64,000 nt of DNA from Halanaeroarchaeum sp. HSR-CO (GTDB lineage: Archaea; Halobacteriota; Halobacteria; Halobacteriales; Halobacteriaceae), in NCBI RefSeq assembly GCF_024972755.1, contig NZ_CP087724.1, forward strand, positions 62,001 to 126,000. The letters are read 5' to 3'. Shown here in pieces: positions 1 through 64,000 of the stretch. The position numbers and the translations under genes were made by a program. Positions within the stretch are counted from its first letter, which is position 1. Every line of letters begins with the position of its first letter. Below the pieces are notes generated by a model, which was not told the DNA's origin, ran no database searches, and saw only the letters and a list, made by a program, of their open reading frames with translations.

Positions 1-1138
1 GAGTCGTAGGGGAGTGTCTCGTCGACCGTGAATTCGACGAGATTTCGCCGCTCGGCGAGGGTTTCGTCGTCGAGGGCCGACGGTTCGAAGTACTCGACGC
101 TCACCCGGTCTGCGGTCATCGCCACCGCCACGATGTGGGGCATCGAGAACTTCGACTGTAGTGCCGTCTCCGGCTCGGTGTAGGCGATCGCATCGCGTGC
201 GCCACCCGCCGCTCGCACGTGCACCGCTTCGACGGTTTCCGGATCGATATCGTTTGCATCGAGTAACGAACGAGTCGCGGCGATTGTCGTGTGCGAGAAG
301 TAACAGGCCGGATATTTCTTGATGTGGATGCCAGGATCGACGAGGGTCCACCCCTCGCTCGTCGGGGCGGGCGGCAGTTCACTGGCGGCGTCCGTTGCTC
401 CGCTGTAGAGCGACCAGAACCCCTTGTCCCCTTCGATCGCCCGGTCGCCGGCGGTGAACCCATCGGCCGCGAGCAGCGCACTCGTCACGCCGGACCGCGC
501 AGCCAGTCCGGCGTGGAGCGGCTTGGTCATCGTCCCGAAGTTCTCCTTCAGGCCCGAGGGGGTCGACGCGGCGACGGTGAGTGCGCGCCTGGTGGCGTCG
601 ACGTCGAGGTCGAGCAAGGAGGCGGCCGTCGCCGTGGCGCCGATCGCCCCGAACGTCGAAGTCGCGTGCCAGCCCGCCTCGTAGTGATCGGGGCTCACCG
701 GCTCTGCGACGTAGCTGGCTGTCTCGAAACCGACGGCGTAGGCTTCGATGACGTCCTCACCGGTCGGGTCGACGTGTTCGGTCAACGCGAGAATGGGCGG
801 AAGCAAGACCACCGTCGGGTGGCCGTCCATCGCCCACGTGAGGTCGTCGTAATCCAGTGCGTGTGCTGCGGTTCCGAGGTGGAGGGCCAGCTCGGCTCGT
901 TCGCCACCGGTCGCTCCGTCGAGAGGGATGCCCGTCCGGGGAACTCGACCCGTGAATCCGCCGGTGATCTCGGAGCTTTCGTGGGCCAATCCCGCGAGCG
1001 TCACACCAACACCGTCCGTAATGGCCCGAACGACCGCGTTACGTCCCCGGTCCGGTAGGTCCGATACCGTCGTTTCGGTGACGAATTCGGCGAGCGTCCC
1101 CGATGCTGTCGCTGCGCTATCGTCGTGCGGGGGTGTCA
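1..1138 (-). CDS. MmgE/PrpD family protein (partial, runs off left edge)
   Basis: The reverse strand is open from an ATG at 1138 to the window edge, giving about 379 residues with no stop. The protein starts MTPPHDDSAAT and carries MmgE/PrpD hallmarks: an ALDYDD motif near residue 95, a GWH.TSTFG motif, and a KYPACYFSH segment. The family dehydrates or isomerises small tricarboxylates; 2-methylcitrate dehydratase is best known, and cis-aconitate decarboxylase is a relative. The C-terminal part is missing, so the substrate cannot be decided. A strong TATA box lies 26 bases before the ATG, suggesting a leaderless transcript. The TRAP transporter and acyl-CoA enzymes to the right suggest organic acid use, but no operon link is visible. 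The family call is firm; the reaction is open. Confidence 0.88.
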
Positions 1139-1477
1139 TACCCCTTCGTTTCGCGCCTGTATATATAATGGTTGTACCTCACCGCACCCGGGCAGATTGC
1201 CGATTCGAGTGTGTCGTGTCCCATCGACGTGCAGTGGCGATGGTGTTCGACCGAGGAACCCCCAACTATCGTGTGGATCGGTTTCTCACCGACAATTCGA
1301 TTGCGACCGTGGTACTGATGAATGGTGCCCCGATCCAGGCCGGCCTCCTCGCCGCCCTGGAAAGTTTCAGTTACGCGCCCGCTCCCAGCAAGGCCGGTCG
1401 GGTCGGGGGGGGGGCGGCTTCGAGCGCCGGCGCTATCCCTGGAGATCGACCACGCAGAGACGACGGGATCGGTCCGG
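1139..1477. other. Intergenic region without a recognised gene
   Basis: These 339 bases lie between the MmgE/PrpD start and the UspA stop. Apart from the TATA box I see only a run of ten G near 1415-1424. Short frames on both strands have atypical composition and no recognisable motif. Confidence 0.5.
1159..1169 (-). promoter_or_regulatory. TATA box of the MmgE/PrpD gene
   Basis: The run GTATATATAAT (plus-strand reading) is centred 26 bases upstream of the ATG at 1138. That is where a haloarchaeal TATA box sits for a leaderless mRNA, and the surroundings are GC-rich. Confidence 0.6.
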
Positions 1478-1921
1478 TTACCGTGCGACGAGGACGGGGA
1501 CCTCGCTCCCGAGGATGACTTTCTGACTGACACTGCCGAAGACGACCTTGCCGATCGGGGACCGATCGCGGACTCCCATGAGCAGCATGTTGACGTCGAG
1601 TTCACGTGACGCCGTGAGGATGGCCTCGGCGGGATCGCCGACTAACTCGTGGATCTCCGTGTCGATGCCCCGGTCCGACAGGGCCTCGGCGACGTCGTTG
1701 ACTGTCTCGGGTGGGTCGCGGAGTTCGTCGAGCGACTCGTTGATATCATCGAGGTATCCCGTGGCGAACCCACCGCCCTCTCCGGGGGTCTCGATCTCCT
1801 CGTAGACGTATACGACGTGTGCCTCGATCGGCTCGTCGACCGACGGGATATTCCCGATGGTATCGATCTGTTTCTCGGCACGCTCTTCGTTGTCGTCGAC
1901 CGGGATTAGAACTCGGTACAT
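1478..1921 (-). CDS. UspA family universal stress protein
   Basis: A 147-residue single Usp domain, the usual size for the family. It begins MYRVLIPVDDNEERAEKQ, the typical first beta strand with its Asp, and ends SEVPVLVAR, the usual last strand. The ATP-binding loop reads MGVRDRSPIGKVVFGS: the G-x9-GS half is kept, but the second Gly of G-x2-G is Asp, so nucleotide binding may be altered. Usp proteins are cytoplasmic stress factors and are often linked to transporters. Here the nearest is the TAXI-TRAP system on the opposite strand. A TTTATG box about 25 bases before the ATG suggests an independent leaderless transcript. Confidence 0.85.
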   Translation of the reverse strand: MYRVLIPVDDNEERAEKQIDTIGNIPSVDEPIEAHVVYVYEEIETPGEGGGFATGYLDDINESLDELRDPPETVNDVAEALSDRGIDTEIHELVGDPAEAILTASRELDVNMLLMGVRDRSPIGKVVFGSVSQKVILGSEVPVLVAR

Positions 1922-2356
1922 GAGTACCTGTCGTAGCCGAAATCACATAAACGTTGCATGACCTCGCGCCGTAGTCGACCCTCCTCATTCGAGTACGGTT
2001 TTCGGCTGGGCGCACACCCCTACGTTTCAGGTGGAGAACGGCCAATCACTGCACGAAAGTCGGCATTTGGGGATGTCCGGCTGCACTTGCACTGCTGGTG
2101 GAGACGGAACCCTTCGACCGGGCCGGGAGTGCCAGGGGCCCCCTCGTTACCGGCTCCACTCGACCGCTGGGAATCTCTCGACGATACCGCCGCTTCGGAC
2201 GTTCCCCGTTCGACCTATCGAGGTGACAGATAAACACGTCGATTATTTCGGTGCGATGTCGTTTCAGGGCTGTTATCCCCCGATATCGACGGTATGTGTC
2301 GGCTACCGGTGATATTCGATAGGTTTATTGTACACGATTGATTTAATGGGAACGTA
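1922..2356. other. Divergent intergenic region
   Basis: These 435 bases separate the divergent UspA and TAXI genes. The right end holds a promoter-like AGGTTTATTG at 2321-2330, about 31 bases before the TAXI start. Short frames in the middle have no family signature and Cys/Arg-rich composition unlike haloarchaeal proteins. Confidence 0.5.
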
Positions 2357-3493
2357 ATGGCAAGAGATACCACGCGTCGGGATATCCTGAAAGGGGCGTC
2401 GACTCTCGGTGTGATTTCACTCGCTGGCTGTTCGAGTAACGGAGATGGCGGAGATGGCGGAGATGGCGGCGACGGCGGAGATGGCGGCGATGGTGGCGAT
2501 GGTGGCGATGGTGGCGATGGTGGCGATGGCGGATCGCAAACGTACGACCTGAATATCGCGGCGACTGGCAGCGGTTCATCGACTCAGCAGGCTGCACAGG
2601 CGATGGCCCGGGCTGCGAGCCAGCACAGCGACAAGGTGTCGATCAGTGTGCAGAACACCGACGGCTGGACCGCGAACCTCTACGAGTACGACGCCGGAAA
2701 CTTCCAGTTCCTCGGCGTCGACAACAACTCTCTCGCGAAAGCGATGGCCGATCGGCCACCGTTCGACGAGGAGCCGGTCGACGAGCTCCCGATGCAGGGC
2801 TTCATCTTCACGAGTCTCGAGATCCACATGATCGCCATGGACGGATCGGGACTCGAATCGACGGATGACCTCCTGGACGGCGGCTACACGATCTACCCGA
2901 TTCAGCCGGGCTACGGGACCCGTCTGCTGACCGAAGAGGTCCTCAAAGAAGCAGGCTACTGGGAGGGCAACGACATACTCAACGTTGACACTGGCGACAT
3001 CTCGGGTGCCGTCGCGGAAGGTCGCGCCGACGCCCTGGCTGTGTACGGTGCCAACGGGGTCAACCTCAGTGGCTGGGTCCAGGAAGTCGACGTGCGCAGC
3101 GATGGCAAACTGTACCTCCTCGAACCCGGCGACAACCTGCTGGAGGCCATCGAGAACGTCGCCGGCGCGACCCGGAAGGACTACGACGAGTACCCCTACG
3201 AATGGGAACAGGACGTGACGGACGTCACCGATACCACCACTGCATGGGTGCTGGCCGGACAGTGGGTGTTCGGCCCCGGAATTCCGGCGGACGCCACTCA
3301 TGAAGTGGCCCGCATCGCCTCGGAGCATCACGAGGCGCTTCGTGAAGCCGACCCGACGGCCCTCGACCATTCGGGCGTCGAGTCGATGACGCAGGCCGTG
3401 ATCCCCGACCTCGAGATTCACCCGGGTATCGCCAACTACTGGAAGGAGAACGACGCCTGGAACGACGAGTGGATGGTCGGCGAAACCAACTAG
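2357..3493 (+). CDS. TAXI family TRAP transporter solute-binding subunit
   Basis: A 378-residue lipoprotein. The N-terminus has a Tat motif (RRDILKG) followed by a lipobox ending at SLAGC, so the mature protein should be lipid-anchored outside the membrane. An extreme Gly/Asp linker (repeated GGD, residues about 30-58) precedes the binding domain. The domain begins TYDLNIAATGSGSSTQQAAQ and ends with the TAXI-type helix HPGIANYWKEN. TAXI proteins deliver a small organic acid, often a dicarboxylate or amino acid, to a TRAP permease; the fused permease follows 140 bases downstream. The ligand cannot be read from sequence. A TATA-like TTTATT about 31 bases upstream marks the operon promoter. Confidence 0.92.
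   Translation: MARDTTRRDILKGASTLGVISLAGCSSNGDGGDGGDGGDGGDGGDGGDGGDGGDGGDGGSQTYDLNIAATGSGSSTQQAAQAMARAASQHSDKVSISVQNTDGWTANLYEYDAGNFQFLGVDNNSLAKAMADRPPFDEEPVDELPMQGFIFTSLEIHMIAMDGSGLESTDDLLDGGYTIYPIQPGYGTRLLTEEVLKEAGYWEGNDILNVDTGDISGAVAEGRADALAVYGANGVNLSGWVQEVDVRSDGKLYLLEPGDNLLEAIENVAGATRKDYDEYPYEWEQDVTDVTDTTTAWVLAGQWVFGPGIPADATHEVARIASEHHEALREADPTALDHSGVESMTQAVIPDLEIHPGIANYWKENDAWNDEWMVGETN
2441..2532 (+). repeat. 9-bp tandem repeats coding a Gly/Asp linker
   Basis: About ten imperfect copies of a GGCGATGGT-like 9-mer in the linker of the TAXI lipoprotein. Each unit codes Gly-Gly-Asp. Slippage would change linker length without shifting the frame. Confidence 0.85.
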
Positions 3494-3633
3494 TCCTGAC
3501 CCGCCGATCCGATTAACATATTTGTTCGTCCGAAAATAACCAAGTAATATCATGTGGCGCAATCCGACCGATGGACGACCGATAATTCGTGCAGCGAGTG
3601 AGAGTACCGCCGGACCGAGGACGGTGATCTAAC

Positions 3634-5763
3634 GTGAGCCACGGCGAACCGCCGGCCTCGAAGGAAGACGTCCCGGACGTCACGCAAGGCTTCGACAGGG
3701 AAGGTCCGTGGGACGCCGAATTCGTCTCGATGCGCAACGTCCTCATTGCCCTCTCCGTCGTGTTCTGGGGGATCGTTATCTACTATGCGTACTCCCAGAT
3801 GATGCCTCGCGCACAGTATGGGGTCCTCTTTTTGGGGGGTATTCTCCTCCTCTATATCTGGCACCAGTTGATGGAAATGTCCGGCGGCGGGAACGGGTCC
3901 CTTCTCGCGGATCTGAAAGCAGCGTACGCACCGGGCAATCGTCTCACCGCGACCTTGTTGACGCTCTCGGCCATCGACGTGCTCGCGACGACCATCTACA
4001 TGGCGACGAACTTTCACGCGCTGTACGTCACTCGGTCGGGTCGTGCGCTCGAGTTCGAACTCTACGGGGCAGCGGTGTTCACGCTGGTCATCATCTACCT
4101 GACCTACCGGTCGTTCGGGTTCACGTTCCTGGCCATCGTGTTACTCGGGATCGTCTACGGCCGCTACGGGATGTACTTCCCCGGCGCGTTCCAGCACGGT
4201 GGTATCGGCTGGGGCCGGTTGATGCGCATTCTCGTGGTCAGCGTCGACGGGTTCTTCGGGTTCCTGACCCGTCTGGTGGCCGCGTGGATCGCCCTGTTCT
4301 TACTGTTCGCCGGCTTCCTCAGGTCCTATGGGGCGTTCGATCTCATCATGCGCCTCGCGTTCCGGGCCGCCGGCTACATCGACTCCGGGATCGCCCAGAC
4401 CGCCGTCCTCTCCTCGGCCGTCATCGGATCGGTGAACGGGAGCCAGACCGCTAACGCCAGCATGACCGGTTCGTTCACCATCCCGTTGATGAACCGGTAC
4501 GGGATCAAATCAGAGACGTCGGCTGGCATCGAAGCGGTGGCGTCGACCTCCGGACAGGTTCTGCCGCCGGTCATGGGCGCTGGCGCGTTCATCATGGCCA
4601 ACCTCATCACGGGGATCACCTACGTCGACGTCATCATGGCGGGTCTGATTCCGGCCGCGGTCCTCGTCGTGACGATCTTCATGGGCGTCCACTACGTCTC
4701 CGTTCCGCAACTCGGCAAGGTGGACCTGGACGAGCTCATCCAGGAGCCGATGCCGAGGTCCGAGTTCTACACGGAAGTCGTCAAGTACGGGATTCCGATG
4801 GGGGTCCTGATCTATCAGCTCGGGATCGCCCAGGTCACGGTCATGACCGCGGCGTTGCACACCTCGCTGTCGATGATGCTCACCGCGACAGGCATCCCGC
4901 TGCTCCAGGCCGGTGCCGGACTCAGCGACGAGACGGTCGTCGAAGCCGGCAAACGCGGCGTCTGGGAGACGCTCAACGGTGCCCGCGTCGGCGTCATCGT
5001 CCTGGCGCCGGTCGCCATCATCCTCGCCGCGATCAACGGCGTCGTCGACATCCTCACGGCGACCGGCGTGCCGGGTTACATCGCGTTGACCCTCATGGAG
5101 CTCTCCGGCGGTCGGCTCTGGCTCGCCTCCCTGCTCGCCGTGATCATCTCGATCCTCCTCGGACTGGGAATGCCGACGACGGCGGCGTACACCATCGTCG
5201 CGTTGCTCATCGCGCCGACGATGATCAACCAGTTCCTGCTGCCGGAGCTGGCGGGACACTTCTTCGTGTTCTACGCCGCGATTCTCGCGGGGTTGACGCC
5301 ACCAATTGCTACTACGATCGCGGTCGCCGCAGGCATATCGGGAGGTGACTTCTGGGGCTCCGCGGTCGAAGGGATCAAGATATCCGCGCCGCTGTTCGTC
5401 CTCCCGTTCGCCTTCGTCTACCACCCGGAGATCGTCTCGGCGACGTTCACCGGCCCGGTGTTGCTCTCCGGGGCGCTGGCCCTCGCGGGCGGGATCGCGA
5501 TCATCCACGGGATCAACTACCCGATGGGATTCGGCATGGTGATCAACGTTCCAGCGAGAATCGTCTTCTCGGTACTGGGACTGATCACCATGGTCCATCC
5601 CACGCGAACCTGGCAGCTTGGGGCGCTCGTCCTCATCGTCGTGCTGTACGTCCTGCAGGCGTTCGTCGGGAAACCGCAGCCGCTCTCCTCGCTGCCAGGG
5701 CCGACGATATTCCCGAAGAAGAAACAGAAAGAACCCGACGCGGTCGAAGCGGACCCGAAGTAG
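3634..5763 (+). CDS. TRAP transporter fused permease (4TM + 12TM)
   Basis: A 709-residue membrane protein with a GTG start, within the range of fused DctQ-DctM TRAP permeases. The N-terminal third holds the small-subunit-like helices. The C-terminal two thirds carry DctM signatures such as GSVNGSQTANASMTG, a VMGAGAFIMA segment and GLGMPTTAAYTIVA, the re-entrant transport loops. It uses an ion gradient, presumably Na+, to take up the ligand captured by the upstream TAXI lipoprotein. The tail is a short charged cytoplasmic extension (KKKQKEPDAVEADPK). The long complementary frame here is a shadow caused by GC-rich codons. Confidence 0.93.
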   Translation: MSHGEPPASKEDVPDVTQGFDREGPWDAEFVSMRNVLIALSVVFWGIVIYYAYSQMMPRAQYGVLFLGGILLLYIWHQLMEMSGGGNGSLLADLKAAYAPGNRLTATLLTLSAIDVLATTIYMATNFHALYVTRSGRALEFELYGAAVFTLVIIYLTYRSFGFTFLAIVLLGIVYGRYGMYFPGAFQHGGIGWGRLMRILVVSVDGFFGFLTRLVAAWIALFLLFAGFLRSYGAFDLIMRLAFRAAGYIDSGIAQTAVLSSAVIGSVNGSQTANASMTGSFTIPLMNRYGIKSETSAGIEAVASTSGQVLPPVMGAGAFIMANLITGITYVDVIMAGLIPAAVLVVTIFMGVHYVSVPQLGKVDLDELIQEPMPRSEFYTEVVKYGIPMGVLIYQLGIAQVTVMTAALHTSLSMMLTATGIPLLQAGAGLSDETVVEAGKRGVWETLNGARVGVIVLAPVAIILAAINGVVDILTATGVPGYIALTLMELSGGRLWLASLLAVIISILLGLGMPTTAAYTIVALLIAPTMINQFLLPELAGHFFVFYAAILAGLTPPIATTIAVAAGISGGDFWGSAVEGIKISAPLFVLPFAFVYHPEIVSATFTGPVLLSGALALAGGIAIIHGINYPMGFGMVINVPARIVFSVLGLITMVHPTRTWQLGALVLIVVLYVLQAFVGKPQPLSSLPGPTIFPKKKQKEPDAVEADPK

Positions 5764-5814
5764 GCCGTTTCGCTCTCCGGCAAACGTTTTTACTGTTCAT
5801 CGTGAAAGTGTGGC

Positions 5815-6423
5815 ATGGATATCGCCATTATCGTCTTCGAGGGATTCGACGAACTGGACGTGATCGGCCCGTTCGAGGTCCTCGAGAACGCCCGGGAAGC
5901 CGGGGCGGATCTGGCGGTGACGCTCTGTTCGGTCGACGACGCCTCCACGGTGACCGCCAGTCACGGGCTTCGAATCGGTGTCGACGCCAGGCTCGAGGAC
6001 TGCGACCCCGACGTCGTGCTGGTACCCGGTGGGCAGTGGGGCGCGAAAGGTACAACCGGGGCCTGGGCCGAGGCCGAACGTGGCGTCATCCCGGAGGCCG
6101 TCGCGGCGATGTACGATGAAGGGGCGACCATGCTGGGTGTCTGCACTGGCAGCATGCTCCTCTCACGCGCGCACGTAACCGACGGACGCCCGGCGATCAC
6201 CCACTCCGGGGCCATCGACGACCTCGAAGATTCGGGGGCAGACGTGGTCGACGCACGCGTCGTCGACGACGGGGACCTCGTGACGTCCGGCGGGGTGACC
6301 GCCGGTATCGACCTCGCCTTTCACTTCGTGCGACGGGAGTTCGGCGACGACATCGCCGATCGGGTCGCCGATCGGATGGAGTACGAGCCACGGGGCGAGG
6401 TCTATCGCCCCGGCGTTCAGTAG
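5815..6423 (+). CDS. DJ-1/PfpI family protein (class I glutamine-amidotransferase-like fold)
   Basis: 202 residues. The fold signature is clear: an N-terminal strand IAIIVFEGFDELDVIGPFEV, a central VLVPGG, and a nucleophile elbow GVCTGSMLL with Cys at about residue 110. The TSGGVTAGIDLAFHFV stretch near the C-terminus is typical of the branch holding isonitrile hydratase and AraC-like DJ-1 domains. No DNA-binding domain is attached. A small-molecule hydratase or a chaperone/deglycase role is possible, but the substrate is unknown. It lies 51 bases after the TRAP permease with its own T-rich box about 28 bases before the ATG, so it may be transcribed separately. Confidence 0.88.
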   Translation: MDIAIIVFEGFDELDVIGPFEVLENAREAGADLAVTLCSVDDASTVTASHGLRIGVDARLEDCDPDVVLVPGGQWGAKGTTGAWAEAERGVIPEAVAAMYDEGATMLGVCTGSMLLSRAHVTDGRPAITHSGAIDDLEDSGADVVDARVVDDGDLVTSGGVTAGIDLAFHFVRREFGDDIADRVADRMEYEPRGEVYRPGVQ

Positions 6424-6652
6424 CACGGTCAGCGGGGCCGACGATCGGGGTCTGATCGACGCCCGGTCTACTGCAGCAACCGCGAACGGATTACTGCCGT
6501 GGAAGAGCCGTTCCCCGGCGTGGGGACGATCTTGCGGTGCTGTCAGCGACGGTGTTCGCGTTGCCGTTTCCACGTCGATAGCTCGGCCCCCTCGAACCGG
6601 CCAGCGCTCCCCGCCCGGTATCGCCTCTCCGCCGAATTCTTCACGGATTATC

Positions 6653-6665
6653 GGTTATTTTATTC
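6653..6665 (+). promoter_or_regulatory. TATA box of the acyl-CoA dehydrogenase operon
   Basis: GGTTATTTTATTC is an AT-rich island about 31 bases before the ATG at 6691 in GC-rich surroundings. It fits the promoter of the three-gene operon 6691-9960. Confidence 0.5.
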
Positions 6666-6690
6666 TGTCGGGTGTTGACCAGTACCCTGT

Positions 6691-7896
6691 ATGACTAGTG
6701 AGTGGCGTGATACCGTCACCCTCGACGGTCAGCAGCGGCTCGTCCGCGACAGCATTCGGGAGATATCGGCGGAGTACGCCGACGAATACTGGCGGGACCG
6801 GGACATCTCCGGGGAGTACCCGAGCGACTTCGTCGATACCTTGGCCGATCACGACTGGCTCGGCATCTTGATCCCGGAGGAGTACGGCGGGGTCGGGATG
6901 GGGACCAAAGAGGTCGTCGTGATGATGGAGGAACTCGCGGCCGAGGGCGGCGGATTCACGGCGCCCCAGTCGATCCACGGTGGGATTTACAACAGTGTTC
7001 CCCTCGTCCGCCACGCGAGCGAGGACCTCAAAGACGAGATTCTTCCGGAACTCGCGAGTGGCGAGTCCCGATTACAGTCGCTGGGTCTCACCGAACCGAA
7101 CGCTGGCTCGGACTCCACCTCGATCGAGACCCAGGCCGAGAAGGACGGGGACGAATACGTCATCAACGGGCAGAAGATCTGGATTTCGCGGGTCGATCAC
7201 AGCGACTACGCGCTCGTGATGGCGCGGACGACGCCGAAAGCGGACGTCGAGAAGCGAACCCGCGGGATCTCGATGTTTCTGGTAGATCTGGAGGACGCCT
7301 ACGACCAGGACGCGTTGAAAATCCAGCAGATCCCCAAGACCGCGAGCACGGCCGTCCACTCCTTCGAGATGTGGTTCAAGGACCTTCGTGTCCCCGAACG
7401 AAATCTGGTCGGCGTCGAAGGCGAGGGCTTCTATCAGCTCCTCGACGGACTCAACGAGGAACGCCTCGCAATCGCCGCGGAGGCGCTCGGCCTCGGCTTC
7501 ACGGCCCTTCGCTCCGCCGTCGAGTACGCCAACGAGCGAGAGGTGTTCGACAGCCCAATCGGGTCGAACCAGGCGATGCAACACCCGATGGCGGAAGCCT
7601 ACGCCCGCCTCCGGGCAGCGAAACAGGTCACCTACAGCGCGGCCGAGGTGCTGGACGACGTCGAACGGACCGAGGCGGGCGCCCGCGCCAACACGGCGAA
7701 GTTCCTCTCCGCCGACGCCGCCTTCGACGCCGCCGACATCGCCGTGCAGGCCCACGGTGGCTTCGGCGTCGCCCGCGAGTACGACGTCGAACGGTACTTC
7801 CGGGAGGCCAGGCTCACCAGACTCGTCCCGATCACCCAGGAACTCGTGCTCAACTACCTCGGGAACTCCGTGCTGGGGCTTCCCCGTTCGTACTAA
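6691..7896 (+). CDS. Acyl-CoA dehydrogenase family protein
   Basis: 401 residues, the normal length for the FAD-dependent acyl-CoA dehydrogenase superfamily. The middle domain has GLTEPNAGSDSTS and the WISRVDHSDYALVMART strand; the helical C-terminal domain has REVFDSPIGSNQAMQH and QAHGGFGVAREYDVERYFREAR. The usual catalytic YEGT motif is absent; the equivalent reads LVPITQEL and the protein ends LGLPRSY, as I recall for one FadE-like branch. The enzyme should desaturate an acyl-CoA at C2-C3 and pass electrons to ETF. It is followed by a hydratase and a CoA transferase, so it probably performs step two of a short degradation path. Confidence 0.9.
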   Translation: MTSEWRDTVTLDGQQRLVRDSIREISAEYADEYWRDRDISGEYPSDFVDTLADHDWLGILIPEEYGGVGMGTKEVVVMMEELAAEGGGFTAPQSIHGGIYNSVPLVRHASEDLKDEILPELASGESRLQSLGLTEPNAGSDSTSIETQAEKDGDEYVINGQKIWISRVDHSDYALVMARTTPKADVEKRTRGISMFLVDLEDAYDQDALKIQQIPKTASTAVHSFEMWFKDLRVPERNLVGVEGEGFYQLLDGLNEERLAIAAEALGLGFTALRSAVEYANEREVFDSPIGSNQAMQHPMAEAYARLRAAKQVTYSAAEVLDDVERTEAGARANTAKFLSADAAFDAADIAVQAHGGFGVAREYDVERYFREARLTRLVPITQELVLNYLGNSVLGLPRSY

Positions 7897-7933
7897 TCTC
7901 TAAGTACATTCCGAACAACACCCGACAGGAACC

Positions 7934-8500
7934 ATGACAAACGACACCGATTCCACGGACCAGGACCGACGCATCGTCGCGGGGTGGCAAGGCCGCTACT
8001 TCGAAGATTTCGAGGTTGGCGACATCTACAAACATCCCTACGGCCGCACGGTCACGGAGACCGACAACGTGTGGATGACGAATATCACGATGAACCTCAA
8101 CCCGATGCACTTCAACGAGGCCTACGCGGCCGAGACGGAGTTCGGCGAACGCCTCGTCGACGGGACGTTCGTGATCGCACTCGTCGTCGGGATGAGCGTC
8201 ATCGACGTCTCTGCGAACGCCACGGCGAACCTGGGCTACGACGACATCCGCCACCACGGGCCGGTGTTCCACGGCGACACACTGTTCGCCGAGTCGGAGG
8301 TCATCGAGAAACGCGAGAGCGAGTCCAGAGACCACGTCGGTATCGTCACGACCGAACTGCGGGCGTTCAACCAGGACGACGAGCTGGTCCTCTCGCTCGA
8401 GCGGACGCCGATGGTACTGAAACGCGAGTACGCCCAGCCATCGCCCGAACAGCCAACCGGCTGGCCGGACGGCGTCGGTGCCCAGCCCGACGAGCTATGA
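7934..8500 (+). CDS. MaoC family hydratase, mesaconyl/itaconyl-CoA hydratase-like
   Basis: 188 residues with a hot-dog fold. After GRYFEDFEVGDIY comes the region that normally reads D-x-N-P-x-H in R-specific enoyl-CoA hydratases. Here it is TMNLNPMHFNEAYA followed by TEFGERLVDG, with Asn in place of the catalytic Asp. That TMN..P.H pattern, with FHGDTLFAESEV and RAFNQ further on, recalls the branch with mesaconyl-CoA and itaconyl-CoA hydratases rather than fatty acid hydratases. The substrate may therefore be a C5 unsaturated dicarboxylyl-CoA. Its stop codon overlaps the next start (ATGA), so it is translationally coupled to the CoA transferase. Confidence 0.85.
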   Translation: MTNDTDSTDQDRRIVAGWQGRYFEDFEVGDIYKHPYGRTVTETDNVWMTNITMNLNPMHFNEAYAAETEFGERLVDGTFVIALVVGMSVIDVSANATANLGYDDIRHHGPVFHGDTLFAESEVIEKRESESRDHVGIVTTELRAFNQDDELVLSLERTPMVLKREYAQPSPEQPTGWPDGVGAQPDEL

Positions 8501-9960
8501 CGGCTCCGAGCGAACGACTGGCGGGCGACCTTCCCATCGTCGACGCCGAGGCGGCCGCGGAGATAGTCCCCGACGACGCCACCGTCGCCGTCAGCGGCTT
8601 CGGAAGCGTCGGCAACCCGAAAGCTGTACCGTCGGCGCTCGCCCGGGCTGCCGAATCTGGGCGCGACCTCTCGCTCTCGATCGTCTCGGGCGGGAGTACC
8701 GGCGAACAGATCGACACACAACTGATCGAGGCCGACGCGATGGCCCGCCGGTACCCGTTTCAGGGACGCTCGACCTCCAGGAAGGCGATCAACGATCGTC
8801 GGGTCGCATTCCAGGACACGCACATCGCCCGCCTCGGCGAGAGCGTCGAACTGGGCACGTTCGTCGACGCGGACGTCGCCATTATCGAGGCCGTCGCGGT
8901 CGAACCGGGGCGGCTCGTCCCGTCGACCTCAATCGGCCACACGCCCTCGTACATCGCAGCGGCGGACGAGGTCATCGTGGAAGTCAACGAGAGCCAGCCT
9001 ATCGAACTCGCCGAGGTTCACGACGTCTTCCGGCCCGGTCTGCCGCCCCACCGCGGCCCGATCCCGCTCTCCGCCCCGGGTGAACGGATCGGCGATCCGT
9101 GGGTCGAATTCGACGATTCGAAACTCCGGGGTGTCGTGCTCACGGACGATCCGGATACGCCCTACAGTTTCCGGGAGCCGACGGAGACAGATCAGCGGAT
9201 CGCCGACAATTTCGCCTCGTTCATGGCCCAGGAAATGGAACGCAATCCGGCCCTCTCGGAGACGATTCGTCTCCAGTTCGGCGTCGGGAGCATGGGCAAT
9301 GCCCTCATGGGTGCTCTCAGCTCCTTCGAGACCGGTGGTCGGCCGCTGGAGTACTACGGCGAGGTGATCCAGGACGGGATGCTCGACCTGCTGGAGGACG
9401 GCACCTTCCGTGACGCGAGTGCCACGTCGCTCGCGCTCTCCGAGGACGGCCAGGCACGGTTGTTCGAGAATATCGAACGGTACGACGACGAGATCGTGTT
9501 ACGCCCGGCGGACATCTCCAACAGGGCCGAACTCATCGACCGCTTCGGGGTGGTCGCGGTCAACAGTGGCGTCGAGATCGACATCTACGGGAACGTCAAC
9601 TCGACCCACGTGAACGGAACTCGCATGTTGAACGGGATCGGTGGGAGCGGGGACTTCAACCGGAACGGCGTGGTCTCTGTTACCGCCCTTCCCTCCACCG
9701 CCGCCGGGGGCGATATCTCGCGGGTGCGACCGGCCGTCACGCACGTGGATCATACCGAGCACGACATCTCAGTCATCGTCACTGAACACGGGGTCGCCGA
9801 TCTGCGTGGACTCTCCCCGGTCGAACGGGCCCAGGAGATCATCACCGAATGCGCTCATCCCGACTATCGCGATCGACTCAACGACTATCTCGACCACGCC
9901 AGCGAAGAGGCGGGCCACACGCCTCACGACCTCGACGTCGCGTACAGCTGGCTTGACTGA
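8497..9960 (+). CDS. Acetyl-CoA hydrolase/transferase family CoA transferase
   Basis: 487 residues if started at the ATG that overlaps the preceding stop. A much longer frame exists upstream, but it runs through the MaoC gene and is a shadow. Family signatures are TVAVSGFGSVGNPK near the start, YYGEVIQDGMLDL with the Glu that forms the CoA thioester in Cat1/AarC-type enzymes, and GIGGSGDFNRN and VTEHGVADLRG near the end. The reaction is likely CoA transfer between acetyl- or succinyl-CoA and a carboxylic acid. With the upstream dehydrogenase and hydratase this supplies activation, dehydrogenation and hydration of one acid. The exact acid is not determined. Confidence 0.9.
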   Translation: MTAPSERLAGDLPIVDAEAAAEIVPDDATVAVSGFGSVGNPKAVPSALARAAESGRDLSLSIVSGGSTGEQIDTQLIEADAMARRYPFQGRSTSRKAINDRRVAFQDTHIARLGESVELGTFVDADVAIIEAVAVEPGRLVPSTSIGHTPSYIAAADEVIVEVNESQPIELAEVHDVFRPGLPPHRGPIPLSAPGERIGDPWVEFDDSKLRGVVLTDDPDTPYSFREPTETDQRIADNFASFMAQEMERNPALSETIRLQFGVGSMGNALMGALSSFETGGRPLEYYGEVIQDGMLDLLEDGTFRDASATSLALSEDGQARLFENIERYDDEIVLRPADISNRAELIDRFGVVAVNSGVEIDIYGNVNSTHVNGTRMLNGIGGSGDFNRNGVVSVTALPSTAAGGDISRVRPAVTHVDHTEHDISVIVTEHGVADLRGLSPVERAQEIITECAHPDYRDRLNDYLDHASEEAGHTPHDLDVAYSWLD

Positions 9961-10270
9961 TCGAGCGGCGGCGTCGGGACGACTCTCGCCGGGTAACGCC
10001 ATCTATCTGTCGCGTTTGTTCGAATAATTTGGAGCACCCGCGAGACGGCTCTGGAAACGGTTTTCGGCCGCGATATTTCGGATCATCTCGTAATACGGCG
10101 TCCGAAACGGGCTATCAGCCGTTCGAATAACTCCAACGAATGACAACCGGATAGCTCGATCCGATAGCGGGGTGGCTATCTTTACAGCAATATGGATGTA
10201 AAGGCAGACGGAATATCTGGAAGAGGGGGTGTGCATTTTCCGGGCTGGTCGACGGTCGGATATCTCGCTG
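9961..10270. other. Intergenic region without a recognised gene
   Basis: About 310 bases between the CoA transferase and the frameshifted gene. I see no credible gene. Short AT-rich patches are scattered through it. Confidence 0.45.
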
Positions 10271-10700
10271 CTACTCGGCCCTCTCGCCGGGCGAACGGTC
10301 AGCCTCCGCGATGTCGTCCAGTATCGGTTCGAGATACGGTACATCGGTGGGGGTTCGACAATTGGGACGTGCCCGGTTCCAACACGATAGCGCCTACCGA
10401 ACACCCGAGGACGGCGGGTCGATCGCGGTCCAGCGCGTCGATGAATCCCACGACGAACGTCGGGTCGTCGTGACCGGTCGTGATTGCTTCCTCGTCGACG
10501 GTCACCGCGTGCTCGCGGGCTCCGAAGGCGACCCGTATCGTCGACTCGAAGCCCCGTGTGTAACCATCGAACTGTTCGTCCTGGCTGACGGCATCGACGG
10601 CGGCGACGAGCCATCGCCGATCGGGGACGGTTGCCGTTTTGTCCCGCCTGGCCGAACCCGATGAATCGTTCTCGTGGGTGCGCTGTTTGGGACTGTCCAT
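10271..10700 (-). pseudogene. Frameshifted small gene of unknown function
   Basis: The reverse strand reads a plausible acidic haloarchaeal protein from an ATG at 10700 (MDSPKQRTHEND) through RRWLVAAVDAVSQDEQFDGY and DPTFVVGFIDALDRDRPAV to LEPGTSQLSNP. There the frame degrades into Arg-rich sequence. Moving by one base at the C5 run near 10350 restores a convincing end, TDVPYLEPILDDIAEADRSP then stop at 10271. The intact product would be about 142 residues. It does not match a family I can name; a faint likeness to sterol-carrier (SCP-2) folds is not strong enough to assign. A TATA-like patch at 10763-10777 could be the promoter. It is either a recent pseudogene or a homopolymer sequencing error. 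Confidence 0.5.
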
Positions 10701-11330
10701 CGCCGATTCCGAACCCGTGTTCGATCGAGACCCACGCTGAATGCAGGCCGCACGCAAACATACTATTTATGATATAAAAACACTCCTACCAGTTTCCAGT
10801 AATACTACTCGCCCCGTCTATCTCGGTTGATTCACCACTCGAAATGCAGCGGGTATCGGCGGGTATCGACCCGAACACGGCGACGTGTTGTCACACGTCC
10901 GGATAGTTCCGGTGGGATTCGATTGGCATCGGTGGCTGGTGTCGTATTCCTGCTGGGGCCTCGCAGAAACGATGTATCTCCGTGGGTAGCCCCTGACTGT
11001 ACCGAAATCGTCGTTCCTATCCTCACGCTCTAGCGACGGATACGCCGGTTCGACGACCGGGGGTATCACGCGCAGCGAGCACGCCTGAGACCTCTGGTTG
11101 CTGATCGATATGCGGTGGTGTGAGACCAAAACAATACGAAAATTTACTATATGTGTATTTTGATACTACGGTGCAGCGAACGGATGAGACCGATCCGTAA
11201 TTCGGCCTCCGCTTTCCCGGGACGTCTACAGGCGGAACAGGCCGAGTGCCTCGAGGCTGGACCCCGAGGCGTCTACACGGACAGACGTCGGTGACCCAAT
11301 GGTTAACCGCTGAGATGCCGTACCACGGAC
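10701..11330. other. Long AT-enriched intergenic region
   Basis: About 630 bases with two AT-rich islands, at 10755-10800 and 11130-11170 (TTTACTATATGTG). Both look like promoters, but no convincing reading frame follows either. Frames at 10818-11129 are Arg/Ser/Pro-rich with no motif. A TTAA core near 11301-11306 may serve the peroxiredoxin. The region may be decayed sequence. Confidence 0.4.
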
Positions 11331-11828
11331 ATGGTTACCGAAGGTGACGCGGCCCCAGATTTCACCGTCCCTCGGGCGAACGGGGCGGCCTACAACGACG
11401 TCGAACCGTTCACGTTGTCCGACCATCTCGGATCGGGACCGGTCAACCTGGCGTTCTACCCGGCGGCGTTCACGAACGGCTGCACGGCAGAGATGTGTTC
11501 GTTCCGCGATTCGATGCACGAATTCGACAGCGTGAACGCGTCGGTCTACGGGATCAGCGTCGATCTGCCGTTCGCGCAGAACGTCTGGATTCAGGAGCAC
11601 GACCTCAACTTCCCCATGCTCTCGGACTGGACCCACGAGGTCATCCACGAGTACGACGTGGTCGATCCCGCCATGTACGACATGATAGAAGTTGCTGAAC
11701 GGAGCGTCTTCGTACTCGACGAGAGGGGGACGGTCGCGTATCGGTGGGTTCGTGACGGCGACAATCCCGATTTCGATCGGTTCGTCGACGATCTGTACGA
11801 CGTGGTCGCCTCGGTGTCGACGTCGTAA
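11331..11828 (+). CDS. Peroxiredoxin (AhpC/TSA, Bcp-like)
   Basis: 165 residues, thioredoxin fold. The peroxidatic motif P-x3-T-x2-C is present as PAAFTNGC with Cys51. A second Cys lies five residues on (CTAEMC, Cys56), the spacing of the resolving Cys in BCP/PrxQ-type enzymes. The C-terminal half (RSVFVLDERGTVAYRWV) is the standard strand pair. It should reduce hydrogen peroxide or organic peroxides in the cytoplasm using a thioredoxin-like donor; the tandem thioredoxin-fold protein at 15622 is a candidate. A TTAA core about 27 bases before the ATG points to a leaderless transcript. The flavoenzyme gene that follows, if an oxidase, would itself produce peroxide. Confidence 0.9.
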   Translation: MVTEGDAAPDFTVPRANGAAYNDVEPFTLSDHLGSGPVNLAFYPAAFTNGCTAEMCSFRDSMHEFDSVNASVYGISVDLPFAQNVWIQEHDLNFPMLSDWTHEVIHEYDVVDPAMYDMIEVAERSVFVLDERGTVAYRWVRDGDNPDFDRFVDDLYDVVASVSTS

Positions 11829-11891
11829 GGTCCTCGGGCTGGGCCTCCCGGATGGATAGTGTTTATCTAAATTCACGGATAATCGTGGCAT

Positions 11892-13016
11892 ATGGTGGAC
11901 CCGATCGTCGTCATCGGTGCAGGGATCGCGGGTGCGAGTACTGCGTATCACCTCACCGGACGAACTGATCGACCGGTCCGCGTCATCGAGCGGGGGGCGA
12001 TCGCCGCGGAGACGACTGGTAAATCGACCGCCGTGTTTCGGTTCCACGGGGAACCGACCCTCGACCGGATGAAGCGATACGCGCTGGAGACGTTCAACGA
12101 GTTTCTGGCCGACGCCGCCGCCATGACCGAGTACGAACCACTGGGCGGGCGCCTGGAGGTCGCCACGAGCGAGGCGGCCGCCGAGGACGTACGAGCCGTC
12201 GACGCACCCATAGCAGCCCACGTGGATCCAGCCGATCTCGACGAGACACTTCTGTTCCCGCAACTCGCGACAGACGTACTCGAAGCCGCCGTGTTCCTCC
12301 CCAATGCTGGCTACTTCCGACCCACTGAGCTGACCTTCGAATTCGTCGAACGCGCCGAAAAACGGGGCGCGACATTCGTCGAGGGTACGACCGTCCGGGG
12401 CGTTTCGACCGAGGGCGGGCGGGTGACTGGCGTCGAGACCGATTCGGAGACCATCGAGGCCCGTGCCGTCGTGAGCGCGGCCGGCCCCTGGAACCTCCAG
12501 GTGGGTCGGAGTGCGGGTGTCGAACTACCGATTCGACACACGCTTGCGCCGATCCTCCGGCTGGAACCGCTCGCCGATCGTGTCACCACGATTCCGAATA
12601 TCGTCCACGAGGACACGGGGTATTACCTCCGCGGATCGGCCAACGGCGAGGTTCTCGTCGGCCACTCTCCGGGCGATTACGAGGCCGGTACCGAATACGA
12701 CCCGGCGACGGTCAGCAACTCGGTTCCCGCGGAGATCCGGAAGAACGCGATCGACGTTATCGAGTTGCTCGTTCCGTCGCTCATCGATTCCGACATCGTC
12801 GAGGAGTGGGCCGGCGTCCGATCCCGTATCCCGGACGAACGCCCGATGGTGGGGCCCGCCGGTCCGGACGGGTTGTATTTCGTCGCCTTCCACTCGGAAG
12901 GACTCCAGCTCGCCACCGCGGCCGGTCGTCGGGTGGCGGAGATCGTGACCGGCGAATCGGACCCCGGCGACCTGTCCCCGGAACGGTTCGAGAACCATCC
13001 AGACGCGGACTTCTAA
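11892..13016 (+). CDS. FAD-dependent oxidoreductase, DAO family
   Basis: 374 residues, the size of monomeric sarcosine or D-amino-acid oxidase-like proteins. The FAD-binding Rossmann motif opens the protein (IVVIGAGIAGASTAYHL), with Glu at the end of the second strand (VIERG). A substrate domain follows, and the C-terminus has GPDGLYFVAFHSEGLQLATAAG, the second FAD contact. The family oxidises secondary or D-amino acids or related amines; the substrate is unknown. A GTTTATCT box lies 26 bases before the ATG. It may function with the peroxiredoxin 63 bases upstream. Confidence 0.9.
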   Translation: MVDPIVVIGAGIAGASTAYHLTGRTDRPVRVIERGAIAAETTGKSTAVFRFHGEPTLDRMKRYALETFNEFLADAAAMTEYEPLGGRLEVATSEAAAEDVRAVDAPIAAHVDPADLDETLLFPQLATDVLEAAVFLPNAGYFRPTELTFEFVERAEKRGATFVEGTTVRGVSTEGGRVTGVETDSETIEARAVVSAAGPWNLQVGRSAGVELPIRHTLAPILRLEPLADRVTTIPNIVHEDTGYYLRGSANGEVLVGHSPGDYEAGTEYDPATVSNSVPAEIRKNAIDVIELLVPSLIDSDIVEEWAGVRSRIPDERPMVGPAGPDGLYFVAFHSEGLQLATAAGRRVAEIVTGESDPGDLSPERFENHPDADF

Positions 13017-13032
13017 CCCGTCCGGACGCGAA

Positions 13033-13779
13033 TCACTCGATCCGCATCGGCCGCATCGCGTCGGTAATCAGTCCCACGCCCCCCGATTCGAACGCCGTTC
13101 CCACCGTCGATGGACCCGTCTCCGCGAGCCACGCCCAGTACTCCTCGAGGGCGTCGTAGTATTCGAGCATGTTCGGATGGAAGAGCATCATCGCCCCGTT
13201 TTCGGCCTGTTCGCTGAGTCGTTCGAACGCCGTTTTCGGGTCGGCGCCTTCGTTCAGCAGGATCAGATCGTATGGATGGGCCGGCTCCCGGAACGCGAGG
13301 TCCGCGGGAACTTCGGCATCGGTGCGACCGAGGACCCAACTCAGACCCAGTTCGTCGACGACTCGCAGCGTGGCCTCGTTCACCGTCTGTCGGGGGGCGA
13401 TAAACCCCTCGGGTGTGACGCCGGCGGCCGCTTCGATCGCCTCGTAGCCTCTGGTGAGGTTCTCTCTGACGAGGTCGTACTCGATGGTCTCACAGGCCAG
13501 ATGTCGGTGCCCGTGGAGGACGATCTCGTGTCCGGCATCGTCGAGATACGCGATGGTGTCGGCGAACCGCTCGGCCTCCCGCCCGAGGAAGGAGAAACTG
13601 CTCGTGGCACCCTCGGCGGCTAATCGATCGGCGAGGCGGACGTAATCGTCGTGGGTCCACTCGCCGAGATTGTGGAAGGCCCGGGCTGTTCGTAACCGGT
13701 CGTTTTGCCCCTTCTCGGCGATCACTTCGAAATACGTCTCGACTTCCCGCTGTCGCAGGTCGGAAACGTCTTTCATCAT
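13033..13779 (-). CDS. Polysaccharide deacetylase (NodB-like) family protein
   Basis: 248 residues. The NodB-homology core includes GATSSFSFLGREAERF near residue 55, a metal-binding HGHRH motif (LHGHRHLAC) near residue 90, and a late LFHPNM with another possible metal-ligand His. Such enzymes remove N- or O-acetyl groups, or hydrolyse related C-N bonds, on sugars using a divalent metal. No signal peptide is visible, so it probably works in the cytoplasm, perhaps on a nucleotide sugar or small amide. It is convergent with the DAO gene, with 16 bases between stops. The first convincing Met pair is at 13779. Confidence 0.85.
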   Translation of the reverse strand: MMKDVSDLRQREVETYFEVIAEKGQNDRLRTARAFHNLGEWTHDDYVRLADRLAAEGATSSFSFLGREAERFADTIAYLDDAGHEIVLHGHRHLACETIEYDLVRENLTRGYEAIEAAAGVTPEGFIAPRQTVNEATLRVVDELGLSWVLGRTDAEVPADLAFREPAHPYDLILLNEGADPKTAFERLSEQAENGAMMLFHPNMLEYYDALEEYWAWLAETGPSTVGTAFESGGVGLITDAMRPMRIE

Positions 13780-14155
13780 CGATCGATTGGGACCCCCTCT
13801 TCATAAACCGCATACCTCCAGACTGGACGTGACCGAACGCGATGTGTCCGCGGTGGCCGAGGCGCGCGGACGACGCACGGATCGACACGCGGAGATGCCG
13901 ATGATCGGTTGGACCCACGCCGTCCACGCCTTCCCGATCGATTTCGGTCCGAACACCGCGTCGTGACTCGACGAGGGCGAACGCCACCGTGACCGATCTC
14001 GGCGATGCGAGGAGCCCCAGACACCACGGGGGCTCGGTACCAGGTTCGCGAACTCGTCCCGCTGATCGACGACGCCGACCGAGTCGACGGTAAACCGGCG
14101 CTCCGACGCCGCGGTGTGTAAACGCTTTTTTCCCGGCACACTGTAGCCGAGTAGC
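13780..14155. other. Divergent intergenic region
   Basis: 376 bases between the deacetylase and HMG-CoA reductase starts. A T-rich box (CTTTTTTC) lies about 26 bases before the reductase ATG. A short plus-strand frame ending near 13966 reads IGWTHAVHAFPIDFGP, but no start, family or context supports it as a gene. Confidence 0.45.
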
Positions 14156-15430
14156 ATGGACTCCCGAATCTCCGGGTTCTACAAGCTATCCGTCGAGGAC
14201 CGACGCGAGACAATCGCCGAACTGGCCGACCTCTCCGAGGAGGCCGTCGAAGCGCTCGGAGGCGTCGGACTGGACGACGTCCGGGCGGATACGGTGAGCG
14301 AGAACGTCATCGGCACCCTCGAGTACCCGTTGTCGGTCGCGACCAACTTCCGCATCGACGGCGAGGACACACTGGTGCCGATGGCCGTCGAGGAGACCAG
14401 CGTCGTGGCAGCGGCGTCGTACGCCGCACGGATGGCTCGCGAGGAGGGTGGGTTCCGGACCGACGTCAGCGGCCCCATCATGATCGCGCAGATCCAGGCG
14501 GTGGACGTCGACGACCCCCACGCGGCGAAGATGCGCATCCTCCAGGCCGAAGACGACCTCATCGAACTCGCCAACGAACAGGACCCGGTCCTCGTGAAGT
14601 TCGGCGGTGGCTGTGAGTCAGTCGAGGTCCGCGTCATCGACACGCCCCGGGGCGAGATGGTCGTCTCCCATCTCATCGTGAACGTCCAGGATGCGATGGG
14701 CGGGAACGCGGTCAACTCGATGGCCGAGGCGCTCGCCCCCGAGATAGAGGACCTGACTGGTGGTGACGTCGAACTGCGTATCCTCTCGAACCTCGCCGAC
14801 CGTCGTCTCGCGCGGGCAACCTGTCGTGTCCCGCCGGAGATGCTGGCCGACGACGACAGCGACCTCACGGGCGAAGAGGTTCGCGACCGCATCGTCGACG
14901 CCTGGGCGTTCGCCGAGGGCGACCCGTATCGTGCGGCCACCCACAACAAGGGCATCATGAACGGTATCGACGCGGTGACGACCGCGACGTTCAACGACTG
15001 GCGGGCCATCGAGGCCGGCGCACACACCTACGCCGCGATGGGTGGTTACGACTCCCTGACGACCTACGAGGTGGACGCGGACGGCTACCTCTCCTGTGCC
15101 ATCGAACTGCCGATCCAGGTCGGCACGGTCGGCGGTGCGACCCAGCTCCAGCCGGTCGCGGGGGCGGCCATGGAGATCCTCGACGTCGACTCCGCCGACG
15201 AACTCGCCGGCGTCTTCGCGGCGGTGGGTCTGGCACAGAACCTCGCCGCCCTCCGCGCGCTCACCAGCGAGGGCATCCAGCAAGGCCACATGAGCCTCCA
15301 CGCGAAGAACATCGCCATCCAGGCTGGCGCTCCCGGCGAGATCGTCGACGAGGTCGCCGAACGCATGGTCGAGGAGGACGCCGTCCGCCAGGACCGTGCC
15401 GAGGAGCTCATCGACGAGTTGACGTCCTGA
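14156..15430 (+). CDS. Hydroxymethylglutaryl-CoA reductase, class II type
   Basis: 424 residues, almost exactly the length of the class II enzyme of Pseudomonas mevalonii. Class II motifs are present: SENVIGTLEYPLSVATNF, PMAVEETSVVAAAS (acidic pair at 79-80), DAMGGNAVNSMAEALAP, LRILSNLADRRLA, HNKGIMNGIDAV with Lys266, NDWRAIEAGAH with Asp282, and QGHMSLHAKN with the catalytic His. Lys and Asp fall one residue from the known positions 267 and 283. The class I signature DAMGMNM is absent. The enzyme interconverts HMG-CoA and mevalonate. The genetically best-known haloarchaeal enzymes are class I, so this is either an alternative biosynthetic enzyme for archaeal lipids or a catabolic one. It stands alone. 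Confidence 0.93.
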   Translation: MDSRISGFYKLSVEDRRETIAELADLSEEAVEALGGVGLDDVRADTVSENVIGTLEYPLSVATNFRIDGEDTLVPMAVEETSVVAAASYAARMAREEGGFRTDVSGPIMIAQIQAVDVDDPHAAKMRILQAEDDLIELANEQDPVLVKFGGGCESVEVRVIDTPRGEMVVSHLIVNVQDAMGGNAVNSMAEALAPEIEDLTGGDVELRILSNLADRRLARATCRVPPEMLADDDSDLTGEEVRDRIVDAWAFAEGDPYRAATHNKGIMNGIDAVTTATFNDWRAIEAGAHTYAAMGGYDSLTTYEVDADGYLSCAIELPIQVGTVGGATQLQPVAGAAMEILDVDSADELAGVFAAVGLAQNLAALRALTSEGIQQGHMSLHAKNIAIQAGAPGEIVDEVAERMVEEDAVRQDRAEELIDELTS

Positions 15431-15586
15431 TTCGGTTCGTAACGGGACGCACAATATTGTCTGCCGTTGCTATGGTACTATCTCGCACGAATTGGTGGAA
15501 TACCATCCACAATATCGGGGTTACATCGAGGTAACCGTCCGAAAATGCGACTTCCCGTCCGATTCGATCGATCGAGAAGCCCAACA

Positions 15587-15595
15587 CATTTATGC
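15587..15595 (+). promoter_or_regulatory. TATA box of the tandem thioredoxin-fold gene
   Basis: CATTTATGC lies 30 bases before the ATG at 15622. A 10-base palindrome ACAATATTGT further upstream near 15451 could be an operator. Confidence 0.5.
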
Positions 15596-15621
15596 TGTGG
15601 GTGGTATAGTGTTGGATACAG

Positions 15622-16263
15622 ATGGCAATACTCTCCGATCAGAACCGCAGCGACGTCGAGGAGGTCTTCGCCGAAATGTCCGAGGAAGTTACGGCGTACA
15701 TCTTCACCGACGACTGCGAATACTGCGACGACACTGTCGAACTCAACGAGGAACTGGAAGAACTGACAGACAACTTCACCGTCGAGGTCCACGACCTCGA
15801 CAGCGCCCTCGCCGAGGAGTACGACGCCGCACGCCACGGCAGCGGTCCGGTCACCGTCCTGACCGACGGCGAACTGAAGGGCGTCCAGTACTTCGGCATT
15901 CCGTCGGGCCAGGAGTTCGGCGCCTACGTCCGTGACATCGTCGCGGTCTCCACCGGCGAGACGGGTCTCGACGACGACATCAAGGCCGAACTGGCCGAGA
16001 TCGACGAGGAAGTCAACCTGAAGGTCTTCGTCACGCTGACCTGCCCGCACTGCCCGCGGGCGGTCGAGACGGCCCACAAGTTCGCCATCGAGAACGAGAA
16101 CATCACCTCCGAGATGGTGGAGGCCCAGGAGTTCATGGAGCTCTCCCAGGAGTTCGGCGTCCAGGGCGTCCCGCAGGTGAACATCAACGATCACGACGGA
16201 CAGTTCACCGGCGCCCAGCCCGAGGCACAGTTCCTCGAGCAGATCCAGCGCTCGCTCAACTAA
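15622..16263 (+). CDS. Tandem thioredoxin-fold protein disulfide oxidoreductase
   Basis: 213 residues with two thioredoxin/glutaredoxin folds, the layout of archaeal protein disulfide oxidoreductases (PDO). Each fold carries a CxxC active site: CEYC at residues 32-35 and CPHC at 141-144. The second fold has the cis-Pro loop (GVPQVNIN). PDO proteins exchange disulfides with client proteins and can pass electrons from a thioredoxin reductase to peroxiredoxins, so the peroxiredoxin at 11331 is a plausible client. It is strongly acidic and has no signal peptide, so it is cytoplasmic. It forms a single-gene unit with its own TATA box. Confidence 0.9.
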   Translation: MAILSDQNRSDVEEVFAEMSEEVTAYIFTDDCEYCDDTVELNEELEELTDNFTVEVHDLDSALAEEYDAARHGSGPVTVLTDGELKGVQYFGIPSGQEFGAYVRDIVAVSTGETGLDDDIKAELAEIDEEVNLKVFVTLTCPHCPRAVETAHKFAIENENITSEMVEAQEFMELSQEFGVQGVPQVNINDHDGQFTGAQPEAQFLEQIQRSLN

Positions 16264-16348
16264 CGACGAAACGGCAATCGGTTTCTTCGATCCATCGCCA
16301 CCGAGCGACCCCTATCGGCGATCCGTCCGGGGCTACCGCGCCAGTACC

Positions 16349-16366
16349 GTATGACGATCGTCATAC
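16349..16366. promoter_or_regulatory. Perfect 18-bp palindrome
   Basis: GTATGACGA is followed directly by its exact reverse complement TCGTCATAC. It lies in the convergent gap between the PDO gene and cgi121, about 85 bases after the PDO stop. It could bind a dimeric regulator or form a cruciform. There is no T tract, so it is not a classical terminator. Confidence 0.5.
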
Positions 16367-16476
16367 ACCCGTCAGCCATCCGCGGGCGCCGTTTCGACTG
16401 GAGACTGCCACCCGTCGGTTCCCCTCCCCGGGTCCCGGTTGCAGTCGAAGTGAGATAATCGCAGTACTGCGGCGAC

Positions 16477-16503
16477 TTTCCACCCCTTGGTTTCCACTGG
16501 AAC
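16477..16503 (-). other. ORB-like element (possible Orc1/Cdc6 binding site)
   Basis: On the minus strand this reads TTCCAGTGGAAAC followed by CAAGGGGTGG. That is the dyad plus G-rich half typical of archaeal origin recognition boxes. It starts just after the cgi121 stop codon. Only one copy is seen and no orc1/cdc6 gene is in the window, so it may be an isolated Orc1 site rather than an origin. Confidence 0.4.
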
Positions 16504-17022
16504 TCACTTCTCGACGTCCAGGAGGGCGACCCGCTCGCAGACCAGCGATTGGAGCGACGCGTCCGACGCGGCTCGTTCGGGGTCGGTGACGTCGAAGTAG
16601 TTTGCAATCAGGTTGGGGTCGGTCTGGCCGAACGCATCGTCGGGGGCGACGACGGTCTCGACCTCCTCGGCGACGCGCTTCTCGTCGGGGCCATCGACGA
16701 CGACGAGGACCGAACTCGTACCCGGCTCGAGCCCCATCTCCAGGGCCTGTTCGATCTGTCGCCGGCCGGCCGCATAACAGAGTATCTCGACGGCCCGGTC
16801 GTCGGCGACGTTCTCGCCGCGCTCCATGGACCGATTGGCGTGCTCGACCGCCGTCTCGAGGTGTCGGCGCCCCGCGACGTACCGGGCGTCGAACGCCTGG
16901 ACCGCCGTTCCAGGGCGGCTCGCGCCGTCGAGTTCGGCCACGAACGCGTCGACGGACGCGTAGGCTGGCGTCTCGGCCGGGGCGTCCTCGCCGATGTGGA
17001 CTCGTCCCTCGACGACCCGCAT
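16504..17022 (-). CDS. cgi121: KEOPS complex subunit Cgi121
   Basis: 172 residues. Features of Cgi121 are the central ARYVAGRRHLETAVEHANRSME segment, the helix AVEILCYAAGRRQIEQALEMG and the strand SSVLVVVDG. KEOPS, with Kae1, Bud32 and Pcc1, makes the threonylcarbamoyl adenosine modification at position 37 of ANN-decoding tRNAs, and Cgi121 helps recruit the tRNA. Its start codon overlaps the Hel308 stop by one base (TGATG), so the two are translationally coupled; I recall this pairing in other haloarchaea. An ORB-like element follows its stop. Confidence 0.85.
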   Translation of the reverse strand: MRVVEGRVHIGEDAPAETPAYASVDAFVAELDGASRPGTAVQAFDARYVAGRRHLETAVEHANRSMERGENVADDRAVEILCYAAGRRQIEQALEMGLEPGTSSVLVVVDGPDEKRVAEEVETVVAPDDAFGQTDPNLIANYFDVTDPERAASDASLQSLVCERVALLDVEK

Positions 17023-19274
17023 CAGAAATCACCCAGGTTGGCCTGGGCTTCGGCGCCGTCGCGGTCCGGTTCCTCGGGGGCGGCGTCCTCGTCCCCTTCG
17101 ACGTCGTCCATCGACGGGTCGGGGTGGCCGACGCTCTCGAGGACCGTCTCGGCGGTCTTCGTTCGGCCACGGAGCGCACCGAGGACTCTCGGCTTCGACG
17201 CCTCGCGGAGCTCCGGTCGCGACTCGATACCGGCGTCGTATAGGCGTCGGGCCCGCTTGCGACCAACGTTGTCCACCCGGACCAGGTCGAGGAGCTCCTC
17301 GCTCACGCCGTGTTTCACGCGGATTCGAGCCTCTCTGACGGCCGTCGTCGACTCGACGTCCAGTTCGGCGGCGAGGCGTTCGGCGGCGTTGAGCAACCAC
17401 TCGGCGGTGTCGACCTTCCCGCGGATATCGCCCGGCCCGACCTCGTACCGCTCGGCGATGCGGTCCTCGTCCAGTTCCTCGGCCCAGTCCTCCAGGAGCT
17501 TCGCGGTCTTGAGCGCGGAAAGCCAGTCTTCCCACTCGGCCTCCTCGAACTCCGTCGGGGCGTGACCGAGCAGCTCCGCTTCGCGTTCGTAGGCGATTTC
17601 GGTGTAGGTTTCGTCGTCGCCCGACCGCAGGTACAGCTGGTACATGTCCGGCGTCCGGGAGACGAGGTGGTACAGCCCGAGCGCCGTGGGGTCCGGTCCG
17701 CCGTCCTCCAGCCCGTGGATGATCTCGGCCGCACTCATCGGATCGACGTAGAGTTGCGAGACCAGGTGGCCGGTCGGGGTGGCCGTCAGCCCGTCACCCT
17801 CCCGTTCCAGGAAGCCGTTTCGCTCGAGGTACGCCAGGACGCTCTCCGTGACGGTTTCGAGTCGACCCACCTCGCTCGTCTGGGAGGCGTACAGCGTCTC
17901 TTGGAGGAACTCCAGAAGCGCGGTCCGGGTCGTCGCGAAGCCCGTCGCCACCGTTGCGAGGACGTGCGTCCGGAGGGCCGGTTCGGCGGCCAGTTTCGAT
18001 CGGACCGGCTCCGGGTCGGCGTAGATGTACCGGTCGAACAGCTCCTCGAGTTCCCCGTGCGAGGACGCCAGCAGGACGGCCTCGCCGTAGGGATCGAGGC
18101 CCGGTCGCCCCGCGCGGCCGAACATCTGGTGGACCTCCAGTGCGGACAGCGGTTGCATGCCGCCCGCGGTGCCGTCGTAGCGCTGCCAGTCGCGGACGAT
18201 CACCCGGCGGCTGGGCGTGTTGACCCCCGCGGCCAGCGTCGGCGTAGCGCTGACCACGCGGATCAGCCTGTCGCGGAAGGCGTCCTCGACCAGACTGCGA
18301 TGTTCGCGAGCGAGCCCCGCGTGGTGAAAGGCGGCGCCCTTCTCGACGGCGTCGGCCAGGTTCTCGCTCGTCTCCGTATCACTCACCTCGCGGATCTGGG
18401 TGGCGACCTCCCGGAGCGCTGCTCGTTCCTCGGTGTCGAGGCCGTTCCCGGTGACCCCCGCGAGTCGCCGCGCGGCCGCCTCGGCGTTCCGCCGCGAGTT
18501 GACGAACACGAGCGTCGACCCGTCATCCGCCAGGGTGTCGTCGACGATGGCCGCGGTCTGGCTCTTCGATCCGACCGCGAGTTCGCGCTGACTGCCGTCG
18601 TCGAAGTGCAGCGCGTTGCCGTAGTGTACGCCGGTCTTGAGGTCGATGGGCCGCCAGGTCGAGTCCACGAGTTCGGCGTCGAGCCAGTCAGCGATCTCGC
18701 CCGCGTTCCCGATGGTCGCCGAGAGCGCGACGACCTGGAGGTCGGGGATGCGCTGGCGGAGTTTCGCGAGTGTGACCTCGAGGGTTGGCCCCCGGCTGGC
18801 ATCGTCGACGAGGTGGACCTCGTCGGCCACGATACACGAGAGGTTCTGCATCCACGTCGCGCCGTTCCGGATGAGCGAGTCGACCTTCTCGGAGGTGGCC
18901 ACGACGACGTCGTTGTCGCCGAGCCACTCGCCGTCGCTCTGATAGTTGCCCGTCGAGACGCCGATGGAGAGGCCGAACTGCTCGAGTTCGGCGAACTCCT
19001 CGGCCTTCTCGCTCGCGAGCGCCCGGAGCGGGACGATGTAGAGGGCGGTCCCACCGGTTCCGTTCTGGCGCCCCCGTTCGATCGAGGAGAGCATGGCGAG
19101 TTTCGCGACGAGCGTCTTGCCGCTGGCGGTCGGTACGCTCGCGACGAGGTTTCGCCCGTCCGTGACGCCCGCCTCGACGGCCTCGGCCTGGGGCGGGTAG
19201 AGCTCCTCGATGCCCTGCGACTGCAGGAACGCGGGCACCCCGTCGGGCAGTCCCGACAGGTCCGTGACCTTCAT
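17022..19274 (-). CDS. hel308: ATP-dependent DNA helicase Hel308
   Basis: 750 residues, the usual length for this superfamily 2 Ski2-like helicase. Motifs in order: Q-motif region [10 protein letters not shown], Walker A PTASGKT at 48-54, DEVH box near residue 152, SAT motif (ALSATIGN), [10 protein letters not shown], and [10 protein letters not shown] (motif VI). The C-terminal winged helix, ratchet and helix-hairpin-helix domains follow, including [21 protein letters not shown]. Hel308 unwinds the lagging strand at stalled forks and restrains recombination. The acidic tail beyond about residue 715 is a low-complexity extension. A GGTTAAACC box lies about 27 bases before the ATG. The downstream partner is cgi121. 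Confidence 0.95.
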
Positions 19275-19331
19275 CGAACCAGGGTAGGCGTGTGCTTCGG
19301 TTTAACCCTTCGCCCCACCTTTTTCCTCGTC

Positions 19332-19480
19332 GGGTTTCCTCGCTCGCGTCCGCTCGCTGCGGGAACCCTCCTCGCAAAAATCTGGACCAAAAACGTCCCG
19401 CGAGCGCTCAGCGCTCGCGGTGAATCGCCTCGCTCGGGTTCTTCGAACCCCTCGCTCGGCGAATGCTCGGGGCGGTTGAC
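19332..19480. repeat. Palindromic repeat element, copy 1
   Basis: A non-coding stretch of three hairpins: GGGTTTCC...GGGAACCC, then a perfect 9-base stem CGCGAGCGC-TCA-GCGCTCGCG at 19399-19419, then GGGTTC-TTC-GAACCC at 19436-19450. The second hairpin is followed by GTGAATCG, and the element closes with CGAATGCTC. The same order of parts, with CTCGCGGTGAATCG identical, recurs at 37468-37640. I read it as a dispersed, possibly mobile palindromic element. Confidence 0.65.
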
Positions 19481-19561
19481 TGGCTCTGGAGAATCTGCGT
19501 TGGATCGATGTAGCCGGGCTACCCCGACACCGCTTTCACCCTCCCGTGCGACTTTCCATCC

Positions 19562-19804
19562 ATGCAGATTCGACTCGATCGGGACACCTGTATCGGGATG
19601 TTTCAGTGCGTCGCGGAGTGGGACGAGGGATTCGAGGCGGACCAGGACGAGGGCAAGGTCGACCTGCTCGACTCAGAAGAGATCGAGGACGGGATCTTCG
19701 AACGCGAGGTCCCCGAGGACGCCGAACTCGACGCGAAGTTCGCCGCCCGCGCCTGCCCCGTCGACGCCATCGAAATCTACGAGGACGGCGAACAGACCGT
19801 CTGA
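19562..19804 (+). CDS. Small ferredoxin (single cluster)
   Basis: 80 residues with a monocluster ferredoxin pattern. Cys are in DTCIGMFQCV near the start and RACPVDAI near the end; the usual middle Cys of a 4Fe-4S site is replaced. This leaves three Cys (C-x5-C...CP), the set expected for a 3Fe-4S cluster or a 4Fe-4S cluster with a non-Cys ligand. Similar ferredoxins donate electrons to P450s or oxidoreductases in other organisms. The protein is very acidic, as expected for halophilic cytoplasm. It stands between the repeat element and the IMPDH-like gene and has no obvious partner gene. Confidence 0.85.
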   Translation: MQIRLDRDTCIGMFQCVAEWDEGFEADQDEGKVDLLDSEEIEDGIFEREVPEDAELDAKFAARACPVDAIEIYEDGEQTV

Positions 19805-19873
19805 ACGGCCCGCTACGGCCTCACGATGGGTTCGGGTACCTTATACCGTCGGACGCCCTGAGAAGGAAGGGGC

Positions 19874-21007
19874 ATGAACGATTTACGCACGGGGTTGAGT
19901 TACGGCGACGTTCTTCTCGTTCCGAAACGGTCGCCGGTCGACACGCGAAGCGATATCGACCTCTCCACGCAACTCACCCCGAACGTCGAACTGGACTCGC
20001 CACTCGTCTCCGCGGCGATGGACACCGTCACCGAGGCCGAACTGGCCATCGAACTGTCCCGGGCCGGCGGGATCGGCGTGCTCCATCGCTTTCTCACCGT
20101 CGAGGAGCAGGCCGAGCAGGTCGAGCAGGTGATCGAGGCCGGCGAGCAGGTCGGGGCGGCAGTGGGCATCAACGAGGATTACGTCGAACGGTGTCGGGCG
20201 GTAATCGAGGCTGGCGTCGACGTACTCGTCGTCGACGTCGCCCACGGGCATATGGAGCGAACGATCGCCGCGGTCGAAACGCTCGCCGACGAATTCCCGG
20301 ACACGGACATCCTGGCGGGCAACGTGGCGACCGCTGCGGGCGTCGAGGACCTGGCGGCTGCCGGGGCCGACGGCGTGAAGGTCGGGATCGGTCCCGGCTC
20401 TCACTGCACCACGCGAAAGGTGGCCGGCGCCGGAGTCCCCCAGTTGACGGCCATCGACGACTGTGCGGCGGCCGCCGCGGACCTCGACGTTACCATCTGC
20501 GCGGACGGCGGTATCCGGACCTCCGGGGACGCGGTGAAGGCGCTGATGGCGGGTGCCGATACGGTGATGCTCGGGAGCCTCTTCGCGGGCACCGAGGAAG
20601 CGCCCGGGAGAATCGTGGAGGTGCAGGGAACACGCTATAAACGCTCTCGCGGGATGGCGACCACGGCTGCAGCAGAGGACCGCGACGACAAAGCAAACAA
20701 CGTCACCGCCGACGAGGGCGTCGAGGCTCTCACGCCGTACAAGGGACCGGTCGGAACGGTTGTCGAGGAGTTCCAGGCCGGCATCCGGTCCGGGCTCTCG
20801 TACTGCGGTGGACACACGATCGACGACGCCCGGGAGCGCGCGGAGTTCATCCGCGTCGCCGCGAGCGCCCAGGAACGGGAGGGGTTTCACGCCGATCACG
20901 ACTGGGAGGGCGTCAGCGTCGATAGCGAAGCGAGAGCCATCCCGACCGAGACGACCTCGCAGTCCGGCGTCGAGACCGACGGCGGTCGCGAGGACACCGA
21001 CACCTGA
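19874..21007 (+). CDS. IMP dehydrogenase/GMP reductase family protein lacking CBS domains
   Basis: 377 residues forming one TIM barrel. The N-terminus [13 protein letters not shown] and the catalytic loop [17 protein letters not shown] with its nucleophile Cys are typical. [10 protein letters not shown] (phosphate site), [12 protein letters not shown] and [25 protein letters not shown] (flap region) follow. The usual CBS pair between the second strand and helix is absent, making it shorter than a standard GuaB. Without CBS it could be a compact IMPDH or a GMP reductase. The RSRGMATT segment in place of a clear RYFQ leaves this open. The acidic tail (residues about 345-377) is probably disordered. 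A CTTATACC box and an AAGGAAGGGG leader precede the ATG. Confidence 0.85.
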
Positions 21008-21101
21008 CCGGCCGTAGGTCCAAACCGCGGCCCAGCGGCGCTGCTGACGCCGGGAAACCACCATCCAAAAAACGGCAATCCGGGGTGATTGCGGTCCGTT
21101 C

Positions 21102-22016
21102 TCAGGAGATCTGGTCGTACTGATCGGCGAGCTTCTCGGCGGCCTCGTCGAGCTGGTTGCGCTCGAACTCGCTGAGGTCCCACTCGATGACCTCCTCGAC
21201 GCCGTTCGAACCGAGTTTGAGGGGGACGCCCACGGCGGAGTCCTCGAGCCCGTATTCGCCGTCGAGGACGATGGAGCCCGGGAGGACCTCGCCGGTGTCC
21301 CGCAGGACGGCCTCGGCCATGTGGGCGACGCCCGTGGCGGGGCCCCATTCGGTGGCGCCCTTGCGCTCGATGACGTTCATCGCGCTCTCCTGGAGGTCGC
21401 CGAGAATCTCCTCCTTCTCGTCGTCGGAGAAGGCGGGGTCTGCACCGTCCACGCGGACCTTCGAGAACACGGGAACCTGCGCGTCGCCGTGTTCGCCGAG
21501 GATGGTCGCGTCGACGTTCTTGATGGGGACCTCGAAGCGCTCGGAGAGCACGTAGCGGAACCGGGCGCTGTCGAGGCGGTTCCCGAAGCCGATGACCTTG
21601 CCGCGCTCGCGGTCGCCGGTTTCGTAGAGGTGGCGGTTGAGGACGTCGACCGGGTTGGACGTCGTGATGGAGACGAAGTCGTCGTTGTACTCGGCCAGCG
21701 ACGAGCCGATGTCCTCCATGATCGGGGCGTTGTCGCCGGCGAGGTCGAGGCGGGTCTGCCCCGGCTTTCGCGGGAGGCCCGCCGTGATGATGACCACGTC
21801 GGAGCCCTGGGTCGCCTCGTAGCCACCCTGGACGATGGTGGTGTTCGAATCGTAGGCGATGCCGTGATTCGCGTCGGCTGCCTGCCCGACGGTCTCGTCC
21901 TCCTTATCGGGGATGTCCACGAAGACGAGTTCGTCGACCACGTCGCGGAACGCGAGGTTGTACCCCGCGGCCGCGCCGACGGTTCCTGCCGCGCCGATGA
22001 CGCTGACCTTCGACAT
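21102..22016 (-). CDS. mdh: Malate dehydrogenase
   Basis: 304 residues, the length of the well-studied Haloarcula enzyme of the LDH-like MDH family. The start [23 protein letters not shown] has the NAD-binding GxxGxxG. Substrate residues appear as [13 protein letters not shown] (Arg pair), [10 protein letters not shown], and the catalytic His in [14 protein letters not shown]. Arg in the mobile loop marks malate/oxaloacetate rather than lactate specificity. It interconverts malate and oxaloacetate with NAD in the citric acid cycle. A much longer upstream frame exists but runs antisense through the next gene, so I start at the ATG at 22016. A GTTTAACG box is about 33 bases upstream. Confidence 0.95.
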
Positions 22017-22142
22017 ATCACTTGAAATACCCCCGCGAAATGCGTTAAACGCTTCGGATTGTGCTACCATTCCACGGTCGTCGAACCGACAGTTCGCCCG
22101 GCGTCGGCCACCGTTAAGGCCGTCGAACACTTTTGACCCGGT

Positions 22143-22751
22143 ATGAGCGACGACTTCGACAAGGAGGCCGAACGGCGCCGCCTCCGGGAGAAGTACGAAC
22201 GGGACCGTGAGGACCGGGAGTCGACCGAGCGGATGAGCGAACTCCTCCTGCAGGGTGCGACGATGACCAATCGGCATTGTGACACCTGTGGGAGCCCCAT
22301 CTTCCGGTATCAGGGCCAGGAGTTCTGCCCGAACTGTCAGATGGCGGCCGAGGCGAACGGCGAGGCGACGAGTGCGGCCGGCCAGGCTTCGGAGCCGGGG
22401 AGTGCGGGGACCGGGCAGGAAAACCAGGCCCCTGGCCAGGTCGATGACGCTTCCGGGGCGGACGTGCAGACCGGCGCTCCCGAGCAGGCCCCATCGGACC
22501 AACCGGGCGACGGACGGCCGGAAGACACCGCAGCACAGACGCCACCGACGGATTCTGCGGATCCCCAGCAGGGCCCGGAGGCGGGGCCGTCGGTCGACGC
22601 CGATTCGTTCGAAGCGATCCAGGCATCCCTCACCCGGACGCTCGCTCGGTTCGCCCAGCGGGCGGCCGAGACCGAGGATCCACACCGCGCCCGCGAGTAC
22701 CTGGAGACGGCCAGAAGCGCGGCCGAGACGCTCCGGGCGCTGCCACGCTGA
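22143..22751 (+). CDS. Sjogren syndrome/scleroderma autoantigen 1 (p27) family zinc-ribbon protein
   Basis: 202 residues. After a charged N-terminal helix (about residues 1-35) comes [20 protein letters not shown] then GQEFCPNC, two CxxC pairs forming a zinc ribbon typical of the autoantigen p27 domain, also seen in archaea. The middle 90 residues are Ala/Gly/Pro/Gln-rich and probably disordered. A C-terminal helix pair ([20 protein letters not shown]) closes the protein. Function is unknown in archaea. The stop is one base before the Usp start, so the two genes form an operon. A CGTTAAGG box lies 28 bases before the ATG, divergent from mdh. Confidence 0.8.
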
Positions 22752-22752
22752 G

Positions 22753-23169
22753 ATGCCGTCGACGACACACGACATCGACGCCATCCTGGCACCCATCGAC
22801 GGCTCGGACTGTAGCTTCCGGGCGCTCGAGTTCGCCACTGGCATGGCGGCCCAGTACGACGCGACGCTCGATGCCCTCCACGTGACCGACGAGCACGCGC
22901 CGGCCACCGACGACCTTCTGGACCGGACCCGGACCCTCCTCGACGCGACCGAACTGGACGCCGACGTGGAGGTCGTCGTCGACCTGGACCTCGAGTTCCG
23001 GCCCGCCGACCAGGTCGGGGAGACGGTCCTGCACCTGGTTACCGATCGGGGCTACGATCACGTGGTCATGGGCCATCACGGCTCCGGCGCCTTCGAACGA
23101 GCGATCATCGGGAGCGCGGCCGAGACGGTCGTCGAAGCGGATCGCGTGCCCGTGACTATCGTCCCCTGA
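22753..23169 (+). CDS. UspA family universal stress protein
   Basis: 138 residues, a single Usp domain. It starts [20 protein letters not shown] with the conserved Asp after the first strand. The ATP-binding signature is complete ([16 protein letters not shown]-x2-G-x9-GS) and the last strand is RVPVTIVP. In contrast to the Usp at 1478, this one should bind ATP. It is the second gene of an operon with the zinc-ribbon protein, starting right after that stop. It is convergent with hef, with 27 bases between the stops. Confidence 0.88.
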
Positions 23170-23196
23170 AACGGCGGTTCCCACCCGTCGCGGCGG

Positions 23197-25725
23197 TCAG
23201 TTTCCCGGTCGGTCCGGTTCGTAGTCGATGCCGACGACCTCCCGGATCCGGTCGGCGGTCACTGGGCCGACGCCGTCGACGTTGAGCAGCGTTTCCCTGT
23301 CGGCGGTCAGCACCCCCTCCACGCTCCCCAGGGCGGCGAGCAGCGTCCGCGCGGTCACCGGCCCGATGTCGGCGATTGACGAGACGACGTACTCCTGCTG
23401 TTCGGCGAGGGTCTTCGTCGTCTTCTCGCCGTGGACGCTCACCTCGCGATCCGAGACCTCCTGTTCGCGCTGGGCGATGGTCAACAGGAGTTCCCCGGTG
23501 TCGTCCTCGTCGCGGGTCCGCAGCACGCTCACGCCGAAGTCGACGGCCAGGCTGGCGAGGGCACCCCTGATGGCGTTCGGGTGGACGTCGCGTTCGGCGT
23601 AGAGGTCGCCGTCCCCCTCGAGGACGAGTACCGGGCGGGCGTAGTGACTCGTCATGTCGCCGACCTGTTCGAAGAGCGACCGATCGGCCCCGAGTAGCGT
23701 ATCGAGGAAGTCCTCGAAGGTCTTTCGCTCGACGGCGACCCGGTCGCTCAGGACGTAATCGCCGACGGCGAGCGTCTCGAGTCGGGTCTCGACGTCGGAG
23801 CGCTTCGAGAGGTCGCGGGCGATGTCGGCGTCGAGTTCCCGCTGGTCGACGACGATCTCGACCGTCTCCGCCTCGTCGCTACCGGCCCGTTCGATCGTCG
23901 CGTCCTCGCCCGCCCCATCGTGTTCTGCCCCCGCTCCCGCGTCGCCGTCATCGGACTCGTCGGCTCCGCTCCCGCCGGCCTGCTCCGCGAAATCCGCGAG
24001 GCCCGACTGCCCCGCGCCATCCGCGGCCGAGTGACGCGATTCTACCTTCTCAGTGGATTCCTCCACCTCGGGGTCATCCGATTCCTGCGGTCCGGATTCT
24101 GTCTCCGCTCCGCCGTCGCCGTTCTCCCCGTTCCCGTCGACGGTCTCCATCGACGCCTGCTCGCTCGTCAGTGCTCCCTCGACCTCGTTCGCGACGTCTT
24201 TGAGGGCCTCGAGTTCCGCCTGCATCTCCTTCTCGCGCCGGCGGGAGATCCAGTAGTACGCCTCGTCACGGGTGTCCTCGGCCATGAGGACGACGACGCG
24301 GCCCTCGGTCTGGCGGCCGGTCCGGCCCTTCCGCTGGACCGAGCGGATGGCGGTCGGCACCGGCTCGAAGAACAGCACGAGGTCGACCTCGGGCACGTCG
24401 AGGCCCTCCTCGGCCACCGAGGTGGAGACGAGGACCTCGAACTCGCCGGCCCGGAAGTCGGCCAGCGTCTCGCGCTGCTGTTTCTGGCTCATCCCGTCGG
24501 AGCCCTCCTTGTCGCCCTGCCCGACGAACCGACGAGTGGCGAAGTGCTCGCCGAGGAAGTCGGTGAGCGCCTCGGCGGTGTCTCGCGACTCGGTGAACAC
24601 GATGACGCGTTCGCCGTCGGCGATGCCCAGCGTCTCCGCGAGGAGCATCCGGGCCCGCCGGAACTTGGGATGGAGGTCGTCGAAGTCCTCGGCCTTGCGC
24701 ATCGCCGACTTCACGCGCGGGTCGGAGACGAATCGCTGGCTGGCCTTCGATGCGCCCGAGGAGCGTGCGGCGTTGCGCTGGCGCTCGAAGTACCGTTCGA
24801 GAGCGGCGACGCTCTGGGTCTCGACCAGTTCGACGGCTCGTTTGAGCTTCATCACCTCCGCGTGGATGGACATCCCTTCGTAGCCGGCCGAGTCGTCCTG
24901 GTCGATGAGTCGCTGGAGTTTCGAGCGGATGGCGTTGAGGTCCTTCTGGGAGAGGTCTGGGCTCGTCCGGGTCGTGACGCCGAGGTCGGCGAGCGTCGAG
25001 AGGCGGTCCTCGATGACCTCGTTGAGATCGTCGCGGATCTCGATGACGGCGTCGGGGAGTTCGATGCGCTTCCACTCGACGTCAGTGTCGTAGGTGTACT
25101 CGGCGACATCGGGGTCCTCGTCCGTGAGCACCTCGACGTTCGTCAGGCCGAGGTTCTTCGCCACCTGCAGAATGGCCTCCTCGTCGTCTCCCGGGGAGGC
25201 CGACATCCCGGTGACCAGCGGGTCGGCCGCGTCCTGGTGGTACCGCTCGGCGATGTAGGTGTACGCGTAATCGCCGGTGGCCCGGTGGCACTCGTCGAAG
25301 GTGCAGTGGACCACGTCGCGGAGATCGATGCGCCCGCCGACGAGGTCGTTCTCCACGACCTGGGGGGTCGCGATGACGACCCGGGCGTCAGTCCACAGGG
25401 CTGCCCGGTCGTCCGGGCGGGTCTCGCCGGTGAAGACGACGATGTCGTCGTCCGGGATGGCGAGTGCCTCCCGGTAGAAGCCCGCGTGCTGTTCGACCAG
25501 TGGCTTCGTCGGGGCGAGCAACAGGGACTTCCCGCCGACGTCGTCGACGAGTCGATCCGCGGTGATGCGGAGGCTCACGGTCGTCTTCCCGAGACCGGTC
25601 GGCAGCGATACGAGCGTGTGTTCCTCCCGGGCGCCGTCGACCAGTCGCGTCTGGTAGCGGCGCTCCTCGATGACGCCGTCTTCGAGGAGCGGGTGGGTCA
25701 CGTAGGTCGTCTCGCTGCTCGGCAT
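23197..25725 (-). CDS. hef: Hef, XPF/FANCM-type helicase-nuclease
   Basis: 842 residues. The N-terminal half is a superfamily 2 helicase: ERRYQTRLVD, Walker A LPTGLGKT at 41-48, FDECH near residue 149, SASPG, and QRKGRTGR in motif VI. An acidic Ser/Glu/Gly-rich linker of about 120 residues follows. The C-terminal half is an XPF-type nuclease with VDQRELDADI, the intact ERKTFED active site, and tandem helix-hairpin-helix motifs (SSIADIGPVTARTLLAALGS and LLNVDGVGPVTADRIREVVG). Hef cuts and remodels stalled forks and branched DNA. A CCTTAAACG box lies about 27 bases before the ATG. The 805-residue frame on the opposite strand is a GC-skew shadow. Confidence 0.95.
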   Translation of the reverse strand: MPSSETTYVTHPLLEDGVIEERRYQTRLVDGAREEHTLVSLPTGLGKTTVSLRITADRLVDDVGGKSLLLAPTKPLVEQHAGFYREALAIPDDDIVVFTGETRPDDRAALWTDARVVIATPQVVENDLVGGRIDLRDVVHCTFDECHRATGDYAYTYIAERYHQDAADPLVTGMSASPGDDEEAILQVAKNLGLTNVEVLTDEDPDVAEYTYDTDVEWKRIELPDAVIEIRDDLNEVIEDRLSTLADLGVTTRTSPDLSQKDLNAIRSKLQRLIDQDDSAGYEGMSIHAEVMKLKRAVELVETQSVAALERYFERQRNAARSSGASKASQRFVSDPRVKSAMRKAEDFDDLHPKFRRARMLLAETLGIADGERVIVFTESRDTAEALTDFLGEHFATRRFVGQGDKEGSDGMSQKQQRETLADFRAGEFEVLVSTSVAEEGLDVPEVDLVLFFEPVPTAIRSVQRKGRTGRQTEGRVVVLMAEDTRDEAYYWISRRREKEMQAELEALKDVANEVEGALTSEQASMETVDGNGENGDGGAETESGPQESDDPEVEESTEKVESRHSAADGAGQSGLADFAEQAGGSGADESDDGDAGAGAEHDGAGEDATIERAGSDEAETVEIVVDQRELDADIARDLSKRSDVETRLETLAVGDYVLSDRVAVERKTFEDFLDTLLGADRSLFEQVGDMTSHYARPVLVLEGDGDLYAERDVHPNAIRGALASLAVDFGVSVLRTRDEDDTGELLLTIAQREQEVSDREVSVHGEKTTKTLAEQQEYVVSSIADIGPVTARTLLAALGSVEGVLTADRETLLNVDGVGPVTADRIREVVGIDYEPDRPGN

Positions 25726-25764
25726 TCGTGCCCAGATTGGTCGCGTTCCCGTTTAAGGATTCGC

Positions 25765-26322
25765 TCAGAGGAACGCGCCCACCAGCCACATCGCGGTCGC
25801 GGCACCGACCGGGATGGCGATGTTGTCGTCGATGTACCGGGTCCCGATCTTGAGGGTCACGCCGTCGGCGACCGTCGCGACGAGGGCGCCGGCCGCGGCT
25901 GCCAGGATCGGGATCCCGAGGAGGACGGCGATGGACAGCGTGATGGCGAAGGTGACGAGCAGGACCGGCGTTCGTTTGACGGTCTGCTCACCGCTGCCCA
26001 GATAGCCCGAGACCGGATCGCCGATGGCGAGCATCAACATCGCGGCCACGGCGATGGGCGGATCGACAGTCCACGCGACGATGGCGAAGCCGAAGGCGTA
26101 GAAGGCATACCCAGCAATAGATCGCCACTCGTAGTCACGGGTGAGACGGTCGAAGAGCCACCACTCGACGGTGTGGGTGAGGCGGAGCACCTCCAGAACC
26201 AGGGCGGTCGCCGCGCCCACCAGCACCACCCACTGGATCACCAGCCAGTCGATGCCCAGCAGGTGGCTCAACGGGATGGCGGACCCGCTGACGTGAACGA
26301 GTCGACGACCGAGTTCGGTCAT
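25765..26322 (-). CDS. Dolichol kinase-like CTP-dependent polyprenol/lipid kinase
   Basis: 185 residues with five to six membrane helices. It starts MTELGRRLVHVSGSAIPL, the usual opening of the SEC59/DGK1-like family. Key motifs are AIGDPVSGYLGS and TRYIDDNIAIPVGAA, matching the GDa.a...G and (D)DN..iP signatures of CTP-dependent lipid kinases. It probably phosphorylates a polyprenol or isoprenoid alcohol at the membrane, perhaps for archaeal protein glycosylation or lipid salvage. Its start overlaps the glycyl-tRNA synthetase stop (ATGA), so it is the last gene of the CBS-glyS operon. Confidence 0.8.
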   Translation of the reverse strand: MTELGRRLVHVSGSAIPLSHLLGIDWLVIQWVVLVGAATALVLEVLRLTHTVEWWLFDRLTRDYEWRSIAGYAFYAFGFAIVAWTVDPPIAVAAMLMLAIGDPVSGYLGSGEQTVKRTPVLLVTFAITLSIAVLLGIPILAAAAGALVATVADGVTLKIGTRYIDDNIAIPVGAATAMWLVGAFL

Positions 26323-28085
26323 TCGGCCGGTGGATAGTGGTCCTGGAGGTCGGCGAACTGCCGGTCTCCGTCGCGGATCGCCGTGAGTTCGTCCGCGAGC
26401 GAATCAGCGGGAACGCGAACCTGAGCAGTGGTGTCCCGGTCGCGGAGGGTGACCGTGTCGTCCTCCAGCGAGTCGTAATCCACCGTCACGCCGAAGGGCG
26501 TCCCGATCTCGTCCTGGCGGCGGTACCGACGACCGATACCCCCGGAGTCGTCGTAGGTCACCGAGAACCCCGCGACCCGGAGGCGATCGGCGATCTCTCG
26601 GGCCCGTTCGCCGAGACCGTCCTTGTCCATCAGCGGGAAGACCCCGACAGACGTCGGAGCGACGGTCGCCGGCAGTCGCAGAACCGTTCGTTCCTCCTCG
26701 TCGACCGTATCTTCCTCGTAGGCGTGGACCAGCACGGTGTAGACGGCCCGGTCGACGCCGAACGACGGTTCGACCACGTGTGGAGTGATGTGTCGGCCTG
26801 ACTCGGTCACTTCGTCGACGCTGAATCCGGTCTTCTCGGTGGGTACCGCGATGGACTCCCCGTCGACCGCGACGACGACCTCGTCGCCCTCGAAGGCCGA
26901 TCGGTCGCGCTCGACGAGTGCCTCGAGTGCGTCGGCGATGTCGCCGGCCTGGCCACCGAATTCGGGTCCGAGGTAGGCCATGTCCGGGTCGACGGTGGCG
27001 CGTTCGACCGTCTGCGGTTCGTCGTACTCCTTGAACACCGTGAAGCGCTCGCCGGAGTGTTCGGCGTGCTTCGAGAGGTCGTAGTCGCTCCGGTAGGAGA
27101 ACCCGGCCAGTTCGATCCACTCCGGGTCCTCGCCGGGTGCGCTCACGTCGGCCTCGGCGTCCCAGCAGTCCGAGGAGTAGTGGGCCAGTTCGCCGGGGAG
27201 GTGCTGGCGGAACCGGAACCGGTCCATGTCCACACCGATGCGGTCGTACCACTCCCTGGCGACGCCGAGGTAGTAGGCGATCCAGGGGTCGGCGATGACG
27301 TCGTCGGCGACCGCATCCCCGATGGTCGTGGTGACCGGACTCGCGTCGTCGTCAGCCTGCATCTCGGCGCTGTACAGCGGGGCTTCGACGTCGGCGACCG
27401 ACGCGAGGTCCGGTTCGTCCTCCTCGGGGTCGACGAATAGTTCGAGCTCGGCCTGTGTGAACTCCCGCGAGCGGACGACCGCGTTGCGAGGGCTGATCTC
27501 GTTGCGGTAGGCACGACCGATCTGGGTGACGCCGAAGGGCAGGTCGCCACGGGCGTACTCCTTCAGTCGGGGGAAGTCCACGAAGATGCCCTGGGCCGTC
27601 TCGGGTCGGAGGTAGCCGGCGTTCGTCGATCCCGGGCCGATGTTCGTCTCGAACATGAGATTGAAGTCCTCGACCGGTTGGCCGGCCAGCGGTTCGCCAC
27701 AACTCGGACAGACGAGGTCGTGCTCGCGGATGAGCGATTCGACCTCGTCGATGGGGAGACTCTCGGCCTCCTCGATGGCCGTCTCGTCCTCGATGAGGTG
27801 GTCGGCCCGGTGGCTCTCCCCGCAGGCGGAACACTCCACGAGCATGTCGTCGAAGCCGTCCAGGTGCCCCGAGGCCTCGAAGACCGCCTCGGGCATGATG
27901 GTCGGGGCGTCGATCTCGGTGTGGCCCTCGCGGACCGTGAACCGCTCTCGCCACTGCTCTTCGATGTTCGCCTTGAGCGCGGCGCCCTGCGGACCGTACG
28001 TGTAGAAACCGGCGACCCCGCCGTAGACCCGACTCGACTGGAAGAAGTAGCCGCGCCGCTTGGCGAGTTCCGTCAGCGCCCTCAT
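26319..28085 (-). CDS. glyS: Glycyl-tRNA synthetase
   Basis: 588 residues, class II synthetase of the alpha2 type used by archaea and eukaryotes. The start LAKRRGYFFQSSRVYGGVAG is diagnostic. Two CxxC pairs (CSACG, CPSCGE) form a zinc module in the insertion near residues 85-130. Motif 2 shows RPETAQGIFV and RAYRNEISPR, and the anticodon-binding domain starts near LRLPATVAPTSVGVFPL. It charges tRNA-Gly. Its start overlaps the upstream CBS-protein stop and its stop overlaps the lipid kinase start, giving a tightly coupled three-gene unit. Confidence 0.96.
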   Translation of the reverse strand: MRALTELAKRRGYFFQSSRVYGGVAGFYTYGPQGAALKANIEEQWRERFTVREGHTEIDAPTIMPEAVFEASGHLDGFDDMLVECSACGESHRADHLIEDETAIEEAESLPIDEVESLIREHDLVCPSCGEPLAGQPVEDFNLMFETNIGPGSTNAGYLRPETAQGIFVDFPRLKEYARGDLPFGVTQIGRAYRNEISPRNAVVRSREFTQAELELFVDPEEDEPDLASVADVEAPLYSAEMQADDDASPVTTTIGDAVADDVIADPWIAYYLGVAREWYDRIGVDMDRFRFRQHLPGELAHYSSDCWDAEADVSAPGEDPEWIELAGFSYRSDYDLSKHAEHSGERFTVFKEYDEPQTVERATVDPDMAYLGPEFGGQAGDIADALEALVERDRSAFEGDEVVVAVDGESIAVPTEKTGFSVDEVTESGRHITPHVVEPSFGVDRAVYTVLVHAYEEDTVDEEERTVLRLPATVAPTSVGVFPLMDKDGLGERAREIADRLRVAGFSVTYDDSGGIGRRYRRQDEIGTPFGVTVDYDSLEDDTVTLRDRDTTAQVRVPADSLADELTAIRDGDRQFADLQDHYPPAE

Positions 28086-28930
28086 AGAGCGGCCACCAGG
28101 TCGATGTCCCTGACCATGCCCGCGAGTTCGTCACCCCGCACCAGGGGGATCTGCTCGATGTCGTTGTTGAGCATCATCTGGGCGGCGTCCCGGGCCGTCC
28201 GCTTGCCGGAGACGGTGACGACGTTGGCCGACATGTACCCTTTGACCGGTTCGTCGGGGATCTCGACGTTTCGGGTCGGGAGGTACCGGTTGCCGACGGC
28301 CTTGATTCCCTCCCACATCCAGTCGTCGTCCTGGTTCGCGATGGAGTCGCCGGTGCCTTCCTCGCCCTCGACCACCTCGGCGACGTCGATGATGTCGACC
28401 TCGGTGATGATGCCCGCCATGTCGCCATCGTCGTCGAGCACGACGGCGTACGGTACCCGGCCGTAGGCGAGTTCGCGTTCGACGACCTGGAGCGGGGCGT
28501 TCTGGTAGGTGGTGTTGATGTCCCGGCGCGCCAGTTCGCCGACGGGCGTATCGCCGTCGACGGCCCCGTCGGCGATGGCACGGATCACGTCGGTGATGGT
28601 GATGATACCCTGCAGCGACCCACCGTTCACGACGGGGACCCGGCGGGCACCGGTCTCCGCGATGAGCTGGGCGACCTCGGCGATGTCCGCGTCGGAATTC
28701 GTCGTCGGGACCTCCTCCATCAGGATGGCCAGCTGGTCCTCGTCGGGGTTGTTGATCAGGTCCTCTCGGGAGACGAGACCGCGATACAGTTCTCCCTCCT
28801 CGGTCTCCTTGACGACCGGGACGGAGGAGAACGTCCGTTCCTGTAGATATTCGAGCACGTCGTCGCGAGTCCCCGGGATCGAGACGGTAACCAGGTCCTC
28901 CCGGGGTGTCATCACGTCAGCGACTTTCAT
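28082..28930 (-). CDS. Four-CBS-domain protein
   Basis: 282 residues made of four CBS repeats and little else. Repeat starts are visible at VADVMTPREDLVTVS (residue 3), AILMEEVPTTNSDADI (about 68), VGELARRDINTTYQNA (about 127) and VKGYMSANVVTVSG (about 228). Each has the ADVA..ia/VPVV pattern. Two Bateman modules should bind adenosine nucleotides and act as an energy sensor. The ATGA overlap with glyS suggests it senses adenylate state in step with translation, but there is no direct evidence for a regulated partner. A CTACAAATG box precedes the ATG. Confidence 0.88.
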   Translation of the reverse strand: MKVADVMTPREDLVTVSIPGTRDDVLEYLQERTFSSVPVVKETEEGELYRGLVSREDLINNPDEDQLAILMEEVPTTNSDADIAEVAQLIAETGARRVPVVNGGSLQGIITITDVIRAIADGAVDGDTPVGELARRDINTTYQNAPLQVVERELAYGRVPYAVVLDDDGDMAGIITEVDIIDVAEVVEGEEGTGDSIANQDDDWMWEGIKAVGNRYLPTRNVEIPDEPVKGYMSANVVTVSGKRTARDAAQMMLNNDIEQIPLVRGDELAGMVRDIDLVAAL

Positions 28931-28991
28931 TGCATCCGGTTACTACCCCCTCACATTTGTAGGCTACGACGCTGACGCGCCGCTTGCAATC

Positions 28992-29516
28992 CTACACGAA
29001 GGTCTCCGCGTTCGGGAAGAACTTCTGCCAGTCCTCGTGTTCGAACGTGGCGACCTCGGTCCCGTCCAGTTTCTGGAGGTGGGTGTACATCGTCCCCGAG
29101 TCCGCGACCGTCTCGATGAGGCGATCGGCCGTGCGTAACTCGTAGTTGCCGGCGACGTACACCACGGCCTCGTGGTCGGGGTCGCGGAGTTCGGTCACGA
29201 TGAACACGCGACCCTCCACGGTGGTCCGGTAGACGTCGTATTCGGGGAACGTCGCCTCGGTGAGTAGCTCGCCCAGGCGATCGGCCCGGTCGCCCGGGAC
29301 GACGTACACGAGCCCGTACCTCCCGCTTGGCCCGTCATCAGGTGGTTCCGGTGCGGTATCGCCTGCCGGCAGGACCAGGGTCTCCCAGCCGGCTTCCGCC
29401 CGGCCCTCGGCCATCCGGTCCACGTCGCCGAGCGTCCGCGACCAGGCGTCCTTGAACGTCTCGGCGTGTGCAGCCTCTCGCTCGGCGGGGTCGACTCCGT
29501 CACCGATCTTCGTCAT
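28992..29516 (-). CDS. Conserved haloarchaeal protein of unknown function
   Basis: 174 residues, soluble and acidic. The N-terminal part is helical (EAAHAETFKDAWSRTLGDVD); the C-terminal part is strand-rich (VFIVTELRDPDHEAVVYVAG, YTHLQKLDGTEVATFEHED). I recognise this as a protein type common in haloarchaea but know no function. A CACTTTACTG box about 27 bases upstream gives it its own leaderless promoter. It stands between the membrane protein at 29566 and the CBS gene, all on the same strand. Confidence 0.7.
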   Translation of the reverse strand: MTKIGDGVDPAEREAAHAETFKDAWSRTLGDVDRMAEGRAEAGWETLVLPAGDTAPEPPDDGPSGRYGLVYVVPGDRADRLGELLTEATFPEYDVYRTTVEGRVFIVTELRDPDHEAVVYVAGNYELRTADRLIETVADSGTMYTHLQKLDGTEVATFEHEDWQKFFPNAETFV

Positions 29517-29565
29517 ACGCTGGATGGACGGTCCGTGTCCAGTAAAGTGTCCCGTTCGGAACCGT

Positions 29566-29958
29566 TCACACGCCGAAGAGGGCCTCCATCGCGTACGACA
29601 CGACGAACATCGTCAGGCTCGCCAGATAGAGCCGTGCCCAGTTCGCGTATCGCTCCCGGGGCCGGAGCGGATACCAGGCAGCCGGAGGCACGCGCCGGAC
29701 GACCGCCTGGACGCTGGTCTCCTCCCGGTCGAGTCCCTCGCGCTCCAGGTCCTCGGGCGACTTCGGCCACGCCAACAGCGTCGCGTACCCCAGCGCGACG
29801 ATGCCCACGAGAAACAGGCCGAATTTCACGCCCCAGAATCCCAGCCCGAAGAGCACGCTGATCGGCAGGGTCACCGCAGCGGCGAGGATGGTGAGTCCCA
29901 CGGCGTACTGGATGGCGTCGACGACGCGGGCGCCCCGGGTCGGGGAGGCGTCGCTCAT
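29566..29958 (-). CDS. Small membrane protein linked to the dipeptide ABC operon
   Basis: 130 residues with three predicted helices: [39 protein letters not shown], and near the end [19 protein letters not shown]. Between them is a charged cytoplasmic loop ([16 protein letters not shown]). Its ATG overlaps the stop of the ABC ATPase gene by four bases, so it is the last gene of the operon 35103-29566. It may be a haloarchaeal accessory protein rather than a transporter component. I do not recognise a family with known function. Confidence 0.7.
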
Positions 29959-31301
29959 TCGCCGCTTCGGAACGACGGCAGCATATCGTCGCCGACGAAC
30001 TGGTCCGGCTCTTCCTCGTCGCGTCGGTGGCGGTGACAGAAGCTCTCGCGCCCCGTCTCGCTGACGCGGTGGTACTCCGGTCGTTCCATGTCACAGACGC
30101 TCCCGAACTCTTCGCGGAGGAGTTCTCTGGCGGCCGCCGCGTCGTCGTCTGCCATGTACCTCGCCGCCTCGTCGACGTGCTCCTGGACCGGCCGTGGCAC
30201 CTCGAGGGCGCCGAAGACGTCCTCGAGGATCTCCTCGATACCGGTCCGCTTCGTCTCGAGGCCGAGGTACTCTTTCGCGATCTCGCGCAGCGACCGGTCC
30301 GCTTGCGCCCGTTCGCGAACGATCTCTCGGTAGGCCTCGATGGCGTCCCAGACGTCGTCGTCCACGTCCTCGTATCGGTCCGGTCGGAGTTTCATCGGAC
30401 ACCGGGTCGTGAACGGACAACCGGCGGGTGGGTCCCGGGGACTCGGTGGCGTTCCTCGGAGCGTGATGCCGCGCGTGTCGACCGTCGGGTCGGGTTCGGG
30501 GATGGCCGACAGCAACGAGATCGTATAGGGGTTCTTCGGGTTCCGGAAGAGCTCCTCGGTCGGCCCGATCTCCATGATGTGGCCCAGGTACATCACCGCC
30601 ACGCGGTCGCAGATGTGCCGAACGACCGAGAGGTCGTGTGCGATGAACAGGTACGTCAGGTCGAACTCGTCCTGGAGGTCCTCGAGGAGGTTGAGAACCT
30701 GTGCCTGGACGCTCACGTCCAGGGCACTCACCGGTTCGTCGAGCACGACGAACTCCGGCTCGAGGGCCAGTGCCCGGGCGATGCCGATGCGCTGGCGCTG
30801 GCCGCCGGAGAACTGGTGGGGATAGCGGTAGTAGTGCTCTTCCTGTAGGCCGACGGTCGAGAGCAACTCGCGAACCCGTTCTCGTCGTTCCGAGGGTGTC
30901 TTCCAGTCGTGGACGTCGAGCGGTTCGCGGACGATCTCGCCGACCGTCATCCGGTCGTTCAGACTGGATTGTGGGTCCTGGAAGACCATCTGGGCGTTGC
31001 GCTTCCAGTCGACGAGTTCGTCGCCCGAGAGCCTGGTCACGTCCGTCCCCTCGAAAAGCACCTCGCCCTCGGTCGCCGTCTCGAGCTGGATGAGGGTCCG
31101 CCCGAGCGTCGTCTTCCCACAGCCGGATTCGCCCACGAGACCGAGCGTCTCCCCGCGCCGAATGTCGAAGTTCACCCCGTCGACGGCCTTGACGGGCTGT
31201 TTCGCGAACGGGCCGACGCCACCGGATTCGTAGTACTTCTTCAGGTCGTTGACCTCGACGATGGCGTCGCTGTGTTGGTCCGTCCGGTCCTGTAAGCTCA
31301 C
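29955..31301 (-). CDS. Dipeptide/oligopeptide ABC transporter ATP-binding protein (DppF/OppF type)
   Basis: 448 residues, longer than the typical 330. The ATPase core has Walker [12 protein letters not shown], signature [13 protein letters not shown], Walker [12 protein letters not shown] and switch IAHD. The Opp/Dpp C-terminal Cys motif that follows ([13 protein letters not shown]) is expected to hold an Fe-S cluster in this family, with a further Cys in GSVCDM. A long haloarchaeal extension of about 100 residues (helical, acidic, ending with more Cys/His) is unusual. It pairs with the DppD-type ATPase, whose stop it overlaps by four bases. Confidence 0.92.
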
Positions 31302-32581
31302 GCACCATCACCTCCGTTCTCGGCGAGCGACTGGCGCGCTCGCTGTCGCTGCTCGGTCCGTGCCCGATGCATCTCGAGTGCACCCGACCGGTCCCGGTCG
31401 CTCGGGTAGAGCAAACAGGCCGCGGTGTGGTCGGCCTCGCTCTCGGAGACGTCGACCGGCATCGGGTGGACCGATTCGCACGCGTCGAAGGCCTTCGGAC
31501 AGCGCGGTTCGAACCGGCAGTCCGTCGGCTCTTCGGTCGGCGTCGGCACGTCGCCCTCGATGGTCGAGAGCCGTTCGGCCCCGACCTGCCGCCCAGGTAT
31601 GCTGTCGAGAAGCCCTCGCGTGTACGGGTGGCGTGGGTTCTCGAAGAGTTCGACGACGGGGCCGCTCTCGACGATCTCGCCGGCGTACATGACGTTCACC
31701 CGGTCGGAGATCTGGGCGATGACGCCCATGTCGTGGGTAATGAACATGATTCCCAGGTCGCGTTCGGCCTGGAGGTCGCGGAGGAGGTCGAGTATCTGGG
31801 CCTGGATGGTCACGTCGAGGGCCGTCGTCGGTTCGTCGGCGATGATGAGTTCCGGATCGCAGGCGAGCGCCATCGCGATGACCGCCCGCTGGCGCATCCC
31901 CCCGGAGAACTGGTGGGGATACTCCTCGAGTCGTCGGGGGGCGTCCGGGATGCCGACGGCCTCGAGGAGCGAGATGGCCTCTTCGGTGGCCGGATTGCCC
32001 GTAAGTCCCTGGTGGAGTTCGAGCGCCTCCTTGATCTGGTTGCCGACCGTGTAGACTGGGTTGAGACTGGTGAGCGGGTCCTGGAAGATCATCGCGATGC
32101 CGCCACCCCGGATCCGGCGGAGCGCCTCGTCGCTCGCCCTCGCGAGGTCGATGTAGCCCGCCGTGATGGCCTCCGATCCGTTTCGGCTCGGTTCCCGTTC
32201 CTCGACGAAGACGAAGTCGTCATCATTCGCCAGATACTGGATCGCCTCTCGGCGGGTCTCGATGTCGTCCTCTCGGCCGACGACTTCGTCTGCGTCCGTC
32301 ACGTCGACCGTATAGCTCGAGAACTGGTCGGCGTACGTCCGGACCGTCTCGACGTCGCGGTAGCGGATGCTACTCGAGGGGTGGATCCGTCCGGGCGACT
32401 TGATGAGGCCCATGATGGACCGGGCGGTGACGCTCTTCCCGGATCCCGACTCGCCGACGATGCCGACCGTCTCGCCACGGTCGATGTCGAAACTCACGCC
32501 GTCGACCGCGTGGATGGTCTCCTTGTCGGTGTAGAAGGTGGTCCGGAGGTCGGCGAGCTCGAGGAGGACGTCCTCGCCCAT
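31298..32581 (-). CDS. Dipeptide/oligopeptide ABC transporter ATP-binding protein (DppD/OppD type)
   Basis: 427 residues. Walker [14 protein letters not shown] near residue 42, signature [15 protein letters not shown], Walker [14 protein letters not shown] and ITHDMGV are intact. The C-terminal motif [14 protein letters not shown], with a later ACLLYP, is the expected Opp/Dpp Cys cluster. Between Walker A and the signature is an insertion of about 75 residues ([20 protein letters not shown]...), which I recall in haloarchaeal DppD proteins. It forms the heterodimeric motor with the DppF-type protein. The start overlaps the DppC-like stop by one base. Confidence 0.92.
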
Positions 32582-34032
32582 CAGGCACCACCCCCGACGG
32601 CGGCCTCGTCGGCCGTTCCACCCTCGCTCTGCGGATCGATGGCGTCTCTGATCCCGTCACCGAGGGCGTTGAGCCCGGTCACGACGAGCGTGATCATGAG
32701 CCCCGGGATAAGCGCGATGTGCCAGGAGGCGCTGGCGACGTAGGGCTGTCCGAGATTGATAGCCCGCCCCCACTCCGGGGTGGGTGGCGTGATGCCGATG
32801 CCCAGGTAGGACAGTCCCGCGACACTGACGATGATACCACCGAGGCTCATCGACCCGTAGATGAGCAGGTAGCCGACGATGTACGGGAGCATGTGCTTTT
32901 GCATGATCGTCCGCGGGCGCTGCCCGAAGCTCTTGGCCGCGTCGACCCAGTCCTCCTCGGAGACCTGGAAGGACGGCCCACGGACCGCCCGCCAGAGAAA
33001 CGGCCAGTAGACCACGGAGAACAACAGGACGAGGAGGACACCCCCGTTGTAGAGCCCGGCGATCCAGTGATCGCTGAACAGCACGGCGATCAGGATGGCG
33101 AGCATCAGGACCGGGATGGCCTGGACCGAATCGCTCACGACCACGGTCACGAGATCGGCCAGTCCCTTGTAGTACGCCGTCGCGAGTGCCAGTCCCGCCG
33201 CGATGAAGCCCGAGATCACGATCGAACTCAGGGCGATGAACATCGAGAGCCGCGAGCCGTACATCATGAACGTAAAGAGATCCTTCCCTGACGGCAAGGT
33301 TCCGAACGGATGGAAGCGCTCGAAGTCGTCGTAGGTCAGTGGCCCGACGTTGCTACTGCCGCCTTTCGAACCGGAGCCGATGTTGGCCTCCCCGGCGGTG
33401 ATCTCCACCACCTCCTGGTTCTCGGCGTCCCAGGTCTCGATGGTATTGCTGTACGGGTCCGTGATGTTCTGTTCGAGCGTCGTCGGGCCCAGCGTGGGGG
33501 CGAACACCGCCATGATCACGAACAGGATAACGACGATGAGGCCGAACTTGCCCCAGGAGTGGCGACTGAACCGGTCGAACTGGTCGTCGCGGGGCGTCCA
33601 GTCGGCGTACCGGTAGTGGGTTCGGTAGACCCGATAGCCACGCCAGAGCCACCAGATGAAGACGAAGCCGTACGCCGTTGTCAGGCTGGCACGGATGGCC
33701 CACGAGACGCCGGGCGAGAGGCCCATGAACGTCCCGACCCACTGGGACCCATTGTGATAGCCCTGGTTGGGGATCAGTTCCCGGGACAGGAGGGTCGGAA
33801 TCTCGCTCGCCGCCGCCATGGCGGATTCGGCGAGCGCGACGGCGGGTTCGCCGGGGAGGCCACCGAGCACGATGGACAGCCCCTCGAAGAACATGTGGAC
33901 GAGGGCACCGGCTTCGACGACCAATAACGCACCCATCACGCCGGCCCAGATTGCGGCAGGGCGGGGGTTGGCGGCGATCCTGTCTCGGAGCGGTTCCTCG
34001 TCTTCCGTGTCGCGGGGGGAGAGCTCACTCAT
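32581..34032 (-). CDS. Dipeptide-type ABC transporter permease (DppC type)
   Basis: 483 residues, long for this family (usually near 300). The standard BPD_transp_1 core is in the C-terminal half: SRLSMFIALSSIVISGFIAAG, VQAIPVLMLAILIAVL, the EAA loop reading VDAAKSFGQRPRTIMQKHMLP, and GISYLG-like GLSYLGIGITPPTPEWGRAI. The N-terminal half adds two extra helices and a soluble loop, which I recall for several haloarchaeal DppC-like proteins. A NIGSGSKGGSSNVGP loop lies outside the core. It forms the channel with the DppB-type protein, whose stop lies six bases upstream. Confidence 0.9.
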   Translation of the reverse strand: MSELSPRDTEDEEPLRDRIAANPRPAAIWAGVMGALLVVEAGALVHMFFEGLSIVLGGLPGEPAVALAESAMAAASEIPTLLSRELIPNQGYHNGSQWVGTFMGLSPGVSWAIRASLTTAYGFVFIWWLWRGYRVYRTHYRYADWTPRDDQFDRFSRHSWGKFGLIVVILFVIMAVFAPTLGPTTLEQNITDPYSNTIETWDAENQEVVEITAGEANIGSGSKGGSSNVGPLTYDDFERFHPFGTLPSGKDLFTFMMYGSRLSMFIALSSIVISGFIAAGLALATAYYKGLADLVTVVVSDSVQAIPVLMLAILIAVLFSDHWIAGLYNGGVLLVLLFSVVYWPFLWRAVRGPSFQVSEEDWVDAAKSFGQRPRTIMQKHMLPYIVGYLLIYGSMSLGGIIVSVAGLSYLGIGITPPTPEWGRAINLGQPYVASASWHIALIPGLMITLVVTGLNALGDGIRDAIDPQSEGGTADEAAVGGGA

Positions 34033-34038
34033 GGATAC

Positions 34039-35103
34039 TCACTCCGATTCGTACCCCACTCTCGGATCGATCAGCGTGTAGAGCAGGTCCTGTGTGATGT
34101 TGATCGCGACCAGCAGGAGGATGAAGATGTACATCAGCGTCCCGACCAGTGGGAGGTCGCCTTGCATGATGGCCTGGAAGAACAGGTAACCCAGGCCGTT
34201 GATCGCGAAGACGTACTCGACCAGGACGGACCCGCCGAGCAATAAGAAGGCCTCCCCGGTGATGATGGGGACGAGGGGGATCAACGCGTTCCGGAAGACG
34301 TGCTTCCAGACGATGACGCTGTTTTTCAGCCCTTTGGCCCGGGCGGTCTCCACGTAGTTCGAGTTGATGGTCTCGAGGACGGCTGTTCTGCCGATCCGCA
34401 TCTCGTTACCCATCGACGCCGACCCGAGGACGATGGAGGCCGGAAGGGTCTGTTTGAGCGCCGCGAGGAACGACCCGTTGCCGTCCGTGTTGTCGATCCA
34501 GAAGGCGTGTGGGTCCCGAATGGCGTCGAGTGGCTGTGCCAGGAAATCCAGGGTCGGCGGGGTGACGATGTTCGTCTGGACGATAAAGGAGGCCCACTCC
34601 CACCCGAACAGTTGTTTCGACTGCGAGAGAACGCTCACCAGGATGACGGCGAGCCAGAAGTTGGGCATCGCGCGCCAGACGATACCGCCGAACGACGCGA
34701 TGTAATCGTTCCAGGTATTGGGGTTGAGTCCGGCGTAAAACCCCAGCGGGATTCCGATGAACAGCGGGATCAGGACGGCCCAGAAGCCGAGCCAGATGGT
34801 CCGGGGCGCGTAGATGGTCAGCATGTCGACCGCGGTAGTGCCAGGGGAAATGACCCAGGAGCGGCCGAGGTCGAAGGTAAACATGTTGATCATGAAGTCG
34901 ATATACTGGCCCCAGAACGGTTGGTTCAACCCGAGGTTCTGCTCGATCCGCCGAGCGGCGTCGGGCGTGTATTGCTGGCCGAGGATCGCTGACACCGGGT
35001 CGATGGGCCCCATATAGATCATCAGGAACGTGAGCGTCGTCCCGAAGACGATGACGGGGACCGAGAGCGCGAGCCGGCGTCCGAAGTAACTCCACCTACT
35101 CAT
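34039..35103 (-). CDS. Dipeptide-type ABC transporter permease (DppB type)
   Basis: 354 residues, six predicted helices. It starts MSRWSYFGRRLALSVPVIVF, followed by a GPIDPVSAILG segment as in DppB. The EAA loop reads ETARAKGLKNSVIVWKHVFRNA, and the C-terminus is LLYTLIDPRVGYESE, close to the DppB ending. Compared with DppB it has a roughly 50-residue insertion between helices (FGWEWASFIVQTNIVTPPTLDF...). It is the first gene of the permease block after a 167-base AT-richer gap from the binding protein gene, where TTATATC may be an internal promoter. Confidence 0.92.
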   Translation of the reverse strand: MSRWSYFGRRLALSVPVIVFGTTLTFLMIYMGPIDPVSAILGQQYTPDAARRIEQNLGLNQPFWGQYIDFMINMFTFDLGRSWVISPGTTAVDMLTIYAPRTIWLGFWAVLIPLFIGIPLGFYAGLNPNTWNDYIASFGGIVWRAMPNFWLAVILVSVLSQSKQLFGWEWASFIVQTNIVTPPTLDFLAQPLDAIRDPHAFWIDNTDGNGSFLAALKQTLPASIVLGSASMGNEMRIGRTAVLETINSNYVETARAKGLKNSVIVWKHVFRNALIPLVPIITGEAFLLLGGSVLVEYVFAINGLGYLFFQAIMQGDLPLVGTLMYIFILLLVAINITQDLLYTLIDPRVGYESE

Positions 35104-35270
35104 GGTTTGGCTCCGTGCGGGGATGACACAGGGAACGTACCGGCAACTAGCACAATCACGGGATTATATCTTCCGATGGATGATGGTCGTTCGAATCTGC
35201 CGTATCTTTGAGGTAGAACCCCGATACGCCCGAAATAGAAAATTACAGTATCGGCTCCGACGCCGTATTG

Positions 35271-37109
35271 TTACTGTTCGACCGTGACAGTTTCGGTCTC
35301 GTGACTGACGCCGAGCGTGTCGAGCAGGAAGTACGACCGACGGGAGTTCTCCGAGCCCGCGAGCCGCTCCAGGGAGTAGACGTAGTCCTGGGCGGTGACG
35401 TCGCTGCCGTCGTGGAACGTGGCGTCCTCCTCCAGTTGGAAGGTGTAGGTCAGGAAGTCGTCGGAGACGGAGTAGTCCACCGCACCGAGGTTGGTGACGG
35501 TGGTCGTCCCGTCCTGGTAATTCGTCAGCGCGTCGAAGACCTGCGAGATAATCTCGCCGCCAGCGGTCGACGTCGACGCGATGGGGTCGATGGTGGTGAT
35601 GGTCCCCGTCAGGATACGGTTGAGGGTGTTGTCGTCTTTCTGGTCGGTCGTCGTGACCTTGTTGTACTTCTGGCGACTAATACCCATCCCACCGAAGGGA
35701 TTGTACTCGATCGTATCGTACCAGAAGTACTCGTCGAGTCGGTGGTAGAGGTTGATGAAGCCGACGTCCTCCCAGTTCGCCTCCTCCATGAGGACGGCTG
35801 CCTCGCTACGCTGGGCTTTGGCGTCGTCCGTCGGTGCTTTGTTGTCGTCGATGACGTCGTACGCGTCCTCGGCATCCTGGGCAGCGTCGCCGTTCTCCGA
35901 ATTCCAGTTGATGTACGACACCGGGGCATCCATACTCGTCTGGGTCTGTGGCGGATCGAGGAGCCCCAGGAAGTTGTCGGGTGCCGGGTAGTCCGCGATC
36001 CACCCGAGCGTGTACGCCTCCAGGTTGCCGTTCCGGCCGCGCTGGAGTAGCGTCGAGAAATCCGCCTGCTCGATCTGCATGTCGATGTGGGCGCTGGCGA
36101 GCTGGTCACGCAGGATCTGGGCCATCTCGAGCCAGGTGTCGGACTGGTACTGGGTCCACTGGACCTCGTACGGGTCGTCGGCGCTGTATCCCGCCTCCTC
36201 CATGACCTGGCGGGCTTCGGCGACTCTCGATTCGTTGTACCCGTAGGGGTAGTTCTCTTCGGCGTGGCTGTTGTACTCCCCGGCACCGCCCGGGTAGATC
36301 GACGGCGGCGTGAGGTGATACGCCGGCACGCCACGGCCCTTGAAGACCTCGTTGACCAGGAGTTCCTGGTTCGCCGCGTAGGCGAACGCCTGGCGGACGG
36401 GTTTGGGCACCTCGTTCATGTTGAAGCCGATGTAGAAGGTGTTGATCGTCGGCACGCCAACGTAGTTCAGCGTGTCCCCGTTCCGCACCGGTCCGTACGT
36501 GCCGAGCGATCGACCCTCGGCGTCCGTCTCGTCGACGGAGACGAGGTCCGGGTCGTACTGGCTGGTCGGGATGGTGAACAGGTCCGCGTTCCGGTTCATC
36601 GCGTAGTTGAACCGGGCGGAGTCCCGCTCGAGGACCTGCCAGTGAATGCTGTCGAGTGCAGCCGCTTCGCCGTAGTAGTCGTCGTAGGCAGAGACCGAGG
36701 CTTCGGTCCCCTGGGTCCAGTTATCGAACTCGAACGGACCGGACCCGATGGGCGAGGAGGTCGCGAACTCCTCGTAGCTCATCTCGCCGTCGTAGCCCTC
36801 GACGTCGCCGACGACGCCCTCGGGCACCGCGGAGAACGAGGAGTACGCCAGCATCTGGAGCGACGCGTGGAACGGCGCGTCGATCTGGATCTCGAGTTCG
36901 TATTCGCCGACGGCTTCGACGGCGATACTACCTGGTTTGTAGACCTCCTGTTCGACGGTCGTCGTTTCTTCGGTCGTGGTCCCTGCTTCGGTGGTCGTAT
37001 CGTCGGTACCGTCACCGTTACCGGAACAGCCAGCAAGCGCGACGGCCCCCGCGGCACCGCCGGTGGCGCCGAGGAATCGTCGACGGGACAATTTGTTATC
37101 GGATGACAT
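35271..37109 (-). CDS. ABC transporter substrate-binding lipoprotein, SBP family 5, circularly permuted
   Basis: 612 residues with a Tat/lipobox signal (SRRRFLGATGG then VALAGC, Cys28) and a Thr/Glu linker to about residue 50. What follows is out of order. Residues 55-490 match the middle and C-terminal parts of DppA-type proteins: GSIAVEAVGEYELEIQIDAPF, PIGSGPFEFDNW, VRQAFAYAANQELLV, ending FGGMGISRQKYNKV. Residues 493-612 are the part that normally comes first: DNTLNRILTGTITTIDPIAS, FLTYTFQLEEDATFHDG and VTAQDYVYSLERLAGS. The C-terminus TVTVEQ would join directly onto the start of the first block (VEQEVYKPG). Both join points carry the plus-strand 9-mer CTGTTCGAC (35274-35282 and 36948-36956). 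It delivers substrate, probably peptides, to the permease encoded next. Confidence 0.93.
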   Translation of the reverse strand: MSSDNKLSRRRFLGATGGAAGAVALAGCSGNGDGTDDTTTEAGTTTEETTTVEQEVYKPGSIAVEAVGEYELEIQIDAPFHASLQMLAYSSFSAVPEGVVGDVEGYDGEMSYEEFATSSPIGSGPFEFDNWTQGTEASVSAYDDYYGEAAALDSIHWQVLERDSARFNYAMNRNADLFTIPTSQYDPDLVSVDETDAEGRSLGTYGPVRNGDTLNYVGVPTINTFYIGFNMNEVPKPVRQAFAYAANQELLVNEVFKGRGVPAYHLTPPSIYPGGAGEYNSHAEENYPYGYNESRVAEARQVMEEAGYSADDPYEVQWTQYQSDTWLEMAQILRDQLASAHIDMQIEQADFSTLLQRGRNGNLEAYTLGWIADYPAPDNFLGLLDPPQTQTSMDAPVSYINWNSENGDAAQDAEDAYDVIDDNKAPTDDAKAQRSEAAVLMEEANWEDVGFINLYHRLDEYFWYDTIEYNPFGGMGISRQKYNKVTTTDQKDDNTLNRILTGTITTIDPIASTSTAGGEIISQVFDALTNYQDGTTTVTNLGAVDYSVSDDFLTYTFQLEEDATFHDGSDVTAQDYVYSLERLAGSENSRRSYFLLDTLGVSHETETVTVEQ

Positions 37110-37254
37110 CCGAAGAACTTTTTCAGAGGTGTTGTGATAAACCTAACGCAATTGGGTGGTTTCTTGCAACCAAATCGATACCTATCGACCCTAAAACCGA
37201 CGTTTTCACCAAAATTAATGAGCGACATTTGCCGGGACGTGTCGCTTCGGTGCA

Positions 37255-37264
37255 CTTATGTATG
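37255..37264 (+). promoter_or_regulatory. TATA box of the 57-residue protein gene
   Basis: CTTATGTATG is centred about 30 bases before the ATG at 37289, in the divergent gap upstream of the binding-protein gene. Confidence 0.5.
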
Positions 37265-37288
37265 GGGTGTGTCCTTCTATCACATAGC

Positions 37289-37462
37289 ATGACGGCAGAT
37301 GCCACGCCCGCGACGGGACATGCCAGTGCTGCTCCCGAGGTCATGGCCTCGGTGGACGACGAGGGACGCGAATCCCGGTTCGTCATCGCGGACATCTCCC
37401 GAGACGAAGCGTGGGTATCTGCATCGGTCGACGCCGCCACGGCGCTCACAGCTTGGCGCTGA
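37289..37462 (+). CDS. Small haloarchaeal protein, 57 residues
   Basis: The 57-residue frame reads MTADATPATGHASAAPEVMA then SVDDEGRESRFVIADISRDE and AWVSASVDAATALTAWR. The pattern (E..FVIADISRDeAWls...A..L..WR) is one I associate with a short conserved haloarchaeal protein of unknown function. An upstream in-frame extension exists but has atypical composition, so I start at the ATG 30 bases after a TATA box. The stop lies a few bases before repeat element copy 2. It is soluble and acidic with no Cys; its role is unknown. Confidence 0.7.
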   Translation: MTADATPATGHASAAPEVMASVDDEGRESRFVIADISRDEAWVSASVDAATALTAWR

Positions 37463-37467
37463 ACCTT

Positions 37468-37640
37468 TTGCTGCGGGCGAGCCAAAGGCTCGCCCTGGCA
37501 AAACGTTCATGAAAACCTTCGCCCCTCCAGCCGTCGCGCTGGCGCGCGACGGTAGTCGGGGCGTCGGGCCGCGAGCGAAGCTCGCGGTGAATCGGCGACC
37601 TACCGGGTCCTGACGGACCACTCGGTCGCCGAATGCTTCG
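37468..37640. repeat. Palindromic repeat element, copy 2
   Basis: A series of hairpins: GGGCGAGCC-AAA-GGCTCGCCC at 37475-37495, CCGTCGCGC...GCGCGACGG near 37531-37552, CGCGAGC-GAA-GCTCGCG at 37570-37586, then GTGAATC and GGCGACC paired with GGTCGCC (37594-37630) around an inner GGTCC-TGAC-GGACC. It ends GAATGCTTCG. Order and core sequences match 19332-19480. The stretch 37641-37860 beyond it shows no gene. Confidence 0.65.
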
Positions 37641-37860
37641 ATGGTAGTTTGTTAGCACCCCTTCTCACGCGAACGTTCAAATACCGAAACGGAACCAACC
37701 CTGGCCATGCTGTAACGCCCCGCCCGGAGCGAACACGGCGGGAGTGCGGTCGCCCGCTCCGGATCTGCCGTTCGACTGCCTGCTCGCACATTCGTCAGCC
37801 GATAGCGTGACCACCCGCGATTCGGTCACCTTTTTCCGCCCCGGTAGCGTGGGGACGTGC

Positions 37861-38283
37861 ATGGACTACCGCGAAGTATCCGGGGGGCGCGAGTTCCTCC
37901 TCACCCTGTCCTACGGTGCGGACTGGCGCGAGGAGATCGAAGCCTTCGCGGCCGAGAAAAGCGTCGAGGCGGCATGGTTCGTCGGCACGGGGGCGCTCGA
38001 GGACGCCGACCTGCAGTACTTCGACCAGGACGCGTTCGCGTACGAGACAGTCTCGTTCGAAGAACCGCTCGAGGTGGCGGCGTGCGTCGGGAGCGTCGCC
38101 CTCGAGGACGGCGACCCCGTCGCGGACGCACACGTGACCCTCTCGCGACCATCCGGACAGGCCATCGCCGGCCGTCTGGACCGCGGTACCGTATTCGCCG
38201 GCGAATGCTACCTGCGAACCTTCGAGGAACCACTCGAACGAGAGCGGAGCGAGACGACGGGGCGGGACGGCTGGGCGGTGTAG
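37861..38283 (+). CDS. PPC (DUF296) domain DNA-binding-type protein
   Basis: 140 residues. The PPC fold is indicated by MDYREVSGGREFLLTLSYGADWREEIEAF, AAWFVGTGALEDADLQYFDQ, VACVGSVALEDGDPVADAHVTLS and the late strand TVFAGECYLRTFEEPL. In plants the domain accompanies AT-hooks; bacterial and archaeal versions are stand-alone trimers of uncertain role. Its stop is directly followed by the PolD large-subunit start, so the two are co-transcribed, hinting at a nucleic-acid or replication-linked role. A longer upstream frame was rejected because it covers promoter-like sequence. Confidence 0.85.
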   Translation: MDYREVSGGREFLLTLSYGADWREEIEAFAAEKSVEAAWFVGTGALEDADLQYFDQDAFAYETVSFEEPLEVAACVGSVALEDGDPVADAHVTLSRPSGQAIAGRLDRGTVFAGECYLRTFEEPLERERSETTGRDGWAV

Positions 38284-41200
38284 ATGCGACCGGACGACGA
38301 GGCATACTTCGAGACCATCGAATCCCGCCTCGACGAGGCCTTCGAGGTGGCCAGCGAGGCCAAACGTCGCGGCGACGACCCGAAACCCGAGGTCGAGATC
38401 CCGGTCGCGAAGGACATGGCCGACCGCGTCGAGAACATCCTCGGCATCGATGGGGTCGCCGAACGCGTCCGCGAACTGGAGGGCCAGATGTCCCGCGAGG
38501 AGGCGGCACTCGCCCTCGTCGACGACTTCGTCGAGGGAACCGTCGGCGATTACGATACGAGTGCCGGGAAGGTCGAAGGTGCCGTCCGGACCGCCGTCGC
38601 GCTGCTGACCGAGGGGGTCGTCGCGGCCCCCATCGAGGGCATCGACCGCGTCGAACTCAACCAGAACGACGACGGCACCGAGTACATCTCGGTCTACTAC
38701 GCCGGCCCCATCCGCTCCGCCGGCGGGACGGCCCAGGCACTCTCGGTCCTCGCTGCCGACTACGCCCGAGCGCTGCTGGGCATCGACGAGTACAAACCAC
38801 GGGACTCGGAGATCAAACGCTACGCCGAGGAGGTGGCCCTCTACGACCAGGAAACCGGGCTCCAGTACTCGCCGAAGGACGCGGAGACGGAGTTCATCGC
38901 CAGCAATACCCCGATCTGCCTGGACGGAGAGGCCACGGGCCAGGAGGAGGTGTCGGGGTACCGCGACCTCGAGCGCGTCGATACCAACAGCCCCCGTGGC
39001 GGGATGTGCCTGGTGCTCGCCGAGGGTATCGCGCTCAAGGCGCCGAAGATCCAGCGGTACACCCGCAATCTCGACGAGGTCGACTGGCCGTGGCTCCAGG
39101 ACCTCATCGACGGGACGATCACCGAGGAGACGAACGGCGACGGCGATGACGAAGAGCTGAACGCCGACGCGACGGAGCCGGCGGATTCCCAGACGCCCGC
39201 CAGTGGCCCTCCGCGCGTGGACGAGTCCTGGAAGTACCTCCGCGATCTCATCGCCGGCCGTCCGGTCTTCGGCCATCCGAGTGCCGAGGGCGGATTCCGA
39301 CTGCGATACGGCCGTGCCAGAAACCACGGTTTCGCGACCGCCGGCGTCCATCCGGCCACGATGCACCTGGTCGACGACTTCCTCGCGACCGGCACGCAGA
39401 TCAAGACCGAACGACCAGGCAAGGCAGCCGGCGTCGTGCCGGTGGACTCCATCGAGGGGCCGACCGTCAAACTCGCGAACGGCGACGTCCGGCGGATCGA
39501 CGACCCGGAAGAAGCCCTGGAGATCCGCAACGGCGTCGAGGCCATCCTCGACCTCGGCGAGTACCTGGTGAACTACGGGGAGTTCGTCGAGAACAACCAC
39601 CCGCTCGCGCCCGCCTCGTACTCGGTCGAGTGGTGGGTCCAGGAGCTCGAGGCCGCCGGCGCCAATGTACAAGCCCTCCGCGATTCGCCTTACGTCGACC
39701 TCGCGAACCCCGACGCCGACCAGGCGCTGAACTGGGCGCTGGACCACGACGTCCCGCTGCATCCCGCCTACACCTACCTCTGGCACGACCTCGACGTCGA
39801 CCGGTTCGAGACCCTCGCCACGGCCGTCGCGGATGGCGCTATCGAAGATGGGGACCTGCACATTCCCCGCGAGGAACCCGTCCGTGAGGCCCTGGAGGTG
39901 CTCCTCGTGGAGCACAGCCAGGAGGATGCGGTACTGGTTGTGGGGGACTGGGTGCCCCTGGTCACTACGCTCGGCATCGACGAAGACCTGGAGCGCGATT
40001 GGTCGGCGGCGGACCTATCCGCAGAGGCTCTGGGCTGGGACAACGCCATGAAGGCGGTGAACGAGGTCGCCCCCTTTACCGTCCGCGAACGCGCTCCCAC
40101 TCGCATTGGGAACCGGATGGGACGACCCGAGAAATCCGAGTCGAGAGACCTCAGCCCGGCGGTCCACACCCTCTTCCCCATCGGCGAGGCCGGCGGTAAC
40201 CAGCGCAACGTGAGCGACGCGGCGACCCACACCGAGGAGATGAACGACCGCCCCGGCCGGATTACGGTCCAGCTCGGCGTTCGGGAGTGCCGCGACTGCG
40301 GCGAACACACGTACAAGGCCCGCTGTCCGGACTGTGACGCTCGCACCGACCCCTTCTACGAGTGCCGTGACTGCGGCATCGAGGCCACGCCGGACGAATC
40401 CGGTCGGGTCGAGTGCCCACGCTGCGAGCGGGAGGTGGACAACCTGGAACCGCAGACGGTCGACCTCAACAGCGAGTACCACGAAGCCCTGAAGGCGGTC
40501 GGCGAGCGCGAGAACGCCTTCGACATCCTGAAGGGAGTCAAGGGGTTGACATCCTCGGAGAAGGTTCCCGAACCCATCGAGAAGGGCGTGCTCCGGGCGA
40601 AACACGGCGTCACGACGTTCAAAGACGGCACGGTCCGCTACGACATGACCGACCTCCCCGTGACCGCCGTTCGCCCCGAAGAACTCGACGTCACCGTCGG
40701 CCAGTTCCGCGAACTCGGCTACGAGACCGATATCCACGGCGATCCGCTCGAACATCCCGACCAGCTGGTCGAACTCCGCGTCCAGGACGTCGTGCTCTCC
40801 GACGGTGCCGCCGAACACATGCTCAAGACCGCGGCCTTCGTCGACGAGTTGCTCGACGACTACTACGACCTCGAGCCTTTCTACGAACTCGAGGATCGCG
40901 ACGACCTCGTCGGCGAACTCGTGTTCGGGATGGCCCCGCACACGAGCGCGGCAGTGGTCGGCAGAGTTATCGGATTTACGAGTGCTGCAGTCGGATACGC
41001 ACATCCGTATTTTCACGCGAGTAAGCGGCGTAACTGCGATGGGGATGAAGATTGTGTCATGTTATTGATGGACGGCCTGCTGAACTTCTCGAAGTCCTTC
41101 CTGCCAGACAAGCGCGGCGGCCGGATGGACGCGCCGCTGGTCATGTCCTCGCGCATCGATCCCGCGGAGATCGACGACGAGGCGCACAACATGGACATCG

Positions 41201-41781
41201 TCGACCAGTACCCCCGCGAGTTCTACGAGGCGACCCGCGAGATGGCGCCGCCGGAGTCGGTGGACATCACCATCGCGGAGGAGTACGTCGGAACCGACGA
41301 CGAGTACCAGGGCTTCCGGTTCACCCACGATACCACCGACATCGCGCTCGGGCCGGACCTCTCGGCGTACAAGACCCTCGGGTCGATGATGGACAAGATG
41401 GACGCACAACTCGAACTCGCCCGCAAACTCCGGGCCGTCGACGAGACGGACGTCGCAGAACGGGTCATCGAGTACCACTTCCTCCCGGATCTCATCGGGA
41501 ATTTGCGGGCGTTCTCCCGGCAGGAGACTCGCTGTCTGTCCTGTGGGAAGAAATTCCGCCGGGTCCCGCTCACGGGGGAGTGCCGTGAGTGCGGCGGGGA
41601 CGTCAACCTGACAGTCCACCAGGGCTCGGTCACGAAGTACATGGACACGGCCCTGGAGGTGGCCGAGGAGTACGGCGCGCGCGAGTACACGAAACAGCGG
41701 TTGCGCATCCTCGAGCGCTCTATCGAGAGCATCTTCCAGAACGACAAGAACAAACAGTCGGGGATAGCGGACTTCATGTAG
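38284..41781 (+). CDS. polC: DNA polymerase D large subunit (DP2)
   Basis: 1165 residues, with no intein. The start MRPDDEAYFETIESRLDEAFE is typical of archaeal DP2. Landmarks are AGPIRSAGGTAQALSVLAADY near residue 140, a CRDCG/CPDCD zinc module near residues 675-720, and the catalytic NCDGDED at residues 917-923 (Asp919 and Asp921 match the essential pair of Pyrococcus PolD). A C-terminal zinc ribbon (CLSCGKKF, CRECGG) and the ending QSGIADFM, a PIP-like PCNA contact, complete it. PolD is the main replicative polymerase with small subunit DP1, not in this window. Codons 894-928 (40963-41067) use rare AT-rich codons unlike the rest of the gene. The gene begins immediately after the PPC stop. 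Confidence 0.97.
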   Translation: MRPDDEAYFETIESRLDEAFEVASEAKRRGDDPKPEVEIPVAKDMADRVENILGIDGVAERVRELEGQMSREEAALALVDDFVEGTVGDYDTSAGKVEGAVRTAVALLTEGVVAAPIEGIDRVELNQNDDGTEYISVYYAGPIRSAGGTAQALSVLAADYARALLGIDEYKPRDSEIKRYAEEVALYDQETGLQYSPKDAETEFIASNTPICLDGEATGQEEVSGYRDLERVDTNSPRGGMCLVLAEGIALKAPKIQRYTRNLDEVDWPWLQDLIDGTITEETNGDGDDEELNADATEPADSQTPASGPPRVDESWKYLRDLIAGRPVFGHPSAEGGFRLRYGRARNHGFATAGVHPATMHLVDDFLATGTQIKTERPGKAAGVVPVDSIEGPTVKLANGDVRRIDDPEEALEIRNGVEAILDLGEYLVNYGEFVENNHPLAPASYSVEWWVQELEAAGANVQALRDSPYVDLANPDADQALNWALDHDVPLHPAYTYLWHDLDVDRFETLATAVADGAIEDGDLHIPREEPVREALEVLLVEHSQEDAVLVVGDWVPLVTTLGIDEDLERDWSAADLSAEALGWDNAMKAVNEVAPFTVRERAPTRIGNRMGRPEKSESRDLSPAVHTLFPIGEAGGNQRNVSDAATHTEEMNDRPGRITVQLGVRECRDCGEHTYKARCPDCDARTDPFYECRDCGIEATPDESGRVECPRCEREVDNLEPQTVDLNSEYHEALKAVGERENAFDILKGVKGLTSSEKVPEPIEKGVLRAKHGVTTFKDGTVRYDMTDLPVTAVRPEELDVTVGQFRELGYETDIHGDPLEHPDQLVELRVQDVVLSDGAAEHMLKTAAFVDELLDDYYDLEPFYELEDRDDLVGELVFGMAPHTSAAVVGRVIGFTSAAVGYAHPYFHASKRRNCDGDEDCVMLLMDGLLNFSKSFLPDKRGGRMDAPLVMSSRIDPAEIDDEAHNMDIVDQYPREFYEATREMAPPESVDITIAEEYVGTDDEYQGFRFTHDTTDIALGPDLSAYKTLGSMMDKMDAQLELARKLRAVDETDVAERVIEYHFLPDLIGNLRAFSRQETRCLSCGKKFRRVPLTGECRECGGDVNLTVHQGSVTKYMDTALEVAEEYGAREYTKQRLRILERSIESIFQNDKNKQSGIADFM

Positions 41782-41940
41782 ACGTCGCGTCCGCAGGGCG
41801 CGGTATTCTCCGTCCAGATTGTTGTCGCGAGCGGTTCGCGGTCGAACTCGAGCCGGAAAACGGTGGGCGCAGGATGAGAAGACCGGGCGGGCCGGCAGTG
41901 TGCACTGCAGGTGACCCGACGCGAGGCGGCGCGGCCGTGG

Positions 41941-42111
41941 TCAGGGCTTCGACCAGGGACCGTCTTCGTCGGCGACGTCTTCTTCGACGCGCCAGCCACC
42001 CTCGGCGTCCTCGTCGGGAAACAGGCGCACGACCGTGTTGTTGCAGTCGATGTGATGTTCGACGTACTCGAGTTCGCCATCGTCGTTCGTCACCACGTGT
42101 GGGTTGGGCAT
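41941..42111 (-). CDS. Small acidic protein, paralogue of 58256-58426
   Basis: 56 residues: MPNPHVVTNDDGELEYVEHH followed by IDCNNTVVRLFPDEDAEGGW and RVEEDVADEDGPWSKP. It shares about three quarters of its residues with the product of 58256-58426 and has the same length, with invariant NPHVVT, CNNT, GWRVEE and DGPWSKP-like blocks. There is a single Cys in the C-N-N-T motif and no helix-turn-helix or membrane segment. I recognise no family with known function. The conserved pairing and strict length conservation say it is a real gene. It lies between polC and the molybdenum reductase cluster, on the opposite strand. Confidence 0.8.
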   Translation of the reverse strand: MPNPHVVTNDDGELEYVEHHIDCNNTVVRLFPDEDAEGGWRVEEDVADEDGPWSKP

Positions 42112-42320
42112 GCAGTGTACAGATCGGTTGTGCAGATACTTTACTTTCCCTGGTCGTGCCCACTTCTCGGGAATCGACGTCGCCAGCTGCGGTAGGCGGC
42201 TGTTATCCGTCGAATTCGGGCTCCAAACGCCTTCACAGGTCAATGGTAACGCACCACAATACTTGTCGAGTATTGTGCGATTACTGGGACCACGTCGAAT
42301 CCTCTTATTGCTCTGGTGCA

Positions 42321-42332
42321 ATTCTTTATATG
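42321..42332 (+). promoter_or_regulatory. Promoter-like region of the molybdopterin oxidoreductase operon
   Basis: ATTCTTTATATG is a strong TATA-like box just upstream of the small first gene. A second AT-rich patch (CTCTTATTG) lies about 20 bases earlier, at a better distance for the ATG at 42346. The exact start of transcription cannot be decided by eye. Confidence 0.45.
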
Positions 42333-42345
42333 AACGGTGACAGCT

Positions 42346-42573
42346 ATGCCTGATGAAGTGACGAACGAGGCCGACGGGTTCCCCCTCTCCGAGACGGCGG
42401 AACCGGATCGTGAATTCGACCAGGAGCTCGGGAGACAGATGGGCGAAGACGCCCAGAAGGTGGCGGACGGCGAGATGACGGAAGCGGCGTTTTTCGAGAA
42501 GTACAAAGAGGCGGTGCGCGAGGAGTTCGGCGAAGACGCACATCTCGCCGGCCAGGAGGTCGCCGATGAGTGA
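42346..42573 (+). CDS. Small acidic protein leading the molybdopterin oxidoreductase operon
   Basis: 75 residues from the ATG (MPDEVTNEADGFPLSE), with a possible in-frame GTG nine bases earlier. It has a helical, charged body (QELGRQMGEDAQKVADGEMT, FEKYKEAVREEFGED) and no Cys. Similar short segments occur, as I recall, at the start of haloarchaeal molybdopterin oxidoreductase operons. They may help assembly or maturation of the large subunit, a role otherwise unfilled here because no TorD-type chaperone is present. Its end overlaps the next start by eight bases, so the two are translationally coupled. Confidence 0.75.
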   Translation: MPDEVTNEADGFPLSETAEPDREFDQELGRQMGEDAQKVADGEMTEAAFFEKYKEAVREEFGEDAHLAGQEVADE

Positions 42574-44908
42574 CGCCTCCGAATCCGCCGACGACTTCGG
42601 ACTGACTCGTCGGACGCTGCTGAAAGCTGGTGGGGCGAGTGCCGGGGCGGCAGCTCTCGGTGGCTGTCTGTCCTCTCCCGGCCAGACCGATAGCTCGGCT
42701 GGGGGCACGGCGAAAGCCTACGGGAACTGCTGGCAGTGTCACAAACTCTGTGGCATGGAGGTCACCCTGGAGAACGATGGCGACGAACAGGTCGCCACCG
42801 AAATCCACGGGATCGACGGCCATCCCAGGGGGAGTGCTGGTGAGGGGACGAAAGGGACACTGTGTCCAAAAGGACTCTCACAGCTCGAGAAGGCCTACTC
42901 TCCGAAGCGCATCAAACAGCCATACGTGCGCAAGGACGGCGAGCTCGAGGCCGTCGAGTGGGAGGAGGCCTTCCAGTACGCCGCCGACCGACTTGCGGAA
43001 TTCAAGGCCGAACACGGTGCGGAGAGTCTGATCGAATTCCACGGCTGGGGAACGACCGGGACCTTCTCTACTCTCTTCGGGAACCTCTATGGATGTCCGA
43101 ACTCTGTCCCCCACCCCACTCCGACCTGTTTCGGCTCGATGGCGGTTACTGGCACGCTCATGGGGCTCGGCGGTGGCAACATCCGGTGGGTCGATTACCC
43201 CAACACCAAATACGTTCTCGTCTGGGGTCGGGACCCGCTAGACACCTTCGCCGGCCAGTGGGAAGCCAAACAGCTTCTCCAGGCCAAAGAACGCGGTGCG
43301 ACGATCGTGACGATCGATCCGGTGTACACGGAGACCGCGAAGAAATCCGATAAGTGGCTCCCGATCAAGCCCCGGACCGACGGCGCACTGGCGCTGGCAA
43401 TCGCGAACGTGATCATCGAAGAGGAGCTTTACGACGAGGAATTCGTCGAGAATTACACCCACGGCTTCGACGCCTACCGGGACGCCGTCGAAGGCAAGAC
43501 GCCCGAGTGGGCCGCGGAGAAGACGGGCCTCGACGCCGAGGACATTCGCGACATCGCGCTCGGCTTCGGCCGCGCGGCGCCGAACGCGGGGATCACCTCC
43601 TGGACCGGCCTCGGACAGAGCGCCGACCACCAGAAGGGTGCCCAGAACCTCGTGGCACTGACGGGTCTCGTCGGCAACATCGACCGGCCGGGCGGGCAGC
43701 GCTGGTTCGCGAGCGCTAGTCTCTCGAACCCCTTCAAGGTCGGCTGTGAGGCCGAACTGCCGGACAACGCTGCGGAGAACCGGTGTTACCTGACCGATCC
43801 CGACGCCGGGTACGCCTCGCTGACCAAAAAGCCGGTCCAGAACAACGTCCCGCGGATGGTCGAGGATGGCGTTATCAACGGGATGGTCTACTACTATCGG
43901 AATCCGGTCACCGACGGGGCTACCCAGGAGTGGCTCGGCACCGAAGAGAAGACGGGTGCGCTCGAGGAGATGGACCTCGTTATTGGCATCGACGCCTTCT
44001 GGAGTGAGACGACTCGGAACGCCGACGTGGTCTTCCCGGAGTCGTCACAGCTGGAGAAACCGATGCTCGGCTCTGGCGGGTACGGTGCCTATAACACCAA
44101 GACCTGGGTGACCGGCTCCGGAGCCGCGATCGATCCACAGTGGAACACCAAACCCGGCTTCGACATCATCCAGGGCCTCGGCCGAGCGATGGGGTACGAC
44201 GAGTTCTTCGTCTGGGACGACAAGGAGCAGTACATCAACGACCAGCTCTCCGAGATCGACCTCACACTGGAGGAGCTCGAAGCCGAGGACACTTACGTTC
44301 TCACCGGAGACTTCGGTTACGAGAAGTGGAAAGACGGCGGCTTCGCCCAGGGCGCCGACACGTTCTGGTTCGACCTCGACAAGAAGCTCACCGGTGCCTA
44401 CGAGAAACTGAGCGAACAGGTTGGCGCCGAGATCGGGACCGGTCCCCAGTGGGTGCCCCCTGGAACGATCAGCGACGAACTCACCGAGGAGTACCCCCTC
44501 GAGATGCTCGACGCGCGAACCGTCGAGTTCTCTCACGGCGGCGATCAGGCCCTGTCGAAGCCCCTCGAACAGCTCGCCGAAACCTTCGATCTCGAACACG
44601 AGGATTACCGCGGCAACTACCTCGTGATGCACACCGACGACGCCGCCGAGCGTGACATCGAGAACGGCGATATGGTCACGATCAGTTCCTCGCACGGTGA
44701 GGCGGAGCTGATGGCCTTCGTGACGGAAGGGATCCGTCCCGGCGCCGTCAGCGTCGAACCCTACGGGTTCGGCCGCGGCTCGATACAGCCCGACGAGGAG
44801 GGCGCGAACAACATGATACTGAACAGGCCAGATCAGATCGATCCGATCTCCGGCGAAATCGACAGGCACATCGCTATCTCGGTGACTCCCGCCGGGGGTG
44901 AGCACTGA
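42566..44908 (+). CDS. Molybdopterin-dependent oxidoreductase catalytic subunit (polysulfide/thiosulfate reductase type)
   Basis: 780 residues. A Tat signal (LTRRTLLKAGGAS ending AAALGGC) directs the folded enzyme outside; the GGC also forms a lipobox. The 4Fe-4S site is CWQCHKLC plus LCPKG. The metal ligand is probably the Cys in TPTCFGSMA near residue 190, which points to the PsrA/PhsA/TtrA/ArrA branch and away from the Ser-ligated DMSO reductases. VLVWGRDPLDTF and EFSHGGDQ segments bind the two pterin guanine dinucleotides, and GYGAYNTKTWVTG is near the active site. It probably reduces a sulfur compound such as polysulfide, thiosulfate or tetrathionate. Genes for the Fe-S and membrane subunits follow directly. 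Confidence 0.92.
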   Translation: MSDASESADDFGLTRRTLLKAGGASAGAAALGGCLSSPGQTDSSAGGTAKAYGNCWQCHKLCGMEVTLENDGDEQVATEIHGIDGHPRGSAGEGTKGTLCPKGLSQLEKAYSPKRIKQPYVRKDGELEAVEWEEAFQYAADRLAEFKAEHGAESLIEFHGWGTTGTFSTLFGNLYGCPNSVPHPTPTCFGSMAVTGTLMGLGGGNIRWVDYPNTKYVLVWGRDPLDTFAGQWEAKQLLQAKERGATIVTIDPVYTETAKKSDKWLPIKPRTDGALALAIANVIIEEELYDEEFVENYTHGFDAYRDAVEGKTPEWAAEKTGLDAEDIRDIALGFGRAAPNAGITSWTGLGQSADHQKGAQNLVALTGLVGNIDRPGGQRWFASASLSNPFKVGCEAELPDNAAENRCYLTDPDAGYASLTKKPVQNNVPRMVEDGVINGMVYYYRNPVTDGATQEWLGTEEKTGALEEMDLVIGIDAFWSETTRNADVVFPESSQLEKPMLGSGGYGAYNTKTWVTGSGAAIDPQWNTKPGFDIIQGLGRAMGYDEFFVWDDKEQYINDQLSEIDLTLEELEAEDTYVLTGDFGYEKWKDGGFAQGADTFWFDLDKKLTGAYEKLSEQVGAEIGTGPQWVPPGTISDELTEEYPLEMLDARTVEFSHGGDQALSKPLEQLAETFDLEHEDYRGNYLVMHTDDAAERDIENGDMVTISSSHGEAELMAFVTEGIRPGAVSVEPYGFGRGSIQPDEEGANNMILNRPDQIDPISGEIDRHIAISVTPAGGEH

Positions 44909-45537
44909 TGGGCGAGCAGTGGGGCTTTTACTTCGATACCAACAAGTGCATGGGCTGTTCGGCCTGTGCGATCGCCTGCAAGAACCGTCACGGGACGGAG
45001 GCCGGTGGCGTCGACTGGCGCCGCGTCGAGACGGTGTCCTCGGGCGAGTTTCCCGATTACAACGAGGAGAACGTCTCGCTCTCGTGTATGCACTGTGCGG
45101 ACGCACCCTGCGAGAAGGTCTGTCCGACCAACGCCATCCAGAAACGCGAGTCCGACGGCATCGTGACCATCGACCGCGAGAAATGTATCGGTTGCAAGTA
45201 CTGCGGGTGGGCCTGCCCGTACGGCGCTCCCCAGTACGGCGACGACGGCCTGATGCAGAAGTGCAACCTCTGTCTGGACAAGGGCCCCGGCAGCGGCGCG
45301 GATGCGACCTCCAAGAACGAACAGAGCGACCCCCTTGAGCCGGCCTGTGCCGACGAGTGTGTGGGCGACGCCCTCCACGCCGGCCCGATCAGCGAACTGA
45401 TGGAACTGGCCTCGCAGGCCGCCGCCGACCGATACGGCAACGATCGGACCTCCGTGATCGTCGAACCGCCGCGGGACGACGCGAGCGCCGAGCAGGCGGC
45501 CAACAGCGTTATCACGCCGTTCAACGCAGGGGACTGA
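44908..45537 (+). CDS. Four-cluster ferredoxin subunit of the oxidoreductase (PsrB/PhsB-like)
   Basis: 209 residues with four Cys clusters in the DmsB/PsrB order. Binding motifs are CMGCSACAIAC near residue 14, CMHCADAPCEKVCP near 60, CIGCKYCGWACP near 91, and CNLC with CADEC further on. It transfers electrons between the membrane subunit and the catalytic subunit and has no signal of its own, as expected for export with the Tat partner. Its ATG overlaps the catalytic subunit stop by one base (TGATG). The Asp/Ala-rich tail after about residue 180 is low in complexity. Confidence 0.93.
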   Translation: MGEQWGFYFDTNKCMGCSACAIACKNRHGTEAGGVDWRRVETVSSGEFPDYNEENVSLSCMHCADAPCEKVCPTNAIQKRESDGIVTIDREKCIGCKYCGWACPYGAPQYGDDGLMQKCNLCLDKGPGSGADATSKNEQSDPLEPACADECVGDALHAGPISELMELASQAAADRYGNDRTSVIVEPPRDDASAEQAANSVITPFNAGD

Positions 45538-45540
45538 GCC

Positions 45541-46686
45541 ATGAGTGCGATACCAGGCGGCACGGAGTGGCTGTGGTTGGAGTCGCCTCACTGGGCGGAG
45601 TTCATCGCGATGTACCTGTTCCTGGGCGGGGTGAGCGGCGGCGCCTACGTCACCTCGGCGTGGGCGAGTTTCATGAAGAGCCTGATGGACGCGGACAACT
45701 GGCTGGGCCGGATCCTGCTGGCGCGTACCGACGACCCGGCACACCGGTTCGCGTGTACGGAGACCTCGCGGTGGGGATCGCTGATCGGCGTGCTGGGCAT
45801 CGCGGTGGGTGGCATCGCCTTGCTCTCCCACCTGGGCGCGCCGCTACGAGCGTTGACTTTCCCGGTGTTGTTCACGAACTTCGGTTCGTGGCTGGTGATC
45901 GGGACGTGGGTAATCGTGCTGTTCGCGATCTGGGCGGTCTTCGAGACCCTGTGGTTGCACTTCGGGGCGGACCTGGACGAGCAGTCCGGCCTGAGCCTGT
46001 TCCCACGGAAGATCCTGCAGTGGATCGACGGGGTAATGCCGTGGCGTACGGAGCGGGGCATCACGTGGCTGTTAGACAGGATCGCGGACGTGACCCGACC
46101 GCCAGGAAAGCTGTGGGGCGCGTTGCGAATCGTCGGCGGCGTGCTGTCGCTGACGTTGATCGGATACACGGCGATGCTGTTGAGCGACGTCACGGTCGTG
46201 CAGTTCTGGACGCGGCCGTACCTGCCGGTGATCTTCCTGTTGAGCGGCGTCTCGACGGGGATCTCGGCGGCGCTGCTGGGAACGGTCCTGAGCGGCGGGG
46301 CGCTCTCGCGTGTGAACCACCGGTTCTGTCTGACCGACGACGCGATCATCGTCGCGGAGCTGGTGGCGATCGGGCTGCTGTTGTCGTTCCTGGCGAACAC
46401 GCCGAACATGGGTTCGCAGGCGAGTCTGACGGCGCTGTTCGACAGCTACCAGCTGCTGTTCGTGGGCGGGGTGTTGGTGTTCGGAACGGTCGTGCCGGTG
46501 ATCCTGTCGCTGACGGTGACGGTGTTACATCAGTTCACGAGCTTCGAGGAGCGGCCGTGGGGCGAGGAGCTGCTGACGGGCGGGTACGCGGCGAAGTACG
46601 CGCTGGTGCTGGTCGGCGGGTTCCTGTTGCGCTACGTGGTGTTGATGGCAGCCGTCAAGAGCCCCCTGGTCGTCCCCGGACTCTAA
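45541..46686 (+). CDS. NrfD/PsrC-type membrane subunit
   Basis: 381 residues with about eight membrane helices. It starts with FIAMYLFLGGVSGGAYVTSA, the NrfD-family first helix. Later segments WGSLIGVLGIAVGGIALL and VIFLLSGVSTGISAALLG fit the quinone-linked subunit of Psr/Phs enzymes. It should oxidise menaquinol and feed electrons to the Fe-S subunit. Leu is coded almost only by CTG and TTG with virtually no CTC, which is the preferred codon elsewhere in the window, so this gene may have a different history from its partners. It begins three bases after the previous stop. Confidence 0.92.
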   Translation: MSAIPGGTEWLWLESPHWAEFIAMYLFLGGVSGGAYVTSAWASFMKSLMDADNWLGRILLARTDDPAHRFACTETSRWGSLIGVLGIAVGGIALLSHLGAPLRALTFPVLFTNFGSWLVIGTWVIVLFAIWAVFETLWLHFGADLDEQSGLSLFPRKILQWIDGVMPWRTERGITWLLDRIADVTRPPGKLWGALRIVGGVLSLTLIGYTAMLLSDVTVVQFWTRPYLPVIFLLSGVSTGISAALLGTVLSGGALSRVNHRFCLTDDAIIVAELVAIGLLLSFLANTPNMGSQASLTALFDSYQLLFVGGVLVFGTVVPVILSLTVTVLHQFTSFEERPWGEELLTGGYAAKYALVLVGGFLLRYVVLMAAVKSPLVVPGL

Positions 46687-46698
46687 CGGAACGTCACC

Positions 46699-46947
46699 AT
46701 GTCTACATCCCAGGCACACGACCGGGGCGTTTCCCGACCACCCGCACGGACGACGAACCGGGCTTCGGGGATCGTCGTCACCACACACTCCCATCGCCAT
46801 CCCGACGCCACGATCGAGGGGGCCTTTGGCGACGAATTCCCACAGCCCGCCGCTCGCGGAACGGGTAAGTCCTCCGGCGGGACTGCCATCGACAACCACT
46901 CAACGGTCGAATCGATGGCCAGCTGGTGTCGGTCGTGGGGTGGGTGA
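46699..46947 (+). CDS. Doubtful small ORF after the membrane subunit
   Basis: 82 residues starting 12 bases after the NrfD-type gene and ending four bases before a possible GTG start of the regulator. It reads MSTSQAHDRGVSRPPARTTN with His/Ser/Arg/Gly-rich composition, no motif and little of the acidity seen in neighbours. Position and spacing look like an operon member, but composition argues against it. I list it as a weak candidate only. Confidence 0.3.
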   Translation: MSTSQAHDRGVSRPPARTTNRASGIVVTTHSHRHPDATIEGAFGDEFPQPAARGTGKSSGGTAIDNHSTVESMASWCRSWGG

Positions 46948-46981
46948 TCGCGTGCCGGAACGCGAGTCCCCGTCGACGGTC

Positions 46982-47542
46982 ATGGTCACCTACCGGGTGA
47001 CGCCGCCGGAGCGCTGTCCCGTCAGGCGGCTCGGGTCGGCCGTAACGGACGTCTCAGTCGTTCGGAACGATACCTCGATCAGCTGCGACGTCGTCTACAG
47101 CGACGGCGAGGGGACGGCTGTCGAACGCGTCGACCACTCGGCCGATCGGCGCTGTCCCTGTTCGGTCGTCTTCGAGGCGGACGCGATCCCGCACGTGTCC
47201 CCGGCGGACTCGGCGCTGTCGATCACGGCCTACGTCGCGGATTTCGACACCGGTGATCTGATCGCTGACCGACTGCGCGAGGTCGCCCCCTCTGTCGAAC
47301 TCGTCTCGGCGGACCTCGTCGATGAGGTCGGGGTCCCGAGCGCGCGAATCGACTTCCAGGCACTCACATCGAAACAACTTGGCGCGCTCGCGACCGCCGT
47401 CGAACACGGCTACTACCAGACGCCGAGCGAGACGACGATCGAGGAGATGGCGGCCGACACGGACGTCTCGAGCTCGGCGTTCGCGACGAGACTGCGCAAC
47501 GCTGAGGAGGCGATCGCGGACCAGCTATTCGACTTCCTGTAG
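46982..47542 (+). CDS. HTH-10 (bacterio-opsin activator-like) transcriptional regulator
   Basis: 186 residues from the ATG; an in-frame GTG at 46952 would add ten. The N-terminal part carries Cys residues (PPERCPVRRLG, RRCPCSVVFE) and strand patterns of a ligand or redox-sensing domain. The C-terminal HTH-10 domain is clear: DFQALTSKQLGALATAVEHG followed by YYQTPSETTIEEMAADTDVS and ATRLRNAEEAI. The Halobacterium dms operon has an HTH-10 regulator (DmsR), so this is the probable activator of the adjacent reductase. Its end overlaps the convergent regulator gene by 18 bases. Confidence 0.88.
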   Translation: MVTYRVTPPERCPVRRLGSAVTDVSVVRNDTSISCDVVYSDGEGTAVERVDHSADRRCPCSVVFEADAIPHVSPADSALSITAYVADFDTGDLIADRLREVAPSVELVSADLVDEVGVPSARIDFQALTSKQLGALATAVEHGYYQTPSETTIEEMAADTDVSSSAFATRLRNAEEAIADQLFDFL

Positions 47543-47938
47543 GCGTCGTGCGGTGGCCTCGGCGTCCTCCGGGGCCTTTACGAACGCTCGTTGCTCGATG
47601 GCCATCTCACAGAGTTCGTACCGGCGCTCGACCCACTCCTCGAGCGCGTCGGCGACCGCCTCCGGGTCGGCGGCCACGTATCCCGACCGCAACTGTTTCT
47701 TCCGGTAGATGGCCCGTTCGACGATCAGTCCGCGGCTCTGGAGAGTGTCGAGGTACCGGTACGCGGACGAGGACGAACACCCAAGCTGCTCGACGACGTC
47801 GTCCGGGATGATGGGGTCGTCGAGGGTGACCATCCACTCGTAGAGGTCGGCCTCCTCGCCGGAGAGGTCGAAGACCGTCTCGAGGAGGTGCTGAGGGGAC
47901 ATCGGCGGGTGTCCGAAGGTCCGGATCGATGGCTCCAT
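47525..47938 (-). CDS. Winged-helix regulator, TrmB/MarR-like
   Basis: 137 residues from the ATG at 47938. The fold is a winged helix: HLLETVFDLSGEEADLYEWM, DDVVEQLGCSSSSAYRYLDT (recognition helix), LQSRGLIVERAIYRKKQL (wing). A C-terminal helix (ALEEWVERRYELCEMAIEQR) probably dimerises. It resembles haloarchaeal TrmB-like regulators. It is convergent with the HTH-10 gene and may control the reductase operon or act as its antagonist; the link is inferred from position only. An AAATAATAACC box lies about 38 bases before the ATG. A further in-frame ATG at 47902 is an alternative start. Confidence 0.82.
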   Translation of the reverse strand: MEPSIRTFGHPPMSPQHLLETVFDLSGEEADLYEWMVTLDDPIIPDDVVEQLGCSSSSAYRYLDTLQSRGLIVERAIYRKKQLRSGYVAADPEAVADALEEWVERRYELCEMAIEQRAFVKAPEDAEATARRLQEVE

Positions 47939-48338
47939 ACGCGGGTGTACGTACCGGGGCCTTTTCGTGGTTATTATTTCGATATTGCGTGTTAACAACT
48001 AATAAAAATATGTCTGGACTGTTCGTGATAGACCGGCCGATCGAGGAGACCCATCACCTCGAGATCGGTTTCCGTCCGACTGCATCCGGTCGTTGGACCA
48101 GCGAGACCGGGGCAAGAAGTGGTGACGTTCCAGCCCCGACGGTAGCTGCCACGTCGCGCCGACGTAGCACTCACCGGCCGTCTTCTCGGCCCCACACGGG
48201 GCACATGAACGTCTTTCGGGAATCGGTAAATACGTTCACGCCGTTCCCATCGCCGTGACACGACTGTACAAATCTCGGTCGGAATAGACCGGTACTGGAT
48301 CAGTCGGGGTGGACCGGGCCTGGATCGGTGACGGCCAC
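47939..48338. other. Intergenic region with a promoter-like island
   Basis: 400 bases. The left part is AT-rich (GTTAACAACTAATAAAAATATG near 47991-48012) and looks like a promoter on either strand. A short plus frame from about 48010 (MSGLFVIDRPIEETHHLEIG) decays into Arg/Ser-rich sequence with no family, so I do not call it a gene. The right part shows nothing. Confidence 0.45.
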
Positions 48339-48686
48339 TCAGAACGGGGGCGTCGCGTCGGTGTCCCCGCTTTCGTCGAGGCCGCCGGACCAGTGTTGTT
48401 CTTCCATCTCGAAGAAAGCCGTCCGTTGTTCGTCGGTCATCTCGACGAACTCCACGGTGAGGTCACCGCCGGTCTCCGCGACGGCCGATGCGAGTCGATC
48501 TCGGAGGATCTCTTTGACCGCCTGAGGGATCCCTAGCATCGGTATCGCGACGTCGATTCTCACCTCGCTCCCCTCGACGGTGATCGCATCGATCATCCCG
48601 AGATCGACGAGGGTCGCGTCGATCTCCGGGTGTGTTACGTCACCGATCGCCGCCTCGACGTCCGCCGTCGCTATCGAATCAGTCAT
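48339..48686 (-). CDS. DUF59/MIP18-type metal-sulfur cluster assembly factor-like protein
   Basis: 115 residues. The family pattern is VEAAIGDVTHPEIDATLVDL then MIDAITVEGSEVRIDVAIPM and LGIPQAVKEILRDRLASAV. The usual Cys of the loop (..T.p.Cp) is missing; the position reads IPMLGIPQ. It may thus act in Fe-S delivery without that ligand or have another role, as in PaaD-like proteins. A unique C-terminal tail (ERTAFFEMEEQHWSGGL) follows. A 14-base operator identical at 13 positions to the one at feoA lies about 20 bases upstream, so it is probably controlled by the same iron-type regulator. Confidence 0.75.
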   Translation of the reverse strand: MTDSIATADVEAAIGDVTHPEIDATLVDLGMIDAITVEGSEVRIDVAIPMLGIPQAVKEILRDRLASAVAETGGDLTVEFVEMTDEQRTAFFEMEEQHWSGGLDESGDTDATPPF

Positions 48687-48705
48687 CGCCACATCGAGAT
48701 TAGTT

Positions 48706-48719
48706 TCAGGCCCACCTAA
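48706..48719 (-). promoter_or_regulatory. DtxR/SirR-type operator upstream of the DUF59 gene
   Basis: On the minus strand it reads TTAGG-TGGG-CCTGA, differing at one base from TTAGG-TGGG-CCTAA at feoA, including an identical spacer. It lies 20 bases before the DUF59 start and about 96 bases before the divergent RecA-like gene. Confidence 0.6.
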
Positions 48720-48814
48720 AGCCTACGGATTCGGCCGCCTCGCACGGCTCAGGCAGGTGATTTTTGGTCCAACGAATAGCAAGGTTCATTGGCGTCACGA
48801 CTCCACGTTTCGAT

Positions 48815-49576
48815 ATGGCACCTCGAACGTTCCGTCCCGAACAGGACTGGATGCGATCCGTGCTCCCGGAGGGGATTGCCGTCGGCGAGACCACGCTCAT
48901 CTCCGGGCCCGGTGGGTCGGGCAAACCGCTCATCGGGTTCTCGGTGGTCGACTCGTGGCTCGCGGCCGGCGGGTCGGTCGTCGTCCTGTTGACCAATTCG
49001 GGCAAGGAGTTCGTCGTCGAGACGGTGCGGGCGCTCTACGACACCGACCTCGAGGCCCACGGCGACCGCGTGGTCTGGGTCGATTTCGACCCGGAGATGG
49101 CACCGACGGTCGAGGCCATGGACCGCTCCTCGGCGACCATCCGCGGAAATCTCGTGGCTCCCGACGTCTGGAATAGCGCCCTCGACGTGGCACTCGAGCG
49201 CGCCCCGGAGACCGACCTCGGGACGCTGGTCTTCGGATCGGCGCTCAACCTCTTCCTGTTCTCGCCCACGTACGGCGAGGCGATGGTCGACGAATTCGTC
49301 GATCTCGCGGGCACCAGCGGCGGACACACCACGCTCTTCTCGGTGAGCACGTCGGCGTTCGAGTCGGAAATCGCCGCGGTAGAGGCGGCCGCCGACACGG
49401 TCCTGTTGACCCGCATGGACGACATGACGTTGCACCTTCGTGGCGAGCGGTCGGACTCCGTCGAACTGCTCGAAGACGAGGTCACCGTGCCGTTCACCCC
49501 CGAGGACATCCGCCGGATCAAGTCCGTCGCCGAGGAGACTCGGGACACGATCATCCCGACGATCAAAGAACTGTAG
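48815..49576 (+). CDS. RecA/KaiC-like P-loop protein with altered Walker A
   Basis: 253 residues from the ATG at 48815. The fold is that of RAD55/KaiC-like ATPases: GIAVGETTLISGPGGSGKPL, VVVLLTNSGKEFVVETVRAL, the Walker B-like LGTLVFGSALNLFLF, and DTVLLTRMDDMTLHLRG. The Walker A ends GKP in place of GKT/S (residues 31-38), removing the Thr/Ser that coordinates magnesium, so it may bind but not hydrolyse nucleotide. I recall this type as the protein called HTR-like in other haloarchaea, next to sirR, as here. It ends two bases before the convergent sirR-like stop. A signalling or regulatory role is possible. Confidence 0.75.
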   Translation: MAPRTFRPEQDWMRSVLPEGIAVGETTLISGPGGSGKPLIGFSVVDSWLAAGGSVVVLLTNSGKEFVVETVRALYDTDLEAHGDRVVWVDFDPEMAPTVEAMDRSSATIRGNLVAPDVWNSALDVALERAPETDLGTLVFGSALNLFLFSPTYGEAMVDEFVDLAGTSGGHTTLFSVSTSAFESEIAAVEAAADTVLLTRMDDMTLHLRGERSDSVELLEDEVTVPFTPEDIRRIKSVAEETRDTIIPTIKEL

Positions 49577-49577
49577 G

Positions 49578-50039
49578 TCAGGCGGTCGCCGGATCGCAGT
49601 CCGGGCAGTCGCCGGGCCAGACCCGATCGTCACACCGGTCTCGACAGGGGATGTCCACTCGATCGCTCATCGCGACGAGCACCGCCTTCGGGAGTTCGAA
49701 ACTCGCGCGATAGCTCTGAGTGTCCGTGAGATCGACCCCGAACTCCGTGGCGACGTACGTCTCGAAGACGCAGGTACGCCACTGGAGGTGGCGAGCGATG
49801 GCCTCGCCCTCATCGGTGAGCGAGATGCCGCCGTAGGGGCGGTGATTGGCGTACCCCGCCTCCTCCAGGTTCTCGAGCATCTGGGAGACACTCGGCGGGG
49901 TCACGTCGAGGGCGTCGCTGAGCCGACCCGGTCGGATCTCCGCCGACTCGTCGGGCGACTCGGTCAGGATCGTTCGCAGGTAGTTGCCCGCGTTGCGATT
50001 CGGGAGCGTGCTGGTCGAGCGCGTCTCGGTGGCTGTCAT
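49578..50039 (-). CDS. Divergent DtxR/SirR-type metal-dependent regulator
   Basis: 153 residues from the ATG at 50039. The N-terminal winged helix is NAGNYLRTILTESPDESAEI then RPGRLSDALDVTPPSVSQML and GGISLTDEGEAIA. The dimer/metal domain follows (HLQWRTCVFETYVATEFGVD). Where DtxR proteins usually have a His-Glu-x2-Cys-x2-Glu-His pattern this one reads YRASFELPKAV, so several standard ligands are absent. A Cys-rich tail (CRDRCDDRVWPGDCPDC) adds four Cys that could hold a metal instead. It is the natural candidate to bind the TTAGG-TGGG-CCTAA operators in this region. It is divergent from the ABC-transporter binding protein. Confidence 0.85.
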   Translation of the reverse strand: MTATETRSTSTLPNRNAGNYLRTILTESPDESAEIRPGRLSDALDVTPPSVSQMLENLEEAGYANHRPYGGISLTDEGEAIARHLQWRTCVFETYVATEFGVDLTDTQSYRASFELPKAVLVAMSDRVDIPCRDRCDDRVWPGDCPDCDPATA

Positions 50040-50241
50040 TGGTCTCGGCGGGTATCTGCTCGTCGTCGGGTCCGCGTTCCGGGGACCCGTCCATTCGACG
50101 ATTGGTGGCTCGGACCAATAGCCTTTTGGGAATGGACAACTGGCTGGCACGGCGGTGCCAGATACCGATATCGGTTACTATCATAGTTCTTTGCGGCCGA
50201 TACTCGTTACTTTCATTACGGCCGGCGGGGAATGGCGAGGT

Positions 50242-51270
50242 ATGCAACGCCGCCGCGAATTCCTCGCCGGGGTCACGGCCGCCGCGCTGACCGCCACCGC
50301 GGGCTGTACGACCGTCGGCGAAACCGAATCTCGCACTACGAGGCTGAATCTGGCCTACGACGCGGCACCACCACACTTCCAGGCCGTCGTCATGCAGCAA
50401 CGGGAGCAACTGGCATCGATTCCCGCACGCGTGGAAGCGAACGAGGCCAGTTGCAAGAGCATCGTCCAGTTGCTCGTCTCGGGGAAGGCCGACCTCGGCA
50501 TGATCGGGATGATCCCGGCGCTCGTGGCCATCGACTCCGACGAGTCGATGCAGGCGATCACCGCGAGTTCGAAGGACGCCTTCGTGGTGATGGCCACCGA
50601 GACGGTCGCCGACCGATACGACGAGCGGGGCGGCGCTGCGATCGCCGCGTTCGCCGAGGAGTCCGGTCGCCCCTTCGAACTCGGAACGTACCCCAAGGGC
50701 AGCGTCTCCGACATCACGGCCCGGTACTGGATCCAGGAAACCGACGGGATCACCGCCGAGGACGTGGACCTGGTCCACCTCGGCGGCCCGAATGCGGCCC
50801 AGCAGGCGCTGCTCGCGGACGAAGTCGACGGGGCGCTCATCCCCGAACCGACGCCGACCGTGATCGAGGCGTCCGACGCGCCGTACCGGCGTATCGACTG
50901 GGTGGGGGAGTTCCTGCCCGGCGAACCGGCTGGCGTCACTGTCGTGCGTGAGGAGTTCGCCCGGGACCACCCCGACGTGGTCGAGGCGTTCGTCGAGGAA
51001 CACGTGGCCGCGACCGAGTTCATCCACGGGAACGCCGGGCGGGCCGCCGAGTACATGACGTCGGCCTACGGCGGCGAGAGCGCCCTCGACGAGCAGATCG
51101 CCCGCAAGGCGATCGAACGGCCCGCAACGGAGTACGTGAGCGACCCCCGGGCGGTCGTCGACGGAACGGCGGTCCTCGCGCGGTACGCCGGGCAACTCGG
51201 GAAGACGGACACCGTCATCGATACCGATCGGATCTTCGAGACGCGCTACTACGACCGGGTGGTGGACTGA
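50242..51270 (+). CDS. ABC transporter substrate-binding lipoprotein, NitT/TauT type
   Basis: 342 residues from MQRRREFLAGVTAA, a Tat signal followed by a lipobox at TATAGC. The mature domain is like SsuA/TauA/ThiY proteins: RTTRLNLAYDAAPPHFQAVV, SIVQLLVSGKADLGMIGMIP, ELGTYPKGSVSDITARYWIQ, VDLVHLGGPNAAQQALLADE and DGALIPEPTPTVI. Such proteins capture sulfonates, nitrate-like anions, thiamine precursors or other small molecules; the ligand is open. It heads the cluster SBP - DUF2061 - permease - ATPase. A 12-base palindrome (50164-50175) and an inverted ATTGGT...ACCAAT (50101-50119) lie in the divergent promoter toward the SirR-like regulator. Confidence 0.88.
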   Translation: MQRRREFLAGVTAAALTATAGCTTVGETESRTTRLNLAYDAAPPHFQAVVMQQREQLASIPARVEANEASCKSIVQLLVSGKADLGMIGMIPALVAIDSDESMQAITASSKDAFVVMATETVADRYDERGGAAIAAFAEESGRPFELGTYPKGSVSDITARYWIQETDGITAEDVDLVHLGGPNAAQQALLADEVDGALIPEPTPTVIEASDAPYRRIDWVGEFLPGEPAGVTVVREEFARDHPDVVEAFVEEHVAATEFIHGNAGRAAEYMTSAYGGESALDEQIARKAIERPATEYVSDPRAVVDGTAVLARYAGQLGKTDTVIDTDRIFETRYYDRVVD

Positions 51271-51323
51271 GAATCGATGATCGGTCCAGGGCGGGGCGAC
51301 GGTGAACGGACTGGAGTGGGCCG

Positions 51324-51408
51324 CGATGACCAAACGCGGGGCGTGTCGACGATGACTACACGTGAGGGGTGTCGACGATGACTACACGTGAGGGGTGTCG
51401 ACGATGAC
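51324..51408 (+). repeat. 26-bp tandem repeats at a gene start
   Basis: Units of exactly 26 bases start with CGATGAC at 51324 (diverged), 51350 and 51376. A fourth CGATGAC at 51402 contains the start codon of the DUF2061 gene. The two inner units are identical. Each holds an ATGAC, so start-like codons recur in three phases. Confidence 0.85.
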
Positions 51409-51664
51409 CGTTCGATCGTGGGAGTCGGCGGTCGGTAGCGCGACGACGGACCGTTGCTGGTGGGAATCGCTGGTCAAGGCGCTCGTCTATCGCCTCTTCA
51501 TGGTGGTGCTGACCGTTGCCGTCGCCTTCGCCGTCACGACCGACACCGTAGCCTCCCTGCAGATCGGCATCGTCACGAACGGCCTCAAGACCGGAACCTA
51601 CTACCTGTACGAACGGCTCTGGGAGCGATTCCGCGTCGGGAGGTGGTCCCATGGCGATTCGTGA
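51404..51664 (+). CDS. DUF2061 small membrane protein
   Basis: 86 residues. The DUF2061 pattern is WWESLVKALVYRLFMVVLTV then TDTVASLQIGIVTNGLKTGT and YYLYERLWERFRVG, with two helices. Proteins of this type often accompany sulfur assimilation or inorganic anion genes. Its role with this ABC transporter is unknown, but it overlaps the permease start by 14 bases and so belongs to the operon. The start codon is inside the last partial copy of a 26-base tandem repeat; an in-frame GTG nine bases earlier is an alternative. Confidence 0.85.
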   Translation: MTVRSWESAVGSATTDRCWWESLVKALVYRLFMVVLTVAVAFAVTTDTVASLQIGIVTNGLKTGTYYLYERLWERFRVGRWSHGDS

Positions 51665-52496
51665 TGCGGGGCCGTTCTCCTCGCCGAGTTTCGGGTCGCT
51701 CCAGTTACCGTCCAGGGTCGACCGCCGGATCAGCCGCGGCCTCGTCGGGAGCTTCGCGTTCGTCCTGCTGTGGACCGCGCTGGCCCGCCAGGTGCCCACC
51801 TACCTGTTGCCGACCCCGCTGGCCGTCGGCCAGGCGTTCGTCGTGGAGGCGACCACGCCCGCGACCTACGCGCTGCCAGTTCTCGGTACGGAGCTGACGC
51901 TCACGAGTCTTGCCGTCGTCCTCCTGCAGAGTCTCACCCATTACCTGCCGGGGTTGTTCCTCGGGGTCGGCGTGGGGGTGCCCCTCGGCGTCGCCCTCGC
52001 GTGGTGGGAGACAATCGACCAGTACGTCTCGCCGGTGGTCGGGCTCTTGCGCCCGATCCCGCCGCTGGCCTGGATGGGGCTGGTCATCGTCTGGGTCGGG
52101 ATCGGCCACGCCGGCGCGGCGGTCATCGTGGCTATCGGCTCCCTCTGGATCACGTTCTTCGCTGCCTACGGCGGGGTCCGTGAGCTCCCGCCGAAGCTGC
52201 TCGAGGCGGGTCGATCGCTTGGGGTCGACACCGATCGCGAGATGCTGCGAGCCATCGTCCTGCCGGGGGCGGCCGCGCCGATTCTCACGGGCGTCCGCAC
52301 CAGTATCGGCCGGAGCTGGATGATCGTCGTCGCGGCGGAACTGTTCGGCGCGCCGGGAATCGGCTACCGGATCATCCACACCGCCCAGTCGTTGGCGATG
52401 GACGTGAGCATGGCCTACATGCTGGCGCTGGGCCTGGCCTACCTCCTCTCGGACGCCGCCTTCGGCTCCCTCCGACGGAGGGTCACACCGTGGTGA
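51651..52496 (+). CDS. ABC transporter permease, NitT/TauT type
   Basis: 281 residues, six predicted helices. It has the SsuC/TauC layout: [71 protein letters not shown], and the EAA loop [20 protein letters not shown] followed by [14 protein letters not shown]. It forms the membrane channel for the binding protein at 50242. The start overlaps the DUF2061 stop and its stop overlaps the ATPase start by seven bases. Confidence 0.92.
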
Positions 52497-53371
52497 GCGC
52501 TGGCGAGCAACCGGCGCTCGCGCTCCGCGGCGTCACCCGGCGCTTCGACGGCGCCGACGGCAGCGTGACCGCACTGCAGGGGGTCGATCTCACGGTCGAG
52601 CGGGGCGAATTCCTCGCGATCGTCGGGCCCTCCGGCTGTGGGAAGAGCACTCTCCTCCGCATCGCCGCCGGCCTGACCCGTCCGACGACCGGGCGGGTGA
52701 CCGTCGCCGGCGACCGCGTCACCGGCCCCGGCCCGGACCGCGGTCTCGTCTTCCAGGAGGCCACGCCGTTCCCCTGGCGAACGGTCGCGGGGAACGTCCG
52801 TTTCGGCCTCGAACACGGCGACTGGCCCGCCGACCGCGTGGAGGACCGTGTCGCGGCGATGCTCGAGATGGTCGGGCTGGCCGACCGAGCGGCGGCCCGC
52901 CCGCGGGAACTCTCCGGCGGCATGAAAAAGCGGGTCGGCATCGCCCGTGCGCTCGCGCCCGACCCGTCGATCCTCCTCCTGGACGAGCCCTTCGGCAACC
53001 TCGACGCGCTCACCCGTGACACCCTGCAGCGGGACCTGCTCTCGATCTGGGAGCGGACCGGCAAGACCATCGTCTTCGTGACCCACGCGACTGGCGAGGC
53101 CGTCAAACTCGCCGACCGTGTGGTCGTCTTCGACGACGATCCTGGCCGGGTCAGGTCGACCGTCGAGGTCGACCTTCCGCGTCCTCGGCGGCCAGAGAGT
53201 CCCGAATTCCAGGCCAGCAAGCGGCGGATCGTCGACCTCGTCCGGGGCGAGCACTTCCCCGGAGATTCACGGCAGTCGAACCGCACGACGACCGAGGACC
53301 GACAGTCGAACCGCACGACGACCGACGACCGACAGACGGACCAAAACTCCGACCCGTACCACACATCATGA
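52490..53371 (+). CDS. ABC transporter ATP-binding protein, NitT/TauT type
   Basis: 293 residues from a GTG start. Walker [13 protein letters not shown]-loop [11 protein letters not shown], signature [15 protein letters not shown], Walker [15 protein letters not shown] and H-loop [10 protein letters not shown] are intact, as in SsuB/TauB. The last 35 residues are an Asp/Arg/Thr-rich tail built on a 30-base tandem repeat ([20 protein letters not shown]). The stop overlaps the start of the DJ-1::TsaA fusion gene (ATGA), making that gene an operon member. Confidence 0.93.
53270..53329 (+). repeat. 30-bp tandem duplication in the ATPase tail
   Basis: Two nearly identical 30-base units each code RQSNRTTT plus ED or DD, followed by a partial third (RQTD). 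It adds a disordered tail without changing the frame. Confidence 0.85.
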
Positions 53372-54366
53372 CTCTCGATACCATCATCTTCGCGGCGAAC
53401 CGCTTCGGCGACCGCTCGCTCAGCTACCCCTACTACCGGCTCCAGGAGGCGGGCCACTCCGTCGCCATCGCCACGCCAGGCGGTGAATCGATAACCGGCC
53501 TCCACGGGGTCGACTTCGACGCCGACCTGTCCCTCGACGCGGTCGACCCGGCCGCCTACGACCTTCTGATCCTGCCGGGCGGGTACGCATCGGAGACCAT
53601 CCGGATGCGCGCTCCCCACGCCATCGAGGCCGTGGCCGCCTTCGACGCGGCCGGCAAACCGATCGCCTCGATCTGTCACGGGGCGCAGTTGCTCAATAGC
53701 GCGGGGATCGTCGACGGGCGCCGGCTCGCCTGCCACCCCTCGATCAGGGACGATATCGAACGGTCCGGAGGCACGTTCGTCGACGAACCGGCGGTCGTCG
53801 ACGACAACCTCGTCACCGCTCGCGATTACGAGGACGTCCACGAGTGGCTCGCCGCGCTCCTGGCCCACCTCGACGACGACGCCGCCCGGGGATACGACCC
53901 CATCGGCGTCATCCGGTCGCCCTTCGAGAGCGAGGCGGGGATGCCGATTCAGGGTGCCTTCTCCGACGCCTCTGGCGTCGTCGAGGTCGACGAGCGGTTC
54001 GCCGACGGCCTGCTCGACCTGGAGGGCTTCTCCCACCTCCTGCTCGTCTACGAGTTCCACCGGTCCGACGGCTACGATCTCCGGGTTCAGCCCTTCATGG
54101 AAGACGACGTCCACGGCGTCTTCGCGACGCGGGCCCCGCGCCGGCCGAACCCGATCGGCGTCTCCGTCGTCGAACTCGACTCGGTCTCGGATTCGTTCCT
54201 GTTCGTCGAAGGAATCGACGTCCTCGACGGGACGCCACTGCTCGACGTCAAACCGTTCGTCCCGCCGTTCAACGGGGTCGAGGACGCGTCGATCGGGTGG
54301 CTCGAAGGCTCGATCGACGACGAGGACCGCCGTGTCGCCGACGATCGATTCCTCTCGGAGAGCTAA
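53368..54366 (+). CDS. DJ-1/PfpI domain fused to a TsaA/TrmO-type domain
   Basis: 332 residues. Residues 1-170 are a DJ-1/PfpI domain: [17 protein letters not shown], nucleophile elbow SICHGAQLL (Cys103), and [16 protein letters not shown]. Residues 177-325 are a TsaA/TrmO-type SAM-dependent methyltransferase domain: [60 protein letters not shown] and [16 protein letters not shown]. TrmO methylates threonylcarbamoyl adenosine in tRNA; archaeal relatives may have other substrates. The domains normally exist separately. The start overlaps the ABC ATPase stop by four bases. No frame break separates the domains, so this is a true fusion unless assembly joined two genes. Confidence 0.9.
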
Positions 54367-54373
54367 CGCAGTA

Positions 54374-54381
54374 CGATTTAA
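54374..54381 (+). promoter_or_regulatory. TATA box of the MBL-fold gene
   Basis: GATTTAAG lies about 29 bases before the ATG at 54407, just after the stop of the fusion gene. It suggests a separate leaderless transcript. Confidence 0.5.
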
Positions 54382-54406
54382 GCGCCACGCCTCACAACCA
54401 CGGCGT

Positions 54407-55192
54407 ATGGTGCGCGTCAGCGTCCTGATGGACGACCGGATCGAGGCGATGCGACCGCGTGGGCTCCAGTCCGAACACGGCTTTTCGGTCGTCGTCGACG
54501 ACGTCCTCTTCGATACCGGACAGACCGGGGTCGCCGTGGAGAACGCCCGGCGACTCGGACTGCCGACCGCGTACGACACGGTCGTCCTGAGTCACGGTCA
54601 CTACGATCACACGGGTGGGCTGCCGTCGTTCCTGCCGGCGGCGGAACGGCTGTACGCCCACCCGGAAGCGTTCGCGCCGAAGTTCCGTGACGGCGAGTAC
54701 ATCGGGAACCCCTACCGGCGCGAGCGCATCGCCGCCGACGTCGAAGTGATCACGCACACCGAGCCGATCGAGGTTGCCCCGGACGTCTACGCGCTGGGAG
54801 AGGTTCCTCGCTCGTATCCGGACAACCCGACCGGGGAGACGGTCGACGAGGCCGGCGAGCGTGTGACCGACCGGATCCTCGACGATCAGTCACTGGCAGT
54901 CGAGACCGACGAGGGCCTCTTTTTGATCTGCGGGTGCTGTCACGCCGGTCTTCGGAACACGATCGAGCACGCCGAAGCGGCACTGGACTCGCCGGTCAGG
55001 GCCGTGCTGGGCGGCACGCACCTCGGCGCCGTCGACGCAGCGACGGTCCAGGAGATCGCCGACTACCTCGAGGGGCGACTTGACCTCCTCGCCCCCTCCC
55101 ACTGCACGGGCCCGGCGGCCGAACGCATCCTCGCCGATCGCCTACCAGGTCCGTTCACCCAGGTCGGCGTCGGCAGCGAGATCGAGTGGTAA
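54407..55192 (+). CDS. MBL-fold metallo-hydrolase, dihydropteroate-related synthase type
   Basis: 261 residues. The metal-binding motif is [13 protein letters not shown] (HxHxDH) near residue 65. Further ligands are probably the Cys/His in [19 protein letters not shown] and the late [13 protein letters not shown]. The start [20 protein letters not shown], with its own [10 protein letters not shown], is like proteins annotated as 7,8-dihydropterin-6-methyl aminobenzene-phosphate synthase in archaea. The true reaction in haloarchaea is unknown because they make folates rather than methanopterin. It stands next to the TsaA fusion, an association I recall from some methanogens and sulfate reducers. 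Confidence 0.88.
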
Positions 55193-55263
55193 CGCGGCGC
55201 AAGCGGAGTGATAACGCCTCACAGGGCCCGAGAGCCGATTTTCGGGTTGTTGGAAGCCGCGAC

Positions 55264-55272
55264 AGATTTATC
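55264..55272 (+). promoter_or_regulatory. TATA box of the feo operon
   Basis: AGATTTATC in GC-rich surroundings, about 30 bases before the operator. Transcription would start near 55295, placing the operator just downstream of the start site, where a bound repressor blocks initiation. Confidence 0.5.
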
Positions 55273-55298
55273 CCCGTGGCCAGGAGATTTTTGGATGT

Positions 55299-55318
55299 CC
55301 TAAATTAGGTGGGCCTAA
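55299..55318 (+). promoter_or_regulatory. DtxR/SirR-type operator at feoA
   Basis: Three half-sites in a row: CCTAA (55299-55303), A, TTAGG (55305-55309), TGGG, CCTAA (55314-55318). They form two overlapping palindromes, CCTAA-A-TTAGG and TTAGG-TGGG-CCTAA. The last A is the first base of the feoA start codon. The half-site is like iron-dependent DtxR/IdeR boxes. The second palindrome recurs at 48706-48719. Confidence 0.7.
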
Positions 55319-55617
55319 TGTCACGTCACAAAAATCACGGCGGCTGCCGACGACAGTCCTCCCGGCGCGGCGGTCGAGGCCGGTGTCAGCGCAAGTGTCT
55401 TGCCGAGATGGGGGGCCGGGAGTGTGGCACCATCGAGGAGATCGACGAGGAGATCCGCGAACAGGTCGTCTCCATGGGCGTCAGGCCCGGGAAACGCCTC
55501 GTCATCCAGAGCAAACAGCCGTTGAACGGCCCCATCGTCGTCTCGGTCGGCCAGAACATGACGTCTCTCAGTCGCTCACATGCACGCCAAATCGAAGTCG
55601 CCGTCGACGTCGAGTGA
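55318..55617 (+). CDS. feoA: FeoA family protein with Cys/Arg-rich N-terminus
   Basis: 99 residues from the ATG that touches the operator. The C-terminal 60 residues are the FeoA SH3-like domain (VVSMGVRPGKRLVIQSKQPL, PIVVSVGQNMTSLSRSHARQ). The first 40 residues are unusual: HGGCRRQSSRRGGRGRCQRKC and GGRECG give four Cys amid Arg/Gly, perhaps a metal or nucleic acid contact. FeoA stimulates ferrous iron uptake through FeoB. The gene overlaps the FeoB GTPase gene by 38 bases. Confidence 0.88.
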   Translation: MSRHKNHGGCRRQSSRRGGRGRCQRKCLAEMGGRECGTIEEIDEEIREQVVSMGVRPGKRLVIQSKQPLNGPIVVSVGQNMTSLSRSHARQIEVAVDVE

Positions 55618-56161
55618 CCGCTCGCGTGTCCTGTTGGTCGGCCATCCGAACGTCGGGAAGAGTGCGCTCTTCAACCGGCTCACCGGCGCCGACATCACCG
55701 AATCCAACTATCCGGGGACGACCGTCGATTACACCGAGGGCGAACTCGTCTACGATGGGGAGTCGCTCACCGTCATCGACGTTCCCGGCACCTTCTCGCT
55801 GAACCCGAAAGACCGCGCCGAAGCCGTCGCGGCCGACCTCCTCGAAGACAACCCCGAGGCGACGGTGATCTGCGTGCTCGACGCCACGCGCATCGAACGC
55901 GGCCTCCACCTCGCGCTCGAGGTGATCGAACGCGGGTACGCGGTCGTCCTGGCGTTGAACATGTGGGACGAGGCGCGCGAGAACGGGGTCGCCGTCGACG
56001 TCGACCGACTCGAGTCGGTCCTCGGCGTCCCCGTCGTGCCGACCGTCGCTCCGACCGGCCGCGGCGTCCAGGAACTGGTCGAGAGCCTCGGACGCGCCGC
56101 CGCACCCGCCATCGATGCGATCGACGACCGCCTCGCCGTCGACGGGGGCGAACGGGCGTGA
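55580..56161 (+). CDS. feoB: FeoB GTPase domain as a separate protein
   Basis: 193 residues covering only the N-terminal G domain of FeoB. G1 is GHPNVGKS (residues 21-28), G2 region ESNYPGTTVDYTEG, G3 DVPGTFSLNP, G4 NMWDEARENG, and G5 region APTGRGVQEL. The membrane part is encoded by the next gene, whose GTG start overlaps this stop (GTGA). The G domain therefore acts as a separate subunit rather than an N-terminal domain. It uses GTP to gate or signal ferrous iron transport. Confidence 0.93.
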   Translation: MHAKSKSPSTSSDRSRVLLVGHPNVGKSALFNRLTGADITESNYPGTTVDYTEGELVYDGESLTVIDVPGTFSLNPKDRAEAVAADLLEDNPEATVICVLDATRIERGLHLALEVIERGYAVVLALNMWDEARENGVAVDVDRLESVLGVPVVPTVAPTGRGVQELVESLGRAAAPAIDAIDDRLAVDGGERA

Positions 56162-57393
56162 GCACCGACCTCGACCCCGCCGAACGCTGGGAGCTCGTCG
56201 ACGCCATCGTCGATGAGACCGTCGCCTACGACGAGACCCGTGAATCGTTGCCCGAGGTCCTCGGGAAACTCACCGTCGATCCCTGGATCGGACTCCCGTT
56301 CGCGGTCACCGTCCTCTACGGAATCTGGGCGTTCTTCGGTGCCGTGGCGGGCTTTTTCACCGATGGATACTTCGTCCCGATCTTCGACGAGTACTGGCTG
56401 CCGTTCCTCCAGGACGCCTTCCCGTGGGAAGGGAGCTGGCTGTACTTCATCCTCGTCGGCGATCCGGCCGCGACGAACAGCTTCGAGGCCTTCGGGATGT
56501 TCACCAGTGGCCTCTTCGTGGCCGTCGGCGTGGTGTTGCCCGCCGTGTTCGCGCTGTATTTCATCATCGTCATCCTGGAGGACTCGGGGTACATGGCGCG
56601 ACTGGCCGTCCTGCTGGATACGCTGTTCCACCGGATCGGGCTCCACGGCTACTCGATCGTGCCGATGGTGCTCTCCTTTGGCTGCAACGTCCCCGGCGTC
56701 GCGGCGACGCGGAACCTCGAGTCCGAAAAACAGCGATTCATGATGATGACGTTGCTCTCGGTGTTCATCCCGTGTGGCGCCCAGCTGGGGATCATGCTCG
56801 CGTTGATCCCGCAGTACACCGGCTACATCCTCGTCTATCTGCTCGTGGGCTTTTTCGTCGTCGGGGCCGTCCTGAACCGGATCCTGCCGGGATCGTCGCC
56901 CGAGTTGATCACCGACATCCCGCCGCTTCGGGAGCCCAAACTGCCGAACGTGACGACCAAACTCTGGCTTCGCCTGCGCGGATTCCTGACGACGGCCGTC
57001 CCCTTCGTCCTGCTGGGCGTGGGCCTGATCAACGTCCTCTATCTCGGCGGGGCCATCGAGTGGCTGGCCACCTCCCTCGAACCCGTCCTGACGGGCTGGT
57101 TCGGGGTACCGAAGGAGACCGTGCCCGCGCTGATCGCCGGCTTCCTGCGCAAGGACCTGGCGGTGGCCCAGCTCACCGGCGTCGGGATGACTCCTTTCCA
57201 GCTGGTGATGTCGGTGGTGATGGTGAGCATCTACTTCCCGTGCGTGGCGACGTTCGCCATGCTGCTCAAGGAAGGCCGCGCGAGCGGCGGCATGGCCAGA
57301 ACCCTGGGTGGAGCGATCGCCGTTCTCGGCGTGACTCTGTTCGTCTGGGGCGGGCTGCTCCACCTGATCGGCAAACTCCTGGGGGTGGCCTGA
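56158..57393 (+). CDS. feoB: FeoB membrane domain as a separate protein
   Basis: 411 residues from the GTG overlapping the G-domain stop. It contains the two Gate domains and core of FeoB: DPWIGLPFAVTVLYGIWAFF, EDSGYMARLAVLLDTLFHRI, the key SFGCNVPGVAATRNLE, SVFIPCGAQLGIMLAL, and the mirrored VSIYFPCVATFAMLLKEG. The conserved gate Cys is present in each half. It forms the ferrous iron channel with the separate GTPase subunit. It ends two bases before the next membrane-protein gene, continuing the operon. Confidence 0.93.
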   Translation: MSTDLDPAERWELVDAIVDETVAYDETRESLPEVLGKLTVDPWIGLPFAVTVLYGIWAFFGAVAGFFTDGYFVPIFDEYWLPFLQDAFPWEGSWLYFILVGDPAATNSFEAFGMFTSGLFVAVGVVLPAVFALYFIIVILEDSGYMARLAVLLDTLFHRIGLHGYSIVPMVLSFGCNVPGVAATRNLESEKQRFMMMTLLSVFIPCGAQLGIMLALIPQYTGYILVYLLVGFFVVGAVLNRILPGSSPELITDIPPLREPKLPNVTTKLWLRLRGFLTTAVPFVLLGVGLINVLYLGGAIEWLATSLEPVLTGWFGVPKETVPALIAGFLRKDLAVAQLTGVGMTPFQLVMSVVMVSIYFPCVATFAMLLKEGRASGGMARTLGGAIAVLGVTLFVWGGLLHLIGKLLGVA

Positions 57394-57394
57394 G

Positions 57395-57850
57395 ATGACA
57401 CGGTTCGACGAAGTCTACTTCGGGCTACTCGGCCTCGTCGTGGCCGCGACCGGTGCTGTCGCGGTGTTACTGGGCGTCGTCGGCGATTCGCGGACCGTGG
57501 CGGCTCTCACCGTCGGGGGGACGTATCTCCTCTGGCGGGGCCTGATCGTCTTCTTCGCGGGGGCCTTCTTCCTCCGGGCCGCGGTCGACGGTCTCGACGA
57601 CCGGCGCGCCCAGGGCGTCGCGTTCCTGGCCGGGATCATGCTCTGGATCGTGGCCGCGACGGACGTTCTCGCCCGGGTGCTGGGCGCGATTCCCGGCGGC
57701 GGGGACGTCTGGGTCGCCAGCGCCCCGGCGATCGTCGGCTCACTGGGACCGCCGTACGCCCCGGCGATCCTCTTTGGGGTCCTTGCGCTGCCCGTCGTCC
57801 GGTTCACCCAGTACGCCCCAGAAGCGCCCGAGGGAGGTGTCGGCGAGTGA
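57395..57850 (+). CDS. Small membrane protein of the feo operon
   Basis: 151 residues, about four helices (FGLLGLVVAATGAVAVLLGV, TYLLWRGLIVFFAGAFFLRA, GVAFLAGIMLWIVAATDVLA, YAPAILFGVLALPVVRF). There are no Cys or His-rich motifs. It starts two bases after the FeoB membrane gene and overlaps the FeoC-like start by four bases, so it is an operon member. It may be an accessory subunit of the iron channel. I do not recognise a named family. Confidence 0.78.
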   Translation: MTRFDEVYFGLLGLVVAATGAVAVLLGVVGDSRTVAALTVGGTYLLWRGLIVFFAGAFFLRAAVDGLDDRRAQGVAFLAGIMLWIVAATDVLARVLGAIPGGGDVWVASAPAIVGSLGPPYAPAILFGVLALPVVRFTQYAPEAPEGGVGE

Positions 57851-58170
57851 CCAGCTACCGTCGGGTCCTGGCGCTGGTCGCCCGCGGTATCCAGCTCCCG
57901 GTCGCCGCCGATCGGCTGTCCCTGCGCGAGGACCGGGTTGCCGCCATGGTCGAGTCGATGGTCCGGGCCGGCCACCTCCGGGACGTCGGCTGTACGGGGG
58001 ATACGTGCTCGGCGTGTCCGATGGCCGATGGGTGTTCGATCTCCCAGTCGACCCCCTCGCAGTACGTCGTCACGGCGGCGGGCCGGTCGCTGCTGGCTGA
58101 GGCCGACGACGACGTCGTTCCGGATATCGAAGCGACGACGTCCTCCGTAACACCCTCGACTCGCGGATAG
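57847..58170 (+). CDS. FeoC-like winged-helix protein with a Cys cluster
   Basis: 107 residues from a GTG start (GTGA overlap). The N-terminal 50 residues are a short winged helix (LALVARGIQLPVAADRLSLR, AAMVESMVRAGHLRDV). The wing contains CTGDTCSACPMADGC, four Cys in a C-x4-C-x2-C-x5-C pattern, like the Fe-S binding loop of FeoC. FeoC-type proteins sense iron or oxygen and stabilise FeoB. The tail is disordered. Its place as last gene of the feo cluster supports this. Whether it binds DNA is unknown. Confidence 0.8.
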   Translation: MTSYRRVLALVARGIQLPVAADRLSLREDRVAAMVESMVRAGHLRDVGCTGDTCSACPMADGCSISQSTPSQYVVTAAGRSLLAEADDDVVPDIEATTSSVTPSTRG

Positions 58171-58255
58171 CCCACAGGCGCCCGGAACGACCCGTTATCA
58201 CTCGGTAGGAGTTGGCGAAACGCTGATGCGTGGTCCCGTGGTACGTATACATAGT

Positions 58256-58426
58256 ATGACAAATCCCCACGTCGTGACCGACGAGGACGGCGAACTCGAT
58301 TACGTCGAGTACTACATCGAGTGTAACAACACGATCGTCAAACTGTACCCGGATCCAGACGAGGAGGACGGCTGGCGCGTCGAGGAGGAAGTGGCCGACG
58401 AGGAAGGTCCCTGGTCGAAGCCGTAA
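58256..58426 (+). CDS. Small acidic protein, paralogue of 41941-42111
   Basis: 56 residues: MTNPHVVTDEDGELDYVEYY, then IECNNTIVKLYPDPDEEDGW, then RVEEEVADEEGPWSKP. It aligns over its full length without gaps with the product of 41941-42111. It has the single Cys in CNNT and the invariant GPWSKP end. The start is chosen by comparison with the paralogue; an in-frame upstream extension is not conserved. It lies just after the feo operon, while the paralogue lies just before the molybdenum reductase. The function is unknown. Confidence 0.8.
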   Translation: MTNPHVVTDEDGELDYVEYYIECNNTIVKLYPDPDEEDGWRVEEEVADEEGPWSKP

Positions 58427-58569
58427 CGGACCGCCATTTTCGCGCGCCGGCGTCTCGACCCGGGCCGGCCGCACGTGAATAGATCACCAGAGAGCGATGG
58501 CTCCGGCCTCCTCGCTGCCGGCGGGACCGGAACGCACATCTTCGCCCCGGGCGTACCCGTTGTCGTTCG

Positions 58570-59040
58570 ATGTACGTCTGTATCCCCACGCTCGGCGACG
58601 GCGGTCTCGACGCGGAGGTCTCTCCCCACTTCGGCCGAGCCCCGACGTTCACGGTGTACGATACCGACGCGGAGACGGCCCACGTGGTCGAGAACCGCGG
58701 CGACCACCACGGCGGACACCGTTCGCCACCGGACGCCATCGCCGATACCGGTGCTGACGAGCTCGTCTGTGGGAACCTCGGCCGGAAGGCAGTCGACCGG
58801 TTCGACGACCTCGGGATCGACGTCTATCGGGGCGCCGACGGGACCGTGGCCGAGGCGCTCGAACGGTGGTCGGCCGGCGACTTGGACGAGGCGCAACCCG
58901 GCGAGGACTGCGGCCACGACCACGGACACGGCGACGGTCACGGCCACGACCACGGACACGGCGACGGTCACGGTCACGACCACGGACACGGCGAAGGCCA
59001 CGACCACGGCGAAAGTCACGGTCACCACGCGCACGAGTAG
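58570..59040 (+). CDS. NifX/NifB-type (dinitrogenase iron-molybdenum cofactor) domain protein with His-rich tail
   Basis: 156 residues. Residues 1-105 match the DIM/NifX fold: MYVCIPTLGDGGLDAEVSPH, FGRAPTFTVYDT, ADELVCGNLGRKAVDRFDDL and GIDVYRGADGTVAEAL. These proteins carry Fe-S or iron-molybdenum clusters during maturation of metalloenzymes, and many occur outside nitrogen fixation. The last 45 residues are an exceptional His/Gly/Asp tract from 30-base tandem repeats (GHDHGHGDGH units), giving at least 20 His that could store iron, nickel or zinc. It lies next to feo, consistent with metal handling. Confidence 0.9.
   Translation: MYVCIPTLGDGGLDAEVSPHFGRAPTFTVYDTDAETAHVVENRGDHHGGHRSPPDAIADTGADELVCGNLGRKAVDRFDDLGIDVYRGADGTVAEALERWSAGDLDEAQPGEDCGHDHGHGDGHGHDHGHGDGHGHDHGHGEGHDHGESHGHHAHE
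58912..59001 (+). repeat. 30-bp tandem repeats coding a His-rich tail
   Basis: Three consecutive near-identical 30-base units code GHDHGHGDGH, the third ending GEG. The reading frame is kept, so copy number change would only alter metal-binding capacity. Confidence 0.85.
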
Positions 59041-59144
59041 GCGGTTGAACACGGAACGAGCGGCGTCCAGGTGTGACCGGCGCGACCGGGCCACAGCACC
59101 GGCCGGTGCTGCTATCGACCCCGACTGAGTTCGGTTTTTCCGCG

Positions 59145-61025
59145 TCAGAGCGACCGTGCCGTCTCGTAGGCCGAGGCGATCGCGTCCTCGGCCTTCCCCG
59201 GATCGGCCGCGTCGCCGACCGTCCAGGTGGGGATCGAGAGCGTTTCGTGATCGAAGGGATCGTAGGACTGGACGCCGGTCGCGAGGACGTACCGGTCGAT
59301 GCCCGTCCAGGTGCGCTCTTGGCCGTCGGTTTCGCCGATCGCGGTGTCGCCGTCGATCGCCTGGAGGTCGGTCTCGCGGTTGATCTCGACCGCCGCCTCG
59401 GACTCAAGGCGCGAGAGCAGCGGCCCCTTCTCGAGGTCGATCATGTTGCCGCCGACCGCCGGGAGCAACTCGACGACGACGACCTCGTTTCCGGCCCGGG
59501 CGAGCGCGTCGGCCGTCTCGAGGCCGACGAACCCGCCGCCGATCACGAGCACCCGCTCGTCGGTCGGCATGGCAGCCGCGTCCAGGATCTCGGCCCCGTC
59601 GTAGCCCGCCGCTTCGAGCCCATCTATGGGGGGCACGAGGGGCTCCGAGCCAGTCGCGACGACAGCGCCATCGTAGTCCTCGAGGTCGCCCTCGGTCGCC
59701 CGCTCCAGGGTGACGTCGATGGCGTCGGCGCGCTCGAGGACCTCGGTGAAATACTCGAGGCCCTTCTGGAGGCTGTCCTTGCCGGGTGGCAGCGGTGCCC
59801 AGCGGAACGCGCCGCCCAGGGCCTCGGCCTCGTAGAGGTCGACGTCGTGGCCGCGCTCGGCGAGAACCTCCGCGGCGGCCATCCCGGCGGGACCACCGCC
59901 GACGACGGCGTACTCGGCAGGCTCCGTCGCCGTGCCGAACCGGAGTTCGTCGGGGTCTCCCACCGAGGGGTTGATGACACAGCCCAGCCCGTCGCCGGAC
60001 TTGACACCACCCAGACAGCCGTCGCTGCAGGCCATACAGGGTCTGACCGGTCCGTCGACCTCGCCGAGGTACTTGCCGAGGAAGTCCGGGTCTGCCACGA
60101 GGGCTCGGCCCAGCGCGATCATCTCGACGTCGAGGTCCTCGCGGACCGTCTCGACGTCGTCGAACTCGTTGATGCGGCCGACCGCCGCGACCGGGACGTC
60201 GAGGTCCGCCTGGAGGGCGTCGGCGTACTCCCAGGGGTCGCCTTTCGGCGTGTACATGTGCTGGAAGAAGTACGGCGGCGTGGCACACAGCGTCCCCATC
60301 GTCACGTGGAAGGCGGCCGCTCCCCGGTCGGCCAGCTCCTGGGAGAACGCCCTCGCCTCCCGGAACGCGATCCCGCCCTCGACCGTGTCGTCGGCCGTGA
60401 GTCGGATCATGACGGGGACGTCGACCGCGGCCTGTACCGCGTCGAAGACCTCGCGTCCGAACCGCGTCCGGTTCTCGAAGGAGCCGCCGTACTCGTCGAC
60501 CCGGTCGTTGACGGCCGGGGAGAAAAACTGCGCCACCAGGTATCCGTGACCGAACTGCAACTCGATCACGTCGAAGCCGGCCTGCTCGGCCCGCCGTGCC
60601 CCCTCGGCGAACTGCTCGATCGCCGTATCGATCTGTTCTTTGCTCATTCGGTCGGGTGTCACGCCCGTCCGCTCGCAGGTCGTCGCCGAGGCCGACAGGT
60701 GGACGGTGCCCTCGATCCCCGGGTTGGCCATCCGGCCCGGGTGGTTGAGGTGGGCGATGGCTTTCGCGCCCCCCTCGTGGATGGCCTCGGTCAGCGTCCG
60801 AAGGCCCGGGACGGCATCGTCGTTCGCGATCCCCATCTGGGTCGGCACCTCCCTGAGGGACTCGTCGAGATACAGGGGCTCGGGGATGATTGCGCCCACG
60901 TGGTCGGCGCGTCGGCGATAGAACCGTCGGTGACGGTCGGTGACGCCACCGTCACCGTCGCTGTAGCCGGTCTTGATCGGTGCCATGACGAACTCGTTGC
61001 GGAGGTTGACGTCGCCTATGTGCAT
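59145..61025 (-). CDS. Old-yellow-enzyme/2,4-dienoyl-CoA reductase-type flavin and Fe-S oxidoreductase
   Basis: 626 residues from the ATG at 61025. Residues 1-330 form the FMN-binding TIM barrel (FVMAPIKTGYSDGDGGVTD, AHLNHPGRMANP, HGYLVAQFFSPAVNDR, ALGRALVADPDF). The 4Fe-4S site is CMACSDGC with a later GCVINP. The rest is a two-dinucleotide domain: VVGGGPAGMAAAEVLAERGH for FAD and VLVIGGGFVGLETADALARA for NAD(P). The family reduces C=C bonds of enoyl-CoA or unsaturated carbonyl compounds; FadH, NADH oxidase and bile-acid BaiC/D types are relatives. The substrate is unknown. An in-frame GTG 30 bases earlier is possible but less likely. Confidence 0.93.
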   Translation of the reverse strand: MHIGDVNLRNEFVMAPIKTGYSDGDGGVTDRHRRFYRRRADHVGAIIPEPLYLDESLREVPTQMGIANDDAVPGLRTLTEAIHEGGAKAIAHLNHPGRMANPGIEGTVHLSASATTCERTGVTPDRMSKEQIDTAIEQFAEGARRAEQAGFDVIELQFGHGYLVAQFFSPAVNDRVDEYGGSFENRTRFGREVFDAVQAAVDVPVMIRLTADDTVEGGIAFREARAFSQELADRGAAAFHVTMGTLCATPPYFFQHMYTPKGDPWEYADALQADLDVPVAAVGRINEFDDVETVREDLDVEMIALGRALVADPDFLGKYLGEVDGPVRPCMACSDGCLGGVKSGDGLGCVINPSVGDPDELRFGTATEPAEYAVVGGGPAGMAAAEVLAERGHDVDLYEAEALGGAFRWAPLPPGKDSLQKGLEYFTEVLERADAIDVTLERATEGDLEDYDGAVVATGSEPLVPPIDGLEAAGYDGAEILDAAAMPTDERVLVIGGGFVGLETADALARAGNEVVVVELLPAVGGNMIDLEKGPLLSRLESEAAVEINRETDLQAIDGDTAIGETDGQERTWTGIDRYVLATGVQSYDPFDHETLSIPTWTVGDAADPGKAEDAIASAYETARSL

Positions 61026-61293
61026 AGCTACCAGCTCCGGAGGGCCGTATCCCACCGTTTCGCACGAAGACTATTGTCCCTTTCTCCCACAACCACGAAC
61101 GAACATTACTGCATGCGACGGTCTGTCCCGGCTGGGCCGCTGGGCCCGTGCAAGGTCCACAAAACATCGCCGCGTCACGTCTCGGTAGTCTAGGGGTGCA
61201 AATCGTCGTTCGGGTGGGGGGGGGAGAGTGTCCGACCGACAGTGGTCCCATCGAATGACGGCTGCCCGGCCCCGCCCGATCGCTGGCGCCGTC

Positions 61294-61734
61294 TCAGGCG
61301 GTCGCGCGGTCGTCGATCCGCCAGTACACGCGGGTGCGTCCCGTCTTCCGCCGGTCGAGAATCCCGGCGTCACAGAGGTCGTTGAGTTTGCGTCGGGCGC
61401 CTTCCGTCGTCATGTCGTAGACCTCCGCCAGGTCGCTGGTGGTGAGCACCGGCCCGGGGGTCTCCTCGAAGAGCGCGAGAATCTCCTGCTCGGTGACGGC
61501 GTCGACGTACTGCCCCCTGTCGTTTCGCCGCCGACCGCGTCCTTCGCGACCCCGTCCGCCGCCACTCCGCCGTCTCCGGCTGCCGTCCGAGTCGCCGTCG
61601 CGGGCGCTCCCGTTGCGGCCGCCGCCACCGCGGCCGTTCCGCTTGGCTCCATCGCCGCGTGCCGTTCCCCTGGCTTTCCCGGTGTGCGTCTCGTTTCGGC
61701 GTCGGTTCGGTGCGGAGCCGTCGTCTCGGTGCAT
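61294..61734 (-). CDS. Winged-helix protein with an Arg/Gly-rich N-terminal tail
   Basis: 146 residues from the ATG at 61734. The first 75 residues are a basic Arg/Gly/Ser/Asn-rich region (NGRGGGGRNGSARDGDSDGS, RRRRSGGGRGREGRGRRRND), rare in haloarchaea, where proteins are acidic. The last 70 residues form a winged helix: VTEQEILALFEETPGPVLTT, SDLAEVYDMTTEGARRKLND, LCDAGILDRRKTGRTRVYWR. The tail could bind nucleic acid non-specifically and the wing recognise a DNA site. A GTTATG box 28 bases before this ATG supports the start. It is divergent from the amidotransferase gene. Confidence 0.82.
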   Translation of the reverse strand: MHRDDGSAPNRRRNETHTGKARGTARGDGAKRNGRGGGGRNGSARDGDSDGSRRRRSGGGRGREGRGRRRNDRGQYVDAVTEQEILALFEETPGPVLTTSDLAEVYDMTTEGARRKLNDLCDAGILDRRKTGRTRVYWRIDDRATA

Positions 61735-61915
61735 ACGCAATACCAGGCGATGCGTGGGCATAACCATTTTGGTGTAGCCAAGTGGCCATTTCCGACCGGT
61801 CGCTTTCGTCTGCACTGCCGACGCACTCGAGGTCCTCGTGGTGTCCCTGCTGGTGTGTCCGGGTGTGTGACTACCACGCAAAACTCTCATTACCTCGTAG
61901 CGGCTATGTATACGT

Positions 61916-62614
61916 ATGCAATCGCCCCGAATCGTTCTGCTCGACGCCTCGCTCGGCGACACCCCCGCCGAGCGGAACTTCCGGCGGGAAGTCGAAGCCG
62001 AAATCGAGGCGTACAAAGTGAGCGAGGGAGCGGACCCGCCACCGGTCGCGGAGTCCGACGGCCGATCCTACGACGGGGCGATCATCAGCGGTTCGCAAGC
62101 GTCGGTGTACGACGACGAGGCGTGGATCGAGGCGGTCGCGGACTGGACACGGGCCGCGATCCGGGAATCGATCCCGGTGTTGGGCGTCTGCTGGGGGCAT
62201 CAGCTCGTGGCGGCTGCCACGGGCGGCACTGTCGAGCCCATCGGTCGGTACGAAATCGGGTATCGGACTATCGAGGTCACCGACGACGACCCGCTCTTCG
62301 ACGGGATGCCCGCGGATTTCGTCGCCTTCGAGACGCACTCCGACGAGGTCACAACCCTTCCCGAGGACGCGGTCGAACTCGCGCGCAACGACTGTACGAT
62401 ACAGTCTTTCCGAGTGGGGAGCGCCTACGGGGTGCAGTTCCATCCCGAATACGACCTCCAGACGACCCGGTGGATCGTCGACGGGAAGGACCTCCAGCCG
62501 GAGCGTGAGGCGGCAATCCGTGAGGATCTCACGCGAGACCGGTATCAGGAGGCCAGCACCGCGACCCGGGTGTTCGACAACTTCCTCGCCATGGTCGACG
62601 ACGCGTCGACGTGA
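61916..62614 (+). CDS. Class I glutamine amidotransferase
   Basis: 232 residues. The GATase1 triad is present: nucleophile elbow PVLGVCWGHQL (Cys92) and the HPEYD near residue 183. EVTDDDPLFDGMP and FETHSDEVT fit the GuaA-like stand-alone branch. Such enzymes hydrolyse glutamine to supply ammonia, or act on gamma-glutamyl compounds. No synthase partner is adjacent, so the acceptor is unknown. It stands alone, divergent from the Arg/Gly-rich winged-helix gene, and convergent with the antiporter gene 15 bases away. Confidence 0.9.
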   Translation: MQSPRIVLLDASLGDTPAERNFRREVEAEIEAYKVSEGADPPPVAESDGRSYDGAIISGSQASVYDDEAWIEAVADWTRAAIRESIPVLGVCWGHQLVAAATGGTVEPIGRYEIGYRTIEVTDDDPLFDGMPADFVAFETHSDEVTTLPEDAVELARNDCTIQSFRVGSAYGVQFHPEYDLQTTRWIVDGKDLQPEREAAIREDLTRDRYQEASTATRVFDNFLAMVDDAST

Positions 62615-62628
62615 CGCGCGAACTGGGG

Positions 62629-63837
62629 TCATTCGTTCGTTTCGGATGCCCAGAGCCGGGCGAGTCCCGTCTCGAGCAGACTGGCGTTCTGTATCAGTAC
62701 TGTCCCGAGGATGCTCATCACGAGCACGTAGCCGACGGCGAACGCCGGGATGACGGTGCCGAGAGCTCCGGTCCCGACACTCGTCGCGAGCGCCGCGAGG
62801 ACGAGTGAGAACTCGCCGCGCGGAACGAGGCCGAGGCCGACCCGCACCGACCGGACCCGACTCAGGTCGTAGACCGACCCCGAGACGGTCCCGCTCACCA
62901 GTTTTCCAGCGGTCGTCAGGACGACGGCGGCCAGGAGCAGCCAGGCCACCTCCGGAAGGAGGGTGACGTCGGTGGTGAGACCGATGGCGAAAAAGAACAC
63001 GGCGGCGAAGAAGTCACGGGCCGGGGTCACAACGTTTTCGATGCGCCCGACGTGTCCGGTCGCGCTAAACGCCGTCCCGACGAAGAACGCGGCGACGGCC
63101 TCGCTGAGGCCAGCGGCGAGCGCCGCACCAGCGACGAGCGTCGTGATGCTCAGGATGCGCAACAAGAACAACTCGTCCGAGTCGGTCTCGAACGCTCGCT
63201 CTAACTGCTCGGTCCCGTAGAACGCCACGAGTGTTAGCGCACCGAGGAACACGAACGCGACGCCCACGGAGATGGCGGCGTCCGTCGTCGACCCCTCACC
63301 GAGGGCGACCGCCGAGAGCAGTGCCAAATACACGGCGATGAGGACGTCCTCGAAGACGAGAGTCCCCAGGATCGGGCTGCTCTCACGGTTGGCGACCCAC
63401 CCGTTGTCGATGAGCGACTTCGTGATCACGGCGCTCGAGGAGATGTAGACGATACCGGCGATGAACAGCGTCTCGAGGAGGCTATAGCCGAAGGCGACCC
63501 CGAGTGCGACGCCCAGACCGAAGTTGACCACGAAGTCCAGCGACCCGATGGTGGCGATCCGGGCCCGATCGTCGAGTAACTGTCCGATGCTGAACTCGAG
63601 TCCAAGGAAGAACAACAGGAAGACGATCCCGAGTTCCGCGAGGAGGTCGACGAACTCGCTGTGCTCGACGAGTGTCAATGGCACCATCCCGATGGCGGTC
63701 GGCTCGTTCGGGCCGACGAGGATGCCGACCAGGATGTACGCCGGGATGACCGAGAGCCCGACGCGCAGGGCGAGTGTTCCGGCCAGTGCGATGGCCGTCA
63801 GGGCGATCCCGATCTCGAGGAGCGATACCGCCGCCAT
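62629..63837 (-). CDS. Cation/proton antiporter, CPA2 (KefB/NapA) family
   Basis: 402 residues, about twelve helices, and no attached RCK domain. The CPA2 core includes VGILVGPNEPTAIGMVPL, LLFFLGLEFSIGQLL, FIAGIVYISSSAVITKSLID and LGTLVFEDVLIAVYLALLSA. The SSSAV segment has Ser in place of one Asp of the classical DD pair, and the FEDV segment is KefB-like, which fits K+/H+ rather than Na+/H+ exchange. The late VGLGLVPRGEFSLVLAALA is the conserved Arg/Glu motif. The stop of the preceding TrkA-C gene overlaps it closely, so the two make an antiporter with a separate regulatory subunit. Confidence 0.9.
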   Translation of the reverse strand: MAAVSLLEIGIALTAIALAGTLALRVGLSVIPAYILVGILVGPNEPTAIGMVPLTLVEHSEFVDLLAELGIVFLLFFLGLEFSIGQLLDDRARIATIGSLDFVVNFGLGVALGVAFGYSLLETLFIAGIVYISSSAVITKSLIDNGWVANRESSPILGTLVFEDVLIAVYLALLSAVALGEGSTTDAAISVGVAFVFLGALTLVAFYGTEQLERAFETDSDELFLLRILSITTLVAGAALAAGLSEAVAAFFVGTAFSATGHVGRIENVVTPARDFFAAVFFFAIGLTTDVTLLPEVAWLLLAAVVLTTAGKLVSGTVSGSVYDLSRVRSVRVGLGLVPRGEFSLVLAALATSVGTGALGTVIPAFAVGYVLVMSILGTVLIQNASLLETGLARLWASETNE

Positions 63838-63838
63838 C

Positions 63839-64000
63839 TCACGATTCGTCCGACGCTTCTTCGTCGGTGAGCAGGTCGGCGAACGCCTGGTGTTGCTCTC
63901 TGGTTCCGATGGCGACGAGGATGTCGTCCGCGCTGATCTCCGTCGTCGGGTCGGGATTCGGGATGGTGGTCTCGCCGCGCTGGATGGCGATGACGGAGAT
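63839..64000 (-). CDS. TrkA-C (RCK C-terminal) domain protein, partial
   Basis: The last 53 codons are in the window; the gene runs off the right edge. The residues ISVIAIQRGETTIPNPDPTT and EISADDILVAIGTREQHQAF form the typical RCK_C strand pattern, and the stop is one base before the antiporter ATG. This arrangement matches KhtT-type regulators, which bind a ligand and control a partner antiporter (KhtU). The N-terminal part cannot be seen. Confidence 0.85.
   Translation of the reverse strand: MSVIAIQRGETTIPNPDPTTEISADDILVAIGTREQHQAFADLLTDEEASDES

Follow-up and report, generated by a model that had tools for sequence, protein, structure and literature searches.

The gene at positions 14156-15430 (plus strand) of the analysed window, a 64,000-nucleotide stretch (G000:C1:62001-126000) of the 2.79-Mb genome of Halanaeroarchaeum sp. 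HSR-CO (G000), encodes a class II HMG-CoA reductase and coexists with an intact class I gene elsewhere in the same genome. No reductase other than class II was found in the related genus Halodesulfurarchaeum, where the slot in which class I genes are located in relatives is clearly empty in two of three genomes. Some other haloarchaea carry the class II gene in a cassette with an AtuA-type gene and a symporter, and the lineage of the window nests within the carriers of this cassette. These states are probably successive stages in the recruitment of a transferred enzyme and the displacement of the ancestral one.

Identity of the class II reductase

The protein encoded at this locus (424 aa, ATG start) scored 445.5 bits against TIGR00532, the degradative, class II model (cut-off 259.95), and 361.5 bits against PF00368, whereas its score against the class I model TIGR00533 was 52.3 bits, with a cut-off of 441.8. 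The closest solved structures are 6dio, 1qax and 6p7k (E-values of 7e-140 to 1.5e-134), and the human enzyme 1dq8 matches at an E-value of 6e-5 only. The protein contains the motif DAMGGNAVN and lacks the class I motif DAMGMNM, so that both the class assignment and the missing class I motif of the original prediction were borne out; with its low TIGR00533 score, the protein does not fall within class I. Alignment to 1qax places the catalytic residues at Glu80 (codon at 14393-14395), Lys265 (14948-14950), Asp281 (14996-14998) and His378 (15287-15289), all on the plus strand. Each of them is identical in 98/98 rows of the class II alignment, which consists of 20 haloarchaeal and 78 non-haloarchaeal sequences. 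We take Glu80 to be the equivalent of Glu83 of the P. mevalonii enzyme. The motifs that had been listed beforehand are present, but the numbers assigned to the lysine and the aspartate (266 and 282) were one too high. In family, length and the catalytic Glu, Lys, Asp and His, the protein resembles MvaA of the P. mevalonii type (1qax; E-value of 1.2e-135). Residue 183, the G of DAMGGN that is usually A, is Gly in 13 of the 20 haloarchaeal rows and in 1 of the 78 others. The gene has a GC3 of 0.88, and its product is net acidic, like the neighbours. Judged by family and residues, the gene is real and intact and encodes a class II HMG-CoA reductase.

At the cofactor-binding helix, codons 154-155 (14615-14620, plus strand) specify Glu-Ser, where the usual pair in relatives is Lys/Arg-Asp. 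Among the 78 non-haloarchaeal rows, residue 154 is Lys or Arg in 73; among the 20 haloarchaeal rows, it is Glu in 17. Residue 155 is Asp in 75/78 and 10/20 of these rows, respectively, and Ser in the window protein. In most haloarchaeal class II proteins, Glu at 154 precedes one of Asp, Asn, Ser, Glu and Thr at 155. Asp at the position of D146 presumably denotes strict NADH use in MvaA of the mvaAB type. A reading of the cofactor from residue 155 alone was dropped, because Asp is also present in 5wpj, which comes from S. pneumoniae, a species reported to prefer NADPH. According to three papers (PMC13370337, PMC12292504 and PMC10070635), class II enzymes vary in cofactor use.

Neighbourhood of the class II gene

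The class II gene is flanked by the same genes in Halanaeroarchaeum and Halodesulfurarchaeum. The next gene, in the window as well as in Halanaeroarchaeum sulfurireducens and Halodesulfurarchaeum, encodes a thioredoxin/glutaredoxin-like protein of 213 aa (15622-16263, plus strand; PF13192/PF00462). It is followed on the minus strand by two markers of the shared locus, a CGI-121 family protein (16504-17022; PF08617) and a helicase of 750 aa (17022-19274), which is Hel308-like as read from its start. The identities of these three proteins at loci L164, L166, L167 and L168 are 75-87, 46-76 and 72-88%, respectively, the helicase copy of L168 being cut by the contig end. Upstream of the class II gene, one T-rich stretch is common to the two Halanaeroarchaeum species and another is found in Halodesulfurarchaeum; a comparison of this region across both genera gave nothing decisive with respect to a shared promoter.

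The two genera group together in an unrooted gpmI tree of seven genomes (97/96) and, on an unstarred branch (63/89), in a DUF5817 tree of nine genomes. The predicted genes at window positions 5800-14150, between a conserved left flank and the class II gene, have no match at the corresponding place of H. sulfurireducens; among them are genes for a polysaccharide deacetylase and an oxidoreductase of the DAO family. This difference may reflect either an insertion in one species or a deletion in the other. In addition, a BREX-5 locus (pglX and pglZ) is annotated on the H. sulfurireducens plasmid (L184, 1-20000).

Class I gene and mevalonate pathway in the same genome

A search of the whole genome with PF00368 identified two reductases, the class II enzyme of the window and one class I enzyme. 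The class I gene (C1:2417721-2418839) is intact and has the motifs DAMGMNM and DKKPAAIN. The class II enzyme is therefore not the sole reductase of this genome, which had been one of the two roles proposed for it and which the search for a class I hmgA was meant to decide. Between the two Halanaeroarchaeum species, the class II proteins are 92% identical (dN 0.048, dS 0.55, dN/dS about 0.09) and the class I proteins 82% identical (dN 0.102, dS 0.67, dN/dS about 0.15). Both genes are constrained, class II more strongly. Because class I is intact and under purifying selection in this genome, class II may be just auxiliary there.

The other proposed role, that of an extra catabolic enzyme, found no partner genes here. 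The best match to the HMG-CoA lyase model NF004283 in the genome scored 70.3 bits, with a cut-off of 246, and no lyase match was found in the window or adjoining the class II gene. Among 19 class II genomes, a lyase over the cut-off occurs in two, one of which (G379) carries the cassette described below, and in none of Halanaeroarchaeum or Halodesulfurarchaeum. AtuA is absent from all five class II genomes of the window's family (G000, G093, G001, G007 and G392). No gene of the cassette was found in the window, where the one match was to a CBS-domain query that lies outside the cassette; the symporter search covered the window and the flanks of class II genes. The catabolic proposal is thus not supported for this genome, although the cassette-bearing relatives do look catabolic.

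The remainder of the mevalonate pathway was also searched. Mevalonate kinase was over the cut-off in 8/8 genomes, class-II-only ones included. HMG-CoA-synthase-like matches were found in 9/9 genomes, all below the cut-off of the archaeal model TIGR00748; those of approximately 450 aa were taken, by their length, as probable HMG-CoA synthases. Mevalonate is required for archaeal lipids, and the sole reductase of the class-II-only genomes must therefore make it.

Distribution of the two classes and empty class I slots

In a sweep of 391 haloarchaeal genomes, drawn from a larger group, class II was over the cut-off in 18, which is a patchy distribution. Of these 18, 15 hold class I as well, and class II is alone in G001, G007 and G162. 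Within the window's family (26 genomes), both genes were found in the two Halanaeroarchaeum genomes (G000 and G093) and class II only in all three Halodesulfurarchaeum genomes (G001, G007 and G392). The other 21 are without class II; 20 of them hold class I, and G376 has just a 40-residue end piece. The suggestion that class II may be the only biosynthetic reductase, which is wrong for the window's own genome, thus fits Halodesulfurarchaeum.

The genomic context of class I shows where the gene is missing. A DUF5817 gene was found in 26/26 genomes of the family, and the order DUF5817-hmgA-amidohydrolase-gpmI is common to the five class I genomes compared (G000, G093, G393, G010 and G012); in G010 and G012, hmgA is separated from the amidohydrolase gene by roughly 2.5-3 kb of other sequence. 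In G007, the DUF5817 and amidohydrolase genes are 44 bp apart and hmgA is absent; G001 has the same order. In G392 (72% complete), a 43-residue amidohydrolase match closely follows DUF5817 on a 3.7-kb contig, which is weaker evidence for an empty slot. The class I slot of Halodesulfurarchaeum is therefore clearly empty in two genomes and, on partial evidence, in the third, which, from the gene order, we read as a clean deletion of class I after the arrival of class II. A comparable case was found in another family, where G373 has the order icd-TPR-like gene-cupin-hmgA-DUF5817. In the congener G162, this set of genes lacks hmgA; the gap between cupin and DUF5817 is 461 bp and lies well inside a 61.9-kb contig. 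G162 represents a second case in which class I has disappeared from its locus, and its class II protein belongs to a haloarchaeal subclade other than that of the window.

A match to a non-class-II reductase is missing in 3/18 class II genomes versus 1/373 others (Fisher p 0.0003; the rows are not independent, and one of the 372 matches is the 40-residue piece). General decay of class I in class II genomes was also considered and rejected by counts of changes at near-invariant columns: 0 to 6 where both genes occur (15 genomes), 12 in the QH_10_67_22 MAG and 0 to 8 in 37 others, the columns having been picked on these 37 comparison genomes and thus being biased against the 15.

In the QH_10_67_22 MAG (L083, 671-3341), the class II gene and a class I homologue adjoin each other. 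The class I copy lacks approximately 40 codons near its start, has a frame change there and has DANGMNM for DAMGMNM. Among the loci compared, DANGMNM was found only in L049 (G275), L052 (G161) and this MAG, all three of which also have class II. We give this copy little weight as a case of decay, because it comes from a MAG and shares unusual residues with G275 and G161. Outside haloarchaea, a Methanoperedens MAG (L101), retained as one of the 80 best loci from a set of at least 586, has a class I gene (56% identical to a haloarchaeal one, E-value of 1.7e-145) about 1.4 kb from class II on the same contig (1714-2961 and 4337-5533) and is a further case of coexistence.

Class II genes linked to AtuA and a symporter

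On plasmids of Salinigranum and Halalkalicoccus, the stop codon of the class II reductase gene overlaps the start of a gene annotated as AtuA. Two small genes lie downstream, followed on the opposite strand by a symporter gene and a gene for a small further protein. Pfam searches of the Salinigranum cassette identified AtuA (472 bits), an AtuA ferredoxin-like protein and a sodium:solute symporter. The same six genes occur together in seven genomes (G280, G080, G379, G332, G373, G283 and G233), with the symporter pair partly rearranged and AtuA of G280 in two frames. The cassette is thus present in seven of the eight genomes of the window's subclade outside the window's family; the eighth, the QH_10_67_22 MAG (family unknown), is without AtuA. 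AtuA was detected in 7 of the 23 genomes searched, exactly the seven cassette genomes; it was not found in the five class II genomes of the window's family, the QH MAG, the seven genomes of the other subclade and three class-I-only relatives. No AtuA match was found in the flanks of the 78 non-haloarchaeal class II loci either (56 of these exceed 12 kb, and some flanks are short), and 14 of the 78 are flanked by a lyase homologue (31-35% identical to the query). No classical HMG-CoA lyase was found beside the cassette reductases.

AtuA is a member of a lyase family tied to HMG-CoA-like substrates; the substrate attributed to it is HMG-CoA with an extended side chain. From its gene content and chemistry, the cassette looks like a system for mevalonate uptake and degradation. 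The logic would be that of mvaAB of P. mevalonii, in which reductase and lyase are paired, plus uptake. The cassette proteins belong to the same families as AtuA (PF07287 and PF23544), which in haloarchaea are split in two genes and paired with a class II reductase and a symporter. In contrast to mvaAB, no lyase adjoins the window gene, the cassette relatives carry AtuA instead, and the Asp of the cofactor helix is Ser in the window protein. AtuA is listed among enzymes 'characterized or tentatively identified' in PMC4847356, and in P. aeruginosa the HMG-CoA lyase for the breakdown of leucine and acyclic terpenes is reported to be encoded by liuE. The existence of liuE counts against simply reading AtuA as an HMG-CoA lyase.

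Phylogeny and mobility

In the careful class II tree, from which 14 of the 98 rows were dropped (five long branches and nine near-copies), all 20 haloarchaeal proteins group as a single clade (100/100) with a long stem. Constraining this clade with the other archaea cost 11 log units, a placement that was not rejected (AU p 0.296). The phylogeny that the original prediction had called for thus gave a single haloarchaeal clade but neither its sister group nor its donor. The suggested replacement by transfer is supported as a process, given the class-II-only state, the shared neighbourhood and the empty slot of Halodesulfurarchaeum; the window's genome itself is at the stage of coexistence.

Of 37 plasmid records matching class II, five are haloarchaeal (Salinigranum, Halalkalicoccus, Halomontanus, Halocatena and Natronosalvus), and the gene is therefore mobile. 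Near-alike class II genes were also observed in two genera, at L015 (G384) and L018 (G360), the latter on a 415-kb plasmid of Halocatena salina; this is a sign of recent transfer.

The branch uniting the window's subclade is unstarred (88/91) in the careful tree and open in a tree to which three plasmid sequences were added and in which 12 of the 78 non-haloarchaeal rows were used. A single clade of all nine cassette rows was rejected (AU p 0.0023). The window lineage, Halodesulfurarchaeum and the QH MAG nest within the cassette carriers on starred branches (99/95 and 100/97), which force at least two changes in cassette state. The five rows of the window's family do not form their own clade in the free tree, the QH MAG being among them, and such a clade was not rejected (AU p 0.062). 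Although the count alone allows separate gains, the simplest account is that these lineages and the QH MAG most likely lost the cassette partners. The nesting of the window lineage inside the cassette carriers thus suggests that it lost its partners and was recruited to biosynthesis.

Proposed history and alternative explanations

We propose that horizontal transfer brought the class II reductase into haloarchaea, where it would circulate partly within the cassette. There, the symporter would import mevalonate, the reverse-running reductase would convert it to HMG-CoA, and the AtuA-type lyase with its ferredoxin-like partner would split the product. The common ancestor of Halanaeroarchaeum and Halodesulfurarchaeum would have kept the reductase without its cassette partners and recruited it in the forward direction, supplying mevalonate for archaeal lipids. 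In the window's genome it would work beside the ancestral class I enzyme, and in Halodesulfurarchaeum class I would then have been deleted, with class II as the sole reductase found. We consider this account, from transfer and cassette origin through recruitment and coexistence to displacement, to be probable as a whole. The parts that we infer are the direction in which the enzyme works, the cassette's chemistry and mevalonate synthesis by class II in this organism. A stronger statement can be made only tentatively: that the class II reductase, a split AtuA/AtuA-ferredoxin lyase and a sodium:mevalonate symporter may constitute an undescribed haloarchaeal mevalonate module, that its reductase may have been co-opted for lipids, with the ancestral class I gene then deleted, that lineages with class II may have lost class I on at least two occasions, and that Halanaeroarchaeum may be a living intermediate.

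The most serious alternative, which we nevertheless regard as unlikely, is that the two enzymes are conditional isozymes of the same step, class I using NADPH and class II perhaps NADH, suited to different redox states and both kept for good. Halanaeroarchaeum and Halodesulfurarchaeum are anaerobic sulfur respirers, to which a redox-dependent pair would be useful, and the two genes are intact and constrained in both Halanaeroarchaeum species; the variable cofactor use of class II enzymes is also in line with this idea. However, haloarchaeal class II proteins differ at the cofactor residue, 5wpj from the reportedly NADPH-preferring species S. pneumoniae has the Asp too, so that the cofactor cannot be read from this position, and Halodesulfurarchaeum manages without class I. 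This last point also bears on the possibility that class II is still catabolic in this organism, with imported or recycled mevalonate converted to HMG-CoA and cleaved by an unrecognised lyase. The NCBI model TIGR00532 is indeed named 'degradative', and relatives of the gene lie in the symporter-AtuA cassette, but neither a lyase over the cut-off nor AtuA was found in the window's genome or in H. sulfurireducens, and class II, as the sole reductase found in Halodesulfurarchaeum, must be biosynthetic there. We therefore consider a catabolic role here to be improbable, more so than a pair of isozymes.

Two further explanations carry very little probability beside the proposed recruitment and displacement. 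Haloarchaea have FcrA, a fatty acyl-CoA reductase that, in PMC11948995, is described as a second HMG-CoA reductase homologue of Halobacteriales with another substrate, and class II could by analogy act on another acyl-CoA. FcrA is class-I-related according to the same paper, whereas the window protein has the catalytic residues and the DAMG-type motif of its class II relatives, and Halodesulfurarchaeum, with class II as its sole enzyme, requires it to reduce HMG-CoA; we regard this idea as highly improbable. Least likely is that the absence of class I from Halodesulfurarchaeum and G162 reflects a gap in assembly or detection. It is true that the slot of the 72%-complete G392 is seen only in part and that G162 is in 80 contigs. 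However, the 99%-complete G007 genome is a single contig, G007, G001 and G162 all have the slot but no hmgA in it, and the excess of missing class I among class II genomes given above points the same way. This explanation is largely refuted.

Comparison with known systems and implications

Boucher and colleagues reportedly described in 2001 the replacement of class I by class II in Archaeoglobales and Thermoplasmatales. The class II enzymes of Archaeoglobales and other archaea are likewise found in archaeal hosts and presumed to be biosynthetic. Unlike these, the class II sequences of haloarchaea group in a separate clade, some genomes still have both genes, and in relatives the class I slot is visibly empty. 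The halobacterial class I reductase, which is also present in the window's genome, is expected to catalyse the same reaction and belongs to a different class. The class II family and its reported replacement of class I in other archaea are thus already known, whereas we did not find the haloarchaeal cassette or the twice-seen empty slot in print. A literature search that took in few subscription papers found no publication on a class II reductase in haloarchaea or on a cassette of AtuA and reductase.

HMG-CoA reductase catalyses the committed step of archaeal lipid synthesis, and the mevinolin marker of haloarchaeal genetics acts on this enzyme. The occurrence of class I only, both classes and class II only in related genera, together with the visible empty slot, offers a stepwise view of the non-orthologous displacement of an essential enzyme. 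The cassette provides a concrete candidate assignment for AtuA and for an unassigned symporter. Bacterial class II enzymes are weakly inhibited by statins, as stated in PMC10070635. Natural statin tolerance is accordingly predicted for Halodesulfurarchaeum, and partial tolerance for Halanaeroarchaeum; mevinolin selection would then be less effective in these haloarchaea.

Follow-up and report, generated by a model that had tools for sequence, protein, structure and literature searches.

A natural circular permutant among haloarchaeal SBP_bac_5 lipoproteins, and repeated permutation in its subfamily

Within the window, a 64,000-nucleotide stretch of the Halanaeroarchaeum sp. HSR-CO genome, the gene at 35271..37109 (minus strand) encodes a 612-residue lipoprotein of the SBP_bac_5 family of substrate-binding proteins (SBPs; cluster C, DppA/OppA-type), assigned from its open reading frame (ORF), Pfam, HMM and doubled-reference alignment. 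We are highly confident that this protein is a natural circular permutant, that it is the Tat-exported, lipid-anchored SBP of a dipeptide/oligopeptide-type ABC importer, and that its permutation is one of several that arose independently. A natural circular permutation had been proposed in the initial annotation; Pfam, the HMM order and the doubled-reference alignment agree on it.

The protein opens with a signal peptide (residues 1-28; 37026..37109, minus strand), recognised by sequence pattern from the twin-arginine motif SRRRFL (about 37071-37088) and the lipobox LAGC with Cys28; by pattern it fits a haloarchaeal Tat lipoprotein and is predicted to be exported. The Tat pathway exports folded proteins, so export should depend little on how the chain after the signal is ordered. 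A Thr/Asp/Glu-rich linker follows (residues 29-54; 36948..37025, minus strand), leading directly into residues 55-490 (35640..36947, minus strand), which by HMM and structural alignment correspond to the central and C-terminal portions of an SBP_bac_5 protein in normal order and superpose on DppA about 97-507. The segment that opens normal SBP_bac_5 proteins is C-terminal here (residues 493-612; 35274..35633, minus strand), as read from PDB matches, HMM and doubled-reference alignment. The new internal join, KVTTTDQKD (35634..35660, minus strand), fuses the old C-terminus to an apparent linker end, judged by comparison with a normal-order Halospeciosus sequence (L005). The ORF spans 612 codons with zero internal stops, and the signal, lipobox and frame are intact, as first described. 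The subfamily has a single copy in this genome, other matches scoring below 24 bits.

PF00496 (SBP_bac_5) matches the protein in two stretches, with 213.7 bits against a gathering cut-off of 32.4; the best stretch pairs residues 58-386 with profile positions 62-362, and the start of the profile is absent from it. An HMM built from 23 normal-order haloarchaeal relatives reads the ORF, in a numbering that counts 11 residues before the Met, as 59-501 on model positions 141-581 and then 499-618 on 26-144. The same exchange is seen against a solved chain, PDB 8upi, where residues 502-586 pair with 21-105 and residues 64-448 with 135-483, so that the DppA-type opening segment lies at the C-terminus, where it had been placed from the sequence. 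In the standard circular-permutation test, alignment to a doubled normal relative, the protein gave a single alignment across the join (q30-578; 745 bits, 62.6% identity) against 615 bits for the single-copy relative, and normal-order controls had zero gain from the doubled reference. The earlier suggestion that joining end to start gives a natural continuation is realised in one unbroken alignment. Both parts are present once, swapped, and continuous once the old ends are joined; this sequence evidence makes the SBP_bac_5 lipoprotein a genuine circular permutant. The ancestral order is the normal one, as the outgroup and the nearest sisters are all in normal order.

AlphaFold2 modelled the mature protein in its native, permuted order with a pLDDT of 95.4 and a pTM of 0.91, using 99 relatives of which 98 were fragments cut to fit that order. 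The pLDDT falls below 50 only at the start of the linker, and block means around the new join are 85-97. A sequential structural alignment (VIA-align) sets residues 28-461 of the predicted model (mature numbering) on residues 97-507 of DppA (1dpp), with a Z of 25.9 and an rmsd of 3.4 over 379 residues; the first 96 residues of DppA are left unpartnered in it because the equivalent stretch is the end of the model. The comparison with DppA and haloarchaeal relatives that the initial annotation had suggested returned the swapped order both structurally and by HMM. The predicted model has the cluster C fold of DppA and OppA, and the protein matches SBP_bac_5 and cluster C structures rather than the TpMglB-2-like (cluster Bc) fold. 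Among the structure matches listed, no solved chain is collinear with the permuted order, and a viral structure library gave nothing significant. A member of break class B (described below), modelled by AlphaFold2 with 24 close sequences, gave a poor model with a pLDDT of 60. For the window protein, the model speaks for compatibility of the permuted order with the SBP fold and not for folding in vivo; in the cell the protein would be expected to fold and to support transport.

The gene heads an intact SBP-permease-permease-ATPase-ATPase operon whose gene order is that of the normal-order relatives, and its product is the sole SBP of this complete operon. All on the minus strand, the further genes encode ABC permease 1 (DppB-type, 354 aa; 34039..35103), ABC permease 2 (DppC-type, 483 aa; 32581..34032), a DppD-type ABC ATPase (427 aa; 31298..32581) and a DppF-type ABC ATPase (448 aa; 29955..31301). 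The best-supported view is that the protein would be an ordinary Dpp/Opp-type SBP, still binding ligand and feeding the permeases and hung from a different membrane attachment site. The first assessment, that this is probably a working permuted protein, is supported. Elsewhere in the window, on the plus strand, we noted by eye a DNA polymerase D large subunit look-alike (38284-41781, 1165 aa) and a Tat-type molybdopterin oxidoreductase look-alike (42566-44908), both seemingly ordinary.

A search of 392 genomes of the order with the join region, the end fused to the start, recovered 71 full-length matches of the window subfamily in 70 of the 392 haloarchaeal genomes (~18%), with a clear gap, E 2e-60 to 4e-54, separating permuted from normal-order matches. 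The HMM distinguishes three break points among the 71 genes: A near model position 142 (2 genes, those of the window and of G018), B near 375 (27 genes) and C near 496 (42 genes). The order of class C rests on the HMM, the doubled-reference test of two members having left the join unbridged in one alignment. By pattern, a Tat motif and lipobox are present in 2/2 of the A, 27/27 of the B and 40/42 of the C permutants, and permeases lie directly downstream at nearly all permuted loci with enough flanking DNA (exceptions L123 and L144). Just one other genome of the sampled order shares the window's break A, namely G018, from another genus of the family; its gene represents a separate event by the AU test (p = 3.6e-5). 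The closest homologues of the window protein are in normal order, so the circumstance that might have undone the original proposal, the same order in most of them, does not hold. Its remark that permutation is unusual in the family is contradicted by these 71 genes and by a further group, D (described below), in 90 of 382 genomes. A fused profile at E <= 1e-30 found no permuted window-subfamily forms outside the order among 295 genomes from the phylum.

Two loci were noted in passing. At L144 (G211:C1:2517600-2526200; ORF 2764-5688, plus strand, 975 aa) a single ORF joins a protein-kinase-like N-terminal region and an apparent transmembrane stretch, both judged by eye, to a class C permuted SBP; it is possibly a ligand-sensing kinase. 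The genome with the second type A permutant also holds, at L152 (G018:C1:328000-337000; ORF 4350-4904, minus strand), a subfamily SBP in normal order that ends prematurely after 185 residues and looks like a decaying gene.

For the SBP tree (IQ-TREE, 60 proteins) every sequence was rotated to normal order. The window protein is sister to a normal-order protein of Halospeciosus flavus (support 99/99), and the branch lengths of the two, 0.29 and 0.34, are similar; there is therefore no pseudogene-like acceleration in the window protein. The A-type protein of G018 is placed apart from it, and classes B and C each form one clade (both 100/100); L141, a C-type gene of G306, joins Halomarina-type proteins of normal order (100/98). 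By AU test, a single clade is rejected for the A pair (p 3.6e-5), for class C together with L141 (p 7e-108) and for the permuted forms as a whole (p 3e-54). A quick tree of the downstream permease, a gene that is unrearranged, unites the window permease with that of Halospeciosus (SH-aLRT 84) and L141 with the normal-order Halomarina operons (99), recovers C as a clade (100), and sets B outside a group of normal-order, C and A operons (97). Every segment of L141 and of the window gene has normal-order nearest neighbours, so chimeras do not account for their placements; the segments of the window gene are mostly nearest to Halospeciosus, as is the permease, and a chimera of two genes was rejected as its source. 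The SBP tree makes B and C sisters (93/82) and the permease tree does not, which sets the count of independent permutation origins in the haloarchaeal subfamily, as judged from these sequences, at at least four, probably five. Breaks A and C have two origins each and B has one. By its placement among normal-order relatives the window event is an origin of its own, and it was seen in one genome only.

An event confined to one genome could mean that a normal-order gene was scrambled in assembly. We regard such an artefact as scarcely credible: the frame, signal, lipobox and stop are intact, the break falls in a loop that other permutants use and recurs in another genus of the family, and the remaining 70 permuted subfamily genes come from independent genomes, of which many are assembled into one or few contigs. 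It is also very improbable that we are looking at a decaying or non-functional gene that merely resembles a permutant. Genes of this kind do decay, as the truncated normal-order SBP of G018 indicates, but here the 612-codon frame is open, GC3 is 0.83-0.91 along the whole binding domain (0.91 in the moved segment, like the remaining domain), the branch is no longer than that of the normal sister, and the complete operon has no other SBP. Inheritance of a single ancient permutation by all permuted members, with later shuffling, we hold to be quite unlikely. The sister relationship of B and C in the SBP tree would allow those two a shared origin, but the AU tests reject each of the joint clades, B and C are apart in the permease tree, where L141 sits with Halomarina operons of normal order, the break points differ, and the nearest sisters of both the window gene and L141 are in normal order. 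We favour a natural permutant, probably functional, with an origin of its own.

Permuted forms also occur beyond the subfamily. A lipoprotein of Subdoligranulum variabile (OY725879.1, L179) has break A, matching OppA 8are 138-522 and then 16-132; the ORF of this Clostridial locus (109488-116936; ORF about 2836-4638, plus strand) has ABC ATPase genes just upstream. In a Nitratireductor protein (L181) the break, D, falls after the EAGY helix, with residues 202-522 equivalent to DppA 1-340 and residues 50-173 to 5isu 359-477. For this protein and seven relatives, the alignment to a doubled Fusobacterium SBP is unbroken and in every case extends from 339-350 to 819. One-piece group D relatives come from Rhizobiales, Rhodobacterales, Roseomonas and many haloarchaeal plasmids, and the group is present in 90/382 haloarchaeal genomes (24%) and 39/93 genera, with the order inferred from collinear full-length matches. 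Its members are annotated merely as ABC transporter substrate-binding protein. The presence of this large group in both haloarchaea and Alphaproteobacteria points to a possible transfer across domains of life. Judged by how distant they are and where they are broken, group D and the Clostridial case would represent further origins. Plasmid matches to the fused region from Ensifer, Rhizobium SSA_523, Phyllobacterium, Deinococcus and K84 proved to be normal-order genes, some in tandem arrays.

How the permutation probably arose is suggested in part by the gene itself. Among the internal loops of normal-order members, the loop at A is the most variable in length, that at B the second and that at C the fourth; with A and B in the most length-variable loops, new ends arise where the fold already tolerates insertions. 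Sequence of the broken loop is partly left at both ends of the window protein, as ..TVTVEQ before the stop and as TTTVEQEVYKPG. At the new join stands TTTDQKDD, a stretch resembling a linker; the normal-order Halospeciosus protein has the comparable TTTKEPEN ahead of the same position. The 9-mer GTCGAACAG was confirmed at both join points, on the minus strand, with one copy on the N-terminal side newly created by break A (36948-36956) and the other immediately before the stop (35274-35282). The gene holds 32 repeated 9-mers against 20 +/- 6 in Markov shuffles, so the shared 9-mer is unremarkable by itself; what is telling is that VEQ is read from each copy, in one and the same frame, and that the copies sit at the two free ends. 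The initial annotation had taken it as the trace of a tandem duplication. That route fits the loop remnants but is not proven by them, and the 9-mer, weak evidence when taken alone, is not upheld as proof of it.

Permutation by duplication is the classical model of natural circular permutation (PMC3320104). Judging from the sequence remnants, the most likely route here is a tandem duplication or fusion followed by trimming that would have left remnants of the linker and of the broken loop. The export and anchor module (signal, Cys and linker) would have been kept at the front and the first ~120 binding-domain residues shifted to the back. The normal bilobed shape would be kept because the former termini are linked to each other and the new ones open a surface loop of variable length, that of break A. 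Binding and docking would thereby be retained, with the lipid tether attached elsewhere on the protein than at the usual N-terminus. The loci retrieved included no tandem-fused intermediate. SBP genes in tandem occur at L038 and in Phyllobacterium, where a plasmid carries four tandem SBP_bac_5 genes (L184; NZ_CP088275.1 98602-104267); an array of this kind could be a source of permuted genes.

A bolder extension is that permutations were selected for moving the tether, thereby changing the seat on the transporter, or for sparing strain on the cleft. We regard it as rather doubtful. In every haloarchaeal class the chain still begins with signal, Cys and linker, and the attachment is moved; almost all haloarchaeal SBPs are of the Tat-lipobox type (PMC2841640), and the same idea has been raised for the permuted, tethered TpMglB-2 (PMC4990184). 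However, the breaks track the most indel-tolerant loops, so that neutral tolerance explains them as well, and some Alphaproteobacterial group D signals show no obvious lipobox on inspection by eye (L181, L190), which means that tethering cannot be a full explanation. A benefit from moving the lipid tether may be supposed. On the most far-reaching view, which we hold to be less likely than not, selection has repeatedly favoured permutation as a way for tethered SBP_bac_5 proteins to evolve: with the export and anchor module kept at the front, cuts in a few indel-tolerant loops would re-site the tether among the lobes and tune docking or uptake.

Natural circular permutation, and a permuted SBP of another fold class, are already known. 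The nearest precedent is TpMglB-2 (Tp0684), a glucose-binding lipoprotein of Treponema pallidum that is likewise a natural permutation in a tethered ABC SBP and keeps ligand binding (PMC4990184). It has a Type I/cluster B sugar-binding fold with one described permutation, whereas the present cases belong to cluster C and involve four break points with several origins. Other families with naturally permuted orders, explained by duplication, are the DNA methyltransferases and swaposins (PMC3320104), but they are unrelated proteins, and here the export/anchor module stays while the domain behind it is permuted. With the cluster C SBPs DppA, OppA, AppA and NikA the window protein shares PF00496, the predicted fold (Z about 26 to OppA/DppA) and an operon of two permeases and two ATPases; it differs in that what corresponds to DppA's ~96 opening residues is C-terminal. 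The open literature searched, which leaves out most subscription journals, held no description of permuted DppA/OppA-type proteins or of repeated cluster C permutation. The interest of the finding lies in the recurrence and in the convergence of the break points. Natural circular permutations are usually reported as single protein pairs, and SBP_bac_5 is among the commonest transporter binding-protein families; here a single, common family shows several permutations, with separate lineages broken at the same loops. For many proteins annotated as ABC transporter substrate-binding proteins, standard annotation hides the order of the chain. Some of the events are recent enough to have normal-order sisters at 60-65% identity, and such matched natural pairs could be used to test the origin of permutations, the reasons for the choice of certain loops and the importance, if any, of the anchor's position.
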